Below are positions 1 to 64,000 of a stretch of DNA of 64,000 nt, piece after piece. Made by a program: the position numbers and the translations under genes. The first letter of the stretch is position 1. Each line of letters begins with the position of its first letter. This DNA comes from Flavobacteriaceae bacterium (GTDB lineage Bacteria > Bacteroidota > Bacteroidia > Flavobacteriales > Flavobacteriaceae). The notes beneath the pieces are model-generated. The model searched no databases. It was given only the letters and a program-made list of their open reading frames with translations, and was not told the origin of the DNA. Where the stretch lies: assembly GCA_003443635.1 (NCBI GenBank), contig CP031964.1, positions 1,024,321-1,088,320 on the forward strand, written 5' to 3'.

Positions 1-922
1 TGAAGATGTACGTCGCTCTTATTCACTATGCTCAAGTCCATTAGATAAACAATGGAAAGTAGCAGTAAAACAAATTCAAGGAGGTGTATTTTCAACATAT
101 GTAAATACAGAGTTAAAACGTGGAGATATTTTGCAAATAATGCAACCTGAAGGTAATTTCTTTGTAGATATAAATGCTAAAGCTTCAAAAAATTATATAG
201 CATTTGCAGCTGGTAGTGGTATTACACCAATGTTGTCTATTATAAAAACACACTTACTGGCAGAACCAGAAAGTACATTCAAATTATTTTATTTAAACCG
301 TACTGTAAAATCAATTATCTTTAAAGAAGAAATAGAAATGCTTAAAAATCAGTTTTTTGGGCGTTTTCAAGTGTTTTATTTTCTAACTAAAGAGCAGCGC
401 GATATACCATTTTTAAATGGTCGTTTTGATAAAGAAAAGCTAGAAGTGTTAACCAAAACATTTATAGATATCGAAGATACCGATCACTGTTTTATTTGTG
501 GTCCACAAGAAATGATTTTCTTAATTCGTGATCATTTAGAAGAAACGGGTTTAGATAAAGATAAAATACATTATGAATTGTTCTTCTCAGGGAGTGATGC
601 TTCTGATGCTCAAATTGCAGAAGTGTTAGAGCAAAAAGTAGAAGGTACAGAAGTGACAATTATTGATGGCGGAAAAGAGTTTCACTTTACTATGGATGAT
701 GACTTTGATAATGTTTTAGATGGAGCTCTGGCTGCAGGTGCAGATTTACCTTATGCTTGTAAAGGTGGTGTATGTAGTACATGCAAATGTAAAATTGTAG
801 AAGGCTCAGTAGAAATGAAAGTGAATTATGCTCTTGAAGAAAATGAAGTAAAACAGAATTTGGTATTAAGTTGTCAGGCTGTACCAACATCAGATAAAAT
901 TATTGTTGATTTCGATGTCTAA
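1..922 (+). CDS. paaE: Phenylacetyl-CoA epoxidase reductase subunit PaaE (5' end cut off)
   Basis: Electron-transfer subunit that passes electrons from NADPH through FAD and a 2Fe-2S cluster to the PaaA di-iron centre. The open frame runs in from base 2, so the start lies upstream of the window. The first residues hold the flavin-binding motif RRSYSLCSSP. Next comes a ferredoxin reductase NAD-binding part (AAGSGITPMLSI, then CFICGPQEMI). The C-terminus is a plant-type ferredoxin domain with the cysteine pattern of CKGGVCSTCKC and a later LSCQA. Only about the first 40-50 residues of a normal PaaE are missing. It is followed 33 bases later by paaA. Gene order E-A-B-C-D places the reductase first, unlike the E. 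coli order A-B-C-D-E. Confidence 0.95.
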   Translation, partial: EDVRRSYSLCSSPLDKQWKVAVKQIQGGVFSTYVNTELKRGDILQIMQPEGNFFVDINAKASKNYIAFAAGSGITPMLSIIKTHLLAEPESTFKLFYLNRTVKSIIFKEEIEMLKNQFFGRFQVFYFLTKEQRDIPFLNGRFDKEKLEVLTKTFIDIEDTDHCFICGPQEMIFLIRDHLEETGLDKDKIHYELFFSGSDASDAQIAEVLEQKVEGTEVTIIDGGKEFHFTMDDDFDNVLDGALAAGADLPYACKGGVCSTCKCKIVEGSVEMKVNYALEENEVKQNLVLSCQAVPTSDKIIVDFDV

Positions 923-955
923 AGATTTATGTCTTTTGACCAAAACTTATAGATT

Positions 956-1912
956 ATGAGTGAAGAACAAATAAAAAACTTAGAACAACAATTTGAAGGG
1001 CGTATTGAACGTGATGAAAAAATTGAACCTAAGGATTGGATGCCAGAAAAATATCGTAAAACACATATTAGGCAAATCTCTCAACACGCTCATTCCGAAA
1101 TTATTGGAATGCTGCCTGAAGGAAATTGGATAACTCGTGCACCTTCTTTACGTCGTAAAGTAGCGTTGCTAGCTAAAGTACAAGATGAAGCAGGTCATGG
1201 ATTATATTTATATAGTGCGTGTGAAACTTTAGGAATCTCTCGCGATGAGTTATACGAGCAGTTACATACTGGTAAAGCAAAATATTCAAGTATTTTTAAT
1301 TATCCAACTGTGACATGGGCAGACATGGGAGCAATAGGTTGGTTAGTAGATGGTGCTGCCATTATTAATCAAGTACCATTATGCAGCACTTCTTATGGGC
1401 CTTATGCAAGGGCTATGATTCGTGTGTGTAAAGAAGAAAGTTTTCATCAGCGTCAAGGCTATGAAATTATGATAAAACTGGCTAACGGAACACCAGAACA
1501 AAAAGAGATGGCTCAAGATGCATTAAACCGTTGGTGGTGGCCTTCATTAATGATGCTTGGCCCTACAGATGCAGAATCTGTACACACAGAGCAATCAATG
1601 AAATGGAAATTAAAGCGTAAAACAAATGATGAGTTACGTCAGCAATTTATAGATCAAACAGTACCTCAAGCTGATTTGATTGGACTTACAATTCCAGATC
1701 CAGATTTAAAATGGAATGAAGAACGTCAGAGCTACGATTTTGGAGAGATTGACTGGGATGAATTCTGGCAAGTTGTAAAAGGTCATGGACCTTGTAATAA
1801 AGAACGTATGGACGCCAGAGTTAATGCTTGGAATAATGGCGAATGGGTAAGGGATGCTGCAATAGCTTATGCAGAAAAACAAGTAGATAAAAAACAAAAA
1901 CAAGCAGTTTAA
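956..1912 (+). CDS. paaA: Phenylacetyl-CoA 1,2-epoxidase catalytic subunit PaaA
   Basis: Catalytic subunit of the ring-1,2-phenylacetyl-CoA epoxidase, a cytoplasmic bacterial multicomponent monooxygenase. It epoxidises the aromatic ring of phenylacetyl-CoA with O2 and electrons from PaaE. Candidate carboxylate and histidine iron ligands are visible: E48 in HAHSEIIG, E78 and H81 in DEAGHG, D132 in WLVDGAA, and E161 and H164 in KEESFHQRQ. The length of 318 residues is close to that of E. coli PaaA. The ATG follows paaE by 33 bases and paaB starts 13 bases after the stop. I see no truncation or missing motif. Confidence 0.97.
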
Positions 1913-1925
1913 AGGAATTGGAAAT

Positions 1926-2210
1926 ATGAAAAAAAATTGGCCACTTTGGGAAGTATTCGTTAGAAGTAAAAACGGATTAGAACATCGTCATTTTGGAAGC
2001 CTTCATGCGGCAGATGAAGAAATGGCTCTAGAAAATGCTAGAGATGTTTACACAAGAAGAAATGAAGGAGTAAGTATTTGGGTAGTTGAATCTAAACATA
2101 TTACAGCATCAAATCCTGAAAATAATGGAGAATTATTTGAACCTGCTCAAGATAAGGTATATCGTCACCCAACATTTTATGATTTACCAGATGAAGTAAA
2201 ACATATGTAA
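1926..2210 (+). CDS. paaB: Phenylacetyl-CoA epoxidase subunit PaaB
   Basis: Small structural subunit of the epoxidase that bridges the PaaA-PaaC heterodimers. At 94 residues it has the usual length of the family. The start is typical (MKKNWPLWEVFVRSKNGLEH), and the body holds HFGSLHAADEEMALENARDVY and IWVVESKHI. An AAGGAAT run lies a few bases upstream of the ATG, but ribosome binding by such sites is generally weak in this phylum. It sits directly between paaA and paaC. Confidence 0.96.
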   Translation: MKKNWPLWEVFVRSKNGLEHRHFGSLHAADEEMALENARDVYTRRNEGVSIWVVESKHITASNPENNGELFEPAQDKVYRHPTFYDLPDEVKHM

Positions 2211-2270
2211 CTAATCTTTGATGTGTTATTCTAAACTTAATTTAGAGTTTCATCAAATGAATTTTTAATT

Positions 2271-3023
2271 ATGAAAAGAAACTTATACAGATACATATTA
2301 GGAATCGCTGATAACAGTTTAATTCTTGGTCAGCGAATGGGGGAGCTAACAGGTCATGGTCCTAATCTCGAAACAGACATTGCTTGTACAAATATATCAC
2401 TCGATTTATTTGGACAGGTGAGGAGTTACTATCAATATGCAGCAAAAATTGCAGGAGATGAAAGAACGGAAGATGATATTGCTATGTTGCGTAAAGAACG
2501 CGAGTACTTTAATGTACTTTTAGTAGAACAACCTAATAAAGATTTTGCTTATACGATTGCGCGTCAATTTTTATTTGATGTTTATCATTTATTGTTTTTG
2601 CAAGAATTACAAAAAAGCCACGATGTGACACTATCAGCAATTGCTGATAAATCAATAAAAGAAGTAAGTTATCACCAGCGATTTTCATCAGATTGGATTA
2701 AACGTTTAGGAGATGGTACAGAAGTAAGTCATAATAAAATTCAAGAAGCAATTAATAACTTATGGACGTATACAGATGAATTATTTCATCTAACTGAAGC
2801 AGATAAAATAATGGTAAAAGAAGGTGTGGGAGTAGATGTGACTTTATTGAAAAATCAATATTATGATAGAGTAAACACAATTCTCGAAGTAGCTACTTTA
2901 GAAATACCAGAATCAAAATGGTTTCAAAAAGGAGGTAAAGAAGGGATTCATACAGAACATTTAGGATATTTATTAAGTGATTTGCAATATATGCAACGTA
3001 CGTATCCTAATATGGAGTGGTAA
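2271..3023 (+). CDS. paaC: Phenylacetyl-CoA epoxidase subunit PaaC
   Basis: Structural partner of PaaA in the epoxidase. It has a ferritin-like fold but is known in the family not to carry the catalytic di-iron site. The 250 residues match the family length. Typical stretches are YILGIADNSLILGQRMGEL near the N-terminus, the DIACTNISLDLFGQVRSYY helix and HTEHLGYLLSDLQYMQRTYP at the end. The gap to paaB is 60 bases. The gap to paaD is 49 bases and holds one hairpin of the intergenic repeat family. Confidence 0.96.
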   Translation: MKRNLYRYILGIADNSLILGQRMGELTGHGPNLETDIACTNISLDLFGQVRSYYQYAAKIAGDERTEDDIAMLRKEREYFNVLLVEQPNKDFAYTIARQFLFDVYHLLFLQELQKSHDVTLSAIADKSIKEVSYHQRFSSDWIKRLGDGTEVSHNKIQEAINNLWTYTDELFHLTEADKIMVKEGVGVDVTLLKNQYYDRVNTILEVATLEIPESKWFQKGGKEGIHTEHLGYLLSDLQYMQRTYPNMEW

Positions 3024-3063
3024 CAACTTGTTGTCATTCCCTTGAAGACGGGAATCTCATCAA
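3024..3063 (+). repeat. Intergenic hairpin repeat, copy 1 (paaC-paaD gap)
   Basis: The segment begins with an ACAACTTGTTGTCAT palindromic unit. It then forms a stem ATTCCC (3036-3041) with GGGAAT (3050-3055) around an 8-base loop, and ends in the shared tail AATCTCATC. The same layout recurs at 3572-3612 and 13815-13850. Confidence 0.7.
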
Positions 3064-3072
3064 TTATAAACT

Positions 3073-3573
3073 ATGACAGTAACTGAACAACATATAGATC
3101 AATCATTGGTAGAGATACTGGAAAAAGTTTCAGATCCCGAAATACCAGTACTATCAATTATGGATATGGGAGTTGTACGTTCTGCAATTATTAAAGATGA
3201 TGTCGTAAAAGTTCAAATAACACCGACTTATAGTGGATGCCCTGCAATGGATGTTATTGGAGATGACATTAAAAGTGCATTAAAAGAAGCAGGATTTAAT
3301 GCAGAAATAGAATTGATTTTATCTCCTGCGTGGACTACAGATTGGATTACTCCAAGAGGTAGAAAAGCACTAGAAGATTATGGTATAGCAGCACCTTTAG
3401 ATGCAGAAGCAGATAAAGAAGTACTGTTAAATGGAAAACGAATAGTGAAGTGCACCAATTGCAGTTCAACAAATACGAGATTAGTAAGTCAGTTTGGTTC
3501 GACAGCTTGTAAAGCACAGTTTCAATGTGATGACTGTCAAGAACCATTTGATTATTTTAAATGTTTGAAATGA
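3073..3573 (+). CDS. paaD: Phenylacetate degradation protein PaaD (DUF59, iron-sulfur assembly type)
   Basis: Needed for epoxidase activity and thought from its family to act in maturation of the iron or Fe-S centre. The N-terminal DUF59/MIP18-type domain has SDPEIPVLSIMDMGVVR and the conserved TYSGCPAMDVI motif. The C-terminal zinc-ribbon-like part has paired cysteines in CTNCSS and CDDC, with a final FKC. The 166-residue length fits the family. It is the last subunit gene of the E-A-B-C-D block. A 94-base gap with two hairpins separates it from paaG. Confidence 0.94.
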   Translation: MTVTEQHIDQSLVEILEKVSDPEIPVLSIMDMGVVRSAIIKDDVVKVQITPTYSGCPAMDVIGDDIKSALKEAGFNAEIELILSPAWTTDWITPRGRKALEDYGIAAPLDAEADKEVLLNGKRIVKCTNCSSTNTRLVSQFGSTACKAQFQCDDCQEPFDYFKCLK

Positions 3574-3612
3574 CAACTTGTTGTCATCTTGAACTTGTTT
3601 CAAGATCTCATC
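3572..3612 (+). repeat. Intergenic hairpin repeat, copy 2 (paaD-paaG gap)
   Basis: A TGACAACTTGTTGTCA palindrome (6-base arms), whose first bases overlap the paaD stop codon, leads into a perfect 8-bp stem. ATCTTGAA (3586-3593) pairs with TTCAAGAT (3599-3606), and the shared ATCTCATC tail follows. The leading palindrome is nearly identical to that of copy 1. Confidence 0.7.
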
Positions 3613-3641
3613 AAGAAAAATATAAGTTTAATTAATAAGAT

Positions 3642-3657
3642 TCCTGTTTTTGCAGGA
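3642..3657 (+). repeat. Short hairpin upstream of paaG
   Basis: TCCTG (3642-3646) pairs with CAGGA (3653-3657) around a T-rich 6-base loop. It lies 10 bases before the paaG ATG. It resembles the hairpin at 16459-16476 in position and in its preceding TTAATAAG. Confidence 0.5.
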
Positions 3658-3667
3658 GTAAAAAGGT

Positions 3668-4453
3668 ATGAGTAACAATTCAATTGAATTAAAAATTGAA
3701 AATAATATAGCGTACATTTCACTTAATAGACCAGAAGTATTCAATAGCTTCAATAGAGAAATGGCACTTCTTCTTCAAGAAACGTTGGACGCTTGTGAGG
3801 TGAATTCAGAAGTAAGAGTTATTGTATTAACTGGAAATGGAAAAGCATTTTGTGCTGGTCAAGACTTAAAAGAAGTTACTTCACCAGAATTAAACCCTGG
3901 GTTTAAGAAAATATTAGAAGAACATTATAATCCAATTATTACACGTATCCGCAATGTCGAAAAACCCATCATAGGAGCTGTTAATGGTGTTGCAGCAGGA
4001 GCAGGAGCAAATATTGCTTTAGCCTGTGATATTGTAGTGGCTAACGAGAACGCTAGCTTTATTCAAGCATTTAGTTTAATAGGTTTAATTCCTGATAGTG
4101 CAGGTACTTTTTTTTTACCACGATTAATAGGGTTTCAAAAAGCATCAGCTCTAGCAATGTTAGGCGATAAAGTAAGTGCAGAAGAAGCCGAACGAATCGG
4201 GATGATTTATAAATATGTGCCTTCTGAAGATTTTCAAGAAACAATAAATAAGCTTGCAAATAAAATGGCAAAAATGCCAACAAAAGCACTAGTTTTAATT
4301 AAAAAAGCATTTAATCAATCCTTATCGAATACTTTAGAAGAGCAATTAAATTTAGAATCTAAATATCAGATAGAAGCAGCAGGAAGCGAAGATTATTCAG
4401 AGGGTGTTAATGCTTTTATAGAAAAACGTAAACCTAATTTCAAAGGTCAATAA
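3668..4453 (+). CDS. paaG: 1,2-epoxyphenylacetyl-CoA isomerase PaaG (crotonase family)
   Basis: Converts the ring epoxide of phenylacetyl-CoA to oxepin-CoA, and is known to act again later as a delta3-delta2 enoyl-CoA isomerase. It is a crotonase fold of 261 residues with the CoA-binding AFCAGQDLKE loop and the oxyanion region NGVAAGAGANIALACDI. Both hydratase glutamates are absent. The PaaG catalytic aspartate is present at D143 in GLIPDSAGT, matching D136 of E. coli. This pattern separates it from plain enoyl-CoA hydratases. The next gene begins one base after its stop. Confidence 0.92.
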   Translation: MSNNSIELKIENNIAYISLNRPEVFNSFNREMALLLQETLDACEVNSEVRVIVLTGNGKAFCAGQDLKEVTSPELNPGFKKILEEHYNPIITRIRNVEKPIIGAVNGVAAGAGANIALACDIVVANENASFIQAFSLIGLIPDSAGTFFLPRLIGFQKASALAMLGDKVSAEEAERIGMIYKYVPSEDFQETINKLANKMAKMPTKALVLIKKAFNQSLSNTLEEQLNLESKYQIEAAGSEDYSEGVNAFIEKRKPNFKGQ

Positions 4454-4454
4454 A

Positions 4455-5390
4455 ATGAATAAAGATATTCTCTTACAAGTTCACGAACGAATACAACCTT
4501 ATATCCATCGTACACCAGTGTTATCTTCAGAGCAGATTAATGAAATTACTGGAGCAAAAGTGTATTTTAAGTGTGAAAATTTCCAGAAAATGGGAGCTTT
4601 TAAAATGCGAGGAGCGGCTAATGCAATTTTAAACTTATCACAAGAACAAAGAGATAAAGGTGTAGTAACACATTCGTCAGGAAACTTTGCACAAGCAGTA
4701 TCTTTAGCAGCAAAAAAATTAGGAGTAAAAGCATATATTGTAATGCCTGAAAATGCGCCACAAGTTAAAAAAGATGCAGTAAAAGGATATGATGGAGAAA
4801 TTAGAGAGTGCCCATCTAACATTCAAGATAGAGAAGATTTAGCAACTTATATTCGTGATGAAGATGGAGCTACATTTTTGCATCCTTCTAATGATGATGA
4901 TGTAATTCATGGTCAGGGAACTGCTGCAATGGAACTTCTAGAAGATTATCCAGATTTAAATTATATTTTCACTCCAGTTGGTGGCGGCGGATTAGTTGCA
5001 GGTACAGCTTTAGCTGCCAAATATTTTTCAAATGACTGTAAAGTGATTGCAGGAGAGCCTATGAATGCTGATGATGCCTATCGCTCATTACAAAGTGGTG
5101 AAATTGAAACTAACGAAACTTTTGATACAATAGCTGATGGATTGAGAACTAATCTTGGAGATAGAAATTTTCCTATCATAAAAAGAGAAGTCGAAAAGAT
5201 TATTAGAGTAGAAGAAGACGAAATTAAAGCAGCTATGCAATTAATCTGGGAACGAATGAAGATTGTTGTAGAGCCTTCGAGTGCAGTGCCATTTGCAGCA
5301 TTACTAAAAAACAAAGAAGATTATAAAGGTAAAGATGTCGGGATTATAATTTCTGGCGGAAATGTAGATTTAAAAAACTTACCATTTTAA
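4455..5390 (+). CDS. Serine racemase / threo-3-hydroxyaspartate dehydratase-like PLP enzyme
   Basis: Fold-type II PLP enzyme of 311 residues. The Schiff-base lysine is K50 in MGAFKMRGAANA. The substrate loop is SSGNFAQA (most relatives have SSGNHAQA), and the phosphate-binding loop is GGGGLVAG. The C-terminal half, with PMNADDAYRS, TIADGLRTNLG and IWERMKIVVEPSSA, resembles serine racemases and beta-threo-hydroxyaspartate dehydratases more than biosynthetic threonine deaminases, and there is no ACT regulatory domain. It sits one base after paaG and 52 bases before paaH, inside the paa operon, although no known step of this pathway needs such an enzyme. Exact substrate is unknown. Confidence 0.8.
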   Translation: MNKDILLQVHERIQPYIHRTPVLSSEQINEITGAKVYFKCENFQKMGAFKMRGAANAILNLSQEQRDKGVVTHSSGNFAQAVSLAAKKLGVKAYIVMPENAPQVKKDAVKGYDGEIRECPSNIQDREDLATYIRDEDGATFLHPSNDDDVIHGQGTAAMELLEDYPDLNYIFTPVGGGGLVAGTALAAKYFSNDCKVIAGEPMNADDAYRSLQSGEIETNETFDTIADGLRTNLGDRNFPIIKREVEKIIRVEEDEIKAAMQLIWERMKIVVEPSSAVPFAALLKNKEDYKGKDVGIIISGGNVDLKNLPF

Positions 5391-5401
5391 AATAATGTAT
5401 A

Positions 5402-5423
5402 ATCCTGAATTTAATTTCAGGAT
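5402..5423 (+). repeat. Hairpin in the gap before paaH
   Basis: Perfect 8-bp stem of ATCCTGAA (5402-5409) with TTCAGGAT (5416-5423) and a 6-base AT loop, 20 bases before the paaH ATG. No T tract follows, so it is not a typical terminator inside this operon. Confidence 0.55.
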
Positions 5424-5442
5424 CTAAAAAAGTGAATAATAA

Positions 5443-6597
5443 ATGAACGTAGGAATTATAGGTTCAGGAACAATGGGAAGTGGTATTGCACAAGTAGCAG
5501 CAACTTCTGGTTGTAAAGTAAAACTATATGATACTAATCAAGATGCTCTTGATAAAAGTAAAGCAGCATTAGAAAAAGTATTAACACGATTAGTTGAAAA
5601 AAGGAGAATAGATACAGATGAAAAATTAAGGATTCAAGATAATATATCGTATGTAGATAGATTAAAAGACTTAGCTGATTCTAACTTAACAATCGAGGCA
5701 ATTATAGAAAATTTAGATATTAAGAAAAAAGTATTTTCAGAGCTTGAAACATATGTAGCAGACGATTGCATCATCGCATCAAATACATCAAGCTTATCTA
5801 TTGCTTCAATAGCTTCATCATTACAAAAACCTGAACGTTGTATTGGAATTCATTTTTTTAATCCAGCACCCTTAATGAAACTGGTTGAGGTTATTCCTGC
5901 AATTCAAACCTCTAATAACGTATTAGAACAATCGGTTCAAACTATTTCAGATTGGAAAAAAACGGTTGCAGTAGCTAAAGATACTCCAGGGTTTATTGTA
6001 AATCGTGTAGCTCGTCCATTTTATGGAGAATCTTTGCGAATTTATGAAGAAGGGATAGCCGATTTTGCAACGATAGACTGGAGTTTAAAAACATTAGGAG
6101 GATTTCGTATGGGGCCATTTGAGTTGATGGATTTTATAGGAAATGATGTTAATTATACGGTAACAGAAACTGTATTTACAGCCTTTTATTTTGACCCAAG
6201 ATATAAACCAGCATTTACACAAAAACGTTTTTCTGAAGCAGGTTATTTAGGACGCAAATCTGGAAGAGGATATTATGATTATTCTGAAGGAGCATCAAAA
6301 CCAGAACCAAAAGAAGATAAATTATTAGCTGAACAAATATTTGATCGTGTTTTAGTAATGTTAATTAATGAAGCAGCAGATGCCTTATTTTTAAATATTG
6401 CATCGGCAGATGATATAGATAATGGAATGACCAAAGGAGTTAACTATCCAAAGGGATTGTTAGCTTGGGCAGATGAAAAAGGAATAGATTGGTGCGTTTT
6501 TAAATTAGATGGGTTATATACAGAATATCACGAAGATAGATACCGTTGTAGTCCACTATTAAGAAAAATGGCTAGAGAAAATAAAACATTTTTTTAA
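5443..6597 (+). CDS. paaH: 3-hydroxyadipyl-CoA dehydrogenase PaaH (3-hydroxyacyl-CoA dehydrogenase)
   Basis: NAD-dependent oxidation of 3-hydroxyadipyl-CoA to 3-oxoadipyl-CoA in the beta-oxidation phase of phenylacetate breakdown. The Rossmann motif is GSGTMGSGIAQVA at the N-terminus. The 3HCDH signature is visible in IASNTSSLSIASIA, IGIHFFNPAPLMKLVEV and DTPGFIVNRVARPF. A second, shorter 3HCDH-type C-terminal domain covers roughly residues 300-384. At 384 residues it is longer than single-domain enzymes (about 280) and shorter than E. coli PaaH (475). The stop overlaps the paaI start in TAATG. Confidence 0.9.
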   Translation: MNVGIIGSGTMGSGIAQVAATSGCKVKLYDTNQDALDKSKAALEKVLTRLVEKRRIDTDEKLRIQDNISYVDRLKDLADSNLTIEAIIENLDIKKKVFSELETYVADDCIIASNTSSLSIASIASSLQKPERCIGIHFFNPAPLMKLVEVIPAIQTSNNVLEQSVQTISDWKKTVAVAKDTPGFIVNRVARPFYGESLRIYEEGIADFATIDWSLKTLGGFRMGPFELMDFIGNDVNYTVTETVFTAFYFDPRYKPAFTQKRFSEAGYLGRKSGRGYYDYSEGASKPEPKEDKLLAEQIFDRVLVMLINEAADALFLNIASADDIDNGMTKGVNYPKGLLAWADEKGIDWCVFKLDGLYTEYHEDRYRCSPLLRKMARENKTFF

Positions 6598-7004
6598 TGA
6601 AAGGAGAAGCAATTCCATATAAAATGTTAAGTCAAGATGCTTATAGTACTTGGCTAGGTATTGAAATTTTAGGGTGTGAAATAGGAAGATGCAGAGTAGG
6701 AATGACAATTAGAAGGAAAATGCTCAATAGCATGGGAAAAGCACATGGAGGAATAAGTTATGCATTAGCAGATACAGCATTTGGATTTGCAGCAAATACA
6801 CATGGTAAATATGCTGTATCCATTGAAACAAGCATTAATCATATAGAAGCATTAAATGAAGGAGATTACTTAATTGCTGAATCAGTAATTGAAAAAGTAA
6901 ATAATAAATTAGGATTTAATATAGTAGAAGTAAAGCGAGGTGACGAATTAGTAGCATTATTTAAAGGTGTTGTATATAGAACACAAAAAGATTGGGAAGA
7001 ATAA
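6597..7004 (+). CDS. paaI: Phenylacetate degradation thioesterase PaaI (hotdog fold)
   Basis: Hydrolyses CoA thioesters of dead-end or over-accumulating phenylacetate intermediates, freeing CoA. It is a 135-residue hotdog protein with the PaaI-family core NSMGKAHGGISYALADTAFG, in which the HGG and the following Asp are the catalytic-region residues. The start codon shares one base with the paaH stop. The next gene starts 11 bases downstream if its ATG at 7016 is used. Confidence 0.92.
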   Translation: MKGEAIPYKMLSQDAYSTWLGIEILGCEIGRCRVGMTIRRKMLNSMGKAHGGISYALADTAFGFAANTHGKYAVSIETSINHIEALNEGDYLIAESVIEKVNNKLGFNIVEVKRGDELVALFKGVVYRTQKDWEE

Positions 7005-7015
7005 ATAAGCTTAAG

Positions 7016-7555
7016 ATGAAGATTAAAACAGATAGATTATTTGCAATATTAGCTTTCGTAGTTAGTGTGAGTACATTATATGTTTTTTTTTATCAAACAT
7101 CTCTAATGAAAAAACAGCAATATACGAGTGTATTACCTTTTTTATCTTTAGGGAATACACAAGTTAATGAAAACTATAGTTTTGTTTTAACCAATAATGG
7201 TATCGGACCTGCTTTTATTGAAAAAATAAATATTCATTATCAAGATACCATATTTTATAATTCAGATATAAATGAATTTTTTAATAAAGTAATTAAACAA
7301 GAAGATACAATATTCAATTCTATGGGGATAACGCATTCTACTTTAAGAAAAGGAATGCTTATTCCTGAAAAGGAAACAAGATATATGCTTACATTAAATC
7401 ATGAAGTAGATGATTTTAAAAATAAGCAAATTAGATTAAGAGAATGGTTAAATAATCAAATTAAAGTCGAAATCGAATATTCTTCAATATATAAAGAGAA
7501 ATGGCGTATTATATATCCAAATCCAGATAATGATGCACCAATAAAAATTAAATAA
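7016..7555 (+). CDS. Hypothetical membrane-anchored protein within the paa operon
   Basis: Function not recognised. Residues about 6-26 form one hydrophobic segment (LFAILAFVVSVSTLYVFFY), followed by a polar body of about 150 residues, so this is probably a single-pass protein. The body has FVLTNNGIGPAFIEKI, which resembles the beta-sandwich proteins seen behind one TM helix in many Bacteroidota. I chose ATG 7016 over an in-frame TTG at 6992 because the latter overlaps paaI and the residues between are charged. It is co-directional, lies between paaI and paaJ with very small gaps, and is AT-richer than its neighbours. It may be a late insertion into the operon. Confidence 0.65.
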   Translation: MKIKTDRLFAILAFVVSVSTLYVFFYQTSLMKKQQYTSVLPFLSLGNTQVNENYSFVLTNNGIGPAFIEKINIHYQDTIFYNSDINEFFNKVIKQEDTIFNSMGITHSTLRKGMLIPEKETRYMLTLNHEVDDFKNKQIRLREWLNNQIKVEIEYSSIYKEKWRIIYPNPDNDAPIKIK

Positions 7556-7564
7556 TAAAGAGTT

Positions 7565-8773
7565 TTGAAAGAAGCATATATAATAGATGGTGTTCGTACA
7601 CCAATAGGGAATTACAAAGGTACTTTATCTGCTGTTCGTACAGACGATTTAGGGGCCATTGTTATAGAAGAAATTGTAAAACGAAATCCAAATATTCCAA
7701 AAGAAGCATATGATGATGTTATTTTAGGATGTGCTAATCAAGCAGGAGAAGATAATCGTAATGTAGCACGAATGTGTTCTCTTTTAGGAGGCTTGCCTTT
7801 CACAGTTCCAGGAGAAACTGTTAACCGCTTATGTAGCTCAGGTTTATCGGCAATCATTCATGCCAATCGAGCGATTAAATCAGGTGATGGAGATGTGTTT
7901 ATTGCTGGAGGTGTAGAGAACATGACACGAGGGCCTTATGTAATTGCAAAACCTTCAACAGGGTTTGGAGGAGATTCAAAAATGTACGATTCTACTTTTG
8001 GATGGCGTTTTATCAATCCTAAAATGCAAAAGCTATATGGAACGGATGGAATGGGAAATACTGCTGAAAATTTAGTAGAAAAATATAACATTTCTAGAGA
8101 AGATCAAGATGCATTTGCTTATTGGAGTCAGATGAAAGCAGCTAAATCTCAGGAAAATGGGCGTTTAGCAAAAGAAATTGTAACAGTGGAGATTTCACAA
8201 CGTAAAAAAGATCCAATTCAATTTTCAAAAGACGAGTTTGTAAAGCCAGCAACCTCATTAGAAGTTTTAGGAAAATTAAGAGCAGCATTTAAAAAAGAAG
8301 GCGGGAGTGTTACCGCAGGAAATTCTTCAGGATTGAATGATGGTGCTGCTGCGACGATAATTGCTTCAGAAGACGCTGTTAAAAAATATAATTTAAATCC
8401 AATTGCAAAAATTGTGAGCTCGGCAGTAGTAGGTGTAGAGCCAAGAATAATGGGAATAGGACCGGTACAAGCTTCTAATAAAGCATTGGAAAAAGCAGGA
8501 TTGACTATGGATGATATTGATGTGATTGAACTTAATGAAGCATTTGCAGCTCAAGCTTTAGCATGTACACGTACTTGGGGGCTAGCAGATAACGACCCAA
8601 GATTAAACCCTAATGGAGGATCTATTGCTATTGGTCATCCACTTGGTGTAACAGGAGCTAGAATAGCTTACTCGGCGGCATTGGAATTACAAGAGCAAAA
8701 TAAAAAATATGCTTTGATAACAATGTGTGTAGGAGTAGGACAAGGTTATGCGGCAGTAATAGAACGCGTATAA
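7565..8773 (+). CDS. paaJ: 3-oxoadipyl-CoA / 3-oxo-5,6-dehydrosuberyl-CoA thiolase PaaJ
   Basis: Thiolase that cleaves 3-oxo-5,6-dehydrosuberyl-CoA and 3-oxoadipyl-CoA, releasing acetyl-CoA and finally succinyl-CoA. The 402 residues match E. coli PaaJ (401). The nucleophilic cysteine is C90 in VNRLCSSGLSA. The acid/base parts are ELNEAFAAQ, GGSIAIGHPLGVTGAR and TMCVGVGQG. The start is TTG at 7565, because the N-terminal alignment (KEAYIIDGVRTPIG) leaves no room for an upstream ATG. One base separates it from the following SDR gene. Confidence 0.93.
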   Translation: MKEAYIIDGVRTPIGNYKGTLSAVRTDDLGAIVIEEIVKRNPNIPKEAYDDVILGCANQAGEDNRNVARMCSLLGGLPFTVPGETVNRLCSSGLSAIIHANRAIKSGDGDVFIAGGVENMTRGPYVIAKPSTGFGGDSKMYDSTFGWRFINPKMQKLYGTDGMGNTAENLVEKYNISREDQDAFAYWSQMKAAKSQENGRLAKEIVTVEISQRKKDPIQFSKDEFVKPATSLEVLGKLRAAFKKEGGSVTAGNSSGLNDGAAATIIASEDAVKKYNLNPIAKIVSSAVVGVEPRIMGIGPVQASNKALEKAGLTMDDIDVIELNEAFAAQALACTRTWGLADNDPRLNPNGGSIAIGHPLGVTGARIAYSAALELQEQNKKYALITMCVGVGQGYAAVIERV

Positions 8774-8774
8774 T

Positions 8775-9377
8775 ATGAAAATATTAATCATAGGAGGAAA
8801 TGGGACTATTGGTAAGAAAGTAACTAAACGACTTTCTGAAAAACATGAAGTTTTAATTGCTGGTCGAAACTCTGGTGATGTAACTGTAGATTTTTCAGAT
8901 TCAAATTCAATACGGTTAATGTTTGAAACTATTGGTAAAGTTGATGCTATTGTAGCAATTGCAGGAGATGCTAAATGGGATAAATTTAATAAGCTATCTG
9001 AAGACGATTTTTACATAGGGATTAAAAGTAAATTAATGGGACAAGTTAATGTGGTTCGAATAGGAAAAGAGTATTTAAGCAGTAATGGTTCAATAACATT
9101 GTCAACTGGAATTTTAGCAGATGATCCAGTAGATATGACAACAAGTGCAGCAATGGTAAATGGTGGTATTCATAGTTTTGTAAAAGCTGTCGCTTTAGAA
9201 CTAGAAAATGGAATTCGAATTAATGCGGTTTGTTCAGATTTAGTAGAGGATGCTTATGAAAAATATAAAGATTATTTCCCTGGAAATACACCAGTACCAA
9301 TGCATAAAATTGTTGATGGTTATATAAAATCTATTGAAGGAAAGACTACAGGAAGAATTATTAGAATAATGGCTTAA
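8775..9377 (+). CDS. Atypical short-chain dehydrogenase
   Basis: Short SDR of 200 residues with the nucleotide-binding GGNGTIGKKV at the N-terminus and IVAIAGDAKWD further on. The usual YxxxK catalytic pair is not visible. The region reads SAAMVNGGIHSFVKAVALE, a known atypical SDR subgroup with MVNG at this place. Activity as a normal dehydrogenase is therefore uncertain. It sits between paaJ and paaZ (17-base gap), and no canonical step of the pathway needs it. Confidence 0.8.
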   Translation: MKILIIGGNGTIGKKVTKRLSEKHEVLIAGRNSGDVTVDFSDSNSIRLMFETIGKVDAIVAIAGDAKWDKFNKLSEDDFYIGIKSKLMGQVNVVRIGKEYLSSNGSITLSTGILADDPVDMTTSAAMVNGGIHSFVKAVALELENGIRINAVCSDLVEDAYEKYKDYFPGNTPVPMHKIVDGYIKSIEGKTTGRIIRIMA

Positions 9378-9394
9378 TTATTATCTATTTAGAT

Positions 9395-11896
9395 ATGAAA
9401 AAAATACAACATTACGTTACAGGTGAATGGACAGAAGGAAAAGATGAAGGTACACCTGTTTTAGATGCAATTACTGGCGATGTGATTGCAAATACAGCTA
9501 TTGAGGGGTTAGATATTCCAGAAATTTTAAATTACGGAAGAACTAAAGGAGGAGAAGTACTTCGTAAAATGACTTTTCAAGAACGAGGTAATATGCTTAA
9601 AAGCCTTGCTTTATACCTTAATAAACGCAAAGAAGCATTTTATGAGATTAGTTATCGTACAGGAGCTACTCGTATAGATAGTTGGATAGATATAGAAGGA
9701 GGCTTTGGTAACTTATTTGCTAATGCATCTTTAAGAAAGTTATTTCCTAATCAGCCATATCATGTAGAAGGAGACCCTATCGATTTATCACGTGGAGGAC
9801 GCTTTATGGCACATCATATTATGGTACCTAAAAAAGGAGTGGCAGTACATATTAATGCGTTTAATTTCCCGGTTTGGGGAATGCTAGAAAAATGTGCAGT
9901 AAATTGGATGGCAGGAATGCCAGCTGTAGTCTTACCAGCACCATCTTCATCATATTTAGCAGAAGCTGTAGCCAGAGAAATTATAGCTTCAGGAATTTTA
10001 CCAGAAGGCGCATTACAAATTATTAACGGAACTGTTCGCAACATATTAGATACTGTTGAATCTCAAGATGTAGTTACGTTTACAGGCTCAGCTTCTACTG
10101 GACGTATTTTAAAAGCACATCCAAGAATTATTCAAGAAGCAGTACCATTTACTATGGAAGCAGATTCCTTAAATGCTTCTATCTTAGGAGAAGATGCTGT
10201 TCCAGGAACTCCAGAATTCGATATATTTATTAAAGAAGTTCGTAAAGAAATGACCGTTAAGGCTGGTCAAAAATGTACAGCTATTCGTCGTATTATTGTT
10301 CCTGAAACTTTGGTAGAAGATGTACAAATTGCTTTAGGAAAAGCATTAGATAAAGTAACTATTGGTGATCCAAGACTTAAAGAAGTTAGAATGGGATCTT
10401 TAGTTAGTAAACAACAAGTTGAAGCCGTAAAAAATAGTGTTCAAGATCTGGCTAAAGAAGCACAAATTGTTTATGGTAATTTAGATAAAATTGATGCTAT
10501 TGGAGCAGATGCTAAAAAAGGCGCATTTATAAGCCCTATTTTATTACGTGCAGATAATCCGTTAAATAATAGAGCAGTTCACGAACGTGAGGCATTTGGT
10601 CCAGTAAGTACTATTATGCCTTATAAAACAATTGATGAAGCAATTACTTTATCTCAAATGGGTAAAGGGTCTTTAGTATCTTCAATTACTACAAATAATG
10701 ATACAATCGCAAAAGATTATGTAGTTAATGCTGCAAGTCATCACGGACGTATTTTAGTGCTAAATCGAGAGAGTGCAAAAGAAAGTACAGGGCACGGTTC
10801 ACCATTACCGTATTTAACTCACGGAGGCCCAGGTCGTGCAGGAGGAGGAGAAGAAATGGGCGGAATGCGAGGTATAAAACATTATTTACAACGTACAGCT
10901 ATTCAGGGATCACCGACAACCTTAACAGAAATCACAGGTATTTATCAAGCGAATAGTGCATATAAAGAAATAGATAAGCATCCGTTTGCATACCACTGGG
11001 AAGATATCCAGCCAGGGATGTCATTAAAAACGCATAAACGAACCATTACAGATGGAGATATTGTGAATTTTGCTAATTTAACATGGGATCATTTTTATGC
11101 ACACACAGATATTACATCTTTAGATGGAAGTATTTTTGAAAAACGAACAGCACACGGATATTTTATTCTAGCAGCAGCAGCAGGATTATTTGTATATCCT
11201 AATAAAGGACCTGTAGCGGCAAATTATGGATTAGAGGAATGTCGTTTTTTACGCCCTATTTATCATAACGATACGGTTTACGTGAGATTAACATGTAAAC
11301 AAAAAATAGATAGAGATGTTGCTAGTGCAGAACACCCTAGCGGAATTGTAAAGTGGTTTGTTGAAGTGTTTGATGTTGAAGATGAATTAGTTGCTGTGGC
11401 AACTATTTTAACTATGGTAGAGAAAAAGCAAACAGTATTTGTTGAAATGACGGATGCAAAAATTCAAGAATGCTTAAGTAAATTAACTGAAGATGTAAAA
11501 CCAAAATGGGGAGTATTAACACCTCAGCATATGATTGAGCATTTAGAATTTACTTATAGAATTGCGTCAGGCGAAAATCAAGATTTTGAAATTGCAACTC
11601 CAGAAAAGATTTTAGAGAAAGTTAAAAACAGTTTGTATAACTATAACCCTTTCCCTCTGGAAAGTGAATTTCCATTACTTAAAAAAGGAGAGTTAGATAA
11701 TTTGAAACACTCAAATTTAGCTACTGCAATTGAAAAACTTAATGAAGCTAGAGAAGCATATAAAGCATATTTTAAAGAACACCCAGAAGCTATTTTAAAA
11801 AATATTGTTTTTGGAGAATTAAATAAATATGAATGGTATCTGTTAGAAAGGAAACATTTAAATCATCATTTTGAACAGTTTAACCTGTTGGATTAG
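9395..11896 (+). CDS. paaZ: Bifunctional oxepin-CoA hydrolase / semialdehyde dehydrogenase PaaZ with C-terminal DUF1569 domain
   Basis: Opens the oxepin-CoA ring and oxidises the resulting aldehyde with NADP. Residues 1 to about 520 are the aldehyde dehydrogenase, with E255 in FTMEADSLN and C294 in KAGQKCTAIRR, almost the same numbers as E. coli E256 and C295. Residues about 530-677 are the MaoC-like hydrolase, with D565 and H570 in DHFYAH. E. coli PaaZ ends near 681, but this protein continues to 833. The extra residues about 681-833 resemble DUF1569 of the DinB superfamily, with WGVLTPQHMIEHLE and at the end KHLNHHFEQFN. The same domain occurs alone at 54093-54548. The role of the extension is unknown. 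Confidence 0.93.
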   Translation: MKKIQHYVTGEWTEGKDEGTPVLDAITGDVIANTAIEGLDIPEILNYGRTKGGEVLRKMTFQERGNMLKSLALYLNKRKEAFYEISYRTGATRIDSWIDIEGGFGNLFANASLRKLFPNQPYHVEGDPIDLSRGGRFMAHHIMVPKKGVAVHINAFNFPVWGMLEKCAVNWMAGMPAVVLPAPSSSYLAEAVAREIIASGILPEGALQIINGTVRNILDTVESQDVVTFTGSASTGRILKAHPRIIQEAVPFTMEADSLNASILGEDAVPGTPEFDIFIKEVRKEMTVKAGQKCTAIRRIIVPETLVEDVQIALGKALDKVTIGDPRLKEVRMGSLVSKQQVEAVKNSVQDLAKEAQIVYGNLDKIDAIGADAKKGAFISPILLRADNPLNNRAVHEREAFGPVSTIMPYKTIDEAITLSQMGKGSLVSSITTNNDTIAKDYVVNAASHHGRILVLNRESAKESTGHGSPLPYLTHGGPGRAGGGEEMGGMRGIKHYLQRTAIQGSPTTLTEITGIYQANSAYKEIDKHPFAYHWEDIQPGMSLKTHKRTITDGDIVNFANLTWDHFYAHTDITSLDGSIFEKRTAHGYFILAAAAGLFVYPNKGPVAANYGLEECRFLRPIYHNDTVYVRLTCKQKIDRDVASAEHPSGIVKWFVEVFDVEDELVAVATILTMVEKKQTVFVEMTDAKIQECLSKLTEDVKPKWGVLTPQHMIEHLEFTYRIASGENQDFEIATPEKILEKVKNSLYNYNPFPLESEFPLLKKGELDNLKHSNLATAIEKLNEAREAYKAYFKEHPEAILKNIVFGELNKYEWYLLERKHLNHHFEQFNLLD

Positions 11897-11907
11897 AAAT
11901 AAAGCTG

Positions 11908-12381
11908 ATGTTAAAGAATACCTCTGATAAAATATTAGATAGTACAGATAAAGTTCTTAATCAATTAAAAGAAGGGCTTTCTAAAATTGGTGATTTAGGG
12001 AAAGCTACCAAAGATAAGTTTACCAATTATGTAAAGGAAGTATTTGATATTTTACCCATATTAGAAGAGGCAGGCTTTGTAACTAATAGCTTAATAGTTG
12101 GAATTTCGATACCTCCATCAATAGAAATACATTTTAGTAAGTTCAAGGAGGTAGATGAAGATACTATTAAAAAGTTAAATAAAGAGTATAAGGATAAAAA
12201 GATGTTTAAATTGATTCTCAAATCACTTTTAATGTCTAATAATTTTCAATCTAAAATAGCTTCAGATAATTATGTTCCTAATGGAATATGCATTGAAATT
12301 TCAATACCACCAAAAGTGAGTATTAGATATTTAAATAAGAATCTTAAAAACGTAAATTTTATACATACAGAATTTGATTAA
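11908..12381 (+). CDS. Hypothetical protein with two ISIPP repeats, inside the paa operon
   Basis: Not recognised. The 157 residues have no signal peptide or clear TM segment. The first 45 residues are a charged amphipathic helix-like stretch. Two copies of a short pattern lie exactly 65 residues apart: ISIPPSIEIHF at 66-76 and ISIPPKVSIRY at 131-141, each preceded by a glycine-containing hydrophobic strand. This suggests two related beta-rich units. It starts 11 bases after paaZ and ends 3 bases before the next crotonase gene, so it is translated within the operon. The coding sequence is more AT-rich than paaZ. Confidence 0.6.
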   Translation: MLKNTSDKILDSTDKVLNQLKEGLSKIGDLGKATKDKFTNYVKEVFDILPILEEAGFVTNSLIVGISIPPSIEIHFSKFKEVDEDTIKKLNKEYKDKKMFKLILKSLLMSNNFQSKIASDNYVPNGICIEISIPPKVSIRYLNKNLKNVNFIHTEFD

Positions 12382-12384
12382 AAT

Positions 12385-13137
12385 ATGAGTGATCCATACG
12401 TAAAACAAACTATAGAAAATGAAGTAGGAACTATCGAGTTTTTTCACCCTGCTCATAACTCTTTACCAGGGAATATATTATCGAAATTAGCAGAAACAAT
12501 TACTGAAGCTGGGAAAAATGATGCAATTAAAGTCATTGTTTTAAAGAGTGGAGGTGAGCGTACCTTTTGCGCAGGAGCAAGCTTTAAAGAACTAATTAGT
12601 ATTGATGATGCAGAGACAGGGCGTGTGTTCTTTTCTGGATTTGCCAATGTAATTAATGCCATGCGTAAATGTCCAAAATTTATTATTGGACGAATCCAAG
12701 GAAAAACAGTTGGAGGAGGAGTTGGTTTAGCATCTGCAACAGATTATTGTATGGCAACCAAATTTGCTGCGATAAAATTAAGTGAATTAAATATTGGTAT
12801 TGGCCCTTTTGTAGTTGGTCCGGCAGTAGAACGCAAATTAGGGTTAAGCGGAATGTCTCAAATTGCGATTGATGCAAACAGCTTTTATCCAGCAGAGTGG
12901 GCAAAACAAAAAGGATTGTTCACACAAGTATTTGATACTACTGAAGAATTAGATGAAGCAGTTAAAGCGTTTTCTGAAAATTTGTGTACATACAATACAG
13001 AAGCGATGAAAGAAATGAAAACCATTTTTTGGAATGGAACAGAACATTGGGATTCATTATTAATGGAGCGTGCAGAAATAAGTGGACGCTTAGTATTAAG
13101 TGACTTTACAAAAGAAAAATTAAAAGGATTTAAATAA
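12385..13137 (+). CDS. Enoyl-CoA hydratase/isomerase family protein (PaaF candidate)
   Basis: Crotonase-fold protein of 250 residues with FCAGASFKEL and the oxyanion glycine region KTVGGGVGLASATDY. By position it is the best candidate for the 2,3-dehydroadipyl-CoA hydratase step (PaaF), which is otherwise missing from the cluster. The active site is unusual for a PaaF. The position of hydratase Glu144 is G114 in GGGVGLA, while the Glu164 equivalent is kept as E134 in KLSELNIGIGP. This one-glutamate pattern, with GIGPFVVGPAVERK, is closer to LiuC-type methylglutaconyl-CoA hydratases. It could therefore serve leucine breakdown or be an alternative PaaF. Confidence 0.8.
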   Translation: MSDPYVKQTIENEVGTIEFFHPAHNSLPGNILSKLAETITEAGKNDAIKVIVLKSGGERTFCAGASFKELISIDDAETGRVFFSGFANVINAMRKCPKFIIGRIQGKTVGGGVGLASATDYCMATKFAAIKLSELNIGIGPFVVGPAVERKLGLSGMSQIAIDANSFYPAEWAKQKGLFTQVFDTTEELDEAVKAFSENLCTYNTEAMKEMKTIFWNGTEHWDSLLMERAEISGRLVLSDFTKEKLKGFK

Positions 13138-13140
13138 TAA

Positions 13141-13203
13141 CATCATTCCGAACGGAGTGAAGGAATCTGTTTAATGAAATTGCCACGCTTTGCTCGCAAT
13201 GAC
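13141..13203 (+). repeat. Intergenic hairpin repeat, copy 3 (double hairpin before paaY)
   Basis: Two stems lie in tandem: ATTCC (13145-13149) with GGAAT (13162-13166), and ATTGC (13179-13183) with GCAAT (13196-13200), the latter followed by GACAA. The second half recurs almost unchanged at 15249-15294. Confidence 0.65.
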
Positions 13204-13217
13204 AAATTTATAAGAAA

Positions 13218-13814
13218 ATGATTTACCAATTTAAAGGATATACACCAGTAGTTCACGAAACTAGTTTCGTACACCCTTTAGCGGCAGTAACAGGAAATGT
13301 TATTATTGGTGAAAATTGTTATATCGGCCCGGGAGCAGCTATTCGAGGTGACTGGGGGCAAATTATTTTAGAAGATGGAGTAAATGTACAAGAGAATTGT
13401 ACAGTACATATGTTTCCAGGAAAATCTATAACTTTAAAAGAAAGTGCACATATAGGTCACGGAGCTATTATCCATGGAGCTAATATTGGTAAAAATGTAT
13501 TAGTAGGAATGAACACGGTTATTATGGATGATGCAGAAATAGGAGATGAAAGTATTATAGGAGCTATGGCATTTGTAAAAGCAGAAACTAAAATTCCTAA
13601 CCGAAGTTTAGTAGTTGGTAATCCAGCAAAAATAATTAAACAAGTTAGTGATGAGATGATCGGTTGGAAAACAAAAGGAACAGAACTGTATCAGCAATTA
13701 CCGGCAGATTGTCATGAAAGTTTAAAAGCAGTTGAGCCATTACGAGAAGTACCAGAGCATATGAAATTACAAGAAGATGTTTATAAAACACTTCGTGATT
13801 TTATGAAGAAATAA
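13218..13814 (+). CDS. paaY: Hexapeptide-repeat protein PaaY (gamma-carbonic-anhydrase-like thioesterase)
   Basis: Left-handed beta-helix protein of 198 residues of the gamma-carbonic-anhydrase family. PaaY relatives act as thioesterases that protect the pathway from toxic CoA esters. Hexapeptide repeats run through IGENCYIGPGAAIRGDWG and later turns. The three metal-binding histidines are visible in CTVHMF, IGHG and IIHG. The C-terminal tail of about 40 residues (LPADCHESLKAVEPL) is typical of PaaY, which separates it from plain CaiE or carbonic anhydrase proteins. It closes the paa part. A repeat hairpin and about 100 bases separate it from the E2 gene. Confidence 0.9.
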   Translation: MIYQFKGYTPVVHETSFVHPLAAVTGNVIIGENCYIGPGAAIRGDWGQIILEDGVNVQENCTVHMFPGKSITLKESAHIGHGAIIHGANIGKNVLVGMNTVIMDDAEIGDESIIGAMAFVKAETKIPNRSLVVGNPAKIIKQVSDEMIGWKTKGTELYQQLPADCHESLKAVEPLREVPEHMKLQEDVYKTLRDFMKK

Positions 13815-13850
13815 TTGTCATTTCGAACAAAGCGAAAGAATCTCATCAAA
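13815..13850 (+). repeat. Intergenic hairpin repeat, copy 4 (after paaY)
   Basis: TTGTCA leads into a stem TTTCG (13821-13825) with CGAAA (13833-13837), then AGAATCTCATCA. The lead and tail match copies 1 and 2. Confidence 0.65.
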
Positions 13851-13915
13851 AGATAACTACGTGATTAATTCGTAACGATAAAATAATTAAATACTAACAA
13901 ACATTAGTTAATATA

Positions 13916-15217
13916 ATGTCGAAAGTAGAATTAAAAATGCCTAAAATGGGCGAGAGTATAACAGAAGGAACCATTATTAATTGGTTAATTAATGAAGGCG
14001 ATACTTTTGAAGAAGGTGATATTATTTTAGAAGTTGCTACAGATAAGGTGGATAATGAAGTGCCTGCAACTGCTAATGGAACATTAATAAAAACGATGTT
14101 TCAAGCTAAAGATGTAGTTGCAGTAGGAGAAGTAATAGCTATTTTAGAAGTTTCTGAAGAAGCATCTTCAAAAGAGGAGAAAGCTGTCATTCAGAATGAT
14201 AGCAATGAATCTAATCCTCAGAAAAGAGAAGTGAAAAAAGCAAAACAGCCATCATTACCAAATTCAACATCATTTTCAGTAAACAATACAAATACGTTCT
14301 TTTCACCATTAATTATTTCGATAGCAAAAGAGCATCATATCAGTTATGAAGAGCTTGCTCGTATACCAGCAACAGGTAACGAAGGGCGTTTGCGTAAGAG
14401 TGATGTATTTCAATATATAGAAGACGGGCGACCATTTAAGTTCGCACAACCCATTGCACAACCAGATCCCACAGCATATCGTATTCCACAATTGGATTTA
14501 GATAAAGGCACCGGTAAAATTGTAGAGATGGATCGTATGCGTCAGATGATTGCAGATCGTATGGTGTATTCAAAGCACACATCACCTCATGTTACAGCCT
14601 ATGTAGAAGCCGATTTAACTAATATGGTTAATTGGAGAAACGCGAATAAAACCCCGTTTCAAGAAAAGCATGGAGAAAAGCTAACATTTACACCTTTATT
14701 TGTTGAAGCAGTAGCAAAAGCGATAAAAGACTTTCCGAATATTAATGCATCAGTAGATGGTAGTAATATTATTATAAAAGAAGATATTAATATTGGTATG
14801 GCTGCAGCATTACCAAGCGGAAACTTAATCGTTCCTGTAGTAAAAAATGCAGACTCTAAAAACCTAAAACAATTAGCTTCAGATGTTAACTCACTGTCAT
14901 CAAAAGCAAGAGATAATAAGCTTAGTGGCGATGATATTAAAGGAAGCACTTTTACAATTTCTAATGTTGGAACGTTTGGAAGTTTAATGGGAACACCTAT
15001 TATTAATCAGCCAGAAGTTGCCATTTTGGCCTTAGGAATTATTAAAAAACGTGCAGAGGTTATTGAAAAACCTGAAGGTGATACTATAGAGATTCGTAGT
15101 ATGATGTATTTATCCTTATCATTTGATCACCGTATTGTTGATGGCTACTTAGGAGGAAGTTTTTTAAGAAGAGTTGCTGATTATTTAGAGCAATTTGATG
15201 TAAATAGAAATTATTAA
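13916..15217 (+). CDS. Dihydrolipoamide acyltransferase, E2 of a 2-oxo acid dehydrogenase complex (branched-chain type)
   Basis: Core subunit that transfers acyl groups from lipoyl arms to CoA. The lipoyl domain is at residues 1-75, with the lipoylated lysine in EVATDKVDNEV. The E1/E3-binding domain at about 125-165 holds SPLIISIAKEHHISYEELA and GRLRKSDV. The catalytic domain ends with SLSFDHRIVDGYLGG, containing the HxxxD catalytic pair. The 433 residues fit a single-lipoyl E2. It forms a set with ilvE and the fused E1 downstream. No E3 (lipoamide dehydrogenase) is nearby, so a shared E3 must come from elsewhere. Substrate could be branched-chain 2-oxo acids or, given the paa context, phenylpyruvate. 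Confidence 0.9.
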   Translation: MSKVELKMPKMGESITEGTIINWLINEGDTFEEGDIILEVATDKVDNEVPATANGTLIKTMFQAKDVVAVGEVIAILEVSEEASSKEEKAVIQNDSNESNPQKREVKKAKQPSLPNSTSFSVNNTNTFFSPLIISIAKEHHISYEELARIPATGNEGRLRKSDVFQYIEDGRPFKFAQPIAQPDPTAYRIPQLDLDKGTGKIVEMDRMRQMIADRMVYSKHTSPHVTAYVEADLTNMVNWRNANKTPFQEKHGEKLTFTPLFVEAVAKAIKDFPNINASVDGSNIIIKEDINIGMAAALPSGNLIVPVVKNADSKNLKQLASDVNSLSSKARDNKLSGDDIKGSTFTISNVGTFGSLMGTPIINQPEVAILALGIIKKRAEVIEKPEGDTIEIRSMMYLSLSFDHRIVDGYLGGSFLRRVADYLEQFDVNRNY

Positions 15218-15221
15218 AACT

Positions 15222-15294
15222 CCTGCGAAGACAAGATCTGTAGAATGAGATTGCTACGTTTCTAGATAATTATCGAGATGTCTCGCAATGACAA
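15222..15294 (+). repeat. Intergenic hairpin repeat, copy 5 (before ilvE)
   Basis: ATTGC (15250-15254) pairs with GCAAT (15285-15289). Inside is a perfect palindrome GATAATTATC (15265-15274) flanked by TCT and AGA. The element ends in GACAA like copy 3. A degenerate CTCCTGCGAAGACAAGATCT unit precedes it. Confidence 0.6.
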
Positions 15295-15306
15295 ACAAAT
15301 TATATT

Positions 15307-16365
15307 ATGAGTTACAATATCAACATAACAAAAATAGAAACTTCTAAAGTTTCAGAATTAGATTTTAATAATATCCCTTTAGGAAAAACATTTACAGATC
15401 ATATGTTTATCTGTGATTATGAAGATGGACAATGGGTAAATCCTCGTGTGGAACCATTAGAATTGATTCCTACGCATCCTGCAGCAATGGCTTTACATTA
15501 CGGACAAGCTATTTTTGAAGGAATGAAAGCTACAATAGATACTAATGGAGTTCCAATGTTATTTCGCCCAGAGAAAAATGCAACTCGATTAAATTTAAGT
15601 GCAGCTCGTATGGGAATGCCTGATTTTCCTGAAGATTTATTTGTAGAAGGTTTAAAACAATTAGTCGCAATAGAAAAAGATTGGATCCCTCCAGCTGAAG
15701 GGAGCGCCCTATATTTAAGACCGTTTATGTATGCAGACGAACCATTTATTGGGATGAGAGCAGCTACTCATTATAAATTTATCATTATAGCATCTCCATC
15801 AAATCCGTTGTATAGTAATCGGATTAAATTATACGCAGAAACTAAATATATTAGAGCTGCAGAAGGAGGAACAGGTGAAGCTAAAGCAGCAGGTAATTAT
15901 GCTGCTGCGATCCGTCCAACAGAGCTAGCAAAAGCTAAAGGTTATGATCAAGTGTTATGGTTAGATGCACATAACTTTAATTATATCCAAGAAGTTGGTA
16001 CCATGAATATTTTCTTCAAAATTAATGGAGAAATTGTTACACCAAATTTAGATGGATCTATTTTACATGGTATTACACGTTTAAGTGTGATTGAGTTATT
16101 GAGAAGTAAAGATTTTAAGGTAACCGAACGACCAATTACTATTGAAGAGATTATTGAAGCCTCTAATAATGGAACATTAGAAGAAGCATTTGGAGCAGGT
16201 ACTGCTGTGGGTATAGCGATGATTCAAGAGATTGGATATAAAGATTCTGTTATTCATGTCTCAGATGAAAGCCCAACAGCTCAAATGGTATTAGATACAT
16301 TAGATGGTGTGCGTTCAGGGAAACTAGAAGATACATTAAATTGGATGGTTAAAATTAATAGTTAG
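15307..16365 (+). CDS. ilvE: Branched-chain amino acid aminotransferase
   Basis: PLP aminotransferase that interconverts leucine, isoleucine and valine with their 2-oxo acids. Relatives often accept aromatic amino acids to a lesser degree. The fold-type IV features are present: ALHYGQAIFEGMKA, the region with the PLP lysine in GEAKAAGNYAAA, and AFGAGTAVGI near the C-terminus. The 352 residues match the longer class II enzymes. Its place between the E2 and E1 genes of an oxo acid dehydrogenase suggests that the pair works in amino acid breakdown, with this enzyme making the substrate of the complex. Confidence 0.92.
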   Translation: MSYNINITKIETSKVSELDFNNIPLGKTFTDHMFICDYEDGQWVNPRVEPLELIPTHPAAMALHYGQAIFEGMKATIDTNGVPMLFRPEKNATRLNLSAARMGMPDFPEDLFVEGLKQLVAIEKDWIPPAEGSALYLRPFMYADEPFIGMRAATHYKFIIIASPSNPLYSNRIKLYAETKYIRAAEGGTGEAKAAGNYAAAIRPTELAKAKGYDQVLWLDAHNFNYIQEVGTMNIFFKINGEIVTPNLDGSILHGITRLSVIELLRSKDFKVTERPITIEEIIEASNNGTLEEAFGAGTAVGIAMIQEIGYKDSVIHVSDESPTAQMVLDTLDGVRSGKLEDTLNWMVKINS

Positions 16366-16402
16366 AGAATTATCACCGTAAATAAAAACCTCTAAAAGAA
16401 AA

Positions 16403-16432
16403 GTTTGTCATTCCGCACTAGATGTGGAATCT
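16403..16432 (+). repeat. Intergenic hairpin repeat, copy 6 (before the E1 gene)
   Basis: TTTGTCA leads into ATTCCGCA (16410-16417) paired with TGTGGAAT (16423-16430) with one G-U pair and a 5-base loop, then CTATA. It has the same TTGTCATTCC lead as copy 1. Confidence 0.65.
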
Positions 16433-16458
16433 ATATAAATTGGAAGTAAATTAATAAG

Positions 16459-16476
16459 GCCCCCGTCTTTTCGGGC
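16459..16476 (+). repeat. Short GC hairpin upstream of the E1 start
   Basis: CCCG (16462-16465) pairs with CGGG (16472-16475) around a T-rich loop, 7 bases before the ATG at 16483. The setting TTAATAAGG plus hairpin plus ATG parallels the one before paaG. Confidence 0.5.
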
Positions 16477-16482
16477 ATTAAT

Positions 16483-18546
16483 ATGAATAAAAGTATTTTA
16501 GAAAAAGGATTTTCAAATCTTTGTACAGCAAAGGCATTAACCGAATTGTATGAAGCAAATTTTAAACAAGTTTCAAAATATGTACATGCGACGTCTCGTG
16601 GTCACGAAGCCATTCAAACAGCTTTAGGGTTACAGCTATTACCACAAGATTATGCATTTCCGTACTATCGTGACGACGCAATGCTATTGGCTTTTGGTAT
16701 GCAACCTTATGATTTAATGTTGCAATTATTAGCAAAAAAGGAAGATCCCTTTTCTGCTGGGCGTACTTATTATTCACATCCAAGTTTAAAAGATATTGAT
16801 AAACCTAAAATACCACACCAATCTTCAGCAACAGGAATGCAAGCCATACCTGCAACTGGAGTTGCGATGGGAATGCAATATCTTGAACAACAAGATTTAA
16901 AAAATGTAATTCTTGATGAAAGTCAAGTGCTTAAAGAAAACCCAATTACAGTATGTAGTTTAGGTGATGCTTCAGTCACAGAAGGAGAAATAGCAGAAGC
17001 ATTTCAAATGGCAGCATTAAAGCAAATGCCAATACTATATTTAGTACAAGATAATGGTTGGGATATCTCCGCAAACGCAGCAGAAACAAGAGCTCAAAAT
17101 GCATATGAATACGCGCAAGGGTTTCATGGCTTAGAAGCTATTTCTATCGATGGCGCAAATTTCACAGAAAGTTATCAAGCGCTAGAAAAAGTAATAGCTA
17201 CTATTCGTAAAGAACGCCGTCCGTTTTTAGTACACGCTAAAACACCATTATTAAATCACCATACATCAGGGGTACGTATGGAATGGTATCGTGATGATTT
17301 AGAAGAAGCTCGTTCTCGTGATCCATACCCAGTATTAAAACAACAATTATTAGATGCTGGTTTTACAAAACAAGAAGTTGAAACCATAGAAGCTTCTGCA
17401 AAAGCAAGAGTACAATCCGATTTTGAAAAAGCATTACAAGCAGAAGATCCAACACCAGAAGATTTATTTACTCATGATTTTGCTCCAACACCAATTACTG
17501 AAGAAGTAGGTGAGCGTTTCCCAAAACGTGATGAGAAAGTGGTGATGGTAGATTGTGCCTTATTCGCTGTAGAAGAGTTAATGAAGAAACATAAAGAATG
17601 TTTGCTATATGGGCAAGATGTAGGAGGACGTTTAGGGGGTGTATTTCGTGAAGCTGCTACTTTAGCACAAAAATTTGGAGACAACCGTGTGTTTAATACG
17701 CCAATTCAAGAAGCATTTATTGTAGGGTCTACAGTGGGGATGTCTGCAGTTGGATTAAAACCAATAGTTGAGGTTCAGTTTGCAGATTATATTTGGCCAG
17801 GATTGAATCAATTATTTACTGAGGTAAGTCGTAGTTGTTATTTAACAAATGGAAAATGGCCAGTGTCAATGATTCTTCGTGTGCCTATTGGAGCTTATGG
17901 TAGTGGTGGCCCATATCATTCATCATCTGTAGAAAGTGTGATTACTAATATTCGAGGAATTAAAATAGCATACCCAAGTAATGGTGCTGATTTAAAAGGT
18001 TTGATGAAAGCTGCATACTACGATCCAAACCCTGTAGTTATTCTGGAGCATAAAGGGTTGTATTGGTCTAAAGTTCCTGGTACTAAAGGTGCAACATCAA
18101 TTGAGCCAGCTGAAGATTATATTTTACCATTTGGAAAGGCTAATGTACTACAGGAGATCTGGAAGCAAGAAGATAAAGAAACATTAACTATTGTAAGTTA
18201 TGGTATGGGAGTACATTGGGCGATGAATGCAACTAAAGGTATGCGTGAACAAGTTGAGGTCATTGATTTAAGAACATTATATCCTTTAGATGAAGATTCA
18301 ATAATGAAATCAGTTAAGAAAACAGGAAAATGTTTAGTGGTTACAGAAGAACCTACTAATAATAGTTTTGCAAGAGCTTTATCAGGTAGAATTCAAGAAG
18401 AATGTTTTAAATATCTAGATGCACCGGTAATGACTATTGGTAGTGAAAATATGCCAGCAATCCCTTTAAATTCTACATTAGAGCAGACGATGATTCCATC
18501 TACTGAAAAGGTAAGAGTTAAGATTGAAGAGTTACTGAATTATTAA
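16483..18546 (+). CDS. 2-oxo acid dehydrogenase E1, fused alpha and beta subunits (branched-chain type)
   Basis: Thiamine-diphosphate enzyme that decarboxylates a 2-oxo acid and acylates the lipoyl arm of E2. Residues about 1-330 are the alpha part with the ThDP motif in SLGDASVTEGEIAEAF and QDNGWDIS. Residues about 350-687 are the beta part with LLYGQDVGGRLGGVF, TPIQEAFIVG and a C-terminal transketolase-type domain (GMGVHWAM, TEEPTNNSF). Fusion of the two subunits in one 687-residue chain is common in Bacteroidota. It is preceded by two hairpins. The next gene starts 9 bases after its stop. Confidence 0.92.
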   Translation: MNKSILEKGFSNLCTAKALTELYEANFKQVSKYVHATSRGHEAIQTALGLQLLPQDYAFPYYRDDAMLLAFGMQPYDLMLQLLAKKEDPFSAGRTYYSHPSLKDIDKPKIPHQSSATGMQAIPATGVAMGMQYLEQQDLKNVILDESQVLKENPITVCSLGDASVTEGEIAEAFQMAALKQMPILYLVQDNGWDISANAAETRAQNAYEYAQGFHGLEAISIDGANFTESYQALEKVIATIRKERRPFLVHAKTPLLNHHTSGVRMEWYRDDLEEARSRDPYPVLKQQLLDAGFTKQEVETIEASAKARVQSDFEKALQAEDPTPEDLFTHDFAPTPITEEVGERFPKRDEKVVMVDCALFAVEELMKKHKECLLYGQDVGGRLGGVFREAATLAQKFGDNRVFNTPIQEAFIVGSTVGMSAVGLKPIVEVQFADYIWPGLNQLFTEVSRSCYLTNGKWPVSMILRVPIGAYGSGGPYHSSSVESVITNIRGIKIAYPSNGADLKGLMKAAYYDPNPVVILEHKGLYWSKVPGTKGATSIEPAEDYILPFGKANVLQEIWKQEDKETLTIVSYGMGVHWAMNATKGMREQVEVIDLRTLYPLDEDSIMKSVKKTGKCLVVTEEPTNNSFARALSGRIQEECFKYLDAPVMTIGSENMPAIPLNSTLEQTMIPSTEKVRVKIEELLNY

Positions 18547-18555
18547 TAATTCGGA

Positions 18556-19281
18556 ATGAATTATCACAATAATAGCATAGAGTTAAAGGAAAATGGATAT
18601 TCTATTTTGAGTAATTTATATACTTCAGATGAAGTTGAACAGATTTTGACTTGTATAGAAAAGATTGAAATTGAAAATGACTCATCTACAAAAACAAAAG
18701 ATTTATTTGCAATCCGTCAGCTTGTAAAAAATGTTCCTGAATTAGGCGACTTACTTTTCAATAAGAAGTTAATTCAATTAATGTCTGATCTGTATGATTC
18801 TCATTATTTTCTAACCAAGTCTATTTATTTTGATAAACCTAGCACTTCAAATTGGTTTGTTGGGTATCATCAAGATTTAAGTATTTCAGTTGATAAGAAA
18901 CTTGAATTAGAAGGTTATCATAATTGGACTTTTAAGAAAGGTTTATATGGGGTTCAACCACCAATCCAAATTTTAGAGGATACAATTATTGTTAGAATTC
19001 ATTTAGATGATACAAATGAAAATAATGGCGCTCTAAGAGTTATTCCTAAATCACATCTTAATGGAGCTATTCGTTCCAAATCTGAACATTGGAATTTAGA
19101 AAATGAAAAAATTTGCAAGGTAAAAAAAGGTGGTATTATGCTAATGAAACCATTAACTCTACACGCATCTAATAGAACGACTAATGGTAAGAAAAGAAGA
19201 GTAATTCATTTAGAATTTAATAAACACAATCTTGCACAACCATTAAATTGGTTAGAAAAGCGTGAAGTTAATATTGCTTGA
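18556..19281 (+). CDS. Phytanoyl-CoA dioxygenase (PhyH) family protein
   Basis: Fe(II)/2-oxoglutarate-dependent oxygenase of 241 residues. The iron-binding triad is visible as H105 and D107 in GYHQDLS and H203 in TLHASN, and an arginine in KKRRVIHLEF probably binds 2-oxoglutarate. The substrate is not known. Family members hydroxylate acyl-CoAs, amino acids or small metabolites. It starts 9 bases after the E1 stop and so is probably the last gene of the long catabolic transcript. It could act on an acyl-CoA or amino acid linked to the pathway, but that is inference. Confidence 0.82.
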   Translation: MNYHNNSIELKENGYSILSNLYTSDEVEQILTCIEKIEIENDSSTKTKDLFAIRQLVKNVPELGDLLFNKKLIQLMSDLYDSHYFLTKSIYFDKPSTSNWFVGYHQDLSISVDKKLELEGYHNWTFKKGLYGVQPPIQILEDTIIVRIHLDDTNENNGALRVIPKSHLNGAIRSKSEHWNLENEKICKVKKGGIMLMKPLTLHASNRTTNGKKRRVIHLEFNKHNLAQPLNWLEKREVNIA

Positions 19282-19362
19282 TACTGTTTTAATCGCTAAT
19301 TAGAATCATCATTTTTTATCTATTGGTTTTTGTATATTTAAAACCGTATAACCAATTACCTG

Positions 19363-20094
19363 ATGATAAAATTCTTTAGAAAAATTAGACAAAAACTACT
19401 CTCTGAAAATAAATTCAGTAAGTATCTGATTTATGCAATCGGAGAAATTGTTCTTGTAGTTATTGGAATTTTGATTGCACTACAGGTTAATAACTGGAAT
19501 GAATCGAGGGTTCAAAGACAAAAAGAAATTGTCATTTTATCAGAGCTAAAAAAAGAATTAGAAGATGACCTTGAAACAGAATTTATTCCTGCGATTGATT
19601 ATTTAAAAGAAACGAATCAAACAACACTTAAACTGTGGAGGTATTATAATGAATATCATAATAATAACAGCAAAATAATTCCAAAAGATTCACTTAGGTA
19701 TTACCTTAGCTCGACCACAAGTAAATGGTATTTTGTTTTAAATTTAGGAGCCTACGAGAGTCTAAAGTCAAGTGGGATTGATATCATCTCAAATGATTCA
19801 CTTCGTTCCAAAATATCTACAATGTATAGCACGCATTATCCTGAAAATGAGCCTAAATCAAACGTGGTTAATAATTACATCGACAAAGAGATTAAACCAA
19901 TTTTGCTAGATAACTTTCCATTATCATCAACAAATGAACATAATTTTTTAACTAACAGTCCAAAGTTTATAAATAGAGTTGCTGGAGTCATTAACGTAAG
20001 AAGAACCCTAATAGAAACGTTAAATAGGATGAAGCCTGAAATCGAGATACTCATACAAGAAATAAGTAAAGAAATAGATAGAATTAAGGAATAA
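19363..20094 (+). CDS. DUF6090 family membrane-anchored protein
   Basis: Belongs to a family found widely in Flavobacteriia, recognised by the N-terminal pattern KLLSENKFSKYLIYAIGE followed by a TM segment IVLVVIGILIALQVNNWNE. The rest (about 200 residues) is charged and helical with probable coiled coil, and would lie outside the cytoplasmic membrane core. The function of the family is unknown. Members often occur in several copies per genome. It stands alone between the catabolic operon and the bestrophin-like gene. Confidence 0.85.
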   Translation: MIKFFRKIRQKLLSENKFSKYLIYAIGEIVLVVIGILIALQVNNWNESRVQRQKEIVILSELKKELEDDLETEFIPAIDYLKETNQTTLKLWRYYNEYHNNNSKIIPKDSLRYYLSSTTSKWYFVLNLGAYESLKSSGIDIISNDSLRSKISTMYSTHYPENEPKSNVVNNYIDKEIKPILLDNFPLSSTNEHNFLTNSPKFINRVAGVINVRRTLIETLNRMKPEIEILIQEISKEIDRIKE

Positions 20095-20130
20095 AGTTAA
20101 GTTTTAATAAATAACAAAAACCAATACACT

Positions 20131-21192
20131 ATGCTTACCAAAAAGCGCTATTCAGTTAAAGATATTGTATTATGGTCACGCTGGGAGATATTCGTCTATC
20201 TTCTTTACGCTGCTATAATTACAGTACTTTACAAAATCATCGGATTTACATTTTTAAACGTACCATGGACACCAGTAGCTTTAATAGGTACTGCGGTAGC
20301 GTTTATGGTTGGGTTTCAAAATAACTCAGCTTACGGACGTATTTGGGAAGCACGTAAAATATGGGGTGCTATTGTAAATACATCGCGTACTTGGGGAATG
20401 AAAGTTCAGGCGATGGTAAGCAATGAATATGCAAACGAACCCATTTCTGAAGAAGAACTACAACAACATAAAAGGACATTAATTTATCGACATATTGCTT
20501 GGATGACTGCATTACGTTATGCGATGCGTCAGCGAAAATCATGGGAAGCTTTTGATGAATCCCAAACCAATAGAGAGTGGTCTAATATGATTCATATTCC
20601 AGAAAAAGTATCTACTTTAGAAGACAATCTTTTGATGTATTTATCCAGAGAAGAAGAAGATTATGTATTGAGTAAAGGGAACAAGCAAACAGCAGTATTA
20701 TATTTACAATCTAAACATATTAAAGAATTAAAGGAGAAAGGTATTATTTGGGAGTTTTCTTTTTTAGAACTTCAAAATGTTTTAGAAGAATTATTTACGC
20801 ATCAAGGCAAATCAGAACGTATTAAAAACTTTCCTTACCCAAGGCAATACGCGAGCTTAGCATATTATTTAACTCGAATTTTTGTAATTTTATTACCTTT
20901 TGGAATTATCCCTGAGTTTGCAGAAATAGGAGAATCTATGATGGATAATTTTTTCAAAATAGGAGGAAATTTTATTTGGTTGAGCATACCATTTTGTGCC
21001 ATTGTATCGTGGGCATTCCATATTATGGAACGTATGGCAAGAGTGGGTGAAAATCCATTTGAGGGAACTGCTAATGATGTTCCTATTTCTACAATAGCTA
21101 GAGGTATTGAAATTGATTTACGACAAATGCTAGATGAAGATTTAGAAGATATCCCTGAGCAATTCCCTGAAGAAAAAAGCGTACAAATGTAA
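20131..21192 (+). CDS. Bestrophin-like (UPF0187) ion channel
   Basis: Membrane protein of 353 residues of the bacterial bestrophin family, which form pentameric ion channels in the inner membrane. Hydrophobic segments lie near residues 18-65 and 245-290. The conserved stretch AFMVGFQNNSAYGRIWEARKIWG follows the first pair. The C-terminal cytoplasmic part is acidic (DLEDIPEQFPEE). Preceded by 36 bases after the DUF6090 gene, and followed by a 116-base gap. The transported ion cannot be told from the sequence. Confidence 0.85.
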   Translation: MLTKKRYSVKDIVLWSRWEIFVYLLYAAIITVLYKIIGFTFLNVPWTPVALIGTAVAFMVGFQNNSAYGRIWEARKIWGAIVNTSRTWGMKVQAMVSNEYANEPISEEELQQHKRTLIYRHIAWMTALRYAMRQRKSWEAFDESQTNREWSNMIHIPEKVSTLEDNLLMYLSREEEDYVLSKGNKQTAVLYLQSKHIKELKEKGIIWEFSFLELQNVLEELFTHQGKSERIKNFPYPRQYASLAYYLTRIFVILLPFGIIPEFAEIGESMMDNFFKIGGNFIWLSIPFCAIVSWAFHIMERMARVGENPFEGTANDVPISTIARGIEIDLRQMLDEDLEDIPEQFPEEKSVQM

Positions 21193-21308
21193 ATAGACAT
21201 GATTAGGATTGTTGTTTCATGATTACTTGAAGGTTAAAACTACCTTAACATTTATTTAGTAATCAAAGATTTCCATTATATTTATAAGCTTTAAAAAATT
21301 CACAATAA

Positions 21309-22103
21309 ATGAAACAACTAACGATCAATTTTTGTGCTGTATTAATTTTGATTTTTACAGTATCAAGTTGCAAACAATCTCAAAAAAGTACTACTGAAGA
21401 AAAACCTAAAAATGAAGTACTCGTTATGGGTATGATTCATAGCGGTCACCTTACTGATAGTGTATATACTACTGCTTATGTAGAAAAATTAATTAGAGAA
21501 ATAAAGCCAGATTATATTTTAACTGAAATTCCGCCAGATCGTTTTGAAGCAGCGATAGAAGGGTTTAAAAGAGATGATAGTATTTCTGAACCACGTGTGA
21601 TGCGTTTTCCAGAATATACAGATGTTGTGTTTCCATTAACGAAAGAAATGGACTTTGAAATTATACCAACGGCAGGATGGACACGACCTATGGCTTTAGA
21701 GCGTCAACAAAAGTTAAGAGCTATTAGTCAAGATACATCTAGAGCAGCAGATTGGGCAGCATATAGAGAAGGAAATCGACTTTCAGATTCACTATATCGA
21801 GCGACAAGGAAAGTAAATGACCCTTATTTTATTCATACTGATGAATATGATAGGATTCAAGATATAGGATTACAACCTTATAATAAATTATTTAATGTAG
21901 AACTTGGTCTTGGTGGCTGGGAAAATATCAATATTGCACATTATTGGAATATTGAAAAAGCATTAGAAAAACATCGTTATGAGGGTAAACGTATATTAAT
22001 TACTTATGGTGCTGGTCACAAAGGTTGGTTTTTAAGACAATTGCGTAAACGTGATGATATTAAACTACTAGATATGAAACCGTTTTTAGACGCTATCCAA
22101 TAA
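21309..22103 (+). CDS. Lipoprotein of the TIKI/DUF5694-like superfamily
   Basis: Signal peptide with a lipobox (FTVSSCKQ) marks an exported lipoprotein of 264 residues. The mature part starts with VLVMGMIHSGH, continues with KPDYILTEIPPDRFE and ends with ILITYGAGHKGWFLRQL. This arrangement of paired histidine and acidic motifs resembles DUF5694 and the wider TIKI/TraB/EreA-like fold, whose members include proteases and hydrolases. The assignment rests on motif resemblance only. A hairpin terminator follows the stop. Confidence 0.6.
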   Translation: MKQLTINFCAVLILIFTVSSCKQSQKSTTEEKPKNEVLVMGMIHSGHLTDSVYTTAYVEKLIREIKPDYILTEIPPDRFEAAIEGFKRDDSISEPRVMRFPEYTDVVFPLTKEMDFEIIPTAGWTRPMALERQQKLRAISQDTSRAADWAAYREGNRLSDSLYRATRKVNDPYFIHTDEYDRIQDIGLQPYNKLFNVELGLGGWENINIAHYWNIEKALEKHRYEGKRILITYGAGHKGWFLRQLRKRDDIKLLDMKPFLDAIQ

Positions 22104-22114
22104 ATTTTTAATTC

Positions 22115-22146
22115 GAGAACGAAGTGTTTACACACGTTCTCAATTT
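22115..22146 (+). terminator. Hairpin terminator after the TIKI-like lipoprotein gene
   Basis: GAGAACG (22115-22121) pairs with CGTTCTC (22135-22141), and inner GTGT pairs with ACAC. The stem is followed by AATTTTA on the plus strand, so it is a fair but not strong terminator. Confidence 0.6.
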
Positions 22147-22185
22147 TATAATTAACGTATAATTTAATTACTAAAATTTAAACGT

Positions 22186-23226
22186 GTGAAAGCAGCAGTT
22201 TTTGAAAAATTTCAAGGGCCTATAAGCATACAAAATGTAGAAGATCCATCACCGCACTTAGATGGTGTAGTGATAAAAGTAAGTGCAACTGGATTATGCC
22301 GTAGTGATTGGCATGGATGGATGGGTCATGATAGTGATATCGATTTACCTCATATACCTGGTCATGAATTGGCAGGTATAATTGAAGCCGTTGGTAAGAA
22401 TGTGAGGAATTTTAAGATTGGAGATCGTGTTACAGTGCCTTTTGTTTGTGGATGTGGCACCTGTGGGCAATGTATTTCTGGAAATCATCAAGTTTGTGAT
22501 ACGCAATCGCAACCTGGATTTACACACTGGGGTTCTTTTGCAGAATATGTAGCGTTGGATTATGCAGATACCAATTTAGTGAAACTTCCAGAAGAAATCA
22601 CGGATGTGACAGCTGCAACATTAGGCTGCCGTTTTATTACCTCGTATCGAGCTATTGTTGCACAAGGAAAAGTATCTGGAGGTCAATATGTGGCTATTCA
22701 TGGTTGTGGAGGTGTAGGATTATCAGCCATTATGATTGCTAATGCCTTAGGAGCACAAGTGATTGCGATTGATATTAATAAAGAAACATTAGATTTTGCT
22801 AGATCATTAGGAGCAGTAGCGACAATAAATGCTTCTAATCACGTCAATGTAATAGAAGAAATTAAATCTTTAACCAATGGTGGAGCACATGTGTCTATGG
22901 ATGCTTTAGGGAGTGCAGTTACATGCTTCAATTCGATTTCAGGTTTACGAAAACGAGGTAAACATATTCAAGTAGGTTTAATGACGGGTGATTACCAAGA
23001 TGCAAAAGTACCAATGGCTAGAATATTAGCAGATGAGTTAGAAGTGATTGGAAGTCATGGAATGCAGGCATTTAAATATCCTGAAATGTTAGAAATGATT
23101 AAAAACGGAAAACTACATCCAGAAAAATTAATAGACCGTACAATTAGCCTTCAAGAATCAACCACCGAATTACCTAACATGAACACTTTTGAAAATAAAG
23201 GAGTATTGGTTATCGATTCATTTTAA
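22186..23226 (+). CDS. Zinc-dependent alcohol dehydrogenase family protein
   Basis: Medium-chain dehydrogenase of 346 residues. Catalytic zinc ligands are C38 in [11 protein letters not shown]60 and E61 in PGHELAG, and the later cysteine in TLGCRF. The structural zinc site is the four-cysteine region CGCGTCGQC...VC. The NAD(P)-binding motif is GCGGVGLSA, and the acidic residue in IAIDIN suggests NAD. The start is GTG at 22186, chosen because the family begins MKAAVF. Relatives oxidise alcohols or aldehydes. The substrate is not determined. The next gene begins 11 bases after the stop. Confidence 0.88.
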
Positions 23227-23237
23227 ATTTTAAATAA

Positions 23238-24656
23238 ATGAAAAATAATATAATTGTCATTTTTATTCTATCATTATTAGTAAGCTGTAAAAGTGAGCAA
23301 AAGGAGATTTTCGATATGGTGCTTACAAATGGTAATGTAATTAATATCGAAACAGGAGTTATTGAACAACAAGATATATTTATAAATGATGGACGCATTG
23401 TAAATATTACTGCAATAGGTAAGAATATTAATTTTACTTCTGAAGTAACAGTTGATGCTTCAGATAAATATGTGCTTCCTGGTTTTTGGGATAATCATGT
23501 GCATTTTAGAGGAGGTGATACTTTGATTCAAGCTAATAAAGAGTTTTTAAAATTATTTATGATGAATGGTATTACTACTGTTCGTGATGCTGGAGGTGAT
23601 ATGACACCATCTGTTATTAAATGGAATTCTCAAATTGATAAAGGCGAACTAATGGGGCCTACTATTTTTACATCTGGACCTAAATTAGATGGTCCTAGTG
23701 CAACTTGGGCTGGATCATTAGTTGTTGAAAATGTAGAAGATATTTCTAAAGCGTTAGATTCTCTTCAAAAACTGAAAACCGATTTTGTTAAAATTTATGA
23801 TAGTAGAATCTCTAGAGAAGCTTTTTTAGAAACTGTTTCTCAAGCTACAGAAAGAGGTTTAATTACTTCAGGACATATGCCATTTACAGTTGAATTAAAA
23901 GAAAATATAGAAGCAGGAATAGGTGCTATTGAACATTTATATTATGTATTGAAAGGATGTTCTTCTCAAGAAAAAGAAATTACACAAGCAATTATTAATC
24001 GCGAATATGGATTTTGGCAATCCATGGCAAAATTGATTGCTACTTATGATGAAACTATTGCACAAAGCACATTTCAAAACTTAAAGAATAACAATGTATA
24101 TGTAGTGCCAACACTTCATATAGGGAATGTATTAAGTTATTTAGATGAAGATGATCATAGTAATGATGCTTACTTGAAAATTATGCATAAAGGCATTATA
24201 AAAACCTATCAAGGTCGTATTAATGGTGCTTTAAATGGATCTGAAAAAGCAAGGCAAGATCGAAAAGCTTTAAACACGTTTTTTAAAGAACTATCAAAAT
24301 CATTAAATAATGCAGGAGTAAATTTATTAGCAGGATCAGATAGCGGAGCATTTAATTCATACACCTATCCAGGAATTTCATTACATAAAGAATTAGAAGC
24401 AATGGTAGCTTCAGGAATTTCTACATTAAATGCGTTACAAACGTCAGGATACAATGGTTCAAAATTCCTTAAAAAAGATAAAGATTATGGAGTAATAGCT
24501 GTTGGTAAAGTTGCTGATTTGATATTGCTAAATGCGAATCCATTAGAAGATATAAAACAAACTAGAAATATTTATAGAGTTATTAAAAATAATCAAGAGT
24601 ACAATCCAAAAACTATAGCAGAAGAAATTAATTGCCCGGATTGTGTTTCTCAATAA
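23238..24656 (+). CDS. Amidohydrolase family lipoprotein (first of three)
   Basis: Exported lipoprotein (lipobox SLLVSCKS) with an amidohydrolase barrel. Metal-binding and active-site residues are visible as HVH in DNHVHFRGG, a candidate carbamylated lysine in DFVKIYDS, His in TSGHMPF and IEHLYY, and Asp in AGSDSGAFN. Length 472 residues. Family relatives include imidazolonepropionase-like enzymes and peptidases such as prolidases that act on Xaa-Pro dipeptides. It opens a set of three consecutive genes with the same fold, 17 bases from the next. Substrate unknown. Confidence 0.85.
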   Translation: MKNNIIVIFILSLLVSCKSEQKEIFDMVLTNGNVINIETGVIEQQDIFINDGRIVNITAIGKNINFTSEVTVDASDKYVLPGFWDNHVHFRGGDTLIQANKEFLKLFMMNGITTVRDAGGDMTPSVIKWNSQIDKGELMGPTIFTSGPKLDGPSATWAGSLVVENVEDISKALDSLQKLKTDFVKIYDSRISREAFLETVSQATERGLITSGHMPFTVELKENIEAGIGAIEHLYYVLKGCSSQEKEITQAIINREYGFWQSMAKLIATYDETIAQSTFQNLKNNNVYVVPTLHIGNVLSYLDEDDHSNDAYLKIMHKGIIKTYQGRINGALNGSEKARQDRKALNTFFKELSKSLNNAGVNLLAGSDSGAFNSYTYPGISLHKELEAMVASGISTLNALQTSGYNGSKFLKKDKDYGVIAVGKVADLILLNANPLEDIKQTRNIYRVIKNNQEYNPKTIAEEINCPDCVSQ

Positions 24657-24673
24657 AAATAAATTAGATCAAA

Positions 24674-26050
24674 ATGAAAAAAATTATCATTATTGCCTGT
24701 GCCTTTATAGCATTTTCTTGTGCCAAGCCTCAAGAAAAAGTTAGCCCTTCAGCCATTTTAATTTCTAATGCTAATGTTATTGATGTTCGTACTGGTAACA
24801 TTATAGAAAAACGTCAAATAGTTATAGATTCGGGGAAAATTCAACAAATATCTGAAACCGTTATAAATCCTGAAGGATATGGTACTACTATAGATGGGGC
24901 TGGAAAATTTTTAATGCCTGGACTTGCAGAAATGCATGCACATATTCCGCAACCTTCAACTAGAAACCCAGAGATTGTAGACGAAACACTATTCTTGTAT
25001 TTATCTAACGGTATTACAACAATTAGGGGAATGTTAGGAGGTCCATCTCATTTAGAGTTAAGAGAAAAAGCTAAAAATAATGAGATTTTAAGTCCGAGAA
25101 TTTACACATCTAGCCCATCTTTAAATGGTAATTCGATTAGAACAAAAGAAGAAGCTATACAAAAAGTAACTGCTTATAAAAATGCTGGATATGATTTTTT
25201 AAAAATGCACCCGGGAATTCAATTAGAAGTATTTGATGCAGCTATAAAAACAGCAAAAGAATTAGGATTGCCTTATGCAGGTCACGTTCCTGTAGATGTA
25301 GGCGTTCGTCACGCAATGGAGAGTGGGTATGCTTCTATTGATCATGTGGATGGTTTTCTAGAAGGTTTAGTACCACAATCTGCTAATGTAAACCCTAATG
25401 ATAATGGGTTTTTTGGATATGGATTTACACCACTTGCAGATGTCTCTAATATTGATGAATTGGTTACTATGGCCAAAGAAAATAAAGTTTGGATTGTTTC
25501 AACACAGAGTTTATATGAGCGTTGGTTTGCTCCAGTAACTGGAGATGAGCTATTAAAAGATCCAGAGATGAAGTATATGGCAGCATCTACTTTAGCTAAT
25601 TGGAAACGTAGAAAAGCAGAGTATACAGAAACAGATGATTTTAGTGTTTCCCAATGGGAAAAGTTTAATGAAATCAGAAGAGAACTAATGCGAAAACTAC
25701 AAGCAGGAGGGCATGGTATGTTATTAGGTTCTGATGCCCCACAGTTGTTTAATGTACCAGGATTTTCAATTCATCACGAAATTGATGGAATGTTAAGAGC
25801 TGGATTAACACCTGCACAAATTATTGAATCAGGAACTATTAACCCTGCTATTTATTTTGGAGAAGAAAAAACCTTTGGAGAGGTAAAAGAAGGATTAGAT
25901 GCAGATTTAATTTTGTTAAATGCAAATCCATTAGAAAATATGAAAGCATTAAAAGAAATATCAGGTGTGATGGTAAGAGGGAGATGGCTATCAAAAGATG
26001 AGATTGATGCAAAACTAGCAGAAATTGCTGAACGTAATATTAATAAATAA
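24674..26050 (+). CDS. Amidohydrolase family lipoprotein (second of three)
   Basis: Exported lipoprotein (lipobox IAFSCAKP) of 458 residues with the amidohydrolase fold. Active-site elements are HAH in AEMHAHIPQ, the lysine in DFLKMHPG, histidines in YAGHVPV and IDHVDG, and Asp in LLGSDAPQL. The motif order and the DADLILLNANPLENMK ending are shared with the preceding protein, so the two are paralogues. The stop codon overlaps the start of the third gene (TAATG), which points to coupled translation. Confidence 0.85.
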   Translation: MKKIIIIACAFIAFSCAKPQEKVSPSAILISNANVIDVRTGNIIEKRQIVIDSGKIQQISETVINPEGYGTTIDGAGKFLMPGLAEMHAHIPQPSTRNPEIVDETLFLYLSNGITTIRGMLGGPSHLELREKAKNNEILSPRIYTSSPSLNGNSIRTKEEAIQKVTAYKNAGYDFLKMHPGIQLEVFDAAIKTAKELGLPYAGHVPVDVGVRHAMESGYASIDHVDGFLEGLVPQSANVNPNDNGFFGYGFTPLADVSNIDELVTMAKENKVWIVSTQSLYERWFAPVTGDELLKDPEMKYMAASTLANWKRRKAEYTETDDFSVSQWEKFNEIRRELMRKLQAGGHGMLLGSDAPQLFNVPGFSIHHEIDGMLRAGLTPAQIIESGTINPAIYFGEEKTFGEVKEGLDADLILLNANPLENMKALKEISGVMVRGRWLSKDEIDAKLAEIAERNINK

Positions 26051-27309
26051 TGATTAAACAGATGAAAATATTAATTACAAGTTTATTAGTCTTTTTTGTT
26101 TCAATTGTAAGCTCTCAAACGTTATTAAAACCTGATCGTGTATTTGATGGAACTGAAATGCATGACGATTGGGTTGTTTTAGTAGAAGGAAATTCAATTA
26201 CACAAGTTGGGCCAGCATCTCAGATAAAAGCACCAAGAGGAACCAAAGAAATTCTTTTGAAAGGAAAAACGTTAATGCCAGGGCTTATTGAAGGCCACTC
26301 ACATGTATTATTACACCCTTATAATGAAACGACTTGGAATGATCAAGTATTAAAAGAATCGCCTGTTGAACGTTCTATTAGAGGAGTCAATCATGTTAGA
26401 AATTCTTTGATGTCTGGCGTAACTACAATGAGAGACCTTGGAGCAGAAGGTGCTGGTTATAGCGATGTGTATATTAAAAAAACCATTAATGAAGGAATCA
26501 TTATTGGACCACGATTATTAGTAGCTGGTCCAGCTGTGGTAGCAACTGGCGCTTATGGACCAAAAGGGTTTCATGATGGTGTTCATGTACCACTTGGCGC
26601 CGAAGAAGCTAGTGGTAATGATGTGATAAAAACTGTGCGGCGCCAATTAGGAAATGGAGCAGATTTTATAAAGATATATGCTGATTATAGATGGAAGCCA
26701 GGAGCACCATCACAACCTACATTTTCTTTAGAAGAAATAAAGCTTATGGTAGAAACTGCAGAAAGTGCGGGAAGTTATGCTGTAGCTCATGCCAGTACAC
26801 CAGAAGGAATGCGTCGTGCTATTTTGGGGGGTGTAGAAACCATTGAACATGGAGATGGTGCAACTGCTGAGATTTTTAAATTAATGAAAGAGAATGGTGT
26901 TGGACTTTGTGCAACTCTTGCTGCTGGAGATGCTATTTTACAGTACAACGGATGGAATAAAGGAAGAGACCATGAACCAAATCGTATTAAGCAAAAAAAG
27001 AAATCCTTCAAGTTAGCTATGGAATCAGGTGTAGATATAGTTTTTGGAGGTGATGTTGGAGTATTTTCACATGGAGAGAATTATAGAGAATTAGAGTTAA
27101 TGGTAGCATATGGAATGGAATCGATTAAAGCACTGCAATCGGCTACTTCTGTAAATGCGAGAATATTTCACTTAAATAATTTAGGGCAGCTTAAAAAAGG
27201 ATTTTTAGCAGACATTATTGCTGTAGAAGGTAATCCAGTTAAAAATATTGAAGCAATGCGTAATGTTACGTTTGTAATGAAAGATGGAGAACTCTATAAG
27301 AATGAATAG
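26050..27309 (+). CDS. Exported amidohydrolase (third of three, imidazolonepropionase/prolidase-like)
   Basis: Amidohydrolase of 419 residues with a cleavable-type signal peptide (FFVSIVSSQ) instead of a lipobox, so it is probably periplasmic. Active-site pieces: EGHSHVLLH, lysine in DFIKIYADYR, AVAHAST, IEHGDG and GGDVGVFSHG. It most resembles the Xaa-Pro dipeptidase / carnosinase-like group. The ATG at 26050 shares a base with the previous stop. A second Met four codons on is an alternative start. The following LytTR regulator gene may control the set. Confidence 0.85.
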   Translation: MIKQMKILITSLLVFFVSIVSSQTLLKPDRVFDGTEMHDDWVVLVEGNSITQVGPASQIKAPRGTKEILLKGKTLMPGLIEGHSHVLLHPYNETTWNDQVLKESPVERSIRGVNHVRNSLMSGVTTMRDLGAEGAGYSDVYIKKTINEGIIIGPRLLVAGPAVVATGAYGPKGFHDGVHVPLGAEEASGNDVIKTVRRQLGNGADFIKIYADYRWKPGAPSQPTFSLEEIKLMVETAESAGSYAVAHASTPEGMRRAILGGVETIEHGDGATAEIFKLMKENGVGLCATLAAGDAILQYNGWNKGRDHEPNRIKQKKKSFKLAMESGVDIVFGGDVGVFSHGENYRELELMVAYGMESIKALQSATSVNARIFHLNNLGQLKKGFLADIIAVEGNPVKNIEAMRNVTFVMKDGELYKNE

Positions 27310-27368
27310 ATAATTTTATTATAATAGGTATTTTTATATTTTTATAAATGATGTAAAAATACCTTCTA

Positions 27369-28229
27369 TTGGATCGCAAAAACACATTTTGGAATACTCC
27401 TATTTCTATTTTAGATACTAAAAAAGAAAAATGGAGTGTTATTTTATTTTTAAGTGTGTTTATTCCTTTATTTTTAATTGTTTTCCAACCTTTTGGGGTT
27501 AATAATTATGATCCAACTCACCGTATTAATCCTGATCTTTTAATTGGTGCTATAGGATTTGGTTTTGTTAATGGGTTTACGATCGGTATCTATGAATTTA
27601 TTATTACTCCTTATTTATTTAAAAAGAAAACTGTAGCAGAACATTTTGTTAGATTATTCTTATTATTGATAATATTATCTTCAACGATTTATTTGTTTTA
27701 CAATATTATTGGGAGCTTTCATGATTGGAAGTGGTCAAGTTATTTTGGATTTATTCGAGACATTTCATTGATGAGTATCATTCCAACAGGATTGATTATT
27801 CTATATGTAAATTATAAGAAAACTAAGAATGCTTATGAAATCCTTTTAGAGCAACCAAAGTTTAATGTGCGAGAAAAAACATTAATTAAACTAGAATCTG
27901 ATAATGGTAAGGACTCTATTTCTATAGCTTTAAATGCATTACTTTATATTGAAGCTCAAGATAACTATGTTTCAGTGTATTATTTGATGAACAACCAGGT
28001 GAAAAAGCAATTACTACGTATTACCATGAAAGTATTAGAATCGAATTTAAAAGATATGGCAATTGTGAGATGTCATCGATCATATTTAGTTAACATAAAT
28101 AAGATTACGAAAGCAAAAGGAGATGGGCATCAAATGAAATTATATGTAAGTAATATTGTAAATCCTATTCCTGTTTCACGTTCTTATATTTCGTCTTTAA
28201 AAGAAATTATGGCTACTTACCACAAATAA
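27369..28229 (+). CDS. Membrane-tethered LytTR-type DNA-binding regulator
   Basis: Four predicted TM segments occupy residues about 24-150 (for example VILFLSVFIPLFLIVF). They are followed by a LytTR DNA-binding domain at about 175-280, with YIEAQDNYVSVYY and IVRCHRSYLVNI. No receiver or kinase domain is present, so the membrane part probably senses the signal directly. The start is TTG at 27369: two ATGs at 27348 and 27351 are in frame but are followed at once by a stop. It lies 59 bases after the third amidohydrolase gene. Confidence 0.85.
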   Translation: MDRKNTFWNTPISILDTKKEKWSVILFLSVFIPLFLIVFQPFGVNNYDPTHRINPDLLIGAIGFGFVNGFTIGIYEFIITPYLFKKKTVAEHFVRLFLLLIILSSTIYLFYNIIGSFHDWKWSSYFGFIRDISLMSIIPTGLIILYVNYKKTKNAYEILLEQPKFNVREKTLIKLESDNGKDSISIALNALLYIEAQDNYVSVYYLMNNQVKKQLLRITMKVLESNLKDMAIVRCHRSYLVNINKITKAKGDGHQMKLYVSNIVNPIPVSRSYISSLKEIMATYHK

Positions 28230-28242
28230 TTAATTTTCGCCA

Positions 28243-28275
28243 CAAGCTATGTAACAGCTACTACTTGAGCTTGTC
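28243..28275 (+). repeat. Intergenic inverted repeat before 28316
   Basis: ACAAGCT (28243-28249) pairs with AGCTTGT (28269-28275) across a 19-base loop, followed by CATAATGATG. It may be a degraded member of the hairpin repeat family or a weak terminator for the LytTR gene. Confidence 0.4.
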
Positions 28276-28315
28276 ATAATGATGTAATTTAATATTAATA
28301 AAAAACTTATTCATT

Positions 28316-28960
28316 ATGAAAACACCAATCGCAGTACGCTCAAGAAACAATATATTTGGGATTTTATCCTTAATTATTGGATTTACATTTTTAACTACTT
28401 GGTTACCTTTACTACGAGCTTTATTTGATGGAGAATCTTATAGCTGGGGAATGGGTTATTTCGGACTTTCTTTTTCAGGAAAAGGCTTAACCTCAGATTA
28501 TTTAATACTAATAGTTTTTTTAATTCTATATATAGCTTTGTTTGCTTCTTTTAATTGGATTAAAAACCGAGTTATATTTTATTTGTTATTGTTTTGGTGG
28601 TGGCTTCACAGTTTTGGAAATTTATTATATGATATTATTAAAAATGGAGATAGTATGTTTCACGGAGATACCTTAAATATTCATGTTTCAATATCTGCAA
28701 TAGTAATACCATTATCTATAATTGCGTTAGGGCTAATTATTTTCATTATTAAAAAAGACAAGCAATTACAAGAAGTTCATATCGCTTGGAGTCGTTCAAA
28801 TAATATTAAAGTTCTTATAATTTTAGGACCGTTAGTATTGCAAGGTGTATTTTTTGCTATTGGAGAACCACACGGAATTACAGATCAGATAGGTGTATTT
28901 ATAGCAATAATACAATGTTTTGTAATTTGGTTGATATTTAAGCCTTCAAGAATTGAATAA
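28316..28960 (+). CDS. Hypothetical multi-pass membrane protein
   Basis: Not recognised. The 214 residues hold about six hydrophobic segments, such as GILSLIIGFTFLTTWLPLL, YLILIVFLILYIALFASF, VIFYLLLFWWWLHSFG and IVIPLSIIALGLIIFII. No conserved catalytic motif is visible. It is transcribed in the same direction as the LytTR gene. Its 3' end overlaps the 3' end of the minus-strand glycosyltransferase gene by 15 bases, so the two transcripts converge. Confidence 0.7.
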   Translation: MKTPIAVRSRNNIFGILSLIIGFTFLTTWLPLLRALFDGESYSWGMGYFGLSFSGKGLTSDYLILIVFLILYIALFASFNWIKNRVIFYLLLFWWWLHSFGNLLYDIIKNGDSMFHGDTLNIHVSISAIVIPLSIIALGLIIFIIKKDKQLQEVHIAWSRSNNIKVLIILGPLVLQGVFFAIGEPHGITDQIGVFIAIIQCFVIWLIFKPSRIE

Positions 28961-29815
28961 CTTTTTAGTAATACCTTTCCAGCGAAGTCTCCTTACAAAT
29001 CGTCCTTGTTCTGGAGTAATTAAAAACTCAATATTTTTATTAATAGAAGCTTTTAAATAACCAAATATATAATCTTTAAAAAGTAAAAAACTCCTCTTTT
29101 TAAAAGCTAGTTTTAAAGCTGATAAAAAAGCTAATGGTAATCCAAAACGAAGCTTATAAAGAGCTTCACCTTGTAAATACTTGGCACCTCTAACATAACC
29201 TGAGCCGGTTGGTTTTAGGTGCTTTACTTTTAGAGTTTCATCTGTTTTAAGTTGCCAGCCGTAGTATTGTGCTAAAAGTTCATCTACAGTATCCCAACCC
29301 ATAGATAATTTTAGTTTTCCAATTTCTAAAAAACATTCTTTTCGATAAGCTTTTAACGCACCTCTAATATGGTCTTTATTTGTTAGACCTTCAATCACCC
29401 AATCATTATTTTTCTCAATATAACAGAATCCTGCTGCCATTCCTAACTTATTGTCAGCTGTAAAATGAGAAGCTAGAGTTTCTAAATAATTATCAGGAAA
29501 AACCAAATCAGCATCAAATTTGCAAATAATATCATAATTATCATCTAAAATATCGTAACCTTTATAAAAAGCATTAATGATTTTTGCACCAGGAATATGT
29601 TGATCAGAAGAGTTTGAATTAATTAAAGTTATCCAATTGTAATCATTTGAGAGTTTTTCAACAATAATTTGAGTGTCATCTGTAGAGTTATCATTAACGA
29701 CTACTACTTGTTTAGGAAGTAAAGTTTGTTTAGCTAAAGACTCTAAGGTAAGCTGTATAAAATCTTCTTCATTATGAGCGGGTATGACGATATAAATATC
29801 CATTTTTAAAGCCAT
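28946..29815 (-). CDS. Family 2 glycosyltransferase
   Basis: GT-A fold glycosyltransferase of 289 residues. The N-terminal signature is YIVIPAHNEEDFIQLTLESL with VVVNDNSTDDT, and the metal-binding DxD is in CKFDADLVFP. No TM segment is evident, so it is probably a cytoplasmic or membrane-associated transferase. It is the last gene of a three-gene minus-strand operon after a KAS III-like enzyme and a methyltransferase, and its ATG overlaps the methyltransferase stop (TAATG). The product could be a cell-envelope glycan or glycolipid. Confidence 0.88.
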   Translation of the reverse strand: MALKMDIYIVIPAHNEEDFIQLTLESLAKQTLLPKQVVVVNDNSTDDTQIIVEKLSNDYNWITLINSNSSDQHIPGAKIINAFYKGYDILDDNYDIICKFDADLVFPDNYLETLASHFTADNKLGMAAGFCYIEKNNDWVIEGLTNKDHIRGALKAYRKECFLEIGKLKLSMGWDTVDELLAQYYGWQLKTDETLKVKHLKPTGSGYVRGAKYLQGEALYKLRFGLPLAFLSALKLAFKKRSFLLFKDYIFGYLKASINKNIEFLITPEQGRFVRRLRWKGITKKLFNS

Positions 29816-30363
29816 TATTTAATTCGCTCTGCATAAACTATATAATATCGAGGTGTGAACCATCTTAAAATAGGGCGAATTCCAATTTTTTTAGTAGGAT
29901 TAGTCCATTTTTTTCTATCGATAATTTTCCATCCAGATTTTTCTAATAACCAATCAAACTGCCAATCTTCAAATTCATGATAATGCCTATCCCACATATC
30001 CGTTTTACTTCTATACGCTGGAGAAAACCATAATTTAAGAGGGATACTAGCTACTAATTTATTGGCTTTTATAGATTTTAAAACTGTAAAAGGAGAAAGT
30101 AAATGCTCAAATATTTCAAATGCAGTAACTACATCTGCATCTGATTGTTCAATAATAGAAGTGTCAATATCCAAATCTTCACCTTTAGTGTTCTCAACTT
30201 CATAACCACGTTCTAACATTATTTCTGTAAATGGGTTATTTATCCCTAAATCTAAAATTTTAGAATTCTCAGAAATATGAGCTTTTAAAAATTGAAAAGT
30301 ATATTTATATCTCTTATGAGGAAATTGATTCTCGTACACGAAAAATATTTTTTCGTTTCGCAA
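29815..30363 (-). CDS. Class I SAM-dependent methyltransferase
   Basis: Short methyltransferase of 182 residues. Motif I is KILDLGINNPFTE, which departs from the usual glycine-rich DxGxGxG form. Motif II/III is VVTAFEIFEHLLSP. The C-terminal part with DRHYHEFEDWQFDWLLEKS matches the Methyltransf_11/23-type group often seen beside glycosyltransferases. It lies 20 bases after the KAS III-like gene and overlaps the glycosyltransferase start, so the three are co-transcribed. The methyl acceptor is unknown. Confidence 0.78.
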   Translation of the reverse strand: MRNEKIFFVYENQFPHKRYKYTFQFLKAHISENSKILDLGINNPFTEIMLERGYEVENTKGEDLDIDTSIIEQSDADVVTAFEIFEHLLSPFTVLKSIKANKLVASIPLKLWFSPAYRSKTDMWDRHYHEFEDWQFDWLLEKSGWKIIDRKKWTNPTKKIGIRPILRWFTPRYYIVYAERIK

Positions 30364-30383
30364 TAGATGCGAAATCCAAATTA

Positions 30384-31442
30384 TTAATATTTGTAAATTA
30401 TGGCATTGATATGCATTCCTGCACCAACACTTGCAAATATAATAACATCTCCTTTGTTAAGGTTTTGATTTTCTATTTTATTATTTCTTATTAAATCAAA
30501 TAGAGTAGGGACAGTGGCTACAGAACTATTGCCTAATTTGTGAATACTCATAGGCATTATTCCTTCTGGAGCATCAATTTTATATAACCTATAAAAACGT
30601 TTTATAATAGCTTCATCCATTTTTTCATTGGCTTGATGAATGAGTATTTTTTTAACGTCTTTAATATCCACATCACTTCTATCTAAACAATCTTTCATGG
30701 CTTGAGGTACATTGTTTAATGCAAATTCATAAATTTTTCGACCATGCATTTTTATGTAACGCGTATCTCGACATAAATCTTGATTGTTAGAGTTTCCAAA
30801 AAATAAATAATATGCTTCATCATAAGTAAATGAAGCGGACTCATGACATAATATTCCACCTTCTTCAAAAGTTTCTTCAATAACAGCAGCACCTGCACCA
30901 TCAGAATAGATCATTGAGTCCCTGTCATGTTTATCAACAACTCTTGATAGTGTTTCCGAACCTACTACTAAACACTTCTTAGCGATTCCTGCTTTAATAA
31001 ATGCTTGAGCTTGAATAACACCTTCTATCCAACCAGGGCAACCAAACAATATGTCGTAAGCCACACATTTTGGATTCTTAATTCTAAGACTATGTTTTAC
31101 TCTTGATGCTAAACAAGGCAATATATCACTTTGAATAGTATCAGATTTTACATCACCAAAATTATGTGCTACAATAATATAATCTAGTTCTTCAGGATTT
31201 ATTTTAGAATCAACAATAGCCTTTTCTGCTGCAAAAAAAGCTAAATCTGAAGAAGTTAAATGTGGCTTAGCATAACGTCTCTCAGCAATACCAGTAATGT
31301 CTTTAAATTTTTGAACAATAACATCATTAGTAGAGCCTATAGAAGACCCATCTGTATTTAAGAAGTTATGATGGCGAAAATCTTCATTTTTTTCGATTAA
31401 ATCAGGAATGTAAGACCCTGTTCCAGTTATTCGAATAGACAT
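30384..31442 (-). CDS. 3-oxoacyl-ACP synthase III family protein (FabH-like)
   Basis: Thiolase-fold condensing enzyme of 352 residues. The Cys-His-Asn triad is visible as C135 in LFGCPGWIEG, His in ILIHQANEKM and Asn in KLGNSSVAT. It is longer than housekeeping FabH (about 320) and is linked to a methyltransferase and a glycosyltransferase instead of other fab genes. This suggests a specialised lipid or secondary metabolite role. The start is an ATG at 31442 with a 187-base upstream gap that holds the gcvP terminator. Confidence 0.85.
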   Translation of the reverse strand: MSIRITGTGSYIPDLIEKNEDFRHHNFLNTDGSSIGSTNDVIVQKFKDITGIAERRYAKPHLTSSDLAFFAAEKAIVDSKINPEELDYIIVAHNFGDVKSDTIQSDILPCLASRVKHSLRIKNPKCVAYDILFGCPGWIEGVIQAQAFIKAGIAKKCLVVGSETLSRVVDKHDRDSMIYSDGAGAAVIEETFEEGGILCHESASFTYDEAYYLFFGNSNNQDLCRDTRYIKMHGRKIYEFALNNVPQAMKDCLDRSDVDIKDVKKILIHQANEKMDEAIIKRFYRLYKIDAPEGIMPMSIHKLGNSSVATVPTLFDLIRNNKIENQNLNKGDVIIFASVGAGMHINAIIYKY

Positions 31443-31570
31443 AAATTTAGTTTTAGTTAGTTAATGCTAATCTATATAATATAACTGTAGTACTACTTTT
31501 TTTATTGAGTTAAATGATAATTTTTACGAATATGTTAAATATAAGGTGAGAATGTTATGAAATAAACATA

Positions 31571-31603
31571 AAAAAGCACTTGCTGTGAACAAATGCTTTT
31601 TTG
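31571..31603 (-). terminator. Terminator of gcvP
   Basis: AAAAAAGCA (31571-31579) pairs with TGCTTTTTT (31595-31603). Read on the minus strand, the stem ends in a T tract, 27 bases beyond the gcvP stop. Confidence 0.75.
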
Positions 31604-31629
31604 TATTTACTTTTATATTAATTAAGATT

Positions 31630-34479
31630 TTAAACTTCCATAAAATCTTCTATAGGTGCACAAGTACAGATTAAATTTCTATCCCCATAGGCATCATCTA
31701 CACGTCTTACACTTGGCCAGAATTTATTATCTTGTATGTAATCTAACGGAAAAGCAGCTGTTTCTCTAGAATATTCAAAAGGCCATTCGCTAGAAGTTAC
31801 CATTGCCATTGTATGCGGTGCATTTTTAAGTACATTACTTGTATCTTCTTTAGAAACAGATTCAATTTCTTTTCTAATTGATATCATTGCATCACAAAAA
31901 CGATCTAATTCGGCTTTGCCTTCACTTTCTGTAGGCTCTATCATAATTGTACCAGCTACAGGGAAAGATACAGTAGGTGCATGAAACCCGTAGTCCATTA
32001 AACGTTTTGCAATATCAGTTACTTCGATACCATTAGCTTTAAAAGGCCTACAATCTACAATCATTTCATGGGCAGCACGTCCTTTTTCACCAGAATAAAG
32101 TACTTCAAAATGACCAGATAAACGTTCTTTAATATAATTTGCATTTAAAATGGCAACTCTAGTAGATTCTGTTAATCCTTTAGCACCAAGCATACAGATA
32201 TATCCATAAGATATTAAACATGCTAATGCAGAGCCATATGGTGCAGCCGAAATGGCTGAAATGGCCTGATCACCTCCTACATTAATTACAGGATTACCTG
32301 GTAAAAATGGTACAAGTTGTTCTGCTACACAAATAGGACCTACACCTGGCCCACCACCACCATGAGGTATAGCAAATGTTTTATGTAAGTTTAAATGGCA
32401 AACATCTGCTCCAATATTACCTGGGTTAGTTAATCCTACTTGGGCATTCATATTGGCGCCGTCCATATACACTTGCCCACCATTATCATGTATAATTTGT
32501 GTGATATCTTTAATAGCAGATTCAAACACACCATGAGTTGATGGGTATGTTACCATTAAGGCAGCCAAATTATCTTTATGTATAATAGCTTTTTCTCTAA
32601 GATCATCAACATCAATATTACCTTCATCTGTAGATTTTGTAACTACAACTTTCATTCCAGCCATAACCGCACTTGCAGGATTTGTACCGTGTGCAGATGA
32701 TGGAATTAAACAGATATTACGATGTCCTTCATTACGAGATTCGTGATATGCTTTTATAACCATTAATCCAGCAAACTCACCTTGAGCTCCAGAGTTTGGT
32801 TGAAGCGAAGTATCTGCAAACCCAGTGATTTCAGTAAGTTGATCTGCTAATTTTTGCATTACAAACTGATAACCTTCAACTTGATTTAAAGGAGCAAAAG
32901 GATGTATATTACCCCAATTTGACCAACTTAAAGGCAACATTTCTGCTGCTGCATTTAGTTTCATAGTACAAGATCCTAAAGAAATCATAGAGTGATTTAA
33001 AGCAAGATCTTTTCGTTCTAAAGATTTAATATAACGCATTAAATCTGTTTCAGAATGATAGGTGTTAAAAACTTCATTTTCTAAAAATGAAGATGACCTT
33101 TTTACATTATTATTAATATTATCACTATCAATAATCTCTGAAATAGTTATTGCATTTTTTGAAATTGCTTCTGCAAAAATTGAATTGATAAGATTTATAT
33201 CTTGAAGTGAAGTTGTTTCATTTATTGAAATAGAAACAGTCTCATCATCTGGATAGTAAAAATTAACTTCTTTAGTTTCTGCTATAGTTTTTACTTTTGA
33301 AGCATTTGTTTTAATTTGAATAGTATCAAAATAAGAATCATTAGATTGATATAAACCAAGTCGCTCTAAACTATCAACTAAAGTGGAAGTTGTATTGTGT
33401 ACTTTATTAGCAATATAATTTAAACCTTTAGGGCCGTGATATACGGCATACATACCAGCCATCACAGCAAGTAGTACTTGAGCTGTACATATATTAGAAG
33501 TTGCTTTATCTCTTTTTATGTGTTGTTCACGCGTTTGTAACGCCATTCTTAAAGCCCTATCTCCATTTGTATCTTTGGTTACACCTATAATACGTCCAGG
33601 AATACTTCGTTTATAATCTTCTTTTGTAGCAAAATAAGCTGCATGTGGACCTCCATAGCCCATAGGGATACCAAAACGTTGTGTTGTTCCTACTACTACG
33701 TCTGCTCCAAATTTTCCAGGAGCTTCCAGTTTAACTAAACTTAAAATATCTGCAGCAACAGCTACTTTTATTTGCGCTTCTTTTGCTTTTAATATAAAAC
33801 TAGAAATGTCATTAATTCGTCCTGATTTTCCAGGATATTGAAGTAGTGCGCCATAGAATTCTGTAGAGAAATCAAATGACTCAGCATTACCCAGAACCAA
33901 TTCGATTCCTAAAGGAATAGCTCTGGTTTTAAGTAATGATAATGTTTGAGGTAAAACTTCATCAGAAACAAAGAATTTTATAACATTATCCTTTTTTTGT
34001 TGACGTTCTCTTACTGCAAATAGTAATGCCATTGCTTCAGCAGCAGCTGTACTCTCATCTAAAAGCGATGCGTTTGCTAATTCCATACCAGTAAGATCTG
34101 TGATCATTGTTTGGAAATTTAAAAGAGCTTCTAAACGACCTTGAGCAATCTCTGCCTGATAAGGTGTATATGCAGTATACCACCCTGGGTTTTCAAGAAT
34201 GTTTCTTTGAATAACAGCTGGTAAATTTGAAGGATGATATCCTAATCCTATATAAGATTTAAAAACTTTATTTTTTGATGCTAAATGATGAATATGAGTT
34301 AAATACTCTTGCTCACTCATTGCAACATCTAAGCCTAAAGGATTAGAGAGTCTGATTTTATCAGGAATAGTTTGATTAATAAGTTCATCTAAAGTATCCA
34401 CACCAATTGTTTTTAGCATGTCTTTATGATCCACTTCTCGAGGACCAATATGTCGTAGTGCAAAAGAATCTGTATTCAT
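31630..34479 (-). CDS. gcvP: Glycine dehydrogenase (decarboxylating), glycine cleavage system P protein
   Basis: PLP enzyme that decarboxylates glycine and passes the methylamine to the lipoyl H protein. It is a single long chain of 949 residues, with both the alpha-like and beta-like halves fused, as in most non-thermophilic bacteria. The N-terminus reads FALRHIGPREVD, and the PLP lysine lies in HLNLHKTFAIPHGGGGPG. The C-terminal end CTCAPIEDF is typical. It is alone, without gcvT or gcvH nearby, and is divergent from the UbiA-like gene with a 120-base shared promoter region. Confidence 0.97.
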   Translation of the reverse strand: MNTDSFALRHIGPREVDHKDMLKTIGVDTLDELINQTIPDKIRLSNPLGLDVAMSEQEYLTHIHHLASKNKVFKSYIGLGYHPSNLPAVIQRNILENPGWYTAYTPYQAEIAQGRLEALLNFQTMITDLTGMELANASLLDESTAAAEAMALLFAVRERQQKKDNVIKFFVSDEVLPQTLSLLKTRAIPLGIELVLGNAESFDFSTEFYGALLQYPGKSGRINDISSFILKAKEAQIKVAVAADILSLVKLEAPGKFGADVVVGTTQRFGIPMGYGGPHAAYFATKEDYKRSIPGRIIGVTKDTNGDRALRMALQTREQHIKRDKATSNICTAQVLLAVMAGMYAVYHGPKGLNYIANKVHNTTSTLVDSLERLGLYQSNDSYFDTIQIKTNASKVKTIAETKEVNFYYPDDETVSISINETTSLQDINLINSIFAEAISKNAITISEIIDSDNINNNVKRSSSFLENEVFNTYHSETDLMRYIKSLERKDLALNHSMISLGSCTMKLNAAAEMLPLSWSNWGNIHPFAPLNQVEGYQFVMQKLADQLTEITGFADTSLQPNSGAQGEFAGLMVIKAYHESRNEGHRNICLIPSSAHGTNPASAVMAGMKVVVTKSTDEGNIDVDDLREKAIIHKDNLAALMVTYPSTHGVFESAIKDITQIIHDNGGQVYMDGANMNAQVGLTNPGNIGADVCHLNLHKTFAIPHGGGGPGVGPICVAEQLVPFLPGNPVINVGGDQAISAISAAPYGSALACLISYGYICMLGAKGLTESTRVAILNANYIKERLSGHFEVLYSGEKGRAAHEMIVDCRPFKANGIEVTDIAKRLMDYGFHAPTVSFPVAGTIMIEPTESEGKAELDRFCDAMISIRKEIESVSKEDTSNVLKNAPHTMAMVTSSEWPFEYSRETAAFPLDYIQDNKFWPSVRRVDDAYGDRNLICTCAPIEDFMEV

Positions 34480-34505
34480 CCTTGTTTTTATTGTATTTTG
34501 ATGAG

Positions 34506-34513
34506 CAAAATTA
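34506..34513 (-). promoter_or_regulatory. Candidate -7 promoter box for gcvP
   Basis: Minus-strand TAATTTTG matches the Bacteroidota -7 consensus TAnnTTTG and lies 26 bases before the gcvP ATG. No clear -33 box is seen. Confidence 0.5.
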
Positions 34514-34587
34514 CGTAAATATTAGCGTTTTTAATCTACCCATAATGAAAGTTTTTAACCAAACAAAAGGATTATTAACAGATTAAC

Positions 34588-34595
34588 TATTTTTG
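34588..34595 (+). promoter_or_regulatory. Candidate -7 promoter box for the UbiA-like gene
   Basis: TATTTTTG matches TAnnTTTG and ends 4 bases before the ATG at 34600, which would give a leaderless or nearly leaderless mRNA. Confidence 0.45.
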
Positions 34596-34599
34596 TTAT

Positions 34600-35433
34600 A
34601 TGCAATTTTTAAAACGTGTATTCGAATTTTATATAAACAGTAGTATACATGTTGCTTTGGCTGTTTGTAGCTTGGTATGTGTCACAATATTTGAATTTGA
34701 TTTAAAATTAAATTACAACCTACTTTTATTCGTGTTTTTTGCCACAATAACAGGATATAATTTTGTAAAATATTTTGGATTAGCAAAATTTCACCATCGG
34801 GAGCTTGCAAATTGGCTAAAACAAATTCAAATTTTCTCTCTCTTATGTTTTCTCTCTCTCTGCTATTTTTCTTTAAAATTAGAGTTTATAACATTAATTT
34901 ATTTAGGCGGATTAGGAGTAATCACATTTTTGTACGCTATTCCTTTTTTGCCGAAATCTATTTTTTTAGATAATGGTAAAAACCTAAGAGCTATTAGTGG
35001 CCTTAAAATTTATGTGATTGCTTTGGTTTGGTCAGGAACAACAGTAATTATCCCTTTAGTTAATGAAAATTATATAATTAATACAGATGTGATATTAACT
35101 GCAATACAACGTTACATATATGTATTAGTAGTAATGCTTCCGTTTGAAATTAGAGATTTACAATTTGATAATTTAAAATTATCTACTATTCCTCAACGTA
35201 TAGGAATAAAGCTTACCAAAATAATTGGAATAGTATTATTGCTATTATTTTATAGCATTGAAATTTTTAAAAATGAAATTGCTGAAAAACAATTATTACT
35301 ACTTTTTATTATAGTAGTAATTGTTGCATTGTTTTTAATATTTAGTAAAATAAACCAAAAAAAATATTATAGTTCTTTTGGAGTAGAAAGTATACCTGTA
35401 ATTTGGTTACTGATTTTGATTTTGCTTCGCTAA
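34600..35433 (+). CDS. UbiA prenyltransferase-like membrane protein
   Basis: Multi-pass membrane protein of 277 residues with about eight hydrophobic segments. The second acidic motif of the UbiA family is present in PFEIRDLQFDNLKLSTIPQ. The first Asp-rich motif (usually NDxxDxxxD) is replaced by GYNFVKYFGLA, lacking aspartates. UbiA enzymes transfer prenyl chains to aromatic or other acceptors. Without the first motif, a different substrate or loss of metal-diphosphate chemistry is possible. The 3' end overlaps that of the minus-strand small zinc protein by 27 bases. Confidence 0.65.
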   Translation: MQFLKRVFEFYINSSIHVALAVCSLVCVTIFEFDLKLNYNLLLFVFFATITGYNFVKYFGLAKFHHRELANWLKQIQIFSLLCFLSLCYFSLKLEFITLIYLGGLGVITFLYAIPFLPKSIFLDNGKNLRAISGLKIYVIALVWSGTTVIIPLVNENYIINTDVILTAIQRYIYVLVVMLPFEIRDLQFDNLKLSTIPQRIGIKLTKIIGIVLLLLFYSIEIFKNEIAEKQLLLLFIIVVIVALFLIFSKINQKKYYSSFGVESIPVIWLLILILLR

Positions 35434-35670
35434 TTCTTCTGCCAAACGTTCTTTTAGCCCTTTTTTACTTGAAGCAGGCATGGTCTCTACTTTAGGGTTT
35501 TTTGTAAGTTTTGTTAGGGCATTATTCTTTTTTGTATAAGCTCTACAAGCTTTACAGTGCAATAAATGTAAAGATAATATGATTTTTTCCCACAAACTAG
35601 CTTCTCGATATTGATTCTTATCACAGATGTGATTTGCGTTACTACACTCTAATCGTATTTTTTTACTCAT
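35407..35670 (-). CDS. Small zinc-binding protein, putative anti-sigma factor
   Basis: Protein of 87 residues with possible zinc ligands in NANHIC and HLLHCKACRAY, the latter resembling the HxxxCxxC of ZAS anti-sigma domains. No TM segment is visible, so it would be a soluble anti-sigma factor or sigma partner. It starts one base after the stop of the ECF sigma factor gene, which strongly suggests a functional pair. The lysine-rich C-terminal tail (residues 55-87) has low complexity. Confidence 0.65.
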   Translation of the reverse strand: MSKKIRLECSNANHICDKNQYREASLWEKIILSLHLLHCKACRAYTKKNNALTKLTKNPKVETMPASSKKGLKERLAEELAKQNQNQ

Positions 35671-35671
35671 T

Positions 35672-36226
35672 TTAAAACCAAATTTTTTCCATACAAGCAG
35701 CCATAGCTGTTCTTGCTCTGTGTATAATTACCCAAAGGTTAGACGCAGTAATATCTAAATCATTACAAATAGTTTCAGTATCATACCCATCAAGAGTTTT
35801 CATTTTAAATACTAAAGCTTGTTTTTCTGGAAGTTTACCTATACAGTTATGAATAGCTAAACCTAATTCTCTATTTTCAAGATTATCTTCTGCTGTTTTA
35901 TCATAAGGATCAGCAACACGTTGCTCTAACCAATCTCCTTCGTTATCGGTATCTGCACTAAAATTAACTCTAACTTCAGCTTGACCTTTTTTAGAATTTA
36001 TTTTTCGATAATGATCTATTATTTTTCGTTTTAAAATAGAAACTAACCAGGTACGCTCACTTGCTTCACCTTTAAAATTTTTCATAGATTTTAATCCAGC
36101 AAAAAAAGTCTCTTGCACTAAATCTTGAGCAGTATCAGAATCTTTTACTCTAGTAATTGTATAATTAAACAAATAATCAGAGTAAGAGTCTATCCACTTA
36201 TTTGGATCAATGGTGTGTTTTGACAT
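35672..36226 (-). CDS. ECF-type RNA polymerase sigma factor
   Basis: Sigma-70 family factor of 184 residues. Region 2 shows FNYTITRVKDSDTAQDLVQE and FFAGLKSMKNFKGEASERTW. Region 4 shows CIGKLPEKQALVFKMKTLDG and a helix-turn-helix with ASNLWVIIHRARTAMAACME. A linker of about 30 residues between the two is rich in acidic residues. It is co-transcribed with the zinc protein downstream. A TAnnTTTG box stands 26 bases before its ATG, so it is read at least partly by the housekeeping sigma factor. Confidence 0.9.
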   Translation of the reverse strand: MSKHTIDPNKWIDSYSDYLFNYTITRVKDSDTAQDLVQETFFAGLKSMKNFKGEASERTWLVSILKRKIIDHYRKINSKKGQAEVRVNFSADTDNEGDWLEQRVADPYDKTAEDNLENRELGLAIHNCIGKLPEKQALVFKMKTLDGYDTETICNDLDITASNLWVIIHRARTAMAACMEKIWF

Positions 36227-36251
36227 TATAGAATATTTCTAATGTAATGAG

Positions 36252-36259
36252 CAAAAATA
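36252..36259 (-). promoter_or_regulatory. Candidate -7 promoter box for the sigma factor gene
   Basis: Minus-strand TATTTTTG matches TAnnTTTG, 26 bases from the ATG, the same spacing as for gcvP. Confidence 0.5.
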
Positions 36260-36540
36260 ATATAAAAACTCGAAATTTATGCTTTCTTAATGTTTTTAAT
36301 ACAGTATTAACTATAATCCATGATGAAGCTTAGCTTTTAAGATTGCTTTTAGTGCTATTTCTATATTAGAATATTCAAATTAAAGTTTTAAATAATCTAA
36401 AATCTTAAATATTCATGCTCTAATTATTCATTTTTAAACTCAAGAATTCCCTTTTGATATGATTTTTTTAGTAAAGACATAGTTAATATGTTGCTTTGTT
36501 CAGGAATTCATTCTGTAGGAAAGATTTCTATGAAAAAGAG

Positions 36541-36572
36541 AAGGGTTTGACTATAAAAGTTGAACCCTTTTT
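36541..36572 (-). terminator. Terminator after the HAD phosphatase gene
   Basis: AAGGGTTTGACT (36541-36552) pairs imperfectly with AGTTGAACCCTT (36558-36569). Read on the minus strand it is followed by CTCTTTTTC. On the plus strand a T5 tract follows, so it could work in both directions. Confidence 0.55.
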
Positions 36573-36610
36573 GATTATAATAACTTTCATAAAAGAGGTC
36601 GTATTTTAAT

Positions 36611-37417
36611 TTATTTTAAATAATCTTCCATAAATATAGCAACGCCATCTTCTTTATTACTTAGTGTAGTTGCATTAGATACAGCAAGTACTTCTTCTTT
36701 AGCGTTTTCTACTGCAACTCCAAAACCAACAGATTCTAACATTTCAATATCATTATAATTATCCCCAAAAGCTAAAATGTGTTTTAAATCTAAATCATTG
36801 TATTTTGATTGTAGAAGAAATTCAATAGCAGTTTTTTTAGAAATATCTTTATGTGAAATTTCTAAATAAGTTGGTTTAGAACGATATCCTATTACCTCAT
36901 TAGAGAAATGCTCTTTTAAAAAAATACTTAAACTGTCAATTTCTTTTTCATCACCCATACACATAATTTTATGTGAACCTTTGTTTTCTGTACCCCATTT
37001 TAATATGGTGTTCTCAATTGGGTTAACAGTAGGGGTTACCTTGGTGTTATTTTGTTCTCTTTTTGCCCAATAATCCATTTCTGGCACAAACCACTCGTCA
37101 TTATGATATAAACTTGTGTGTATTTGAGTGCCTTTACAAAAATCTGTAATGCTTCTAGTTGTATTAATATTAATTTCTGTAGTATGCAGTACACTTCCGT
37201 TGTCTATTACTAGGCCACCGTTATAAGCAATCATTGGCAATTGAGTAATATCTAATTCTTGTTGTAAATGCAACATTGCTTTGGGCATTCGCGAAGAAAT
37301 TAATATAAAGGGTGTTTTTGCATTATTTTTTATTGCAGTGATAGTTCTTTGAGATAGTTGACGATCTTTATTTAATAATGTTCCATCTATGTCCGAACAG
37401 ATTAATTTTATATCCAT
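36611..37417 (-). CDS. Cof-type HAD-IIB family phosphatase
   Basis: Haloacid dehalogenase-superfamily hydrolase of 268 residues. Motif I is CSDIDGTLLNKD with the nucleophilic Asp, motif II is FILISSR, and motif IV is LAFGDNYNDIEMLE. The large C2-type cap between motifs II and III marks the Cof/HAD-IIB group, whose members dephosphorylate sugar phosphates and cofactors. The gene begins 12 bases after the M3 peptidase stop and is probably co-transcribed with it. Confidence 0.9.
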   Translation of the reverse strand: MDIKLICSDIDGTLLNKDRQLSQRTITAIKNNAKTPFILISSRMPKAMLHLQQELDITQLPMIAYNGGLVIDNGSVLHTTEININTTRSITDFCKGTQIHTSLYHNDEWFVPEMDYWAKREQNNTKVTPTVNPIENTILKWGTENKGSHKIMCMGDEKEIDSLSIFLKEHFSNEVIGYRSKPTYLEISHKDISKKTAIEFLLQSKYNDLDLKHILAFGDNYNDIEMLESVGFGVAVENAKEEVLAVSNATTLSNKEDGVAIFMEDYLK

Positions 37418-37429
37418 AATTAATTTATC

Positions 37430-39460
37430 TTATTTAAGTAATCCAGCTCTTTTAAGCAAAGCTTCAGGTTTTGGTTCTTGACCTCTAAAACGTTTGTAAA
37501 GTGTCATAGGGTTTTCTGTGCCTCCTTTAGAAAGTATATTATCTTTAAATTTTGCAGCTATTGTTTTATTAAAAATACCTTCTGCTTTAAAATAATCAAA
37601 AGCATCAGCATCTAATACTTCTGCCCATTTATAACTATAGTATCCAGAAGAGTAACCTCCTTGAAAAATATGTGAAAAAGCAGTGCTCATACAATTCTCT
37701 TTAACATCAGGATATAGTGATGTATTTTTAAAAGCGTTTGTTTCGTAATCTTTTACATTAGTGATTTTTGATGGATCTTGACCATGCCAACTCATATCTA
37801 ATAAACCAAAACTTATTTGACGTAGTGTTTGCATTCCTTCGTGAAATGATGCAGATTCTTTAATTTTAGTAATTAGATCCATTGGGATGACTTCTCCAGT
37901 TTCGTAATGTTTAGCAAATAAGGAAAGAGCTTCTTCCTCATAACACCAATTTTCGAACACCTGACTAGGGAGTTCAACAAAATCCCAATACACACTAGTG
38001 CCTGATAAACTAGGGTAGGTAGTGTTAGCGAGCATACCATGTAAAGCATGACCAAACTCATGAAAAAGAGTTGTAACTTCATTAAATGTTAATAAAGAAG
38101 GTTTACTTTTGGTAGGTTTTGTAAAATTACAAACGATAGAAATATGAGGTCTTTCATTAATATTATTTTTAATGTATTGCGATTTGAATGATGTCATCCA
38201 AGCTCCATTTCTTTTTCCTTCTCTTGGAAAAAAGTCTGCGTAAAATATAGAAACAAATTCTCCTTTTTCATCTCTAACTTCATAAGTTAATACATCTTCA
38301 TGATATTTGTCTATAGTGTTTATAATGTTAAATTCTAAACCAAATAGTTTTTTAGCAACTAAAAATGCACCGTCAATAACATTTTCTAATTTAAAATACG
38401 GTTTTAATATTTCGTCATCAAGATTGAATAATTTTTGCTTCAACTTTTCAGAATAATAAGATGCATCCCATTTTTGAAGTTGATCTATATTATCTAAATC
38501 TTTAGCAAAACTTTCTAAATTTTTAAATTCACGTTCAGCGGCAGGTTTAGCTTTCTCAAGCAAATCATTTAAAAATCGATCTACTTTTTCTGGAGTTTCT
38601 GCCATTCGTTCTTCAAGAACAAAATGCGCATGGGTTTTGTAACCTAATAAATTGGCGCGTTGGTGACGAAGGTTCGCAATTTTTAAAACATTATTTTGAT
38701 TGTCTAAATTATCATTCTTGAATCCTTTACTCCCAAATGCTAAAGATATTTTTTTTCGTAACTCTCGATTATCTGCATATGTTACAAATGGTATATAGCT
38801 AGGATAATCTAGAGTAAATAACCAACCCTTTTTGTTTTTTGATTCGGCTAATTGTTTAGCAGCTTCTTTTGCACCGTCTGGTAAACCTGAAAGATCTTTT
38901 TCGTTTGTAATGAGCATTTCAAACACATTAGTCTCTGTAAGTATATTTTCTCCAAACTTTAGCTTTAACTGGCTTAATTCTTTATCAATTTCGCGAAGTT
39001 TCAATTTGTTGTCTTCAGATAAATTAGCGCCATTACGCGAAAAACTTTTATAACGTTTTACTAGTAATGTGTGTTGCTCTGGAGTTAGATCTGAATTTTC
39101 TTTAGAATTATAAATTTCTTTTATACGTTTAAATAAGCTATCGTTTAAAGTAATGTCATTTCCAAATTCTGATAACAAAGGAGAAACTTCTTGAGCTATT
39201 TTTTGAATTTCATCATTAGTTTCGGCAGAGTTTAAATTAAAAAACACACTTGAAATGCGATCCAATTGTGCTCCAGAAAAATCTAAAGATTCAATAGTAT
39301 TTTCAAATGTAGCAACTTCTGTATTTTGTATAATAGCATCAATTTCGACTTTAGCATTTTTAATAGCATCTTTAAAAGCAGGTAAAAAATCTGAAGTCTT
39401 AATTTTAGAAAAAGGAGCTGTATTATATGGCGTTGAAAAATATTGATTTAATATATTCAT
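37430..39460 (-). CDS. M3 family metallopeptidase (oligopeptidase A / Dcp type)
   Basis: Zinc peptidase of 676 residues that degrades short peptides in the cytoplasm or periplasm. The zinc site is HEFGHALHGM, with the third ligand in WDFVELPSQVFENW. The C-terminal YSYKWAEVLDADAF and the final GTENPMTLYKRFRGQEP are hallmarks of the Dcp/OpdA subfamily. No signal peptide is visible at the N-terminus (MNILNQYFSTPYNTAPF), so it is more likely cytoplasmic. It leads the two-gene unit with the HAD phosphatase. Confidence 0.93.
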   Translation of the reverse strand: MNILNQYFSTPYNTAPFSKIKTSDFLPAFKDAIKNAKVEIDAIIQNTEVATFENTIESLDFSGAQLDRISSVFFNLNSAETNDEIQKIAQEVSPLLSEFGNDITLNDSLFKRIKEIYNSKENSDLTPEQHTLLVKRYKSFSRNGANLSEDNKLKLREIDKELSQLKLKFGENILTETNVFEMLITNEKDLSGLPDGAKEAAKQLAESKNKKGWLFTLDYPSYIPFVTYADNRELRKKISLAFGSKGFKNDNLDNQNNVLKIANLRHQRANLLGYKTHAHFVLEERMAETPEKVDRFLNDLLEKAKPAAEREFKNLESFAKDLDNIDQLQKWDASYYSEKLKQKLFNLDDEILKPYFKLENVIDGAFLVAKKLFGLEFNIINTIDKYHEDVLTYEVRDEKGEFVSIFYADFFPREGKRNGAWMTSFKSQYIKNNINERPHISIVCNFTKPTKSKPSLLTFNEVTTLFHEFGHALHGMLANTTYPSLSGTSVYWDFVELPSQVFENWCYEEEALSLFAKHYETGEVIPMDLITKIKESASFHEGMQTLRQISFGLLDMSWHGQDPSKITNVKDYETNAFKNTSLYPDVKENCMSTAFSHIFQGGYSSGYYSYKWAEVLDADAFDYFKAEGIFNKTIAAKFKDNILSKGGTENPMTLYKRFRGQEPKPEALLKRAGLLK

Positions 39461-39501
39461 GAGTATTTGATATTTAGTACTTTAAAGAAATAGGCTAGTT
39501 C

Positions 39502-39532
39502 TTGTGCATTTTATTTAATTTAATTATTTTTG
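39502..39532 (+). promoter_or_regulatory. Candidate plus-strand promoter in the purE-peptidase gap
   Basis: TTG (39502-39504), a 20-base spacer and TATTTTTG (39525-39532) fit the Bacteroidota promoter pattern. There is no plus-strand protein gene downstream, only a structured region ending in a terminator. Confidence 0.4.
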
Positions 39533-39537
39533 TGAAA

Positions 39538-39665
39538 TAATTAACAGTTGTTGTTTGTAATGAAATAATAATTGGGCCGACTAATCGGCTTTAAGAGATC
39601 TCATAAACTCTTAAATAATTGATTAATAGCAGTAAAACCCTTAATTAAGAATTAAGGGTTTTATA
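39538..39665 (+). ncRNA. Candidate small RNA
   Basis: This 128-base segment follows a promoter-like box and ends in a strong terminator. It contains a hairpin GCCGA (39576-39580) with TCGGC (39585-39589), a second hairpin TTAAGAG (39591-39597) with CTCTTAA (39608-39614), and the 13-bp terminator stem. An AATAATTG octamer flanks the two hairpins on both sides (39567-39574 and 39614-39621). No protein frame is present. It may be an sRNA such as a 6S-type RNA, but I cannot identify the family from sequence alone, and the hairpins could instead belong to minus-strand leader or trailer RNA. Confidence 0.35.
39634..39662. terminator. Bidirectional terminator downstream of purE
   Basis: A perfect 13-bp stem, AAAACCCTTAATT (39634-39646) with AATTAAGGGTTTT (39650-39662), and a 3-base loop AAG. 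T tracts on both strands allow it to end purE (minus) and any plus-strand RNA. Confidence 0.8.
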
Positions 39666-39668
39666 CTT

Positions 39669-40154
39669 TTATAACTTTATGTTTTTAGCACCTTCTATAA
39701 CTTTTGCTTTTAAACTTTCTTTATAATCAATTACCTCATTGAGAATATTTTTATCTGAAGCCCCTATAATTTGTGCGGCTAATATTCCCGCATTTTTAGA
39801 ACCATTTAAAGCTACAGTAGCTACAGGTACGCCTCCTGGCATTTGTAATATGGATAATACAGAATCCCAACCATCAATAGAATTACTAGATTTTACAGGT
39901 ACACCAATAACAGGTAAAGGTGATAAAGATGCAATCATCCCAGGGAGATGTGCAGCACCACCAGCTCCTGCTATAATAACTTTTAAGCCTCTTTTATGAG
40001 CGTTAGTTCCATAATCAAATAATTTTTCGGGAGTTCGATGAGCAGATACAATATCAACTTCAATATCAATATCAAAACCTTTTAAAATATCTATAGCATC
40101 TTGCATAACAGGAAGATCACTAGTGCTTCCCATAATTATTCCTACTTTATTCAT
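39669..40154 (-). CDS. purE: N5-carboxyaminoimidazole ribonucleotide mutase PurE
   Basis: Converts N5-CAIR to CAIR in purine synthesis. The 161 residues fit class I PurE. Conserved pieces are IMGSTSDLPVM at the N-terminus, the catalytic-region histidine in SAHRTPEKL, GAGGAAHLPGMIA and LSILQMPGGVPVATVA. It follows purK on the same strand with a 64-base gap, the usual two-gene unit. A strong terminator follows the stop. Confidence 0.97.
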   Translation of the reverse strand: MNKVGIIMGSTSDLPVMQDAIDILKGFDIDIEVDIVSAHRTPEKLFDYGTNAHKRGLKVIIAGAGGAAHLPGMIASLSPLPVIGVPVKSSNSIDGWDSVLSILQMPGGVPVATVALNGSKNAGILAAQIIGASDKNILNEVIDYKESLKAKVIEGAKNIKL

Positions 40155-40218
40155 AAAATTCCAAATTTAAAATTTCAAAACCCAATATAATCATTTGGAG
40201 TCTGTACGTTTATTTTTG

Positions 40219-41376
40219 TTACGTATTGCTAATAACTTTAATCGTATTTTTTACATTTTCAGCAATTTTGCGTGCCTCATTTATATTTTCGTTTACTATA
40301 GTTACATGTCCCATTTTTCGGAATGGACGAGTTTGCTTTTTTCCATAAACATGAGGTGTTACACCATCCATATTCATAATTTGTTCAATGTTTTTATAAT
40401 TAACGTCACCAGTATATCCTTCTGCACCAACTAGATTAACCATAATCCCAGCAATTTTATTCTCGGTTTTACCTAAAGGTAAGTTTAAAATTGCACGAAT
40501 GTGTTGCTCAAACTGAGATGTATAACTACTTTCAATTGTGTGATGACCAGAATTATGAGGTCTTGGAGCAACTTCGTTTACAATAATGTCGTTATTTTGA
40601 GTTTGAAACATTTCAACAGCTAAAAGGCCAACATGATCAAATGATTTAGATACTTGTAAAGCTGTATTTCTAGCTTTTTTTGCAATAGCCTCATCAATTC
40701 TTGCAGGACAAATTACATATTCTACTTGATTAGCTTCCGGATGAAACTCCATTTCTACAACAGGATATGCTTTAACTTCTCCATTTACATTACGAGATAC
40801 TATTACTGCGAGTTCATTTTTAAAAGGTATTAATTCTTCTGCAATACATTCAACATTTGGAAGTTCTTTTAAATCCGAATCAGATCTTACAATTTTTACC
40901 CCCATACCATCATAACCAAATTGTGCAGCTTTCCAAACAAAAGGAAAATCTAAACTTCCTCTTTGTATGGAAGTCATAATCTCTTCTGTGTAAGCAAAAC
41001 GAGAAAAAGGAGCTGTTGGTATTTTGTGATCTACATAAAATAATTTCTGTTTAGCTTTATTTTGAATAGTGCGTAATGTCTTTGAAGATGGATGTACAGT
41101 AATACCTTCTTGTTCTAATTTTTCTAAAGCTTCTATATTAACATTCTCAATTTCAATAGTAAGTATGTTTACTTTCTTTCCAAAATTGTAAACAGTATCA
41201 TAATCCATTAAATCACCTTGTGTAAATTCATTTGAAGCAATTTTACAAGGAGCTTCATTGCTAGGATCCAAAACGCAAGTATAAATATCAAGTTTTCGAG
41301 TTTCGTTAAGTAACATTTTCCCGAGTTGTCCACCACCGAGAATTCCTAATTTAAAATTGGAAGAGAAATATTTCAT
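40219..41376 (-). CDS. purK: 5-(carboxyamino)imidazole ribonucleotide synthase PurK
   Basis: ATP-grasp enzyme that makes N5-CAIR from AIR, bicarbonate and ATP. The 385 residues start with LGILGGGQLGKML, the dinucleotide-like loop of PurK. They continue with the ATP-grasp features GYDGMGVKIV and EELIPFKNELAVIVSRN, and NEVAPRPHNSGHHTIE near the C-terminal third. It is the first gene of the purK-purE unit. A TAnnTTTG box lies 34 bases before the ATG. Confidence 0.97.
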   Translation of the reverse strand: MKYFSSNFKLGILGGGQLGKMLLNETRKLDIYTCVLDPSNEAPCKIASNEFTQGDLMDYDTVYNFGKKVNILTIEIENVNIEALEKLEQEGITVHPSSKTLRTIQNKAKQKLFYVDHKIPTAPFSRFAYTEEIMTSIQRGSLDFPFVWKAAQFGYDGMGVKIVRSDSDLKELPNVECIAEELIPFKNELAVIVSRNVNGEVKAYPVVEMEFHPEANQVEYVICPARIDEAIAKKARNTALQVSKSFDHVGLLAVEMFQTQNNDIIVNEVAPRPHNSGHHTIESSYTSQFEQHIRAILNLPLGKTENKIAGIMVNLVGAEGYTGDVNYKNIEQIMNMDGVTPHVYGKKQTRPFRKMGHVTIVNENINEARKIAENVKNTIKVISNT

Positions 41377-41409
41377 TTTTAAATTGCTATCATTTTACTG
41401 ATTAAGATG

Positions 41410-41417
41410 CAAAAATA
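41410..41417 (-). promoter_or_regulatory. Candidate -7 promoter box for purKE
   Basis: Minus-strand TATTTTTG matches TAnnTTTG, and a TTG lies 16 bases upstream of it. It stands 34 bases from the purK ATG. Confidence 0.5.
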
Positions 41418-41482
41418 CATTTAAAAATTAAATCAATTTCTAAAATCGTAAATCAAAAAATGGAAATCCCTCATCAATTGAT

Positions 41483-41490
41483 TATCTTTG
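41483..41490 (+). promoter_or_regulatory. Candidate -7 promoter box for hpt-adk
   Basis: TATCTTTG matches TAnnTTTG and lies 21 bases before the GTG start at 41512. Confidence 0.5.
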
Positions 41491-41511
41491 CACCTTTCTA
41501 AAAACTATTAA

Positions 41512-42621
41512 GTGATCAAGCTTCACGATACATATTTTAAACCTTTTATTTCTGCAAAAGAAATAGATACAGCAATCTCCAGATTAGCGACAGAAGTTGC
41601 TGAAGATTTAGGAGATACAATACCTGTTTTTGTTGGTATTTTAAATGGATCGTTTATGGTTGTTAGTGATTTCGTAAAGAAATACCCAAAACCTTGCGAA
41701 GTAACATTTATAAAACTAGCATCATACGAAGGTGTAAAATCCAGTGAAGATATTCAGCGTTTAATAGGTTTAACACAAGATTTAACTAATCGAACAGTAG
41801 TTATTTTAGAAGATGTTATTGATTCTGGAAATACATTACACGAGATACATCGTATCTTTAAAAATGAATCTGTAAAACAATTAAAAATTGCAACACTTTT
41901 TTATAAGCCAAATGCATATAAAAAAGATTTCAAAATACATTATATAGGTATTAAAATTCCAAATACATTTATAGTTGGTTATGGACTAGATTATAACGGG
42001 TTAGGGAGAGATTTACCAGAAGTTTATCAAATAAAGACAACACAGCATATGACAAATTTAGTTTTATTTGGACCTCCAGGTGCAGGTAAAGGTACGCAAG
42101 CCGAATTTTTAAAAGAAAAATACAATTTAATACATATTTCTACAGGAGATGTGTTTCGATATAATATAAAAAATGAAACTGCTTTAGGAACTCTTGCTAA
42201 ATCTTATATGGATAAGGGTGATTTAGTTCCTGATGAGGTTACAATAAAAATGCTTAATGCTGAAGTAGATAAAAACACAGATGCTAACGGGTTTATTTTT
42301 GACGGATTTCCTCGTACAAGTGCTCAAGCTGAAGCTTTAGGGATTTTAATGGAATCAAAAGATTCTGGAATAAATGCTATGATTGCTTTAGAAGTTGATG
42401 ATGAGGTATTAGTAGAACGTTTGTTAGAAAGAGGAAAAACAAGCGGACGATCTGATGATGCAGATGAATCTATTATTAGAAATAGAATTGCAGAATATTA
42501 TTCTAAAACAGCAATATTAAAAGACTATTATTCTGAACAAGATAAATATTACGGTGTGGATGGTGTAGGTAGTATTGAAGATATTACGATACGATTGAGT
42601 AGTGTGATAGATAACTTGTAG
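41512..42621 (+). CDS. Fused hypoxanthine phosphoribosyltransferase - adenylate kinase
   Basis: Residues 1 to about 175 are a purine salvage phosphoribosyltransferase with the PRPP-binding loop VVILEDVIDSGNTL and GILNGSFMVVSDF. Residues 180-369 are a complete adenylate kinase that begins exactly at M180 (MTNLVLFGPPGAGKGTQ, P-loop at 187-194), with DGFPRTSAQ and a short LID (RGKTSGRSDD). The linker is only TTQH. The start is GTG at 41512. The internal ATG at 42049 could also give free adenylate kinase. The two activities join purine salvage to ADP formation. The neighbour upstream is purK and downstream is obg. Confidence 0.93.
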   Translation: MIKLHDTYFKPFISAKEIDTAISRLATEVAEDLGDTIPVFVGILNGSFMVVSDFVKKYPKPCEVTFIKLASYEGVKSSEDIQRLIGLTQDLTNRTVVILEDVIDSGNTLHEIHRIFKNESVKQLKIATLFYKPNAYKKDFKIHYIGIKIPNTFIVGYGLDYNGLGRDLPEVYQIKTTQHMTNLVLFGPPGAGKGTQAEFLKEKYNLIHISTGDVFRYNIKNETALGTLAKSYMDKGDLVPDEVTIKMLNAEVDKNTDANGFIFDGFPRTSAQAEALGILMESKDSGINAMIALEVDDEVLVERLLERGKTSGRSDDADESIIRNRIAEYYSKTAILKDYYSEQDKYYGVDGVGSIEDITIRLSSVIDNL

Positions 42622-42645
42622 TTTTTAGGTTTTAATATAATAAAA

Positions 42646-42663
42646 TTCCCGAAGTTTCGGGAA
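42646..42663 (+). other. Perfect hairpin abutting the obg start codon
   Basis: TTCCCGAA (42646-42653), loop GT, TTCGGGAA (42656-42663), with the ATG at 42664 directly after. There is no T tract, so it is not a standard terminator. It could affect translation or RNA processing. Confidence 0.6.
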
Positions 42664-43668
42664 ATGAATATGACTGAAGGGAATTTTGTAGATTATGTAA
42701 AAGTGTATGTGTCTTCCGGAAAAGGAGGCAAAGGTTCAGTACATTTGCATCGCGAAAAATATATTACTAAAGGAGGACCTGATGGTGGTGATGGAGGTCG
42801 CGGAGGGCATATTATAATTAAAGGGAACCAGAATCATTGGACCTTATATCATCTTAAATTTAAAAAACATTTTAAAGCAGGTCATGGAGAGCACGGAAGT
42901 AAAAGCCGTAGTTCTGGAGCCGATGGAGAAGATGTATATATAGATGTTCCTTTAGGAACAGTTATAAGAGATACCGATACCAATGAAATTATACACGAGA
43001 TTACTGAAGATGGTCAAGAATTTGTTGTTTGTAAAGGTGGAAAAGGTGGATTAGGGAATTGGCATTTTAAAAGTTCGACAAACCAAACACCTCGTTATGC
43101 ACAACCTGGGCTTCCGTTAGAAGAACGTTATATTACTCTTGAACTTAAAATACTTGCTGATGTTGGATTGGTAGGATTTCCAAATGCAGGAAAATCTACC
43201 TTGTTATCTGTTATTACTTCAGCAAAACCAAAAATCGCAGATTATGAATTTACAACATTAAAACCTAACTTGGGTATTGTAGAGTATCGCGATTTTCAAT
43301 CTTTTGTAATGGCAGACATTCCTGGAATTATTGAAGGAGCTGCCGAAGGAAAAGGGCTTGGACATTATTTTCTTCGTCATATTGAACGTAATTCAACATT
43401 ACTGTTTATGATCCCTGCAGATGCAGATAATATTAAAAAGCAATATGATATATTATTGGATGAATTACGCCGTTACAATCCAGAATTATTAGATAAAGAT
43501 AAGTGTATTGCGATAACAAAAAGCGATATGTTAGATGACGAGTTAAAATCGGAATTAAAGACAGAACTCGACAATGAATTAACTACAGAATATCTCTTCA
43601 TTTCATCTGTAGCACAACAGGGTATTACAGAACTTAAAGACAAGCTTTGGAAAATGTTGAATGATTAA
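42664..43668 (+). CDS. obg: GTPase Obg/CgtA
   Basis: Essential ribosome-associated GTPase active in 50S assembly and stress control. The 334 residues show the glycine-rich Obg fold ([30 protein letters not shown]) and the G domain with P-loop [11 protein letters not shown], switch [18 protein letters not shown] and TKSD. It lacks the C-terminal OCT domain found in Bacillus. Start at 42664 or two codons later at 42670. The latter would leave a small gap after the hairpin that ends at 42663. Confidence 0.96.
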
Positions 43669-43743
43669 CCAAAGTTTTTACATTAACACTTTATCTTAAA
43701 TAAATTGTCTTTTTTTGATTAATTTTATAGAAAATCTACATCT

Positions 43744-44268
43744 ATGAAACTGATTAAAATTATAATTCTCGTCTTACTTTTTACATCTTGTGCTCCCATA
43801 TTAGTAAATTACGATTACGATAATAAAACAGATTTCACTTTATATAAAACATATAATTACTATTCAGATTTAAATACGGGTTTAAGCGAACTGGATGAAA
43901 ATCGATTATTGGATGCTATAGATATTACAATGAAATTAAAAGGATTAGAATTATCGGATAATCCAGATTTTTTAATTGATATTAAAACTGGGGAGTTTCA
44001 AGGAAATTCACAAAGTACTGTAGGTGTTGGTTTAGGCGGCACAGGACGCAATGTTGGAGGAGGAATTTCTGTGGGTATCCCAATAGGGCAATCTTTAGTA
44101 AATCGTCAAATAATTATTGACTTTATAGATGATAATAAAAATGGATTATTTTGGCAAGTAGTTAGCGAAAGCAGTTATAATCCCAAAGCCAAACCCGAGC
44201 AAAGAGAATTGAAATTTAAGGCAATTATAGATAAAGCCTTATCCAAATATCCTCCTAAACAAGAATAA
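43744..44268 (+). CDS. DUF4136 family lipoprotein
   Basis: Exported lipoprotein of 174 residues with lipobox LLFTSCAP. DUF4136 features are YDNKTDFTLYKTYNYYSD, NPDFLIDIKTGE, a glycine-rich centre (GVGLGGTGRNVGGG) and the ending KFKAIIDKALSKYPPK. The family is common in Bacteroidota and proteobacteria. Its function is unknown, probably at the outer membrane. A strong terminator follows. Confidence 0.88.
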   Translation: MKLIKIIILVLLFTSCAPILVNYDYDNKTDFTLYKTYNYYSDLNTGLSELDENRLLDAIDITMKLKGLELSDNPDFLIDIKTGEFQGNSQSTVGVGLGGTGRNVGGGISVGIPIGQSLVNRQIIIDFIDDNKNGLFWQVVSESSYNPKAKPEQRELKFKAIIDKALSKYPPKQE

Positions 44269-44276
44269 AATATAAT

Positions 44277-44306
44277 AAAAAAAGAGGTCTAAAAACCTCT
44301 TTTTTT
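44277..44306. terminator. Bidirectional terminator between the DUF4136 and DoxX genes
   Basis: A7 plus GAGGT (44277-44288) pairs with ACCTC plus T7 (44295-44306) around a 6-base loop. It serves the convergent genes on both sides. Confidence 0.85.
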
Positions 44307-44329
44307 ATTACTAATGACTTGATGCTTTT

Positions 44330-44704
44330 TTAATTTAAAAGATCTTTGTACTTATCTTTATAATTATAAATCATAGCTAAATTTAAAATTAATAGCCCTA
44401 AAGCTGGTCCAATATTAGCAGTATCTAAAGTTGCATGAAACAATACTGCATTTATAGATACACTCATTAATATAAGTGTCATTAAAGCAGCATATTTATT
44501 TAATAATAATGCCAACCCTGCTGCAATCTCTACAACAGCAACTAAAGTTAATGTTTTTGAAATTGTTAAAGCTCCAAAATAACTTCCAGCATCTTCGGAT
44601 AAACCTTCAAATGGTGGTAAGAAGTTGAAAAATTTATTAGCACCAAATACTAAAACAAAAAGCCCAAGAATAATTCTTAAAGCCATGAAAATCTTTGAAT
44701 TCAT
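44330..44704 (-). CDS. DoxX family membrane protein
   Basis: Small inner-membrane protein of 124 residues with four hydrophobic segments (for example IILGLFVLVFGANKFF, ALTLVVEIAAGLALLL-like stretches and GPALGLLILNLAMIY). The family is linked to redox and quinone metabolism in some bacteria, but the role here is unknown. It converges on the DUF4136 gene and has a long upstream region. Confidence 0.8.
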   Translation of the reverse strand: MNSKIFMALRIILGLFVLVFGANKFFNFLPPFEGLSEDAGSYFGALTISKTLTLVAVVEIAAGLALLLNKYAALMTLILMSVSINAVLFHATLDTANIGPALGLLILNLAMIYNYKDKYKDLLN

Positions 44705-45401
44705 AATAAATATATTTATTAGTTAGATTTTAAAGATAAACAATAAAAATAAATACTCTTTTCTTCTCTAAAACATTTAATTAATCGAAAAATATAAATC
44801 GTTTAGCAAAATCATTTGGAAAGTTAGGAGTAAAATGTGAAAAATTGTTGAGTCTGAATACCAAAATGAAAATTGAGAGTGAAATCCTCAAAAAAGAATG
44901 AATATTTTTTAACTAGTTATAAATTAAATAAATAACTGTATTTGTGATTTCATGTTGCTGCCAAAATATTAAACGCTTATTATTATTATTATTATTATGT
45001 GTTTATGTTTTCCGTCTACCATAATCTAACAACCATTCATCATAATTATATTTTTAATCATATTTTCTGTAGTACTTTTAGATTATAAATCAAAAAACAA
45101 CAGCATGATATATATTATAAAAAATCTTATAGGGTTGATAATTTGTATTTTAAGTTAAGAGTTATGAAAAAATACTACCGACAGTTGCAAGTATATTAAT
45201 CGAATTTAATTTTTATTTATTATTTAAAAGAGAATTTTTATTTGTGATTCTGTATTGCTGAAATTTACCTTTATAAATTGTAAAGAGAAATACTGTAATA
45301 TTTAAAATCAAAATACTTAACCGTTAAGTCAATTTATATGAATTAACTAGGTTTATAAAAAAAAATACTTCGAATTAAACAACTAAAACAGATATTAAAA
45401 A
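44705..45401. other. Long AT-rich intergenic region upstream of the DoxX-like gene
   Basis: About 700 bases without a plausible gene. It holds a short (TTA)n tract at 44977-44998. A 20-base motif occurs twice exactly 300 bases apart (44941-44960 and 45241-45260, 16 of 20 identical: TTTGTGATT....TTGCTG). A 15-base palindrome at 45315-45329 is listed separately. The length suggests a regulatory region or remains of decayed DNA. Confidence 0.6.
45315..45329 (+). promoter_or_regulatory. Palindrome with a LytTR-type motif
   Basis: ACTTAAC C GTTAAGT is a perfect odd palindrome 72 bases before the ATG at 45402. Bases 45320-45328 (ACCGTTAAG) fit the general LytTR half-site pattern [TA][AC][CA]GTTN[AG][TG]. 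A LytTR response regulator is encoded two genes downstream. Confidence 0.4.
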
Positions 45402-47378
45402 ATGAAAAAACTAAATCTTTTATTATTTACTATTTTGATTAGTTTGTGTGTTAATGCACAAACTGTTACAGAGATTTCTAGAAGTTGGACTTCCTTTGTT
45501 CAATCTATAGATATTCAATCAGATACATTGAGAAAATTTAAAGTCATTGCATCTGTAAAGGTTGAAACGAGTGACGATAAGGCTAGAGCAGGAGTTTGGG
45601 CAAGAGTAGATAATAAACCAAATCAAGGTAGAGGTTTTTTTGATAATATGGGGAATAGACCTATAAGGACTAATAAATGGCAATCATATACAATTGAAGG
45701 AATTATAGATTCTAAATCAGAAAAAATTAATTTTGGAGGGATTCTCTATAATAATGGCAAATTCTTCTTTGATAAATTTGAAATTTATATTGAGAATGAC
45801 AATGGGGAATATGAATTCGTAAATATAGATAATTCTAGTTTTGAAGATGTAGTAGTTGATAATACTATTCCTAAATGGGATGAAGGAGTTACTAAGGAGA
45901 GAATTGTTAAAGTAAAAGAGTTTAGTTTTATATCAAATAAGGATAGTGTTGATGGCAGTTATTCATTATTAATAGAAGGTAATGGTATTAAACCTACAAG
46001 TCAAGAAATAGGTGATGTTAGAGAAATATTCCCTTATTTAGGAATTATAATATCTTTATTGTTTATTTTAATATTTATAATTTCATCTATCACTAATATA
46101 TTATCAACGGCAGACGCTACATGGTCTAAATTTAGACGTATTGGATTTAGGTTTTCATTCATTTATTTTTCATTTATTATCCTTTTTCAAAACAATGGAG
46201 CCTATCCATTTTTTGGGTTTATAATTCAAAAACCATCAGAATGGCTACAAAAATTTGGAATTTGGTTTGGAGACCATATTTTAAAAATACCATATATTAT
46301 TAGTACTGGTCCTAATGGTAGTGGAGATACAACATATGATTATATAGTAGTATCGATAGGGTTTTTAGTAGCCGTTTTAGGTGCTATAATTTGGTCTGTT
46401 TTAGATAGGAAGCGAACACATTATACTAAAATGTATTATTGGTTAACTACAGGCATACGTTATTATGTAGGACTAATGTTAATTAGTTATGGAATGGTAA
46501 AAGTTATTCAACTGCAGTTCCCTTCACCAACATTTTATAGGTTGTTAGAACCTTATGGAGAATCTTCTCCTATGGGATTAGCTTGGACATTTTTAGGATT
46601 TTCAGAAGGCTATAATATGTTTATGGGTATTGCTGAGGTTTTAGCAGGATTGTTGTTATTTAGAAGAACTATGACTTTTGGAGCTGTGATCACTTTAATG
46701 ACGACTATGAATGTTATGGCGGTAAATTACTTTTTTGATGTGCCTGTTAAAATATTATCTACACATCTAGTAATTATGACATTATTTTTATTGTCTAGAG
46801 ATATTAAAAAAGTAATGCTGTTTCTAGTAACAGATAAGCCTGTTGAAAAGCTTACTCTCATAAAACGCCCTCAACTAAAAAAAGGAGTGAATATTGGATT
46901 GAATGTATTTAAAGGAGCAATATTAATCTATGCTTTAGGGTTTGGCTTTTTCGAGCAATTAGGAAATAAAAAAATTTATGGAACAGATGCCCCTAAACCA
47001 GAGTTGTATGGCGTATATGAAGTAACAAATTATGTTATTAATGGCGATACGATAGTAGATTATAAAGATAATCGACTATGGAAAAATATTGTATTTGAAA
47101 GAGTAGGTTCTGTGCAAATAAATAAAATGAATAAGCAAAGAAGTTTTTACAGAACCGAAATGGATTCTACGACTCAAAAAGTCAAATTTTTTGCATCTCG
47201 TAGAAATCCTGAAGATTATTTTGATTTTAATTATACAAAAACAGAGAATACTTTAAACTTTAATTATATCTATAAAAACGATACAATTTCTGGGCAAACC
47301 AAACGATTAGATAAAGATGACTTTTTATTAACTAACAGAGGGTTTAATTGGATAAGTGAAAGACCATTTAATCGTTAA
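45402..47378 (+). CDS. Large DoxX-like membrane protein with extracytoplasmic N-terminal domain
   Basis: A signal peptide (LLLFTILISLCVNAQ) is followed by an extracytoplasmic beta-rich domain of about 180 residues (ARVDNKPNQGRGFFDNMG). A membrane region with about eight TM segments spans residues 205-520. The TM part has DoxX-like stretches such as VGLMLISYGMVKVIQLQF and GIAEVLAGLLLFRR. The C-terminal 130 residues (ELYGVYEVTNYVINGD) look like a soluble lipocalin-like tail. At 658 residues it is far longer than DoxX. It is followed by a LytS/LytTR pair and then by a decayed second copy of itself. Function unknown. Confidence 0.75.
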   Translation: MKKLNLLLFTILISLCVNAQTVTEISRSWTSFVQSIDIQSDTLRKFKVIASVKVETSDDKARAGVWARVDNKPNQGRGFFDNMGNRPIRTNKWQSYTIEGIIDSKSEKINFGGILYNNGKFFFDKFEIYIENDNGEYEFVNIDNSSFEDVVVDNTIPKWDEGVTKERIVKVKEFSFISNKDSVDGSYSLLIEGNGIKPTSQEIGDVREIFPYLGIIISLLFILIFIISSITNILSTADATWSKFRRIGFRFSFIYFSFIILFQNNGAYPFFGFIIQKPSEWLQKFGIWFGDHILKIPYIISTGPNGSGDTTYDYIVVSIGFLVAVLGAIIWSVLDRKRTHYTKMYYWLTTGIRYYVGLMLISYGMVKVIQLQFPSPTFYRLLEPYGESSPMGLAWTFLGFSEGYNMFMGIAEVLAGLLLFRRTMTFGAVITLMTTMNVMAVNYFFDVPVKILSTHLVIMTLFLLSRDIKKVMLFLVTDKPVEKLTLIKRPQLKKGVNIGLNVFKGAILIYALGFGFFEQLGNKKIYGTDAPKPELYGVYEVTNYVINGDTIVDYKDNRLWKNIVFERVGSVQINKMNKQRSFYRTEMDSTTQKVKFFASRRNPEDYFDFNYTKTENTLNFNYIYKNDTISGQTKRLDKDDFLLTNRGFNWISERPFNR

Positions 47379-47417
47379 AACTAAAAAAAAATATTTGTTC
47401 AAAATTATGATAATTAA

Positions 47418-48482
47418 ATGAAGCTGTCTTTTAATAAATACTACATCATATTTGGACTTATAAGCTGGATATTGTTATTTGCCTTAACATTAGGTGGGCC
47501 AAAAATATATTTTAGAACGACCCCACTGGAGTTGAATCAAGAAATTTATTTTTGGGTAGAAAGTATTCTATGCGGCATCATAGCTTTTGTATGTAGCTAT
47601 TCAGTGTCCTTATATATAGATTATAAAATTAATTTAAAAGTATCGGTAAAACCTTATATATGGAAAATTTTAATAGCGTTTGTGTTTTGTCAAGTTATTT
47701 ATTCATTAGTAATTTGGCCAATTTTAGACCTTGCTGCATTAACAATAAGAGGTAATAATACTACTGTTTCATTTTCGGGAAAAATATACAATGTGTTTTA
47801 TTTTACAACTTTATTTTTTATTTGGTTGTTTGTTTTTTTAACGATTAAAATTTATTATCAATTAAAAACAGTTCAATTAAGACAATTACAATTAGAAACA
47901 AATTTAAAAGAATTGCAACTTAACACATTAAAAGGGCAGTTAAATCCTCACTTTATGTTTAATAGCTTAAATAATATTCGTGGTTTAATGTTAGAAGATA
48001 TTACTAAATCTCGAGATATGCTTACTCGCTTATCTGAAACCTTGCGATATTCCCTTACTAAAAATGATGTAGACTCTATAGCATTTGAAGATGAATTAGA
48101 AATGGTTGAGAATTATGTTGAGATTTCTAAAATACAACTGGAAGATCGCTTACGATTTAAAACACATATTGATGAAAATTCTTTGAATAAGCAAATACCT
48201 CCAATGATTGTACAGATGTTAGTTGAGAATGCTATTAAGCATGGTATAGCGACTCTTAAAGAAGGAGGGGAGGTTATTTTAACAGCATATATCGAAAATG
48301 AAAAGCTATTAATAAGCGTTACCAATTCGGGGAAGTTAAAACAAGCTAAAGATACTACACAATTAGGAGTAGAAAATATTAAACAACGATTAGAGTTGTT
48401 ATATGGAGAAAATGCTACCTTTAATTTGTTTGAAAATAATAATCAAGTAGTAGCATCTATTAAAATACCATTAAGCTCATGA
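47418..48482 (+). CDS. LytS-type sensor histidine kinase
   Basis: Sensor kinase of 354 residues. Four TM segments occupy residues about 8-148. They are followed by the His_kinase (LytS-type) domain with the phospho-accepting H178 in QLNPHFMFNSLNNIRGL, and an HATPase with PPMIVQMLVENAIKHGI and QLGVENIKQRLELLYG. There is no separate input domain, so the membrane part is the likely sensor. Its stop overlaps the response regulator start by four bases (ATGA), which indicates coupled translation. Confidence 0.92.
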   Translation: MKLSFNKYYIIFGLISWILLFALTLGGPKIYFRTTPLELNQEIYFWVESILCGIIAFVCSYSVSLYIDYKINLKVSVKPYIWKILIAFVFCQVIYSLVIWPILDLAALTIRGNNTTVSFSGKIYNVFYFTTLFFIWLFVFLTIKIYYQLKTVQLRQLQLETNLKELQLNTLKGQLNPHFMFNSLNNIRGLMLEDITKSRDMLTRLSETLRYSLTKNDVDSIAFEDELEMVENYVEISKIQLEDRLRFKTHIDENSLNKQIPPMIVQMLVENAIKHGIATLKEGGEVILTAYIENEKLLISVTNSGKLKQAKDTTQLGVENIKQRLELLYGENATFNLFENNNQVVASIKIPLSS

Positions 48483-49204
48483 CATTGAATGCAGTTATCG
48501 TAGAAGATTCTCGTTTAGCTCGTAATGAGTTGAAAGAATTAATAAAGAAATATAAAGAAATTTCTCTTTTAGGCGAAGCTGAAAATGTAGATAAAGGTTT
48601 TGAACTTATCAAAAAAATGAAGCCAGATTTACTTTTTTTAGATATTAATATGCCTGAAAAAGATGGTTTTGAATTACTAGAAATGTTAGATGAAGTGCCT
48701 ACAGTAATTTTTACTACTGCTTTTGATGAATATGCTATAAAATCTTTTGAATACAATGCGTTTGATTATCTGCTAAAACCAATAAGTGAAAAACGATTTT
48801 CTGACTCTATGACTAAAATTTTAGAACGTTTTTCAGTTGAACCTAATAAAACTGTTAAGGAAAACACTATAAGTCTGGATAAACAAATTTTTATAAAAGA
48901 AGGAGAAAAATGCTGGTTGGTTAAAATTAAAGATATTTCACATTTCGAAATTGTTGGCAATTACACACGCGTTTTTTTTGAAGGTCATAAACCTCTTATT
49001 TATAAATCATTAGCGCAAATAGAAGATAAATTGCCAAATGATATATTTTTTAGAGCGAACAGACAACAGGTTATCAATATTAACCATGTGAATAAAGTGT
49101 TGTCATGGTTTAATGGAAAGCTTAAGGTAGAGATGAATACTGGAGAAGAAATTGAAATTTCTAGAAGACAATCTTATTTATTTAAAGAACAATTAAGTTT
49201 TTAA
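48479..49204 (+). CDS. LytTR-family response regulator
   Basis: Partner of the upstream kinase, 241 residues. The receiver domain has VIVEDS and the phosphorylated D55 in LLFLDINMPEKDGFELL, with TTAFDEYA and LLKPIS. The C-terminal LytTR domain has HFEIVGNYTRVFF and FFRANRQQVINI. It overlaps the kinase gene by four bases. Likely targets include the DoxX-like gene upstream, where a LytTR-type half-site is present. Confidence 0.93.
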   Translation: MTLNAVIVEDSRLARNELKELIKKYKEISLLGEAENVDKGFELIKKMKPDLLFLDINMPEKDGFELLEMLDEVPTVIFTTAFDEYAIKSFEYNAFDYLLKPISEKRFSDSMTKILERFSVEPNKTVKENTISLDKQIFIKEGEKCWLVKIKDISHFEIVGNYTRVFFEGHKPLIYKSLAQIEDKLPNDIFFRANRQQVININHVNKVLSWFNGKLKVEMNTGEEIEISRRQSYLFKEQLSF

Positions 49205-49225
49205 ATCAGTTTATTAGAATCGTAT

Positions 49226-49663
49226 GTATTTATTTCATTAATCATTGTTTTTCAAAATAATGAAGTTTATCCGTTTTTTAGAGTATAAGTACAAAAACCA
49301 AGAGAATTACTTCAGAAATTTGCACCTTGGTTTGAAAAAAACATTTTAAATATATCTTGCGAAATTGCTACAGAACCTAATGGCAGTGAGGTATGCTTAT
49401 GACTATTTAGTAATATTGATGGCTTTTATGGTAGAAGTATTAGGAGCTTTAATTTGGCCTATCCTATTTATAGAAAAAGAACGCATTATACAAAAATATA
49501 TCATTGACTTACTATAGGAATATATTATTATGTAAGTTTAAGGCTAACTAGTTACGGTATGGTTAAAGTGATTCAATATATCTGGTAGGATTAGGTAAAA
49601 AAGGATTTTTTGCTAACAAATCGGTGCTTTTATTGGATAAGTGAACGCCCATATAATCGTTAA
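49226..49663 (+). pseudogene. Decayed, internally deleted copy of the large DoxX-like gene
   Basis: Pieces in changing frames match the protein encoded at 45402-47378. VFISLIIVFQNNEVYPFF and QKPRELLQKFAPWFEKNIL correspond to parent residues around 250-300. DYLVILMAFMVEVLGALIW and RKRTHYTKIYH follow. After SYGMVKVIQ (parent about 365) the sequence jumps to FLLTNRCFYWISERPYNR (parent about 640-658) and ends with TAA. There are at least two frameshifts and three in-frame stops, one of them a TGG to TGA change, and roughly 270 parent codons are missing. The 5' third is also absent. It begins 22 bases after the response regulator stop. Confidence 0.85.
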
Positions 49664-49770
49664 ATAATATAACTTAAAAGCACTAAACAATTTGTAAATT
49701 CGTTTTATTGAATAAAGTTAATCTTATTATAAAATAAATAAAAAACGATATCGAGAAAATATTTTGGCTT

Positions 49771-49778
49771 TATTTTTG
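49771..49778 (+). promoter_or_regulatory. Candidate -7 promoter box for the TPR protein gene
   Basis: TATTTTTG matches TAnnTTTG, 16 bases before the ATG at 49795. Confidence 0.45.
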
Positions 49779-49794
49779 GAACTCTAAAATTGAT

Positions 49795-50754
49795 ATGAAA
49801 AAGATACTACTTTTACTTCTTGTACTACCTGTTTTTAGTTTTGGTCAGTCAACATTATCTAATGTTGAAAAACTATTAGAACAAAAAGAATATGAAAAAG
49901 CCGAACATATAATGATAGATTATGTAAAAAATAATCCAAACGATATTAGAGGTATTGAATTGTTAGGCGATACATATGGTTATCAAAAAAAATGGAAAGC
50001 TTCTAGTACATATTTTAAAATGTTGATTGATAGAGATAATTCTAAGGCTAATTATCATTTTAAATATGGTGGCGCTTTAGGGATGCATGCTAGAGAAATT
50101 AGTAAATTTTCTGCTTTAGGTATTATTGGTGATGTAAAAGAAGCATTTTTAAAAGCTGCAGAGTTAGACCCTAAGCATATAGAAACTCGTTGGGCTTTAG
50201 TAGAATTGTATATGCAATTGCCAGGTATTATAGGAGGAAGCAAAAATAAAGCTCTTAAATATGCTAATCAAATAGAGAAACTGTCGAAAGTAGATGGATA
50301 TTTAGCTAAAGGTTATATTTATGAAAATGATGATGAACCAAAATTAGCAGAAGAGCATTATAAGATGGCGATACGAATAGGAGGCTCTATTACCTGTTTT
50401 AATAAACTAACAGAGCTTTACGAAAAAACGAACGAACCTAATAAGGCTATTGCTAATATAGAAGAAGCTCAAAAACAAGAGAAGCTTAAGGCATACCGTA
50501 ATACGCTACACTATCAAATAGGTAAAGTCGCAGCTCGATATAACCTTCAGCTTGACAAAGGTGAGACTTGTTTAAAAACATATATTGAAAATTATAGTGC
50601 TAAAGATGCTGCACCTATTGAGTGGGCATACTTACGATTAGCTCAAATATATAAGCTAAAAAAAAATAAACAAGAAGCCTTAAATTGGGCAGATAAAGCA
50701 ATTTCCATTCGATCAGATTTTCAAGAAGCTAAAGAGTTTAAAGAAAGTATATAA
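49795..50754 (+). CDS. Exported tetratricopeptide-repeat protein
   Basis: A signal peptide (ILLLLLVLPVFSFGQ) is followed by about 300 residues of helical TPR repeats. Examples are LLEQKEYEKAEHIMIDYV, LLGDTYGYQKKWKASSTYF, AAELDPKHIETRWALVELY and AYLRLAQIYKLKKNKQEAL. Such proteins scaffold protein-protein contacts in the periplasm. No enzymatic domain is seen, and the partner is unknown. It is a single-gene unit between the pseudogene and mpl. Confidence 0.82.
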   Translation: MKKILLLLLVLPVFSFGQSTLSNVEKLLEQKEYEKAEHIMIDYVKNNPNDIRGIELLGDTYGYQKKWKASSTYFKMLIDRDNSKANYHFKYGGALGMHAREISKFSALGIIGDVKEAFLKAAELDPKHIETRWALVELYMQLPGIIGGSKNKALKYANQIEKLSKVDGYLAKGYIYENDDEPKLAEEHYKMAIRIGGSITCFNKLTELYEKTNEPNKAIANIEEAQKQEKLKAYRNTLHYQIGKVAARYNLQLDKGETCLKTYIENYSAKDAAPIEWAYLRLAQIYKLKKNKQEALNWADKAISIRSDFQEAKEFKESI

Positions 50755-50889
50755 GTTTTATGTACAACTCTTTGGTATAATTTATATAATAATTTTTTAT
50801 TATAAATACGTCGTAACTATAGTTAAGTTATGTGATAATTATATGGAGTTAAAATTAGAATACATATTTTATAACTTCTCTTGTCAATT

Positions 50890-50922
50890 AATTTGGAATT
50901 TGATATTTGGAATTTGATATTT
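50890..50922 (+). repeat. Short tandem repeat upstream of mpl
   Basis: A 14-base unit ATTTGGAATTTGAT occurs twice in a row, followed by a partial third copy, ending just before the mpl ATG at 50929. The repeats lie in the leader and not in the coding sequence. Confidence 0.6.
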
Positions 50923-50928
50923 GTTTTT

Positions 50929-52284
50929 ATGAATGTACATTTTATAGCTATAGGTGGAGCAGCAATGCATAATTTAGCATTAGCACTATATCAAAAAGGA
51001 TATCAAATTACGGGTAGTGACGATACTATTTTTGAACCTTCAAAATCACGATTAGAAACCAAAGGACTATTGCCAGAAAACTTTGGATGGTTTCCAGAAA
51101 AAATAACAGATGATTTAGACGCTGTAGTTATAGGAATGCATGCTAAAGCAGATAATCCAGAATTGTTAAGAGCGCAAGAATTAAACTTAAAGATATATTC
51201 ATATCCAGAGTTTTTATATGAGCAATCTAAATATAAAACTAGAGTTGTTATTGGTGGAAGTCATGGTAAGACTACTATAACTTCTATGATATTGCACGTA
51301 ATGCATTATCATAATCGTGATGTTGATTATATGGTAGGCGCGCAGTTAGAAGGTTTTGATGTAATGGTAAAACTTACTAAAGAGAATGACTTTATAGTTT
51401 TAGAAGGAGATGAGTATTTAAGTTCGCCAATAGATAGGCGTCCAAAATTTCATTTATACAAACCTAATATTGCATTATTAAGTGGTATCGCTTGGGATCA
51501 TATTAATGTATTTCCAACTTATGATAATTATTTAGAACAATTTAAAATCTTTGTTAATTCAATTATTAATGGCGGCAGTATTTCTTATAATGAAGAAGAT
51601 ATAAGTGTGAAAGAAATTGTTGAACAATCAGAAAATTCTATTCGTAAGTTTCCCTATCAAACACCTGATTATACTATAGAAAATGGAGAAACTTTATTAG
51701 AAACTCCAGAAGGGTCGATGCCAATAGAAATATTTGGAGCACATAATCTCAATAATTTATCAGGTGCTAAGTGGATTTGTCAACATATGGGAGTAGATGA
51801 AGATGACTTTTACGAAGCGATAGCCACGTTTAAGGGGGCTAGTAAACGCTTAGAAAAAATAGCAGAAAGTAAAACAAGTGTTGCATATAAAGATTTTGCA
51901 CATTCACCAAGTAAAGTAGAAGCCACTACAAAAGCTGTAAAAGCGCAGTACAGAAATAAAACTTTAATTGCCTGTTTGGAGTTGCATACTTATAGTAGTC
52001 TTAACGCTGAGTTTTTAAAGGAATATAAAGGTGCATTAGATGCAGCAGATGAGGCAGTAGTATTTTACTCGCCACATGCAGTTGAAATTAAAAAATTAAA
52101 TGTGGTAACTCATGAGCAAATTGCTAACGCTTTTGAACGTGATGATTTAATTATTTATACTAATCCAAGCGATTTTAAAAACTATTTATTCTCTCAAAAT
52201 TTTGATAATAAAACCTTATTGCTAATGAGTTCTGGTAATTATGGTGGCTTGGATTTTGATGAAGTGAAACAATTGATTAAATAA
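50929..52284 (+). CDS. mpl: UDP-N-acetylmuramate:L-alanyl-gamma-D-glutamyl-meso-diaminopimelate ligase
   Basis: Mur-ligase family enzyme that recycles the murein tripeptide by joining it to UDP-MurNAc. The N-terminus is HFIAIGGAAMHNLALAL, the ATP-binding loop is VIGGSHGKTTITSMIL, and EGDEYLSSPIDRRPKF and FAHSPSKVEAT are typical of Mpl rather than MurC. I start at ATG 50929 (451 residues). An in-frame TTG at 50881 would add 16 residues read from the tandem repeat leader. It converges with the amidase gene, which also acts on murein. Confidence 0.92.
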   Translation: MNVHFIAIGGAAMHNLALALYQKGYQITGSDDTIFEPSKSRLETKGLLPENFGWFPEKITDDLDAVVIGMHAKADNPELLRAQELNLKIYSYPEFLYEQSKYKTRVVIGGSHGKTTITSMILHVMHYHNRDVDYMVGAQLEGFDVMVKLTKENDFIVLEGDEYLSSPIDRRPKFHLYKPNIALLSGIAWDHINVFPTYDNYLEQFKIFVNSIINGGSISYNEEDISVKEIVEQSENSIRKFPYQTPDYTIENGETLLETPEGSMPIEIFGAHNLNNLSGAKWICQHMGVDEDDFYEAIATFKGASKRLEKIAESKTSVAYKDFAHSPSKVEATTKAVKAQYRNKTLIACLELHTYSSLNAEFLKEYKGALDAADEAVVFYSPHAVEIKKLNVVTHEQIANAFERDDLIIYTNPSDFKNYLFSQNFDNKTLLLMSSGNYGGLDFDEVKQLIK

Positions 52285-52293
52285 TTTCAATTT

Positions 52294-53319
52294 CTACCTC
52301 CCTTCAAAATCACTCAAAAGTCCATTGTGAATCCAATTTGCCAAAGCTTCTCTGTTTTGATAATTTAGAATGCGTTTTTGATCTTTTTTGTTTTTAATAT
52401 TCCCCAATTCAATGTAAACCATAGCAGGTAAAGTGTTTTTAATTAGATATAAACCACTTCTTGAACTTACTGATCCTGAATATATGCGATTAGGTTGATG
52501 CTTAGCATATTTTTGTTTAAACGAATTATGGATATTATCAGCCAAACGTTTCCCATTTTTACTATTAATATGATGATAGAAAAAAACATCTATATTTTTT
52601 CCTTTACTTCGACTATCCACATGGGTTACAATAAGCCTTTGGTATGCTCCTCTATGCTTTACATATAAATTGTTTACTGCCTGTGTACGTTGCCTTAATC
52701 GTAATCTTTGATTTCTGGGTATTTTATTATTAGGATAACTAACTTCATCATAATCAACTTCTAAAATACGTTTATCTCTAATCCCATCATTAAGATCTTT
52801 TATAATAATATATACTTTAGCACCATTTGAAAGTAATTTTCTTGCCAAGCGTAAAGTTACATCGTAAGCATATTCATCTTCAGAAATAAGTTTGCCATTA
52901 TAAGTTTCTATAGCACCTGGGTCTGGACCTCCATGTCCAGAAATTAAATAATAAATAGCACCTTCGAGTTTTTTGTCTTCAACTATAATGTCACTATAAT
53001 GATTTCCAAAAAGAGTGTTCTTAATTTTTAATTTAGGTGAGGTATTCTCAATCTTTGGAGTAATGCTATCTATTACAGTAGTATCTTTTTCTGTTATTGG
53101 AAGAATATAGGTTTGACCTATAAATAAACCATTATTAGGCCGTAAGTTTTTTTGATTTAAAGCAATAAACTCTTTAATGTACTTTATATTGATATTATTT
53201 TTTTTGAATAAAGAATAAATCCCGTCACCACGTTTAGCAACAACAGTTTTTTGAGGAGTTTGTCCAACAACTAAAAAGAAGCTGAGAAATGAAAGAAATA
53301 TGAGAAAATATTTAAACAT
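52294..53319 (-). CDS. N-acetylmuramoyl-L-alanine amidase with LysM-like N-terminal part
   Basis: A signal peptide (FLSFLSFFLVVGQ) is followed by a LysM-like stretch (KRGDGIYSLFKKNNINIKY...GQTYILPI, residues about 27-76) and an Amidase_3 domain. The domain's zinc-binding His is in LISGHGGPDPGA, a metal-binding Glu in ISEDEYAYDVTLRLA, and another His in IVTHVDSRSKG. Near the C-terminus VYIELGNIKNKKDQ carries the catalytic glutamate region. It cleaves the stem peptide from murein in the periplasm. The 3' end lies 9 bases from that of mpl. Confidence 0.85.
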   Translation of the reverse strand: MFKYFLIFLSFLSFFLVVGQTPQKTVVAKRGDGIYSLFKKNNINIKYIKEFIALNQKNLRPNNGLFIGQTYILPITEKDTTVIDSITPKIENTSPKLKIKNTLFGNHYSDIIVEDKKLEGAIYYLISGHGGPDPGAIETYNGKLISEDEYAYDVTLRLARKLLSNGAKVYIIIKDLNDGIRDKRILEVDYDEVSYPNNKIPRNQRLRLRQRTQAVNNLYVKHRGAYQRLIVTHVDSRSKGKNIDVFFYHHINSKNGKRLADNIHNSFKQKYAKHQPNRIYSGSVSSRSGLYLIKNTLPAMVYIELGNIKNKKDQKRILNYQNREALANWIHNGLLSDFEGR

Positions 53320-53327
53320 ACTAATTT

Positions 53328-53335
53328 CAAAGCTA
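53328..53335 (-). promoter_or_regulatory. Candidate -7 promoter box for the amidase gene
   Basis: Minus-strand TAGCTTTG matches TAnnTTTG, 8 bases before the ATG at 53319, implying a very short leader. Confidence 0.35.
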
Positions 53336-53484
53336 GTAAAAATAGATGAGATAAATAAATGAAAACCTTGTAGTTAAGGTGCTATTATTTAAAAATTAAC
53401 AGAAGTGTAGTTGTATGAGTTGCAATAAAGAAGAGTTATATTAAATAAAGATCTTTTGGTGTGCTAAATAGGTTGCTATATCTT

Positions 53485-54093
53485 TTAAAAAGTAACTATA
53501 TTAAATACATTATCTAAAAAAGTTTTAACACTTTCTTGGTTAGTACGAATCAGCTCTTTTCTAGCATTTTCTTTATCACTTGGCTTTTTATCCTGAGAAA
53601 GTTTAAATTTTCCTTCCCAGTCAGTAATTGTAATTTCGAACATTTTAATATAATCAAGATTACGTTCCATTCTGGGATTGTCTGCTTCTAAAACATATTT
53701 ATGATCTGGGGCTTCAAGGAACTCAGTCATTTTAATTAACGAATCTTTTAAAGCAACTTTGCTCTCAATAGCTGTTACTTTACCTTTTAAATGTACTTTA
53801 ATATAATTCCATGTAGGTAATTGATTAGTATTATAAACACTAGGAGAAATATAACAATCGGGTCCAGAAAATAATATAGTTATATCATTATTGTTTTTAA
53901 GTAATCCAGCTTGAGGGTTAAAAATATCTATATGCCCAATAAGCTTATGTTCCTCTTCATATACTAATGGTAAATGTGTAATTAAAGGAGTATTATTATC
54001 AATCGAGATAATAGTTGCTAAAGGATAAGTTTTAATAACTTCAATCATATGATTGAGATCGTTATCTTGATGATGTTTAGGTGGGTAATTCAT
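53485..54093 (-). CDS. FMN-binding negative transcriptional regulator (PaiB family)
   Basis: Protein of 202 residues of the PaiB family, a split-barrel flavin-binding fold. Typical parts are MNYPPKHHQDNDLNHMIEVI, LITHLPLVYEE, the HIDIFNPQAGLL region and LPTWNYIKVHLKGKV. The first Bacillus member was linked to repression of protease and sporulation genes. Direct DNA binding is unproven for most relatives. The start codon overlaps the stop of the upstream DUF1569 gene (TAATG), so the two are one unit. Confidence 0.88.
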   Translation of the reverse strand: MNYPPKHHQDNDLNHMIEVIKTYPLATIISIDNNTPLITHLPLVYEEEHKLIGHIDIFNPQAGLLKNNNDITILFSGPDCYISPSVYNTNQLPTWNYIKVHLKGKVTAIESKVALKDSLIKMTEFLEAPDHKYVLEADNPRMERNLDYIKMFEITITDWEGKFKLSQDKKPSDKENARKELIRTNQESVKTFLDNVFNIVTF

Positions 54094-54548
54094 TAGACTC
54101 CAAATTGTTTTAAGTGGTGATCTAAATGCTTATATTGCATTTTGCCTCGCTGCTCAGTAGTGAAATCTCCAAAAATAGGATGGGTTGGCCAATTTGCACT
54201 ATCTTTCTTATCAGCAAATTCATTTATCAGGTTTACTAAATTATCTTTCTCATTAGCAAAAACTTGAGGGTCTGTAACAATAAACTCTTTAGGGGTCTGT
54301 AAATTTTGTTTCCAAGGTTTATCATTATACATATGAGGCTTAACAATACTCTTAAATATTAATCGCTTTAAAAACCCAACCTTAGTTGTCATTTGTGTTT
54401 TACTTGTAGCGATTTCAAGTGGTAATTGGCAATGCTTAAGCATTTGACCTACATTCATTTTTCCCCAATTAGCTTGCGAGCTTTCATTTAAACTGTTTAT
54501 TCTATTTAAAATTTCTTGATGTGTTTCAGCATTAAATAAAGATTCCAT
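54093..54548 (-). CDS. DUF1569 (DinB-like) domain protein
   Basis: Stand-alone protein of 151 residues. The core helices carry NWGKMNVGQMLKHCQ and the C-terminal FGDFTTEQRGKMQYKHLDHH. The spaced histidines (H39, H141, H144, H145) are in the positions where DinB-superfamily proteins bind metal. The same domain occurs fused to PaaZ at 9395-11896, where KHLNHHFEQFN matches KHLDHHLKQFG. Some DinB relatives are thiol- or metal-dependent transferases. The role here is unknown. Co-transcribed with the PaiB-like gene. Confidence 0.82.
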   Translation of the reverse strand: MESLFNAETHQEILNRINSLNESSQANWGKMNVGQMLKHCQLPLEIATSKTQMTTKVGFLKRLIFKSIVKPHMYNDKPWKQNLQTPKEFIVTDPQVFANEKDNLVNLINEFADKKDSANWPTHPIFGDFTTEQRGKMQYKHLDHHLKQFGV

Positions 54549-54777
54549 AAATATTGTTTTTTATTGCTTTCGAAATTTACAATAATTGTAATTTATATTA
54601 CTCAAAAAAAGATAATAATGTATACTGAAAGTGGATGTTAAGTGGTATGAACTTTCTTTTTTGTAAGTAGAAACTTATATAAAATCTTTTTTATTTCGAA
54701 AATTTATTATATTTTCGACTAAGTGTTATAAAAAGCAGACAAAATACATAATTGACTGTGCCTCAAATAATTTAAAC

Positions 54778-55905
54778 ATGAAAGTTCAACAAATATCATT
54801 AACTGAAGATAATTGGAGTAATGAATTGACATCTATTAATATAGAAGCTAATTTATTCATACTATTTGTATCCCCAGATTTTAATTTAAAACAAGAGGTA
54901 TTAACGACTCTTAATAAAAAATATACTCAAGCAATCATAGTTGGTTGCTCTACTGCAGGTGAAATATCAGATATTACAGTAAAAGACAAAACTATATCGT
55001 TAACAGCCATTCAATTAGAAAAGACAACTTTAAAAAAGGTTTCGTTTGAAATAAATGATAAAAATTGTAGCCAGGCTGCAGGTGAAGATATTGCTAGTCA
55101 ATTGAGTAGTGAAAATTTAAAACATGTTATCGTTTTAAGTGATGGCTTAAACGTAAATGGAGCTGAATTAGTTTCAGGTTTAAAATCTGGACTACCTGAT
55201 GTAAGTATCACGGGTGGATTAGCTGCAGATGGTTCTAACTTTAATAAAACTTTTATTATTAGTAATAATGAAATGGTTGATAAAACAATAGTTGGCCTTG
55301 GGTTTTATGGAGATAATTTAAAAGTAGGCTATAGCTCAAAAGGTGGATGGGATAGTTTTGGAATAGAACGTTTAGTTACAAAATCTGATAAAAATGTACT
55401 ATATGAACTAGATGGCTTTCCTGCATTGGAGACCTATAAATCTTTTTTAGGAGATAAAGCTAATGATTTACCAAGTTCGGGATTGTTGTTTCCTTTAAGT
55501 ATGAGAAATAGTGAAAACTCTACACCAGTAGTTAGGACGATTTTAGGAATAAATGAAGAAGAACAAAGTTTAACATTTGCAGGAAATATACCAGAAGGCT
55601 CTTATGTACGCTTGATGAAAGCAAATATAGATCGATTAATTAATGGAGCTGAAGATTCAGCAATATCTGCAAATAAAGATTTAAATGAAGCTTCAGAGCT
55701 AGCTATACTTATTAGTTGTGTTGGTAGACGATTAGTACTAAAGCAAATGGTTGAGGAAGAAGTAGAAGTCGTAAGAGAAGTAATAGGAAAAAAACCATGT
55801 ATTACAGGATTTTATTCTTATGGAGAAATAGCACCATTTGGCGAATTTTCACCTTGCGAATTACACAATCAAACCATGACTATAACAACACTATCAGAAT
55901 GTTAA
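54778..55905 (+). CDS. FIST domain sensor protein
   Basis: Protein of 375 residues with the FIST N domain (ANLFILFVSPDFNLKQE, IIVGCSTAGEI, GLNVNGAELVSGL, TGGLAADGSNF) and the FIST C domain (ILISCVGRRLVLKQ, TGFYSYGEIAPFG, then CELHNQTMTITTLSE). FIST domains are predicted to bind small ligands such as amino acids and are often found beside signalling proteins. The gene overlaps the hybrid histidine kinase that follows by seven bases, so the pair probably forms one sensing unit. No signal peptide or TM segment, so it acts in the cytoplasm. Confidence 0.9.
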   Translation: MKVQQISLTEDNWSNELTSINIEANLFILFVSPDFNLKQEVLTTLNKKYTQAIIVGCSTAGEISDITVKDKTISLTAIQLEKTTLKKVSFEINDKNCSQAAGEDIASQLSSENLKHVIVLSDGLNVNGAELVSGLKSGLPDVSITGGLAADGSNFNKTFIISNNEMVDKTIVGLGFYGDNLKVGYSSKGGWDSFGIERLVTKSDKNVLYELDGFPALETYKSFLGDKANDLPSSGLLFPLSMRNSENSTPVVRTILGINEEEQSLTFAGNIPEGSYVRLMKANIDRLINGAEDSAISANKDLNEASELAILISCVGRRLVLKQMVEEEVEVVREVIGKKPCITGFYSYGEIAPFGEFSPCELHNQTMTITTLSEC

Positions 55906-57647
55906 GTAATGATGCCCATAGATTGTTGAAGCGTCAACTTAAAAAATCTAATTTAGATATTTTAGGAGATTCAAAGTATGCTGAATTTTTAAACATGATT
56001 AATGAAGCTTACAAAAGTTTTGATAACGATGTAACGCACATAGAACATATTCTTGAAGAAAGCTCAAGAGAATTATTTGTTGCAAATCAAAAATTAATAA
56101 AAGAAAGAGATAAAACAAGAACAAAACTTGAGAACCTTGTTGATAATATAGGAGGTGTTATTTTTGAAACAGATCTTGATGGAAATTTTACATTTTTAAA
56201 TCCTGCGTGGGAGAAGTACTCAGGGTTTTCTGTTAAACAATCCTTAGGAAAAAGTTATAAAGACTTTTTAGGAGGAGAAAATATAGGAGGTAATAAGAGA
56301 TTTAACGAATTATTTGCTAGACAAAAAACACATATTAAATTCATTTTTAAACATAAAAAAGATGACCATTTAATGTGGTTTGAAGTAAAATCTAAGCTTA
56401 TTAAAGATATTAATGGTTTGCCTACTGGTTTTATTGGTACTATAACAGATATTACAAATTTAAAGGAAACAGAAATTGAGTTGCAAAAAGCTAGTAAATC
56501 TAAAGATGAATTTTTATCTACGATGTCTCATGAGATTAGAACACCGTTAAATGCAGTTACTGGGCTAACCAACATCTTGTTAATGGAAGATTATTTGCCT
56601 GAGCAAATGGAAAACCTTAAAGCATTAAAATATTCTGGAGAACATTTGTTAGGGCTAATAAATGATTTACTTGATTTTGATAAAATTAAATCAGGTAAAA
56701 TAAAAATTAATGAAAAAGATTTTAGTTTAAACTATTTCTTAGAAAATATAAAATCTCATTTTTTATTAAGAGCAGAAAAAAAGGGAGTCGTTTTTAATGT
56801 TGTAAAAGAAAATGATTTACCAGATAATATTATAGGAGATAAACTAAAATTAACTCAAATAATAAAAAACCTGTTAAGTAACTCATTAAAATTTACCGAA
56901 AAAGGAAGTATTTTATTGATTATTAAGAATTTAGGAATAAATAAAAATAAAATCAATTTATTATTTAAAGTTATTGATACAGGTATAGGTATATCGAAAA
57001 GTAGGCAAGCCTCTATATTTGAAAGTTTTATGCAAGCCAATTCAGAAACATCAATTAAATATGGTGGTACTGGCCTTGGTTTGTCTATTAGTAAAAAACT
57101 ATTAATGCTACAGGATAGTGATTTAAAAGTTAAAAGTAAATTGGGAGAAGGCGCAACTTTTTCTTTTAAAATAACATATAAGGTAAGTAACAGACTTGAT
57201 CTTTATCAACCAGATATGATAAAACTACAGCCAAATTATAAACCATTGAATATTAATGTTCTAGTGGCTGAGGATAATAAAATGAATATACTTATTTTAA
57301 AAAGGTTTTTCTTGAAATGGAAAGTAAACTACCAAATCGCTCAAAATGGAAAAGAAGTATTACAATTTTTTGAAAATCCTGATTTTGATTTCAACCTTGT
57401 TTTAATGGATTTGCAAATGCCAATTTTAAATGGTTATGAAGCTACTAAAATGATAAGGAATCTTCCAGACCAATCCAAATCTAGCATTCCTATTATAGCA
57501 TTAACGGCATTTGCGCAAACAGATATAAAAGAAAAAACAGAACGTTATAAAATGAATGGGTTTATGGGTAAGCCATTTAATCCGGAAAAACTATATGCTT
57601 TATTGAAAACATATAGTAAAGAATTAACTAATAAAAAGGCTATTTAA
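55899..57647 (+). CDS. Hybrid histidine kinase (coiled coil - PAS - HisKA - HATPase - receiver)
   Basis: Cytoplasmic hybrid kinase of 582 residues. An N-terminal helical or coiled-coil part (about 1-75) precedes a PAS domain (about 80-195, GVIFETDLDGNFTFLNPAW). Next come HisKA with the phospho-His in FLSTMSHEIRTPLNAV, HATPase with DTGIGISKSR and GGTGLGLSISKKL, and a receiver with AEDN and LVLMDLQMPILNGYEA. No TM segment. I start at ATG 55899. An upstream in-frame start at 55797 would only add residues overlapping the FIST gene. The seven-base overlap with the FIST gene suggests coupled translation. Confidence 0.9.
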   Translation: MLSNDAHRLLKRQLKKSNLDILGDSKYAEFLNMINEAYKSFDNDVTHIEHILEESSRELFVANQKLIKERDKTRTKLENLVDNIGGVIFETDLDGNFTFLNPAWEKYSGFSVKQSLGKSYKDFLGGENIGGNKRFNELFARQKTHIKFIFKHKKDDHLMWFEVKSKLIKDINGLPTGFIGTITDITNLKETEIELQKASKSKDEFLSTMSHEIRTPLNAVTGLTNILLMEDYLPEQMENLKALKYSGEHLLGLINDLLDFDKIKSGKIKINEKDFSLNYFLENIKSHFLLRAEKKGVVFNVVKENDLPDNIIGDKLKLTQIIKNLLSNSLKFTEKGSILLIIKNLGINKNKINLLFKVIDTGIGISKSRQASIFESFMQANSETSIKYGGTGLGLSISKKLLMLQDSDLKVKSKLGEGATFSFKITYKVSNRLDLYQPDMIKLQPNYKPLNINVLVAEDNKMNILILKRFFLKWKVNYQIAQNGKEVLQFFENPDFDFNLVLMDLQMPILNGYEATKMIRNLPDQSKSSIPIIALTAFAQTDIKEKTERYKMNGFMGKPFNPEKLYALLKTYSKELTNKKAI

Positions 57648-57674
57648 AGTTTTAAATGTCCATCAATATTGTTG

Positions 57675-57702
57675 TTTGATAAATGTGCAATAATTATATT
57701 TA
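57675..57702 (+). promoter_or_regulatory. Candidate promoter for radC
   Basis: TTTG (57675-57678), a 16-base spacer and TATATTTA (57695-57702), close to TAnnTTTG, lie 4 bases before ATG 57707. If used, it rules out the earlier in-frame ATG at 57683 as the start. Confidence 0.35.
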
Positions 57703-57706
57703 TCAA

Positions 57707-58405
57707 ATGACAAAAAACTTACCTTCCTTTTCTATTAAAAATTGGTCTCAAGATGATCAACCACGAGAAAAACTACTTTATAAAGGAAAAACAGCATTAA
57801 GTGATGCAGAGCTAGTAGCAATTTTAATTAGCTCAGGAAATCGAAATGAAAGTGCGGTAGCTTTATGTAAACGCATTTTAGCTAGTGTTGACAATAATTT
57901 AAGTGAATTAGGAAAGCTATCTATAAAACAATTAATGGAATTTAAGGGCATTGGTGAAGCAAAAGCGATTGCAATTGCTGCGGCTATGGAATTGGGGAGA
58001 AGACGTAGAGGAGGTGAAGCTCTTAAGAAAAAGAAGATCGCTTCAAGTGCATCTGTTTTTGAATTAATGCAACCAATAATTGGAGAATTACCACATGAAG
58101 AATTTTGGATTATCTATTTAAACAATTCTAATAAAGTGATTCAGAAAAATCAATTAAGTAAAGGAGGAATAACAGGAACTTTGGTGGACGTGCGTTTGGC
58201 ATTGAAGAATGCCTTAGAGTTAAATGCCACAGGAATTATTTTGATTCATAATCATCCTTCGGGAACACTAAAACCCAGTAAAGCCGATAAGCAATTAACT
58301 GTGAAAATGAGAACTGCCGCAGAAAGTTTAGATATAAAAATACTAGATCACATTATCATCACTGAAAAAGCGTATTTTAGTTTTGCAGATGAAAGGTTAC
58401 TTTAA
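57707..58405 (+). CDS. radC: RadC family protein (JAMM/MPN+ domain)
   Basis: Protein of 232 residues with an N-terminal helix-hairpin-helix part (SIKQLMEFKGIGEAKAIAIAA) and a C-terminal JAMM-like metal domain with the HxH...D motif in LIHNHPSGTLKPSKAD. Named for DNA repair, but its true role is unsettled. Many relatives lie in mobile elements, while this one sits in housekeeping surroundings. I start at MTKNLPSFSIKNW (57707), which fits the usual family N-terminus, over the ATG at 57683. Confidence 0.9.
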   Translation: MTKNLPSFSIKNWSQDDQPREKLLYKGKTALSDAELVAILISSGNRNESAVALCKRILASVDNNLSELGKLSIKQLMEFKGIGEAKAIAIAAAMELGRRRRGGEALKKKKIASSASVFELMQPIIGELPHEEFWIIYLNNSNKVIQKNQLSKGGITGTLVDVRLALKNALELNATGIILIHNHPSGTLKPSKADKQLTVKMRTAAESLDIKILDHIIITEKAYFSFADERLL

Positions 58406-58420
58406 ATATATATTTAACTA

Positions 58421-59722
58421 ATGCTCTTAGTTTATACTCATAAAATTACCCCTAGATTAAAGTACATTTTTAAACAGATTTGCACTCGAATATTGAGTAT
58501 TCCTGTGTCTTTTACTTCAACAGTTGAAGATTTTATAGCGCATAATAGTTTGAAAATGTCATATTCTACTCAAGCTTTAGGGAATGAATTTTTTATAAGA
58601 AGTAACCCCATTTTGTTTGAACAAGGTTTGTCAGATGTAACATTTAATGTACATCATTGGGAGGGTACAAAGTGTTTTTTTTATAATGGAGATAAGAGCA
58701 TTATTCCTTTCGATATTTTTGCAGCTTCGTTTTACTTATTAAGTCGTTATGAAGAATATTTACCGCATGTAAAAGATGATTATGGGCGTTTTAGTGCTAA
58801 AGATAGCCTTGCTCACAAAAATGAATTTTTACACCAACCAGTAGTAGATATCTGGGCATATAAATTTCAATCTGCATTACAAGAACGATTTCCAGATTAT
58901 AAATTCAAAAAACGAAATTACTCCATAGATCCAATTATAGATGTGCCTATGGCATATTATTTTAAACAAAAAGGAATAATGCGAACCTTAGGAGGGGTGC
59001 TAGGAGATATAGTAAGATTTAAACCTAAGCAATTATACTATCGTTTTTCAGTGTTGCTTAAATTTAAGAAAGATCCATACGATACATTTAAATGGCTTAT
59101 TAATAAGCAAAAGCAAATAAAACGAAAGTTTTCTGTTTTCTTTTTAATAGGAGATTACTCAACTTATGACAAGAATATTAATATTAATAAGAAAGAATTT
59201 GTTTCACTTATAAAATCAATTAATGATTATTGTCGTGTAGGTTTAAAAGTGTCTTACTTTGGTTTGGAAGACGTTGAGGTACTTAAAAAAGAAAAGTATA
59301 ATATGGAATCTATTATTAATACTTCTTTGGAAGTGTCAAGGCATTCATTTTCAAAATTAAATTTGCCTAATGCATATCGTAACCTTATTGATTTAGAGAT
59401 AAAAGAAGATTATACAATGGGTTATGTTAATGAAATTGGTTTTAGAGCAGGAACCTGTACTCCTTTTTTGTTTTATGATATGGATTACGAAATTCAAACT
59501 CCTTTGCTAATAAATCCATATCATTTAATGGATTATAGTTTACTTAAAAACATCTCATTTTTAGATAAGAAAGAAACCCTTCAAAGAATAATGAATGAGG
59601 TTAAACGTGTAAATGGAACTTTTACACCAATATTTCATAATTATAGTTTAAATGATTATCAGCGTTGGGAAAGTTTTAAAGAGCTATTTACTTTTATTTT
59701 AGATTCAATAGATGAAAATTAA
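58421..59722 (+). CDS. DUF7033 / polysaccharide deacetylase-like protein
   Basis: Protein of 433 residues common in Bacteroidota, with an N-terminal DUF7033-like part (IPFDIFAASFYLLSRYEEYL, DDYGRF) and a C-terminal barrel resembling NodB-type deacetylases (IIDVPMAYYFKQKG, FFLIGDYSTYDKN, GFRAGTCTPFLFYD, FTPIFHNYSLNDYQRW). The usual NodB metal triad (D-D-H..H) is not obvious, so activity is uncertain. It starts 15 bases after radC. The stop lies inside the next gene (11-base overlap), so the three are probably one transcript. Confidence 0.75.
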   Translation: MLLVYTHKITPRLKYIFKQICTRILSIPVSFTSTVEDFIAHNSLKMSYSTQALGNEFFIRSNPILFEQGLSDVTFNVHHWEGTKCFFYNGDKSIIPFDIFAASFYLLSRYEEYLPHVKDDYGRFSAKDSLAHKNEFLHQPVVDIWAYKFQSALQERFPDYKFKKRNYSIDPIIDVPMAYYFKQKGIMRTLGGVLGDIVRFKPKQLYYRFSVLLKFKKDPYDTFKWLINKQKQIKRKFSVFFLIGDYSTYDKNININKKEFVSLIKSINDYCRVGLKVSYFGLEDVEVLKKEKYNMESIINTSLEVSRHSFSKLNLPNAYRNLIDLEIKEDYTMGYVNEIGFRAGTCTPFLFYDMDYEIQTPLLINPYHLMDYSLLKNISFLDKKETLQRIMNEVKRVNGTFTPIFHNYSLNDYQRWESFKELFTFILDSIDEN

Positions 59723-60401
59723 AAATATAGAACACATTTTTTTTGATTTAGATCATACGCTTTGGGATTTTGATAAAAACTCTGGACTTACTTTCGAAAA
59801 GATTTTTAAATTAAATGATTTGGATATTGATATAAAAGAATTTCTCAAAGTTTATGAGCCTATTAATTTTCAATATTGGAAATTATTCCGAGAAGATAAA
59901 ATCGATAAAGTAAAACTTCGTTTCAATAGACTTTACGATACATTTAATCATTTAAATATTAACATTAAATCTAGTATGATTTATAAATTATCTAAAGATT
60001 ATATAAGTCATCTAACTAGTTTTAATCATTTGTTTGATGGAGCGATTGATGTTTTAGAATATTTAAAGCCTAATTATAAGCTCCATATTATAACTAATGG
60101 GTTTAAAGAAGTACAACAATCAAAATTAAATAAATCTAATATTGATCATTATTTTGATGTTGTTATAAATTCTGAAATGGTAGGAGTGAAAAAACCAAAT
60201 CCTAAGATTTTTAAGCATGCATTATTAATGACTAATGCAAGTTTAGATAATAGTATTATGATTGGAGATAATTATGAAGCAGATGTTTTGGGAGCTATAA
60301 ATTTTGGAATGGATGCAATCTGTTATAATTATCATAATGAAAGTTTATCAAAAAATATTAAAGAGGTAAACCATTTAATAGAAATACGAAAGTATCTTTA
60401 A
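59712..60401 (+). CDS. YjjG-family noncanonical pyrimidine nucleotidase (HAD)
   Basis: HAD phosphatase of 229 residues. Motif I is FFDLDHTLWDFDKNS, motif II HIITNGFKEVQ, motif III lysine in GVKKPNPKIF, and motif IV MIGDNYEADVLGA. The DLDHTLWDF start and the TNGF motif are typical of YjjG, which hydrolyses noncanonical nucleoside monophosphates and keeps mutagenic bases out of DNA. It overlaps the upstream DUF7033 gene by 11 bases. A 52-base gap follows. Confidence 0.9.
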   Translation: MKIKNIEHIFFDLDHTLWDFDKNSGLTFEKIFKLNDLDIDIKEFLKVYEPINFQYWKLFREDKIDKVKLRFNRLYDTFNHLNINIKSSMIYKLSKDYISHLTSFNHLFDGAIDVLEYLKPNYKLHIITNGFKEVQQSKLNKSNIDHYFDVVINSEMVGVKKPNPKIFKHALLMTNASLDNSIMIGDNYEADVLGAINFGMDAICYNYHNESLSKNIKEVNHLIEIRKYL

Positions 60402-60453
60402 GTGTGTAATAAATGTTATAAATTACCGTTTTTGAATAACCCTAAAGTTTGAA

Positions 60454-61029
60454 ATGAGAAAATCTATTTGTTATTATATAATAGTATTTATAACCTTTTG
60501 TATTTTTAATACATCTTGTATTGAGGATATTGATTTTGATCAAGTAGATGACTTATCTCTAACTCCAGTTTTAGTTTCGAGTTTAGCTTTTTTTGATACA
60601 CCTGCAGATGTATTTATTTTAGATCCTGGACAATCTAATGTTACCAGAGATACACTAACAAATATTGGGATATTTAACGATCCTTTTGTTGTAGACGAAT
60701 TAATACGAGCAGAGTTTTTGTTCGAAATTACAAATTCTATAAATAGAGAGTTTCAAACGCAAGTAGATTTTTTAAATGATGATTTAGAATTACAACATAC
60801 ATTTATAATAGACGTTGCAGCATCACCTAATAATGAAGAACTAATTACAGAACACATTGAAGTTTTTGAAAATGATACTTTAGATGCATTAAAAGCATCA
60901 ACACAAGTATTTTTTACACTAACATTAATTCCTAATCCAAATTTGCCTGATGTTGATGAAAATACACTCGGAAGATTGAGATTGAGATCTATAGGAACTT
61001 TCTTTTTTAATATAGAAACATCTGAATGA
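60454..61029 (+). CDS. Hypothetical lipoprotein
   Basis: Exported lipoprotein of 191 residues with lipobox FNTSCIED. The mature part is acidic and beta-rich (TPADVFILDPGQ, FTLTLIPNPNLPDVDE), without a recognised domain. It is the first of three overlapping genes whose products are all exported. The stop overlaps the next start by four bases (ATGA), so the product probably works with the outer-membrane protein that follows. Confidence 0.72.
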   Translation: MRKSICYYIIVFITFCIFNTSCIEDIDFDQVDDLSLTPVLVSSLAFFDTPADVFILDPGQSNVTRDTLTNIGIFNDPFVVDELIRAEFLFEITNSINREFQTQVDFLNDDLELQHTFIIDVAASPNNEELITEHIEVFENDTLDALKASTQVFFTLTLIPNPNLPDVDENTLGRLRLRSIGTFFFNIETSE

Positions 61030-62411
61030 GGAAATTAAGTTTGCTATTAATCTTTGTTTCTTGTTTTGCATTTTCACAGAATAAACAAGTATTATATGGT
61101 TTTTCAGAACTCCCTCAATCATTATTATTAAATCCAGGCGGGAAAATCAATTATAAATGGCATTTAGGAATTCCATTGTTATCACAAATTCATGTCAATG
61201 CAGGTTCCTCAGGATTAGCATTAAATGATGTTTTTGCAGATGATGGAAGAGATTTTAATCAGAAACTTCGTAATGCTGTATTTAATTTATCGAATAAAGA
61301 TTTTTTTACTTTAAATCAACAATTAGAGATTTTTTCTGTTGGCTTTTCAGTTGGTAGAAATTATGATAAAAAGGGTTATTTGTCTTTTGGGTTATATCAA
61401 GAAACAGATATAATAGTTTATTTTCCAAGAGATTATGCGATTCTAGTTTTAGAAGGAAATCAAAATAATATTAATAGAGTTTTTGATTTAGGAGATTTAA
61501 GTTTGAGAGGAGAGCTTATTTCGGTATATCATGTTGGTTACAATAAAAAGGTAAGTAAAAAACTAACCTATGGAATAAGAGGTAAAATTTATTCGAGTTT
61601 AGCAACGGTTAGCTCTATTAATAATAGAGGATCTTTTGTTACTCGACCTGGAGAAAATAATTTTTTTGATCATATATTTAATTTAGATTTAGAATTGCAA
61701 ACTTCTGGAATAGCTTCTTTATCTGAAGATGGTACTGAAGGTTTGGGGCAGAAACTTTTATTAGGAAACCTAGGTTTGGGGCTTGATGCTGGATTTACAT
61801 ATCAATTATCAGAACAATTAGCAGTTGATGCTAGTATACAAGATATAGGCTTTATAAGACATTCTAAAGATATAGAAAATTTTGAAGTAAAAGGAGACCT
61901 AGTTTTTGAAGGTATTAACCCTTTATTTCCAGGGGCAGAAGATAATGAATCTGTAGAAGATAATATTAGGCGTGTTTCTGAAGATTTTGATAATTTATTT
62001 GAAGTAGATACTACAACTACAAAATTTACAACAATAAGACCAATAAAATTTAATGCAGCTGTAAAATATGATTTTGGAGAAAAAATAGAAGAAGAGTGTA
62101 ATTGTATGAAAAAAGATAAAACATATTTAAATGCTATTGGGTTACAGCTATATGGTATTAAAAGACCACAACAACCACAATTTGCATTAACTGCGTTTTA
62201 TTATAGAAAACTTTTTAATACCTTGAACGCAAAAGTAACATATACAATTGATTCATTTTCATCACGTAATGTTGGTTTAGGGATTTCCACTCATTTAGGA
62301 AACTTTAATTTTTATGTAATTGCAGATAATTTATTAGAATATCAAAACTTGGCTAACGCACAAAATGTATCTTTGCAATTAGGGTTTAATTTAATATTTA
62401 ATAAAAAATGA
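61026..62411 (+). CDS. DUF5723 family outer-membrane barrel protein
   Basis: A signal peptide (LLLIFVSCFAFSQ) is followed by 440 residues rich in alternating beta strands, typical of an outer-membrane barrel. DUF5723 features include YGFSELPQSLLLNPGG, QLAVDASIQDIGFIRHSKDI and the final LQLGFNLIFNKK. A short cysteine pair (CNC at about residue 358-360) is unusual inside a barrel. It overlaps both neighbours by four bases. The role may be transport or envelope assembly with its two partners. Confidence 0.82.
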   Translation: MRKLSLLLIFVSCFAFSQNKQVLYGFSELPQSLLLNPGGKINYKWHLGIPLLSQIHVNAGSSGLALNDVFADDGRDFNQKLRNAVFNLSNKDFFTLNQQLEIFSVGFSVGRNYDKKGYLSFGLYQETDIIVYFPRDYAILVLEGNQNNINRVFDLGDLSLRGELISVYHVGYNKKVSKKLTYGIRGKIYSSLATVSSINNRGSFVTRPGENNFFDHIFNLDLELQTSGIASLSEDGTEGLGQKLLLGNLGLGLDAGFTYQLSEQLAVDASIQDIGFIRHSKDIENFEVKGDLVFEGINPLFPGAEDNESVEDNIRRVSEDFDNLFEVDTTTTKFTTIRPIKFNAAVKYDFGEKIEEECNCMKKDKTYLNAIGLQLYGIKRPQQPQFALTAFYYRKLFNTLNAKVTYTIDSFSSRNVGLGISTHLGNFNFYVIADNLLEYQNLANAQNVSLQLGFNLIFNKK

Positions 62412-63277
62412 AAGCTAAATATATACTATTATTAATCGTTTTTTTTACGATTAGTAACTCATATTCGCAATCAAGTTTAAACGATTATAAATATGTGATC
62501 GTTCCACAAGGATATAGGTTTTTTAAAGAGAATAACAAATATCAATTAAATGATCTTACAAAATTTTTATTTAATAAATATAATTTCACATCATTTATTG
62601 AGAATGAGACTTTTCCTAAAGATTTAGCTTTAGACAGATGCTTAGCATTAAGAGCCGATGTTTTAAAAGAATCTAGTGTCTTAAAAACGAAGTTAAAAGT
62701 AGAGTTAAGAAACTGTAATGGAATAGTGGTATTTACTACAGAGATAGGTAAAACAGGTGAGAAAGATTTTAAAAAAGGCTATAACTTAGCATTAAGAGAT
62801 GCTTTTAAATCTTTTGAGAATGTCAATTATAAATATGTTCCTAATAATGAACGTATAACAGATAAGTTTACGACTGTAAAAGCAAATGCAGAAGCAGAAG
62901 AAATAAAACGTTTAGAAGAAGAAGTGAAAGCTTTAAAAGAAGAGAAAAAACGTCAAGCCGTAACTTTTGAAAATCAAAAAGTAAAAGAATCTAAAGTATC
63001 CGAAGTAATTAAAAAAGAAGAATCAATACCTGCAGTTTCTTCAAAACCAGAAGAAGTGATTGATAATACAGTCCTGTACGCTCAAAAAATAACTAATGGG
63101 TTTCAACTTGTAGATAGTACACCTAAAGTGGTAATGATTTTATTAGAAACTCCTAGAAAAGATACATTTATAGTGAAAGATGTTAATGCAACAGTTTATA
63201 AAGAAGATGGATTTTGGTATATTTCCAAAAATGAAAACAATACAGTAACTACTAAAAAAATAAATATTAAGTTTTAA
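62408..63277 (+). CDS. Hypothetical exported protein with coiled-coil segment
   Basis: A signal peptide (LLLIVFFTISNSYSQ) is followed by a mixed domain starting NDYKYVIVPQGYRFFKENN, which is seen in many Flavobacteriia but has no known function. A highly charged coiled coil follows at about residues 163-190 (EAEEIKRLEEEVKALKEEKK), then a small beta-rich C-terminal part. The product is probably periplasmic. It overlaps the barrel gene by four bases, and its 3' end overlaps that of rarA by four bases. Confidence 0.75.
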   Translation: MKAKYILLLIVFFTISNSYSQSSLNDYKYVIVPQGYRFFKENNKYQLNDLTKFLFNKYNFTSFIENETFPKDLALDRCLALRADVLKESSVLKTKLKVELRNCNGIVVFTTEIGKTGEKDFKKGYNLALRDAFKSFENVNYKYVPNNERITDKFTTVKANAEAEEIKRLEEEVKALKEEKKRQAVTFENQKVKESKVSEVIKKEESIPAVSSKPEEVIDNTVLYAQKITNGFQLVDSTPKVVMILLETPRKDTFIVKDVNATVYKEDGFWYISKNENNTVTTKKINIKF

Positions 63278-64000
63278 TAGTTATATTTTTCTTTCCAACG
63301 TTGTTTTAAGAATTCACGAAGTCCATTTTCTCTAGGATTATTCCCAGGGTTATAAAAAGTAGTGTTTGAGATTTCATCTGGTAAGAATTCGTGCTCAGCA
63401 AAATTATTTTCATGATTGTGAGCATACTTATAATTATCGCCATAACCTAATTCTTTCATAAGCTTGGTTGGTGCGTTTCTAATAGATAAAGGCACACTCA
63501 GGTCGCCTGTATTTCTAACAGTTTGTTGAGCGTTTTTAATTGCTTCATAAGATGCATTACTTTTTGCAGAGCAAGCTAAATAAGTTGCACACTGACTCAA
63601 AATAATTCGGGATTCTGGATAGCCTATAGTTGATACTGCTTGAAATGTGCTATTTGCAATAACTAAAGCAGTGGGATTTGCATTACCTATATCTTCACTT
63701 GCTAAAATTAATAAGCGTCTAGCTATAAATTTTACATCCTCACCACCTTCGACCATTCTAGCTAACCAATACACAGCAGCATTTGGGTCGCTCCCTCTTA
63801 TTGATTTTATAAATGCTGAAATAATATCGTAATGCTGTTCTCCAGTCTTGTCATACCTAACCGTGTTATTCTGTACTTTTTCTAAAACAGCACTATTGGT
63901 AACTTTTATATTATCAGTATCATAAGAGTTTACGATTAATTCAAAAATGTTGAGTAATTTACGAGCATCACCTCCAGAAAACCTAAGTAAAGCATCCGTT
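63274..64000 (-). CDS. rarA: Replication-associated recombination protein RarA/MgsA (N-terminal part outside window)
   Basis: AAA+ ATPase that acts at stalled replication forks with RecA and single-strand binding protein. The frame is open to the window end, so the start and the Walker motifs are not visible. The seen part has RFSGGDARKLLNIFEL (sensor 2 region), YDKTGEQHYDIISAFIKSI, SDPNAAVYWLARMVEGGED and RRLLILASEDIGNANP, which are characteristic of this family, then a C-terminal tetramerisation domain. About 240 residues are visible of the roughly 420-450 expected. Confidence 0.93.
   Translation of the reverse strand, partial: TDALLRFSGGDARKLLNIFELIVNSYDTDNIKVTNSAVLEKVQNNTVRYDKTGEQHYDIISAFIKSIRGSDPNAAVYWLARMVEGGEDVKFIARRLLILASEDIGNANPTALVIANSTFQAVSTIGYPESRIILSQCATYLACSAKSNASYEAIKNAQQTVRNTGDLSVPLSIRNAPTKLMKELGYGDNYKYAHNHENNFAEHEFLPDEISNTTFYNPGNNPRENGLREFLKQRWKEKYNY

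Follow-up and report, generated by a model that had tools for sequence, protein, structure and literature searches.

Sequence comparison of a 64,000-nucleotide stretch of Flavobacteriaceae DNA, hereafter the window, with related genomes indicated that a PaaZ with a third, C-terminal domain is a real and conserved trait in many Bacteroidota. The additional domain was assigned to the DUF1569-type branch of the DinB/STL superfamily, an assignment settled by profile comparison, a confident structural model and an invariant histidine set. As far as the open-access literature shows, the third PaaZ domain is undescribed, and it makes the protein a variant of an enzyme already known rather than a new type of system.

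The window paaZ lies in a paa cluster, on the same strand as genes of the paaE, A, C, D, G, H, I and J types recognized by NCBIfam, and a gene of the enoyl-CoA hydratase (ECH) family comes next in the cluster after it:

131-922, plus strand: paaE (NCBIfam)
956-1912, plus strand: paaA (NCBIfam)
2271-3023, plus strand: paaC (NCBIfam)
3073-3573, plus strand: paaD (NCBIfam)
3668-4453, plus strand: paaG-like gene (NCBIfam)
5443-6597, plus strand: paaH-like gene (NCBIfam)
6597-7004, plus strand: paaI-like gene (NCBIfam)
7565-8773, plus strand: paaJ/pcaF (NCBIfam)
12385-13137, plus strand: enoyl-CoA hydratase family gene (ECH_1, E 2e-30; gene order)

Between the paaG-like and paaH-like genes there is also a gene resembling PLP-dependent threonine/hydroxyaspartate dehydratases (4455-5390, plus strand), which scored below the equivalog cut-offs. 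Two further ORFs on the plus strand lie inside the cluster, one after paaI with no function assigned (6992-7555) and one after paaZ with no Pfam match (11908-12381).

The window PaaZ is encoded by a single ORF of 833 codons without an internal stop, and its product can be divided as follows:

9395-11896, plus strand: three-domain PaaZ, 833 aa (single ORF; TIGR02278 873.6 bits, residues 4-677)
9395-10939, plus strand: aldehyde dehydrogenase (ALDH) domain, residues ~1-515, with E255 and C294 (Pfam Aldedh, E 5e-53; 6jql alignment)
10982-11422, plus strand: MaoC-type oxepin-CoA hydratase domain, residues ~530-676, with D565 and H570 (Pfam MaoC, E 4e-21; 6jql alignment)
11444-11890, plus strand: C-terminal DUF1569/DinB-like (STL superfamily) domain, residues ~684-832 (Pfam, sub-threshold; hhalign; AlphaFold2; Foldseek)

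The score against the NCBIfam PaaZ model TIGR02278 was well above the equivalog cut-off (873.6 versus 562.8 bits), covering profile positions 1-664 with both domains in order, and residues 4-683 aligned with E. coli PaaZ (6jql), which has the same ALDH and MaoC domains. As a preliminary description of this DNA had proposed, all four catalytic residues aligned as well: E255, C294, D565 and H570 of the window protein correspond to E256, C295, D561 and H566 of E. coli PaaZ, and they were invariant in 111 fused PaaZ. Channelling in the E. coli enzyme has been attributed to a charged surface between its two domains, for which seven basic residues were proposed (PMC6739347). Five of these seven positions are still basic in the window PaaZ (K69, K115, R617, K635 and R640; three identical and two basic), whereas R632 and R639 are replaced by Q636 and A643. 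The main difference lies at the C-terminus, since the E. coli chain stops near residue 681 while the window protein continues for about 150 residues; in agreement with the preliminary description, residues 684-832 have no counterpart in the E. coli enzyme and form an additional domain.

The proposed DUF1569/DinB-like identity of this extension did not emerge from the Pfam search at the required score, but was upheld by profile comparison. The isolated domain scored 18.1 bits against Pfam DUF1569 (E 0.003), below the gathering cut-off of 21, and more weakly against DinB_2 (15.9 bits), so that strict Pfam annotation would overlook it. When profile was compared with profile using hhalign, the domain matched DUF1569 over 147 columns with an E value of 3.5e-25 and a probability of 99.7. 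By BLASTP it aligned over nearly its full length (E 7e-10, 21% identical) with the only protein in this genome that matches the Pfam DUF1569 model:

54093-54548, minus strand: stand-alone DUF1569 protein, 151 aa (Pfam DUF1569, 43.2 bits)

These two E values place the homology far above chance. The motif order said to be common to the two sequences proved correct, the stand-alone gene being on the minus strand, and the WG..M...H, FG and KH..HH..QF motifs are those of DUF1569 (PF07606), with which the homology is near full length; the window domain differs from that family in its sub-threshold score, in its low identity to the stand-alone protein and in being fused to PaaZ. In an alignment of 58 rows (A4), made up of fused domains, stand-alone relatives and DUF1569 proteins, 50 of the 58 individually matched DUF1569 (E <= 0.01) and 18 matched DinB_2. 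We know of no function for DUF1569, nor of an activity for many other proteins of the DinB superfamily, and no characterised DUF1569 member was found in the open-access literature.

AlphaFold2 predicted the domain to be a helix bundle (mean pLDDT 93) with main helices at domain positions 35-49, 62-73, 100-120 and 136-153, and the bundle was also present in the full-length (monomer) model. The leading Foldseek matches in the PDB were DinB/STL proteins, all weak (E > 0.05): TTHA0303 (2yqy, the best), a YfiT-like protein, BstD/YjoA (3dka), the mycothiol S-transferase of M. tuberculosis with Zn and mycothiol (8f5v) and a mycothiol-dependent maleylpyruvate isomerase (2nsg), together with 2rd9, described as a putative metal-dependent hydrolase. 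TTHA0303, a four-helix bundle protein of Thermus, was in addition the only profile match to the domain among solved chains (E 0.026) and has FGEL...H..HH in common with it; unlike the window domain it is a stand-alone protein, itself without an assigned function.

Across A4, G706, H716, K820, H821, H824, H825, Q828 and F829 (window numbering) were invariant; among the 111 fused PaaZ, H716 was kept in 110 and G706, K820, H821, H824, H825, Q828 and F829 in all. The presumed metal ligands are encoded at:

11540-11542, plus strand: codon of H716, presumed metal ligand, helix 2 (H in 110/111 fused PaaZ and 58/58 A4 rows)
11852-11881, plus strand: K820-H821-x-x-H824-H825-x-x-Q828-F829, last helix, with H821 and H825 as presumed metal ligands (HxxxH; 111/111 fused PaaZ, 58/58 A4 rows)

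The eight metal-dependent bacillithiol transferases of B. subtilis have just three residues in common, which in BstA are H67, H160 and H164, and every one of the eight lost its activity with EDTA (PMC5815605). H716 and H821xxxH825 are spaced like this set and agree with the DinB/STL pattern of one histidine plus HxxxH, so the third domain contains an invariant, putative metal site of the DinB three-histidine type. The bacillithiol and mycothiol S-transferases of the superfamily (BstA-H, MST) likewise combine a helix bundle with one histidine in helix 2 and an HxxxH in the final helix, but a sequence search of solved chains gave no significant pairwise similarity to them, and the window domain has K820, H824, Q828 and F829 as extra invariant residues. 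Where dS was measurable, dN/dS of the third domain was ~0.02-0.12; the comparison indicates purifying selection, though less tight than on the remainder of PaaZ, which changes more slowly.

Among related genomes the fused form was recurrent: it was present in 75 of the 398 genomes of the window's order. We refer to the window's own family as f1 and take it to be Flavobacteriaceae because named Flavobacterium, Aquimarina, Zunongwangia and Ulvibacter loci group with it in trees; f2 belongs to the same order, while f4 and f5 are other families, f5 lying outside that order. All 13 PaaZ of f1 and 62 of the 69 of f2 were fused, the seven exceptions in f2 coming from one genus (g198), and the PaaZ listed for the order's remaining families had two domains and 679-739 aa. 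No fused PaaZ was found in f4, a family of the class (0/93). A restriction of the fusion to Flavobacteriales was nevertheless wrong, as 16 of the 65 PaaZ-bearing genomes of f5 have it. Most PaaZ of the phylum do without the third domain, which is thus dispensable for the basic reaction. A frameshift, missed stop or assembly error joining two genes, or a third domain that is a decaying remnant, would fit the sub-threshold Pfam score of the window copy, but this is so improbable as to be dismissed, given that the same single ORF occurs in the 75 genomes of the order, the 16 of another family and 80 named records, and that the domain shows strong purifying selection and an invariant motif.

The C-termini of the fused PaaZ formed one clade (support 100/96), in which the only other row was the ECH fusion described below. 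When all fused PaaZ were held together in the tree of the core, the topology was not rejected (p-AU 0.976) and had a likelihood above that of the free-search tree; the trees are therefore most simply explained by a single fusion event. Two independent PaaZ fusions, as in the first core trees (AU p 0.11), were unsupported after f5 was added. The fused PaaZ of f1 and f5 grouped together with a support of 100 even though the two families belong to different orders, which suggests a transfer of paaZ between them.

Several individual loci were also noted. The genus g198 (L195, L196) has two-domain PaaZ only, and its sequences branch with those of other families, pointing to replacement by a foreign paaZ rather than to domain loss. 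One fused PaaZ of f5 (L387:708-3245, plus strand) is nested in the Flavobacteriaceae clade with 84.6% identity to the window PaaZ core, as expected from a recent transfer or a contaminated bin, and a metagenome-assembled genome recorded as 'Rhizobium sp. Q54' (L149), which carries a Flavobacteriaceae-type fused PaaZ (80% identity), is probably mislabelled or mis-binned. In a genome with a fused PaaZ (G012), a stand-alone DUF1569-like gene with stop codons (L165:4253-4727, plus strand) is likely a pseudogene. Apparent PaaZ-DUF1569-ECH triple fusions of 1095-1099 aa were rejected, since these ORFs stop at 842 aa, with the hydratase encoded by the following gene.

Elsewhere in the Bacteroidota, this pairing seems to be realized by two genes that lie near each other. 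In 21 f4 genomes with a two-domain paaZ, a stand-alone DUF1569-like gene was found upstream of it in the same orientation; the spacing ranged from a short overlap of the open frames to 2.4 kb of separation. The usual order was DUF1569-paaZ-ECH, the last being the same enoyl-CoA hydratase gene that follows the window paaZ. Among loci not picked for this feature, the arrangement occurred in 6 of 29 with 1.5-kb flanks and in 8 of 20 with ~4-kb flanks, compared with a chance expectation of <1%. The adjoining genes formed one inherited clade (99/97; 100/99 with an f5 member), so the f4 counts are not independent events; this clade is distinct from that of the fused domain, so there were at least two separate occasions on which DUF1569-like proteins became associated with paaZ. 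In the fused loci examined, paaZ was not accompanied by an additional stand-alone DUF1569-like gene, and no paa genes were seen, on reading by eye, in the neighbourhoods of the closest stand-alone proteins (families f55/f59/f63).

Related domains were also found on two other enzymes:

L335:637-1848, also L372:4137-5360, minus strand: DUF1569-ECH fusion (ECH relative of window 12385-13137)
L162:4021-5751, also L163, L164 and L230-L234, minus strand (L162): HMG-CoA reductase with a C-terminal DUF1569/DinB-like domain (genus g3)

The ECH fusion comes from one genome of f5 (G158), which has no PaaZ and in which a DUF1569 domain precedes a paa-type enoyl-CoA hydratase in a single protein of 408 aa. 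This domain nests within the PaaZ C-termini, and some relatives have the start of the hydratase gene only a few bases past the fused paaZ, so that in this one genome the fusion looks like a remnant from which the PaaZ part was lost and in which the histidines were kept. Its neighbours, read by eye, resemble a carboxymuconolactone decarboxylase, a MarR-type regulator and a 4-hydroxyphenylpyruvate dioxygenase. The second fusion was found in genus g3 of the window's family, where frames of 575-602 aa with a related domain occur in 39 of 60 genomes; Pfam assigned one of these frames to HMG-CoA reductase and two others read the same way, the rest being assigned from frame length. HMG-CoA reductases of other sampled genera of the family are frames of 426-492 aa without the extra domain. 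The fused reductases formed a clade (100/99), and the sequences indicate an event separate from the PaaZ fusion. PaaZ and HMG-CoA reductase both have aldehyde-level intermediates, and all the fusion partners, the enoyl-CoA hydratase included, act on CoA thioesters.

The intermediate that PaaZ produces in aerobic aromatic degradation is highly reactive, and electrophiles are the targets of those STL proteins that have been characterised, which bind a metal together with a low-molecular-weight thiol. We infer, with slightly less than even confidence, that the third domain is an STL-type, metal-dependent and thiol-using accessory domain that acts on electrophiles made by PaaZ. It would bind a divalent metal, with H716, H821 and H825 as candidate ligands, and a low-molecular-weight thiol, for which bacillithiol or N-methyl-bacillithiol is the likeliest choice, and would use both on an electrophile of the PaaZ reaction sequence, the leading candidates being the ring-opened CoA semialdehyde, or its unsaturated products, leaving the ALDH site. 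Tethering would hold the detoxifying chemistry where the aldehyde is made. The bacillithiol synthesis protein BshC is encoded in this genome (462.7 bits), and within the Bacteroidota, Polaribacter MED152 is a strain in which N-methyl-bacillithiol was measured (PMC6282198). The earlier suggestion that the domain traps, channels or detoxifies the aldehyde was thus retained in part: service to the reactive PaaZ intermediate is suggested by the DUF1569-paaZ association, the kept histidines, the HMG-CoA reductase fusion and the bacillithiol gene, while enzyme-type metal/thiol chemistry appears more likely than simple trapping or channelling by a histidine-rich bundle: the invariant residues coincide exactly with the DinB/STL metal site and are not scattered histidines. 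For channelling in PaaZ, the charged surface between its two domains already offers an explanation. PaaY is the known repair thioesterase of the PaaZ step; since a PaaY-like gene, recognized by sequence similarity, is also present beside fused PaaZ, the third domain does not replace it.

A purely structural role, in which the domain gives the PaaZ hexamer greater stability or size or serves as an anchor for partner Paa proteins, its histidines holding a structural metal, is unlikely but has a real chance of being correct. Such a role would suit a domain that sits at the free C-terminus past the MaoC domain, diverges more quickly than the catalytic ones and is dispensed with by most PaaZ, but conservation is concentrated in a catalytic-type metal site, and neither a free-standing relative beside paaZ nor the same domain on another enzyme without PaaZ would need a PaaZ scaffold. 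We consider it distinctly unlikely that the domain is a thiol-dependent isomerase, in which the thiol would add to a conjugated double bond of the ring-opened product and produce a cis-to-trans flip or a shift for the next enzymes. The mycothiol-dependent maleylpyruvate isomerase, which also acts on an aromatic ring-cleavage product, is among the structure matches, and the domain adjoins or is fused with a gene of the enoyl-CoA hydratase/isomerase family; however, the 2nsg match is weak (E 5.6), the cluster already has a PaaG-type isomerase gene, and HMG-CoA reductase has no such double bond yet bears a related domain. A metal-dependent hydrolase or CoA-binding module that proof-reads or binds CoA thioesters and tunes CoA release in PaaZ and HMG-CoA reductase is an equally doubtful proposition: the use of CoA thioesters by every fusion partner and the match to 2rd9 agree with it, whereas the cluster already contains a PaaI-type thioesterase gene and the matched superfamily members have no established hydrolase activity, those known to be characterised transferring thiols.

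The thiol-using accessory domain could also be part of a wider pattern, in which the DUF1569-type domain would be a bacillithiol-dependent partner module for aldehyde-generating CoA enzymes and would capture or process the semialdehyde in PaaZ and mevaldehyde in HMG-CoA reductase. We regard this generalization as speculative and on balance improbable; if true, a bacillithiol-dependent step would be built into aerobic phenylacetate degradation and DUF1569 would receive its first function. No description of a three-domain PaaZ or of the fusion between HMG-CoA reductase and a DinB-type domain was found in the open-access literature, and the separate DUF1569-like clade beside paaZ, the ECH fusion and the HMG-CoA reductase fusion are new here. 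The co-location and the HMG-CoA reductase fusion raise the value of the finding because they make the function of DUF1569 testable: taken together, the PaaZ fusion, the gene-neighbour association and the HMG-CoA reductase fusion point to a class of substrates, to three histidines as candidate metal ligands and to a likely thiol as co-substrate. For the organisms themselves, our results indicate that the PaaZ used by Flavobacteriaceae and some related families differs from the only one whose structure has been solved.

Follow-up and report, generated by a model that had tools for sequence, protein, structure and literature searches.

A probable pseudogene of a second long DoxX-like gene downstream of a LytTR regulator gene in a Flavobacteriaceae bacterium

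The gap that follows a gene for a LytTR-type response regulator in the chromosome of a Flavobacteriaceae bacterium appears empty, and yet it is a former gene. It lies in a stretch of 64,000 nucleotides (the window; Table 1), in which a LytS/LytTR pair is preceded by an intact gene of 658 codons, referred to below as the 'long' gene. The sequence in the gap is very probably an ordinary pseudogene left by another member of the long clade, which once stood downstream of the regulator gene. Bacterial pseudogenes are reported to derive from redundant genes or from acquired genes that failed (PMC522871). The remnant resembles them in being a copy of a known gene that has been disabled by truncation, stops and frameshifts and that lies next to an intact relative, and it differs from them in nothing essential; it may itself have originated by duplication or by transfer. 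The loss is thus of an ordinary kind, and it occurred at a spot of the chromosome where gene content often changes.

Table 1. Features of the window discussed in the text
Feature	Position	Strand	Remarks
174-aa protein	43744..44268	+	Delimits the variable interval on its left side in most relatives
Intact long paralogue, 658 aa	45402..47378	+	N- and C-terminal domains both rich in strands; between them helices, which in a distant relative are weakly DoxX/MauE-like
LytS-like sensor kinase, 354 aa	47418..48482	+	PF06580
Response regulator with LytTR domain, 241 aa	48479..49204	+	PF00072, PF04397; stop codon abuts the remnant
Remnant, piece 1	49228..49576	+	Aligns with codons 252–370 of the 658-codon gene, interrupted by stops in frame and by frameshifts; blastn, tblastn, shuffles
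Remnant, piece 2	49589..49663	+	Codons 638–658 and stop codon of the 658-codon gene; blastn, tblastn
TPR-repeat protein	49795..50754	+	Right border of the variable interval

Homology and lesions of the remnant

The gap searched covers 49205–49794, from the end of the LytTR gene (49204) to the start of the TPR gene (49795). A blastn search of this gap gave two matches to the 658-codon gene. Gap nucleotides 24–372 (window 49228–49576) align with gene nucleotides 760–1110 (258 of 354 identities, 73%; E 6e-51), and gap nucleotides 385–460 (window 49589–49664) align with gene nucleotides 1904–1978 including the stop codon (59 of 76, 78%; E 7e-12). The comparison of the parent protein with the gap by tblastn, which the initial annotation had proposed, recovers both pieces, with 49% identity across residues 252–370 (E 1e-29) and a second match across residues 638–658 (E 3e-8). 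The tblastn scores reach 103 bits, as against at most 23.5 bits in 500 dinucleotide shuffles of the gap, and together with the blastn result this places the similarity far above chance, so that the gap does retain recognisable pieces of the 658-residue protein, as first described. When the own genome is searched with this protein, the remnant stretch ranks second of three matches.

The reading frame of the remnant is disabled. Two TGA codons and one TAA codon interrupt the aligned frame, and a portion of the homology falls in another frame, which reveals frame changes; the stops and frameshifts reported at the outset are therefore real. Approximately 245 N-terminal codons are absent without a trace having been found, a loss that the initial annotation does not mention, and the remnant starts no more than about 24 bases after the LytTR stop codon. 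In the interior, residues 371–637 are unaligned, and these 267 codons agree with the deletion of about 270 codons originally estimated, although some bases where the two pieces meet may, as judged by eye, derive from around codon 622. The C-terminus, on the other hand, had been called exact and is only nearly so: 17 of its 21 residues are identical, and it ends in PYNR where the parent has PFNR. Rfam gave no match to an RNA gene within 44200–50000, and at 49100–49850 promoter-like sites were not more numerous than in shuffles and the search for a terminator found none. The remnant presumably makes no product now.

Mode and age of decay

When the reference is the state shared by most of nine other long genes, 18, 12 and 20 changes on codon positions 1, 2 and 3, respectively, are assigned to the remnant, and 8, 8 and 22 to the window gene. 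The ratio of changes at positions 1 and 2 to those at position 3 is 37:15 in the remnant as against 224:206 in 11 long genes pooled (Fisher p 0.012, 70% filter), or 19:5 as against 81:59 with a stricter 90% filter (Fisher p 0.069), in a small sample in which the pooled rows share history and one of the 11 genes, that of an uncultured Dokdonia (L050), contains a stop. As far as sequences can tell, this contrast fits a loss of selection on the remnant.

The window's own long gene is the nearest relative of the remnant, as would be expected if the intact gene had recently converted the stretch or had recently been copied there in part. However, the longest exact match between the two is 14 bases, and their identity differs rather little from one part of the stretch to another (65–82% in 60-site windows). 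Recent gene conversion, which the initial annotation had named as the explanation that would overturn its own, is excluded by these two observations, and a recent origin of either kind is so improbable as to be negligible.

The long gene and its family

The 658-residue protein has no sequence match in Pfam, NCBIfam or PDB, and 'DoxX-like' is a loose label for it. Its likeness to the DoxX (PF07681) and MauE (PF07291) families consists of weak matches to the helices of L045, a short and distant relative (E 0.0067 and 0.0091, respectively, both below the cut-off), whereas the long protein of the window is without a Pfam match and has two further domains. Even the best relative tried stays below the cut-off of PF07681 (17.5 bits as against 23.6), and the window protein does not match this family at all. 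In a predicted model of the protein (mean pLDDT 75.3, pTM 0.58), the N-terminal and the C-terminal parts are both rich in strands, and helices occupy residues 211 to 526. Foldseek returned no match to this model at E ≤ 0.001, and the weak similarities to lipocalin-like and carbohydrate-binding folds may be regarded as leads only.

Matches to the parent protein at E ≤ 1e-20 occur in 58 of the 397 genomes of the bacterial family that were searched, and they are of full length in four of the 397 (G000, G085, G287 and G319). Most of the others cover only residues ~235–658, in proteins of ~430 residues (encoded by 'short' genes), and some cover only residues 1–223, mostly in proteins of ~380 residues. 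In the order-level sample, the long genes of G000 and G319 are the only ones at E ≤ 1e-130 (2 of 395). Because most relatives match one part alone, the long protein looks like a fusion of a strand-rich N-terminal domain with the DoxX-like/C-terminal part.

In the Lacinutrix sp. 2-830 locus (L049, 8852–9985), a protein of 377 aa joins the N-terminal domain of the long protein to a DinB/mycothiol-transferase-like domain (PF04978, E 7.6e-9), and both L049 and G138 have fusion genes of this type next to the LytS/LytTR pair. In the own genome (L047, 4170–6464; C1 near 1833187), the same N-terminal domain stands before amidohydrolase (PF01979, E 4.2e-26) and SnoaL-like domains in a protein of 764 aa. 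Relatives of the parent are interrupted in other genomes as well: a stop codon in frame divides the long gene of the uncultured Dokdonia (L050, 9995–11965), and another divides a short gene of Lacinutrix algicola (L064, 9989–11272), a sequencing error being possible in both cases.

The interval in relatives

The interval examined in relatives is bordered on the left by homologues of the genes at 43744 and 42664, and on the right by homologues of a gene of ~2000 residues and of the TPR gene. In neighbouring genera it is occupied by short genes, which were read in G200, G083 (where the contig ends early), G007, G298, G140 and Winogradskyella aurantia (L060). Lacinutrix mariniflava (L063) and L. 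algicola also have short genes there, with border genes on the left side alone, which makes eight loci (L039–L043, L060, L063 and L064). In G045, G240, G391, G203 and G211, the interval holds a LytS/LytTR pair but neither long nor short genes of the family. The pair and a long gene occur together in four of the 13 long-gene loci read, apart from L058, L059 and L066, where partial long genes lie at contig ends, and with L052 taken, from its length, to be the contig of G085. The long gene is upstream of the pair in the window, in G085 and in Winogradskyella DT_119 (L056), and in Lacinutrix sp. 2-830 the single full-length long gene of that genome is downstream of LytTR, after the DinB-fused gene and thus on the side of the remnant. 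In G287, G319, L050, L051, L053, L054, L055, L057 and L065, a long gene is present without the pair. The species of the window is represented by one genome, and in the single other genome of its genus, G001, neither the pair nor the gene is found at the interval.

The order of the long gene and the neighbouring regulators is thus fluid. The pair often lacks a DoxX-like neighbour of the family and long genes often lack the pair, so that the initial description of the long gene as the target of the pair is not supported; regulation of the long gene by the pair is unproven. Among 109 gaps, two from the window and the rest from 23 loci of relatives, matches to long or short genes were found only in the window gap after LytTR. 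None of 14 genomes searched has two full-length long genes: 11 have one each, including that of L050 with its in-frame stop, and three have a short gene at best. An intact second copy, which the initial annotation had proposed to look for in relatives, is accordingly absent from these 14 genomes. Of the target-regulator-target arrangement proposed at first, the former presence of paralogues on both sides of the pair holds, whereas a stable tandem in relatives is not shown.

Position of the remnant within the family

The remnant might instead be what is left of a short gene (~430 residues, without the N-terminal domain) that had long occupied the locus and was displaced by an arriving cassette of the long gene, LytS and LytTR. 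This explanation was favoured first, since short genes occupy the interval in the eight loci of relatives. The remnant also starts about where short genes begin, and the short gene of G200 is nearly as similar to it as the distant long ones are. However, over the 143 columns that the remnant covers, 136 of which are comparable, its protein identity is 64% to the window gene, 59% to the long gene of L049, 55–56% to the four long ones that follow, 46–54% to the remaining long ones and at most 51% to any short one. A tree of 28 rows joins the remnant with the long genes of the window and G287 (93/93), as do trees of 25 rows (82/78 for protein, 85/67 for DNA), from which the distant rows G287_short, G077_short and G086_short were left out; in both of the latter, the window and G287 genes are nearer each other than either is to the remnant. 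Constraining the remnant with 11 short genes gives p-AU values of 0.023 (protein) and 0.041 (DNA), and constraining it with the short genes of G200 and G298 gives 0.0045 (protein). The remnant is accordingly derived from the long (fused) clade, descent from a resident short gene is quite unlikely, and the pair did lie, as first claimed, between two paralogues, one of which decayed.

Within the long clade, the exact position of the remnant is moderately supported by the sequences. A placement as sister to the window gene alone is not rejected, but nor is it demonstrated (p-AU 0.16 for protein, 0.36 for DNA), and the same test does not reject a sister relationship to the long gene of L049 (0.115 and 0.163), of G287 (0.39 and 0.229) or of G085 (0.201, protein only). 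Because these placements are not rejected, a duplication within the lineage of the window is not proven. The second long-clade gene would have arisen as a paralogue of the window gene, either through a duplication or because a close relative arrived separately at this changeable interval. Some 245 codons at its start, as far as the LytTR stop, and about 267 internal codons would then have been deleted, and stops and frameshifts would have gathered since under little selection. Redundancy with the intact copy may have allowed the loss.

The LytS/LytTR pair and exchange at the interval

LytS proper has a 5TM sensor domain. The kinase of the window contains the His_kinase domain PF06580 (E 3.5e-23) and, apart from it, only one match of another family, below the cut-off. 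The window pair resembles other LytS/LytTR-type pairs in that both domains are present (PF06580 in the kinase, PF04397 in the regulator), here in overlapping genes, and its kinase differs from LytS proper in that the 5TM domain is not found. In trees, the window pair groups with that of G085 (100/100), whereas the window long gene groups with that of G287, which is non-syntenic (99/98). This discordance is not significant, since joining the window and G085 for the long gene gives a p-AU of 0.237.

Two long-clade copies that flank the pair are what would be expected if the whole unit of long gene, LytS and LytTR had been duplicated in tandem and the second unit had decayed, as had been suggested initially. 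However, no LytS or LytTR piece is found within the 131 bases after the remnant, the 3' flank of which is not convincingly like that of the intact gene. Furthermore, the own genome yields a single LytS match at E ≤ 1e-40, and none of the loci read in relatives has two such units, and duplication of the whole unit is hence improbable. The preferred reading remains the decay of a second long-clade gene alone.

A broader reading is more tentative. The interval 43744–49795 may possibly be a replacement site of Flavobacteriaceae that has repeatedly exchanged short DoxX-like, long fused, LytS/LytTR and small DoxX genes, the window having been caught in the middle of an exchange, with decayed copies of a long and a small DoxX gene beside intact ones. 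If so, the locus would provide a small natural series in which to study the gain and loss of genes next to a regulator pair. Among the publications listed by a literature search, none on this locus was seen, and DoxX and LytTR surfaced together in one paper, on Leptospira.

A second decayed gene lies at 44712–44906 on the minus strand, a remnant of a small DoxX gene beside an intact one at 44330–44704. The same stretch is matched by nine of 10 small DoxX proteins (best E 4e-7), with 33.9 bits as against at most 25.0 in 500 shuffles.
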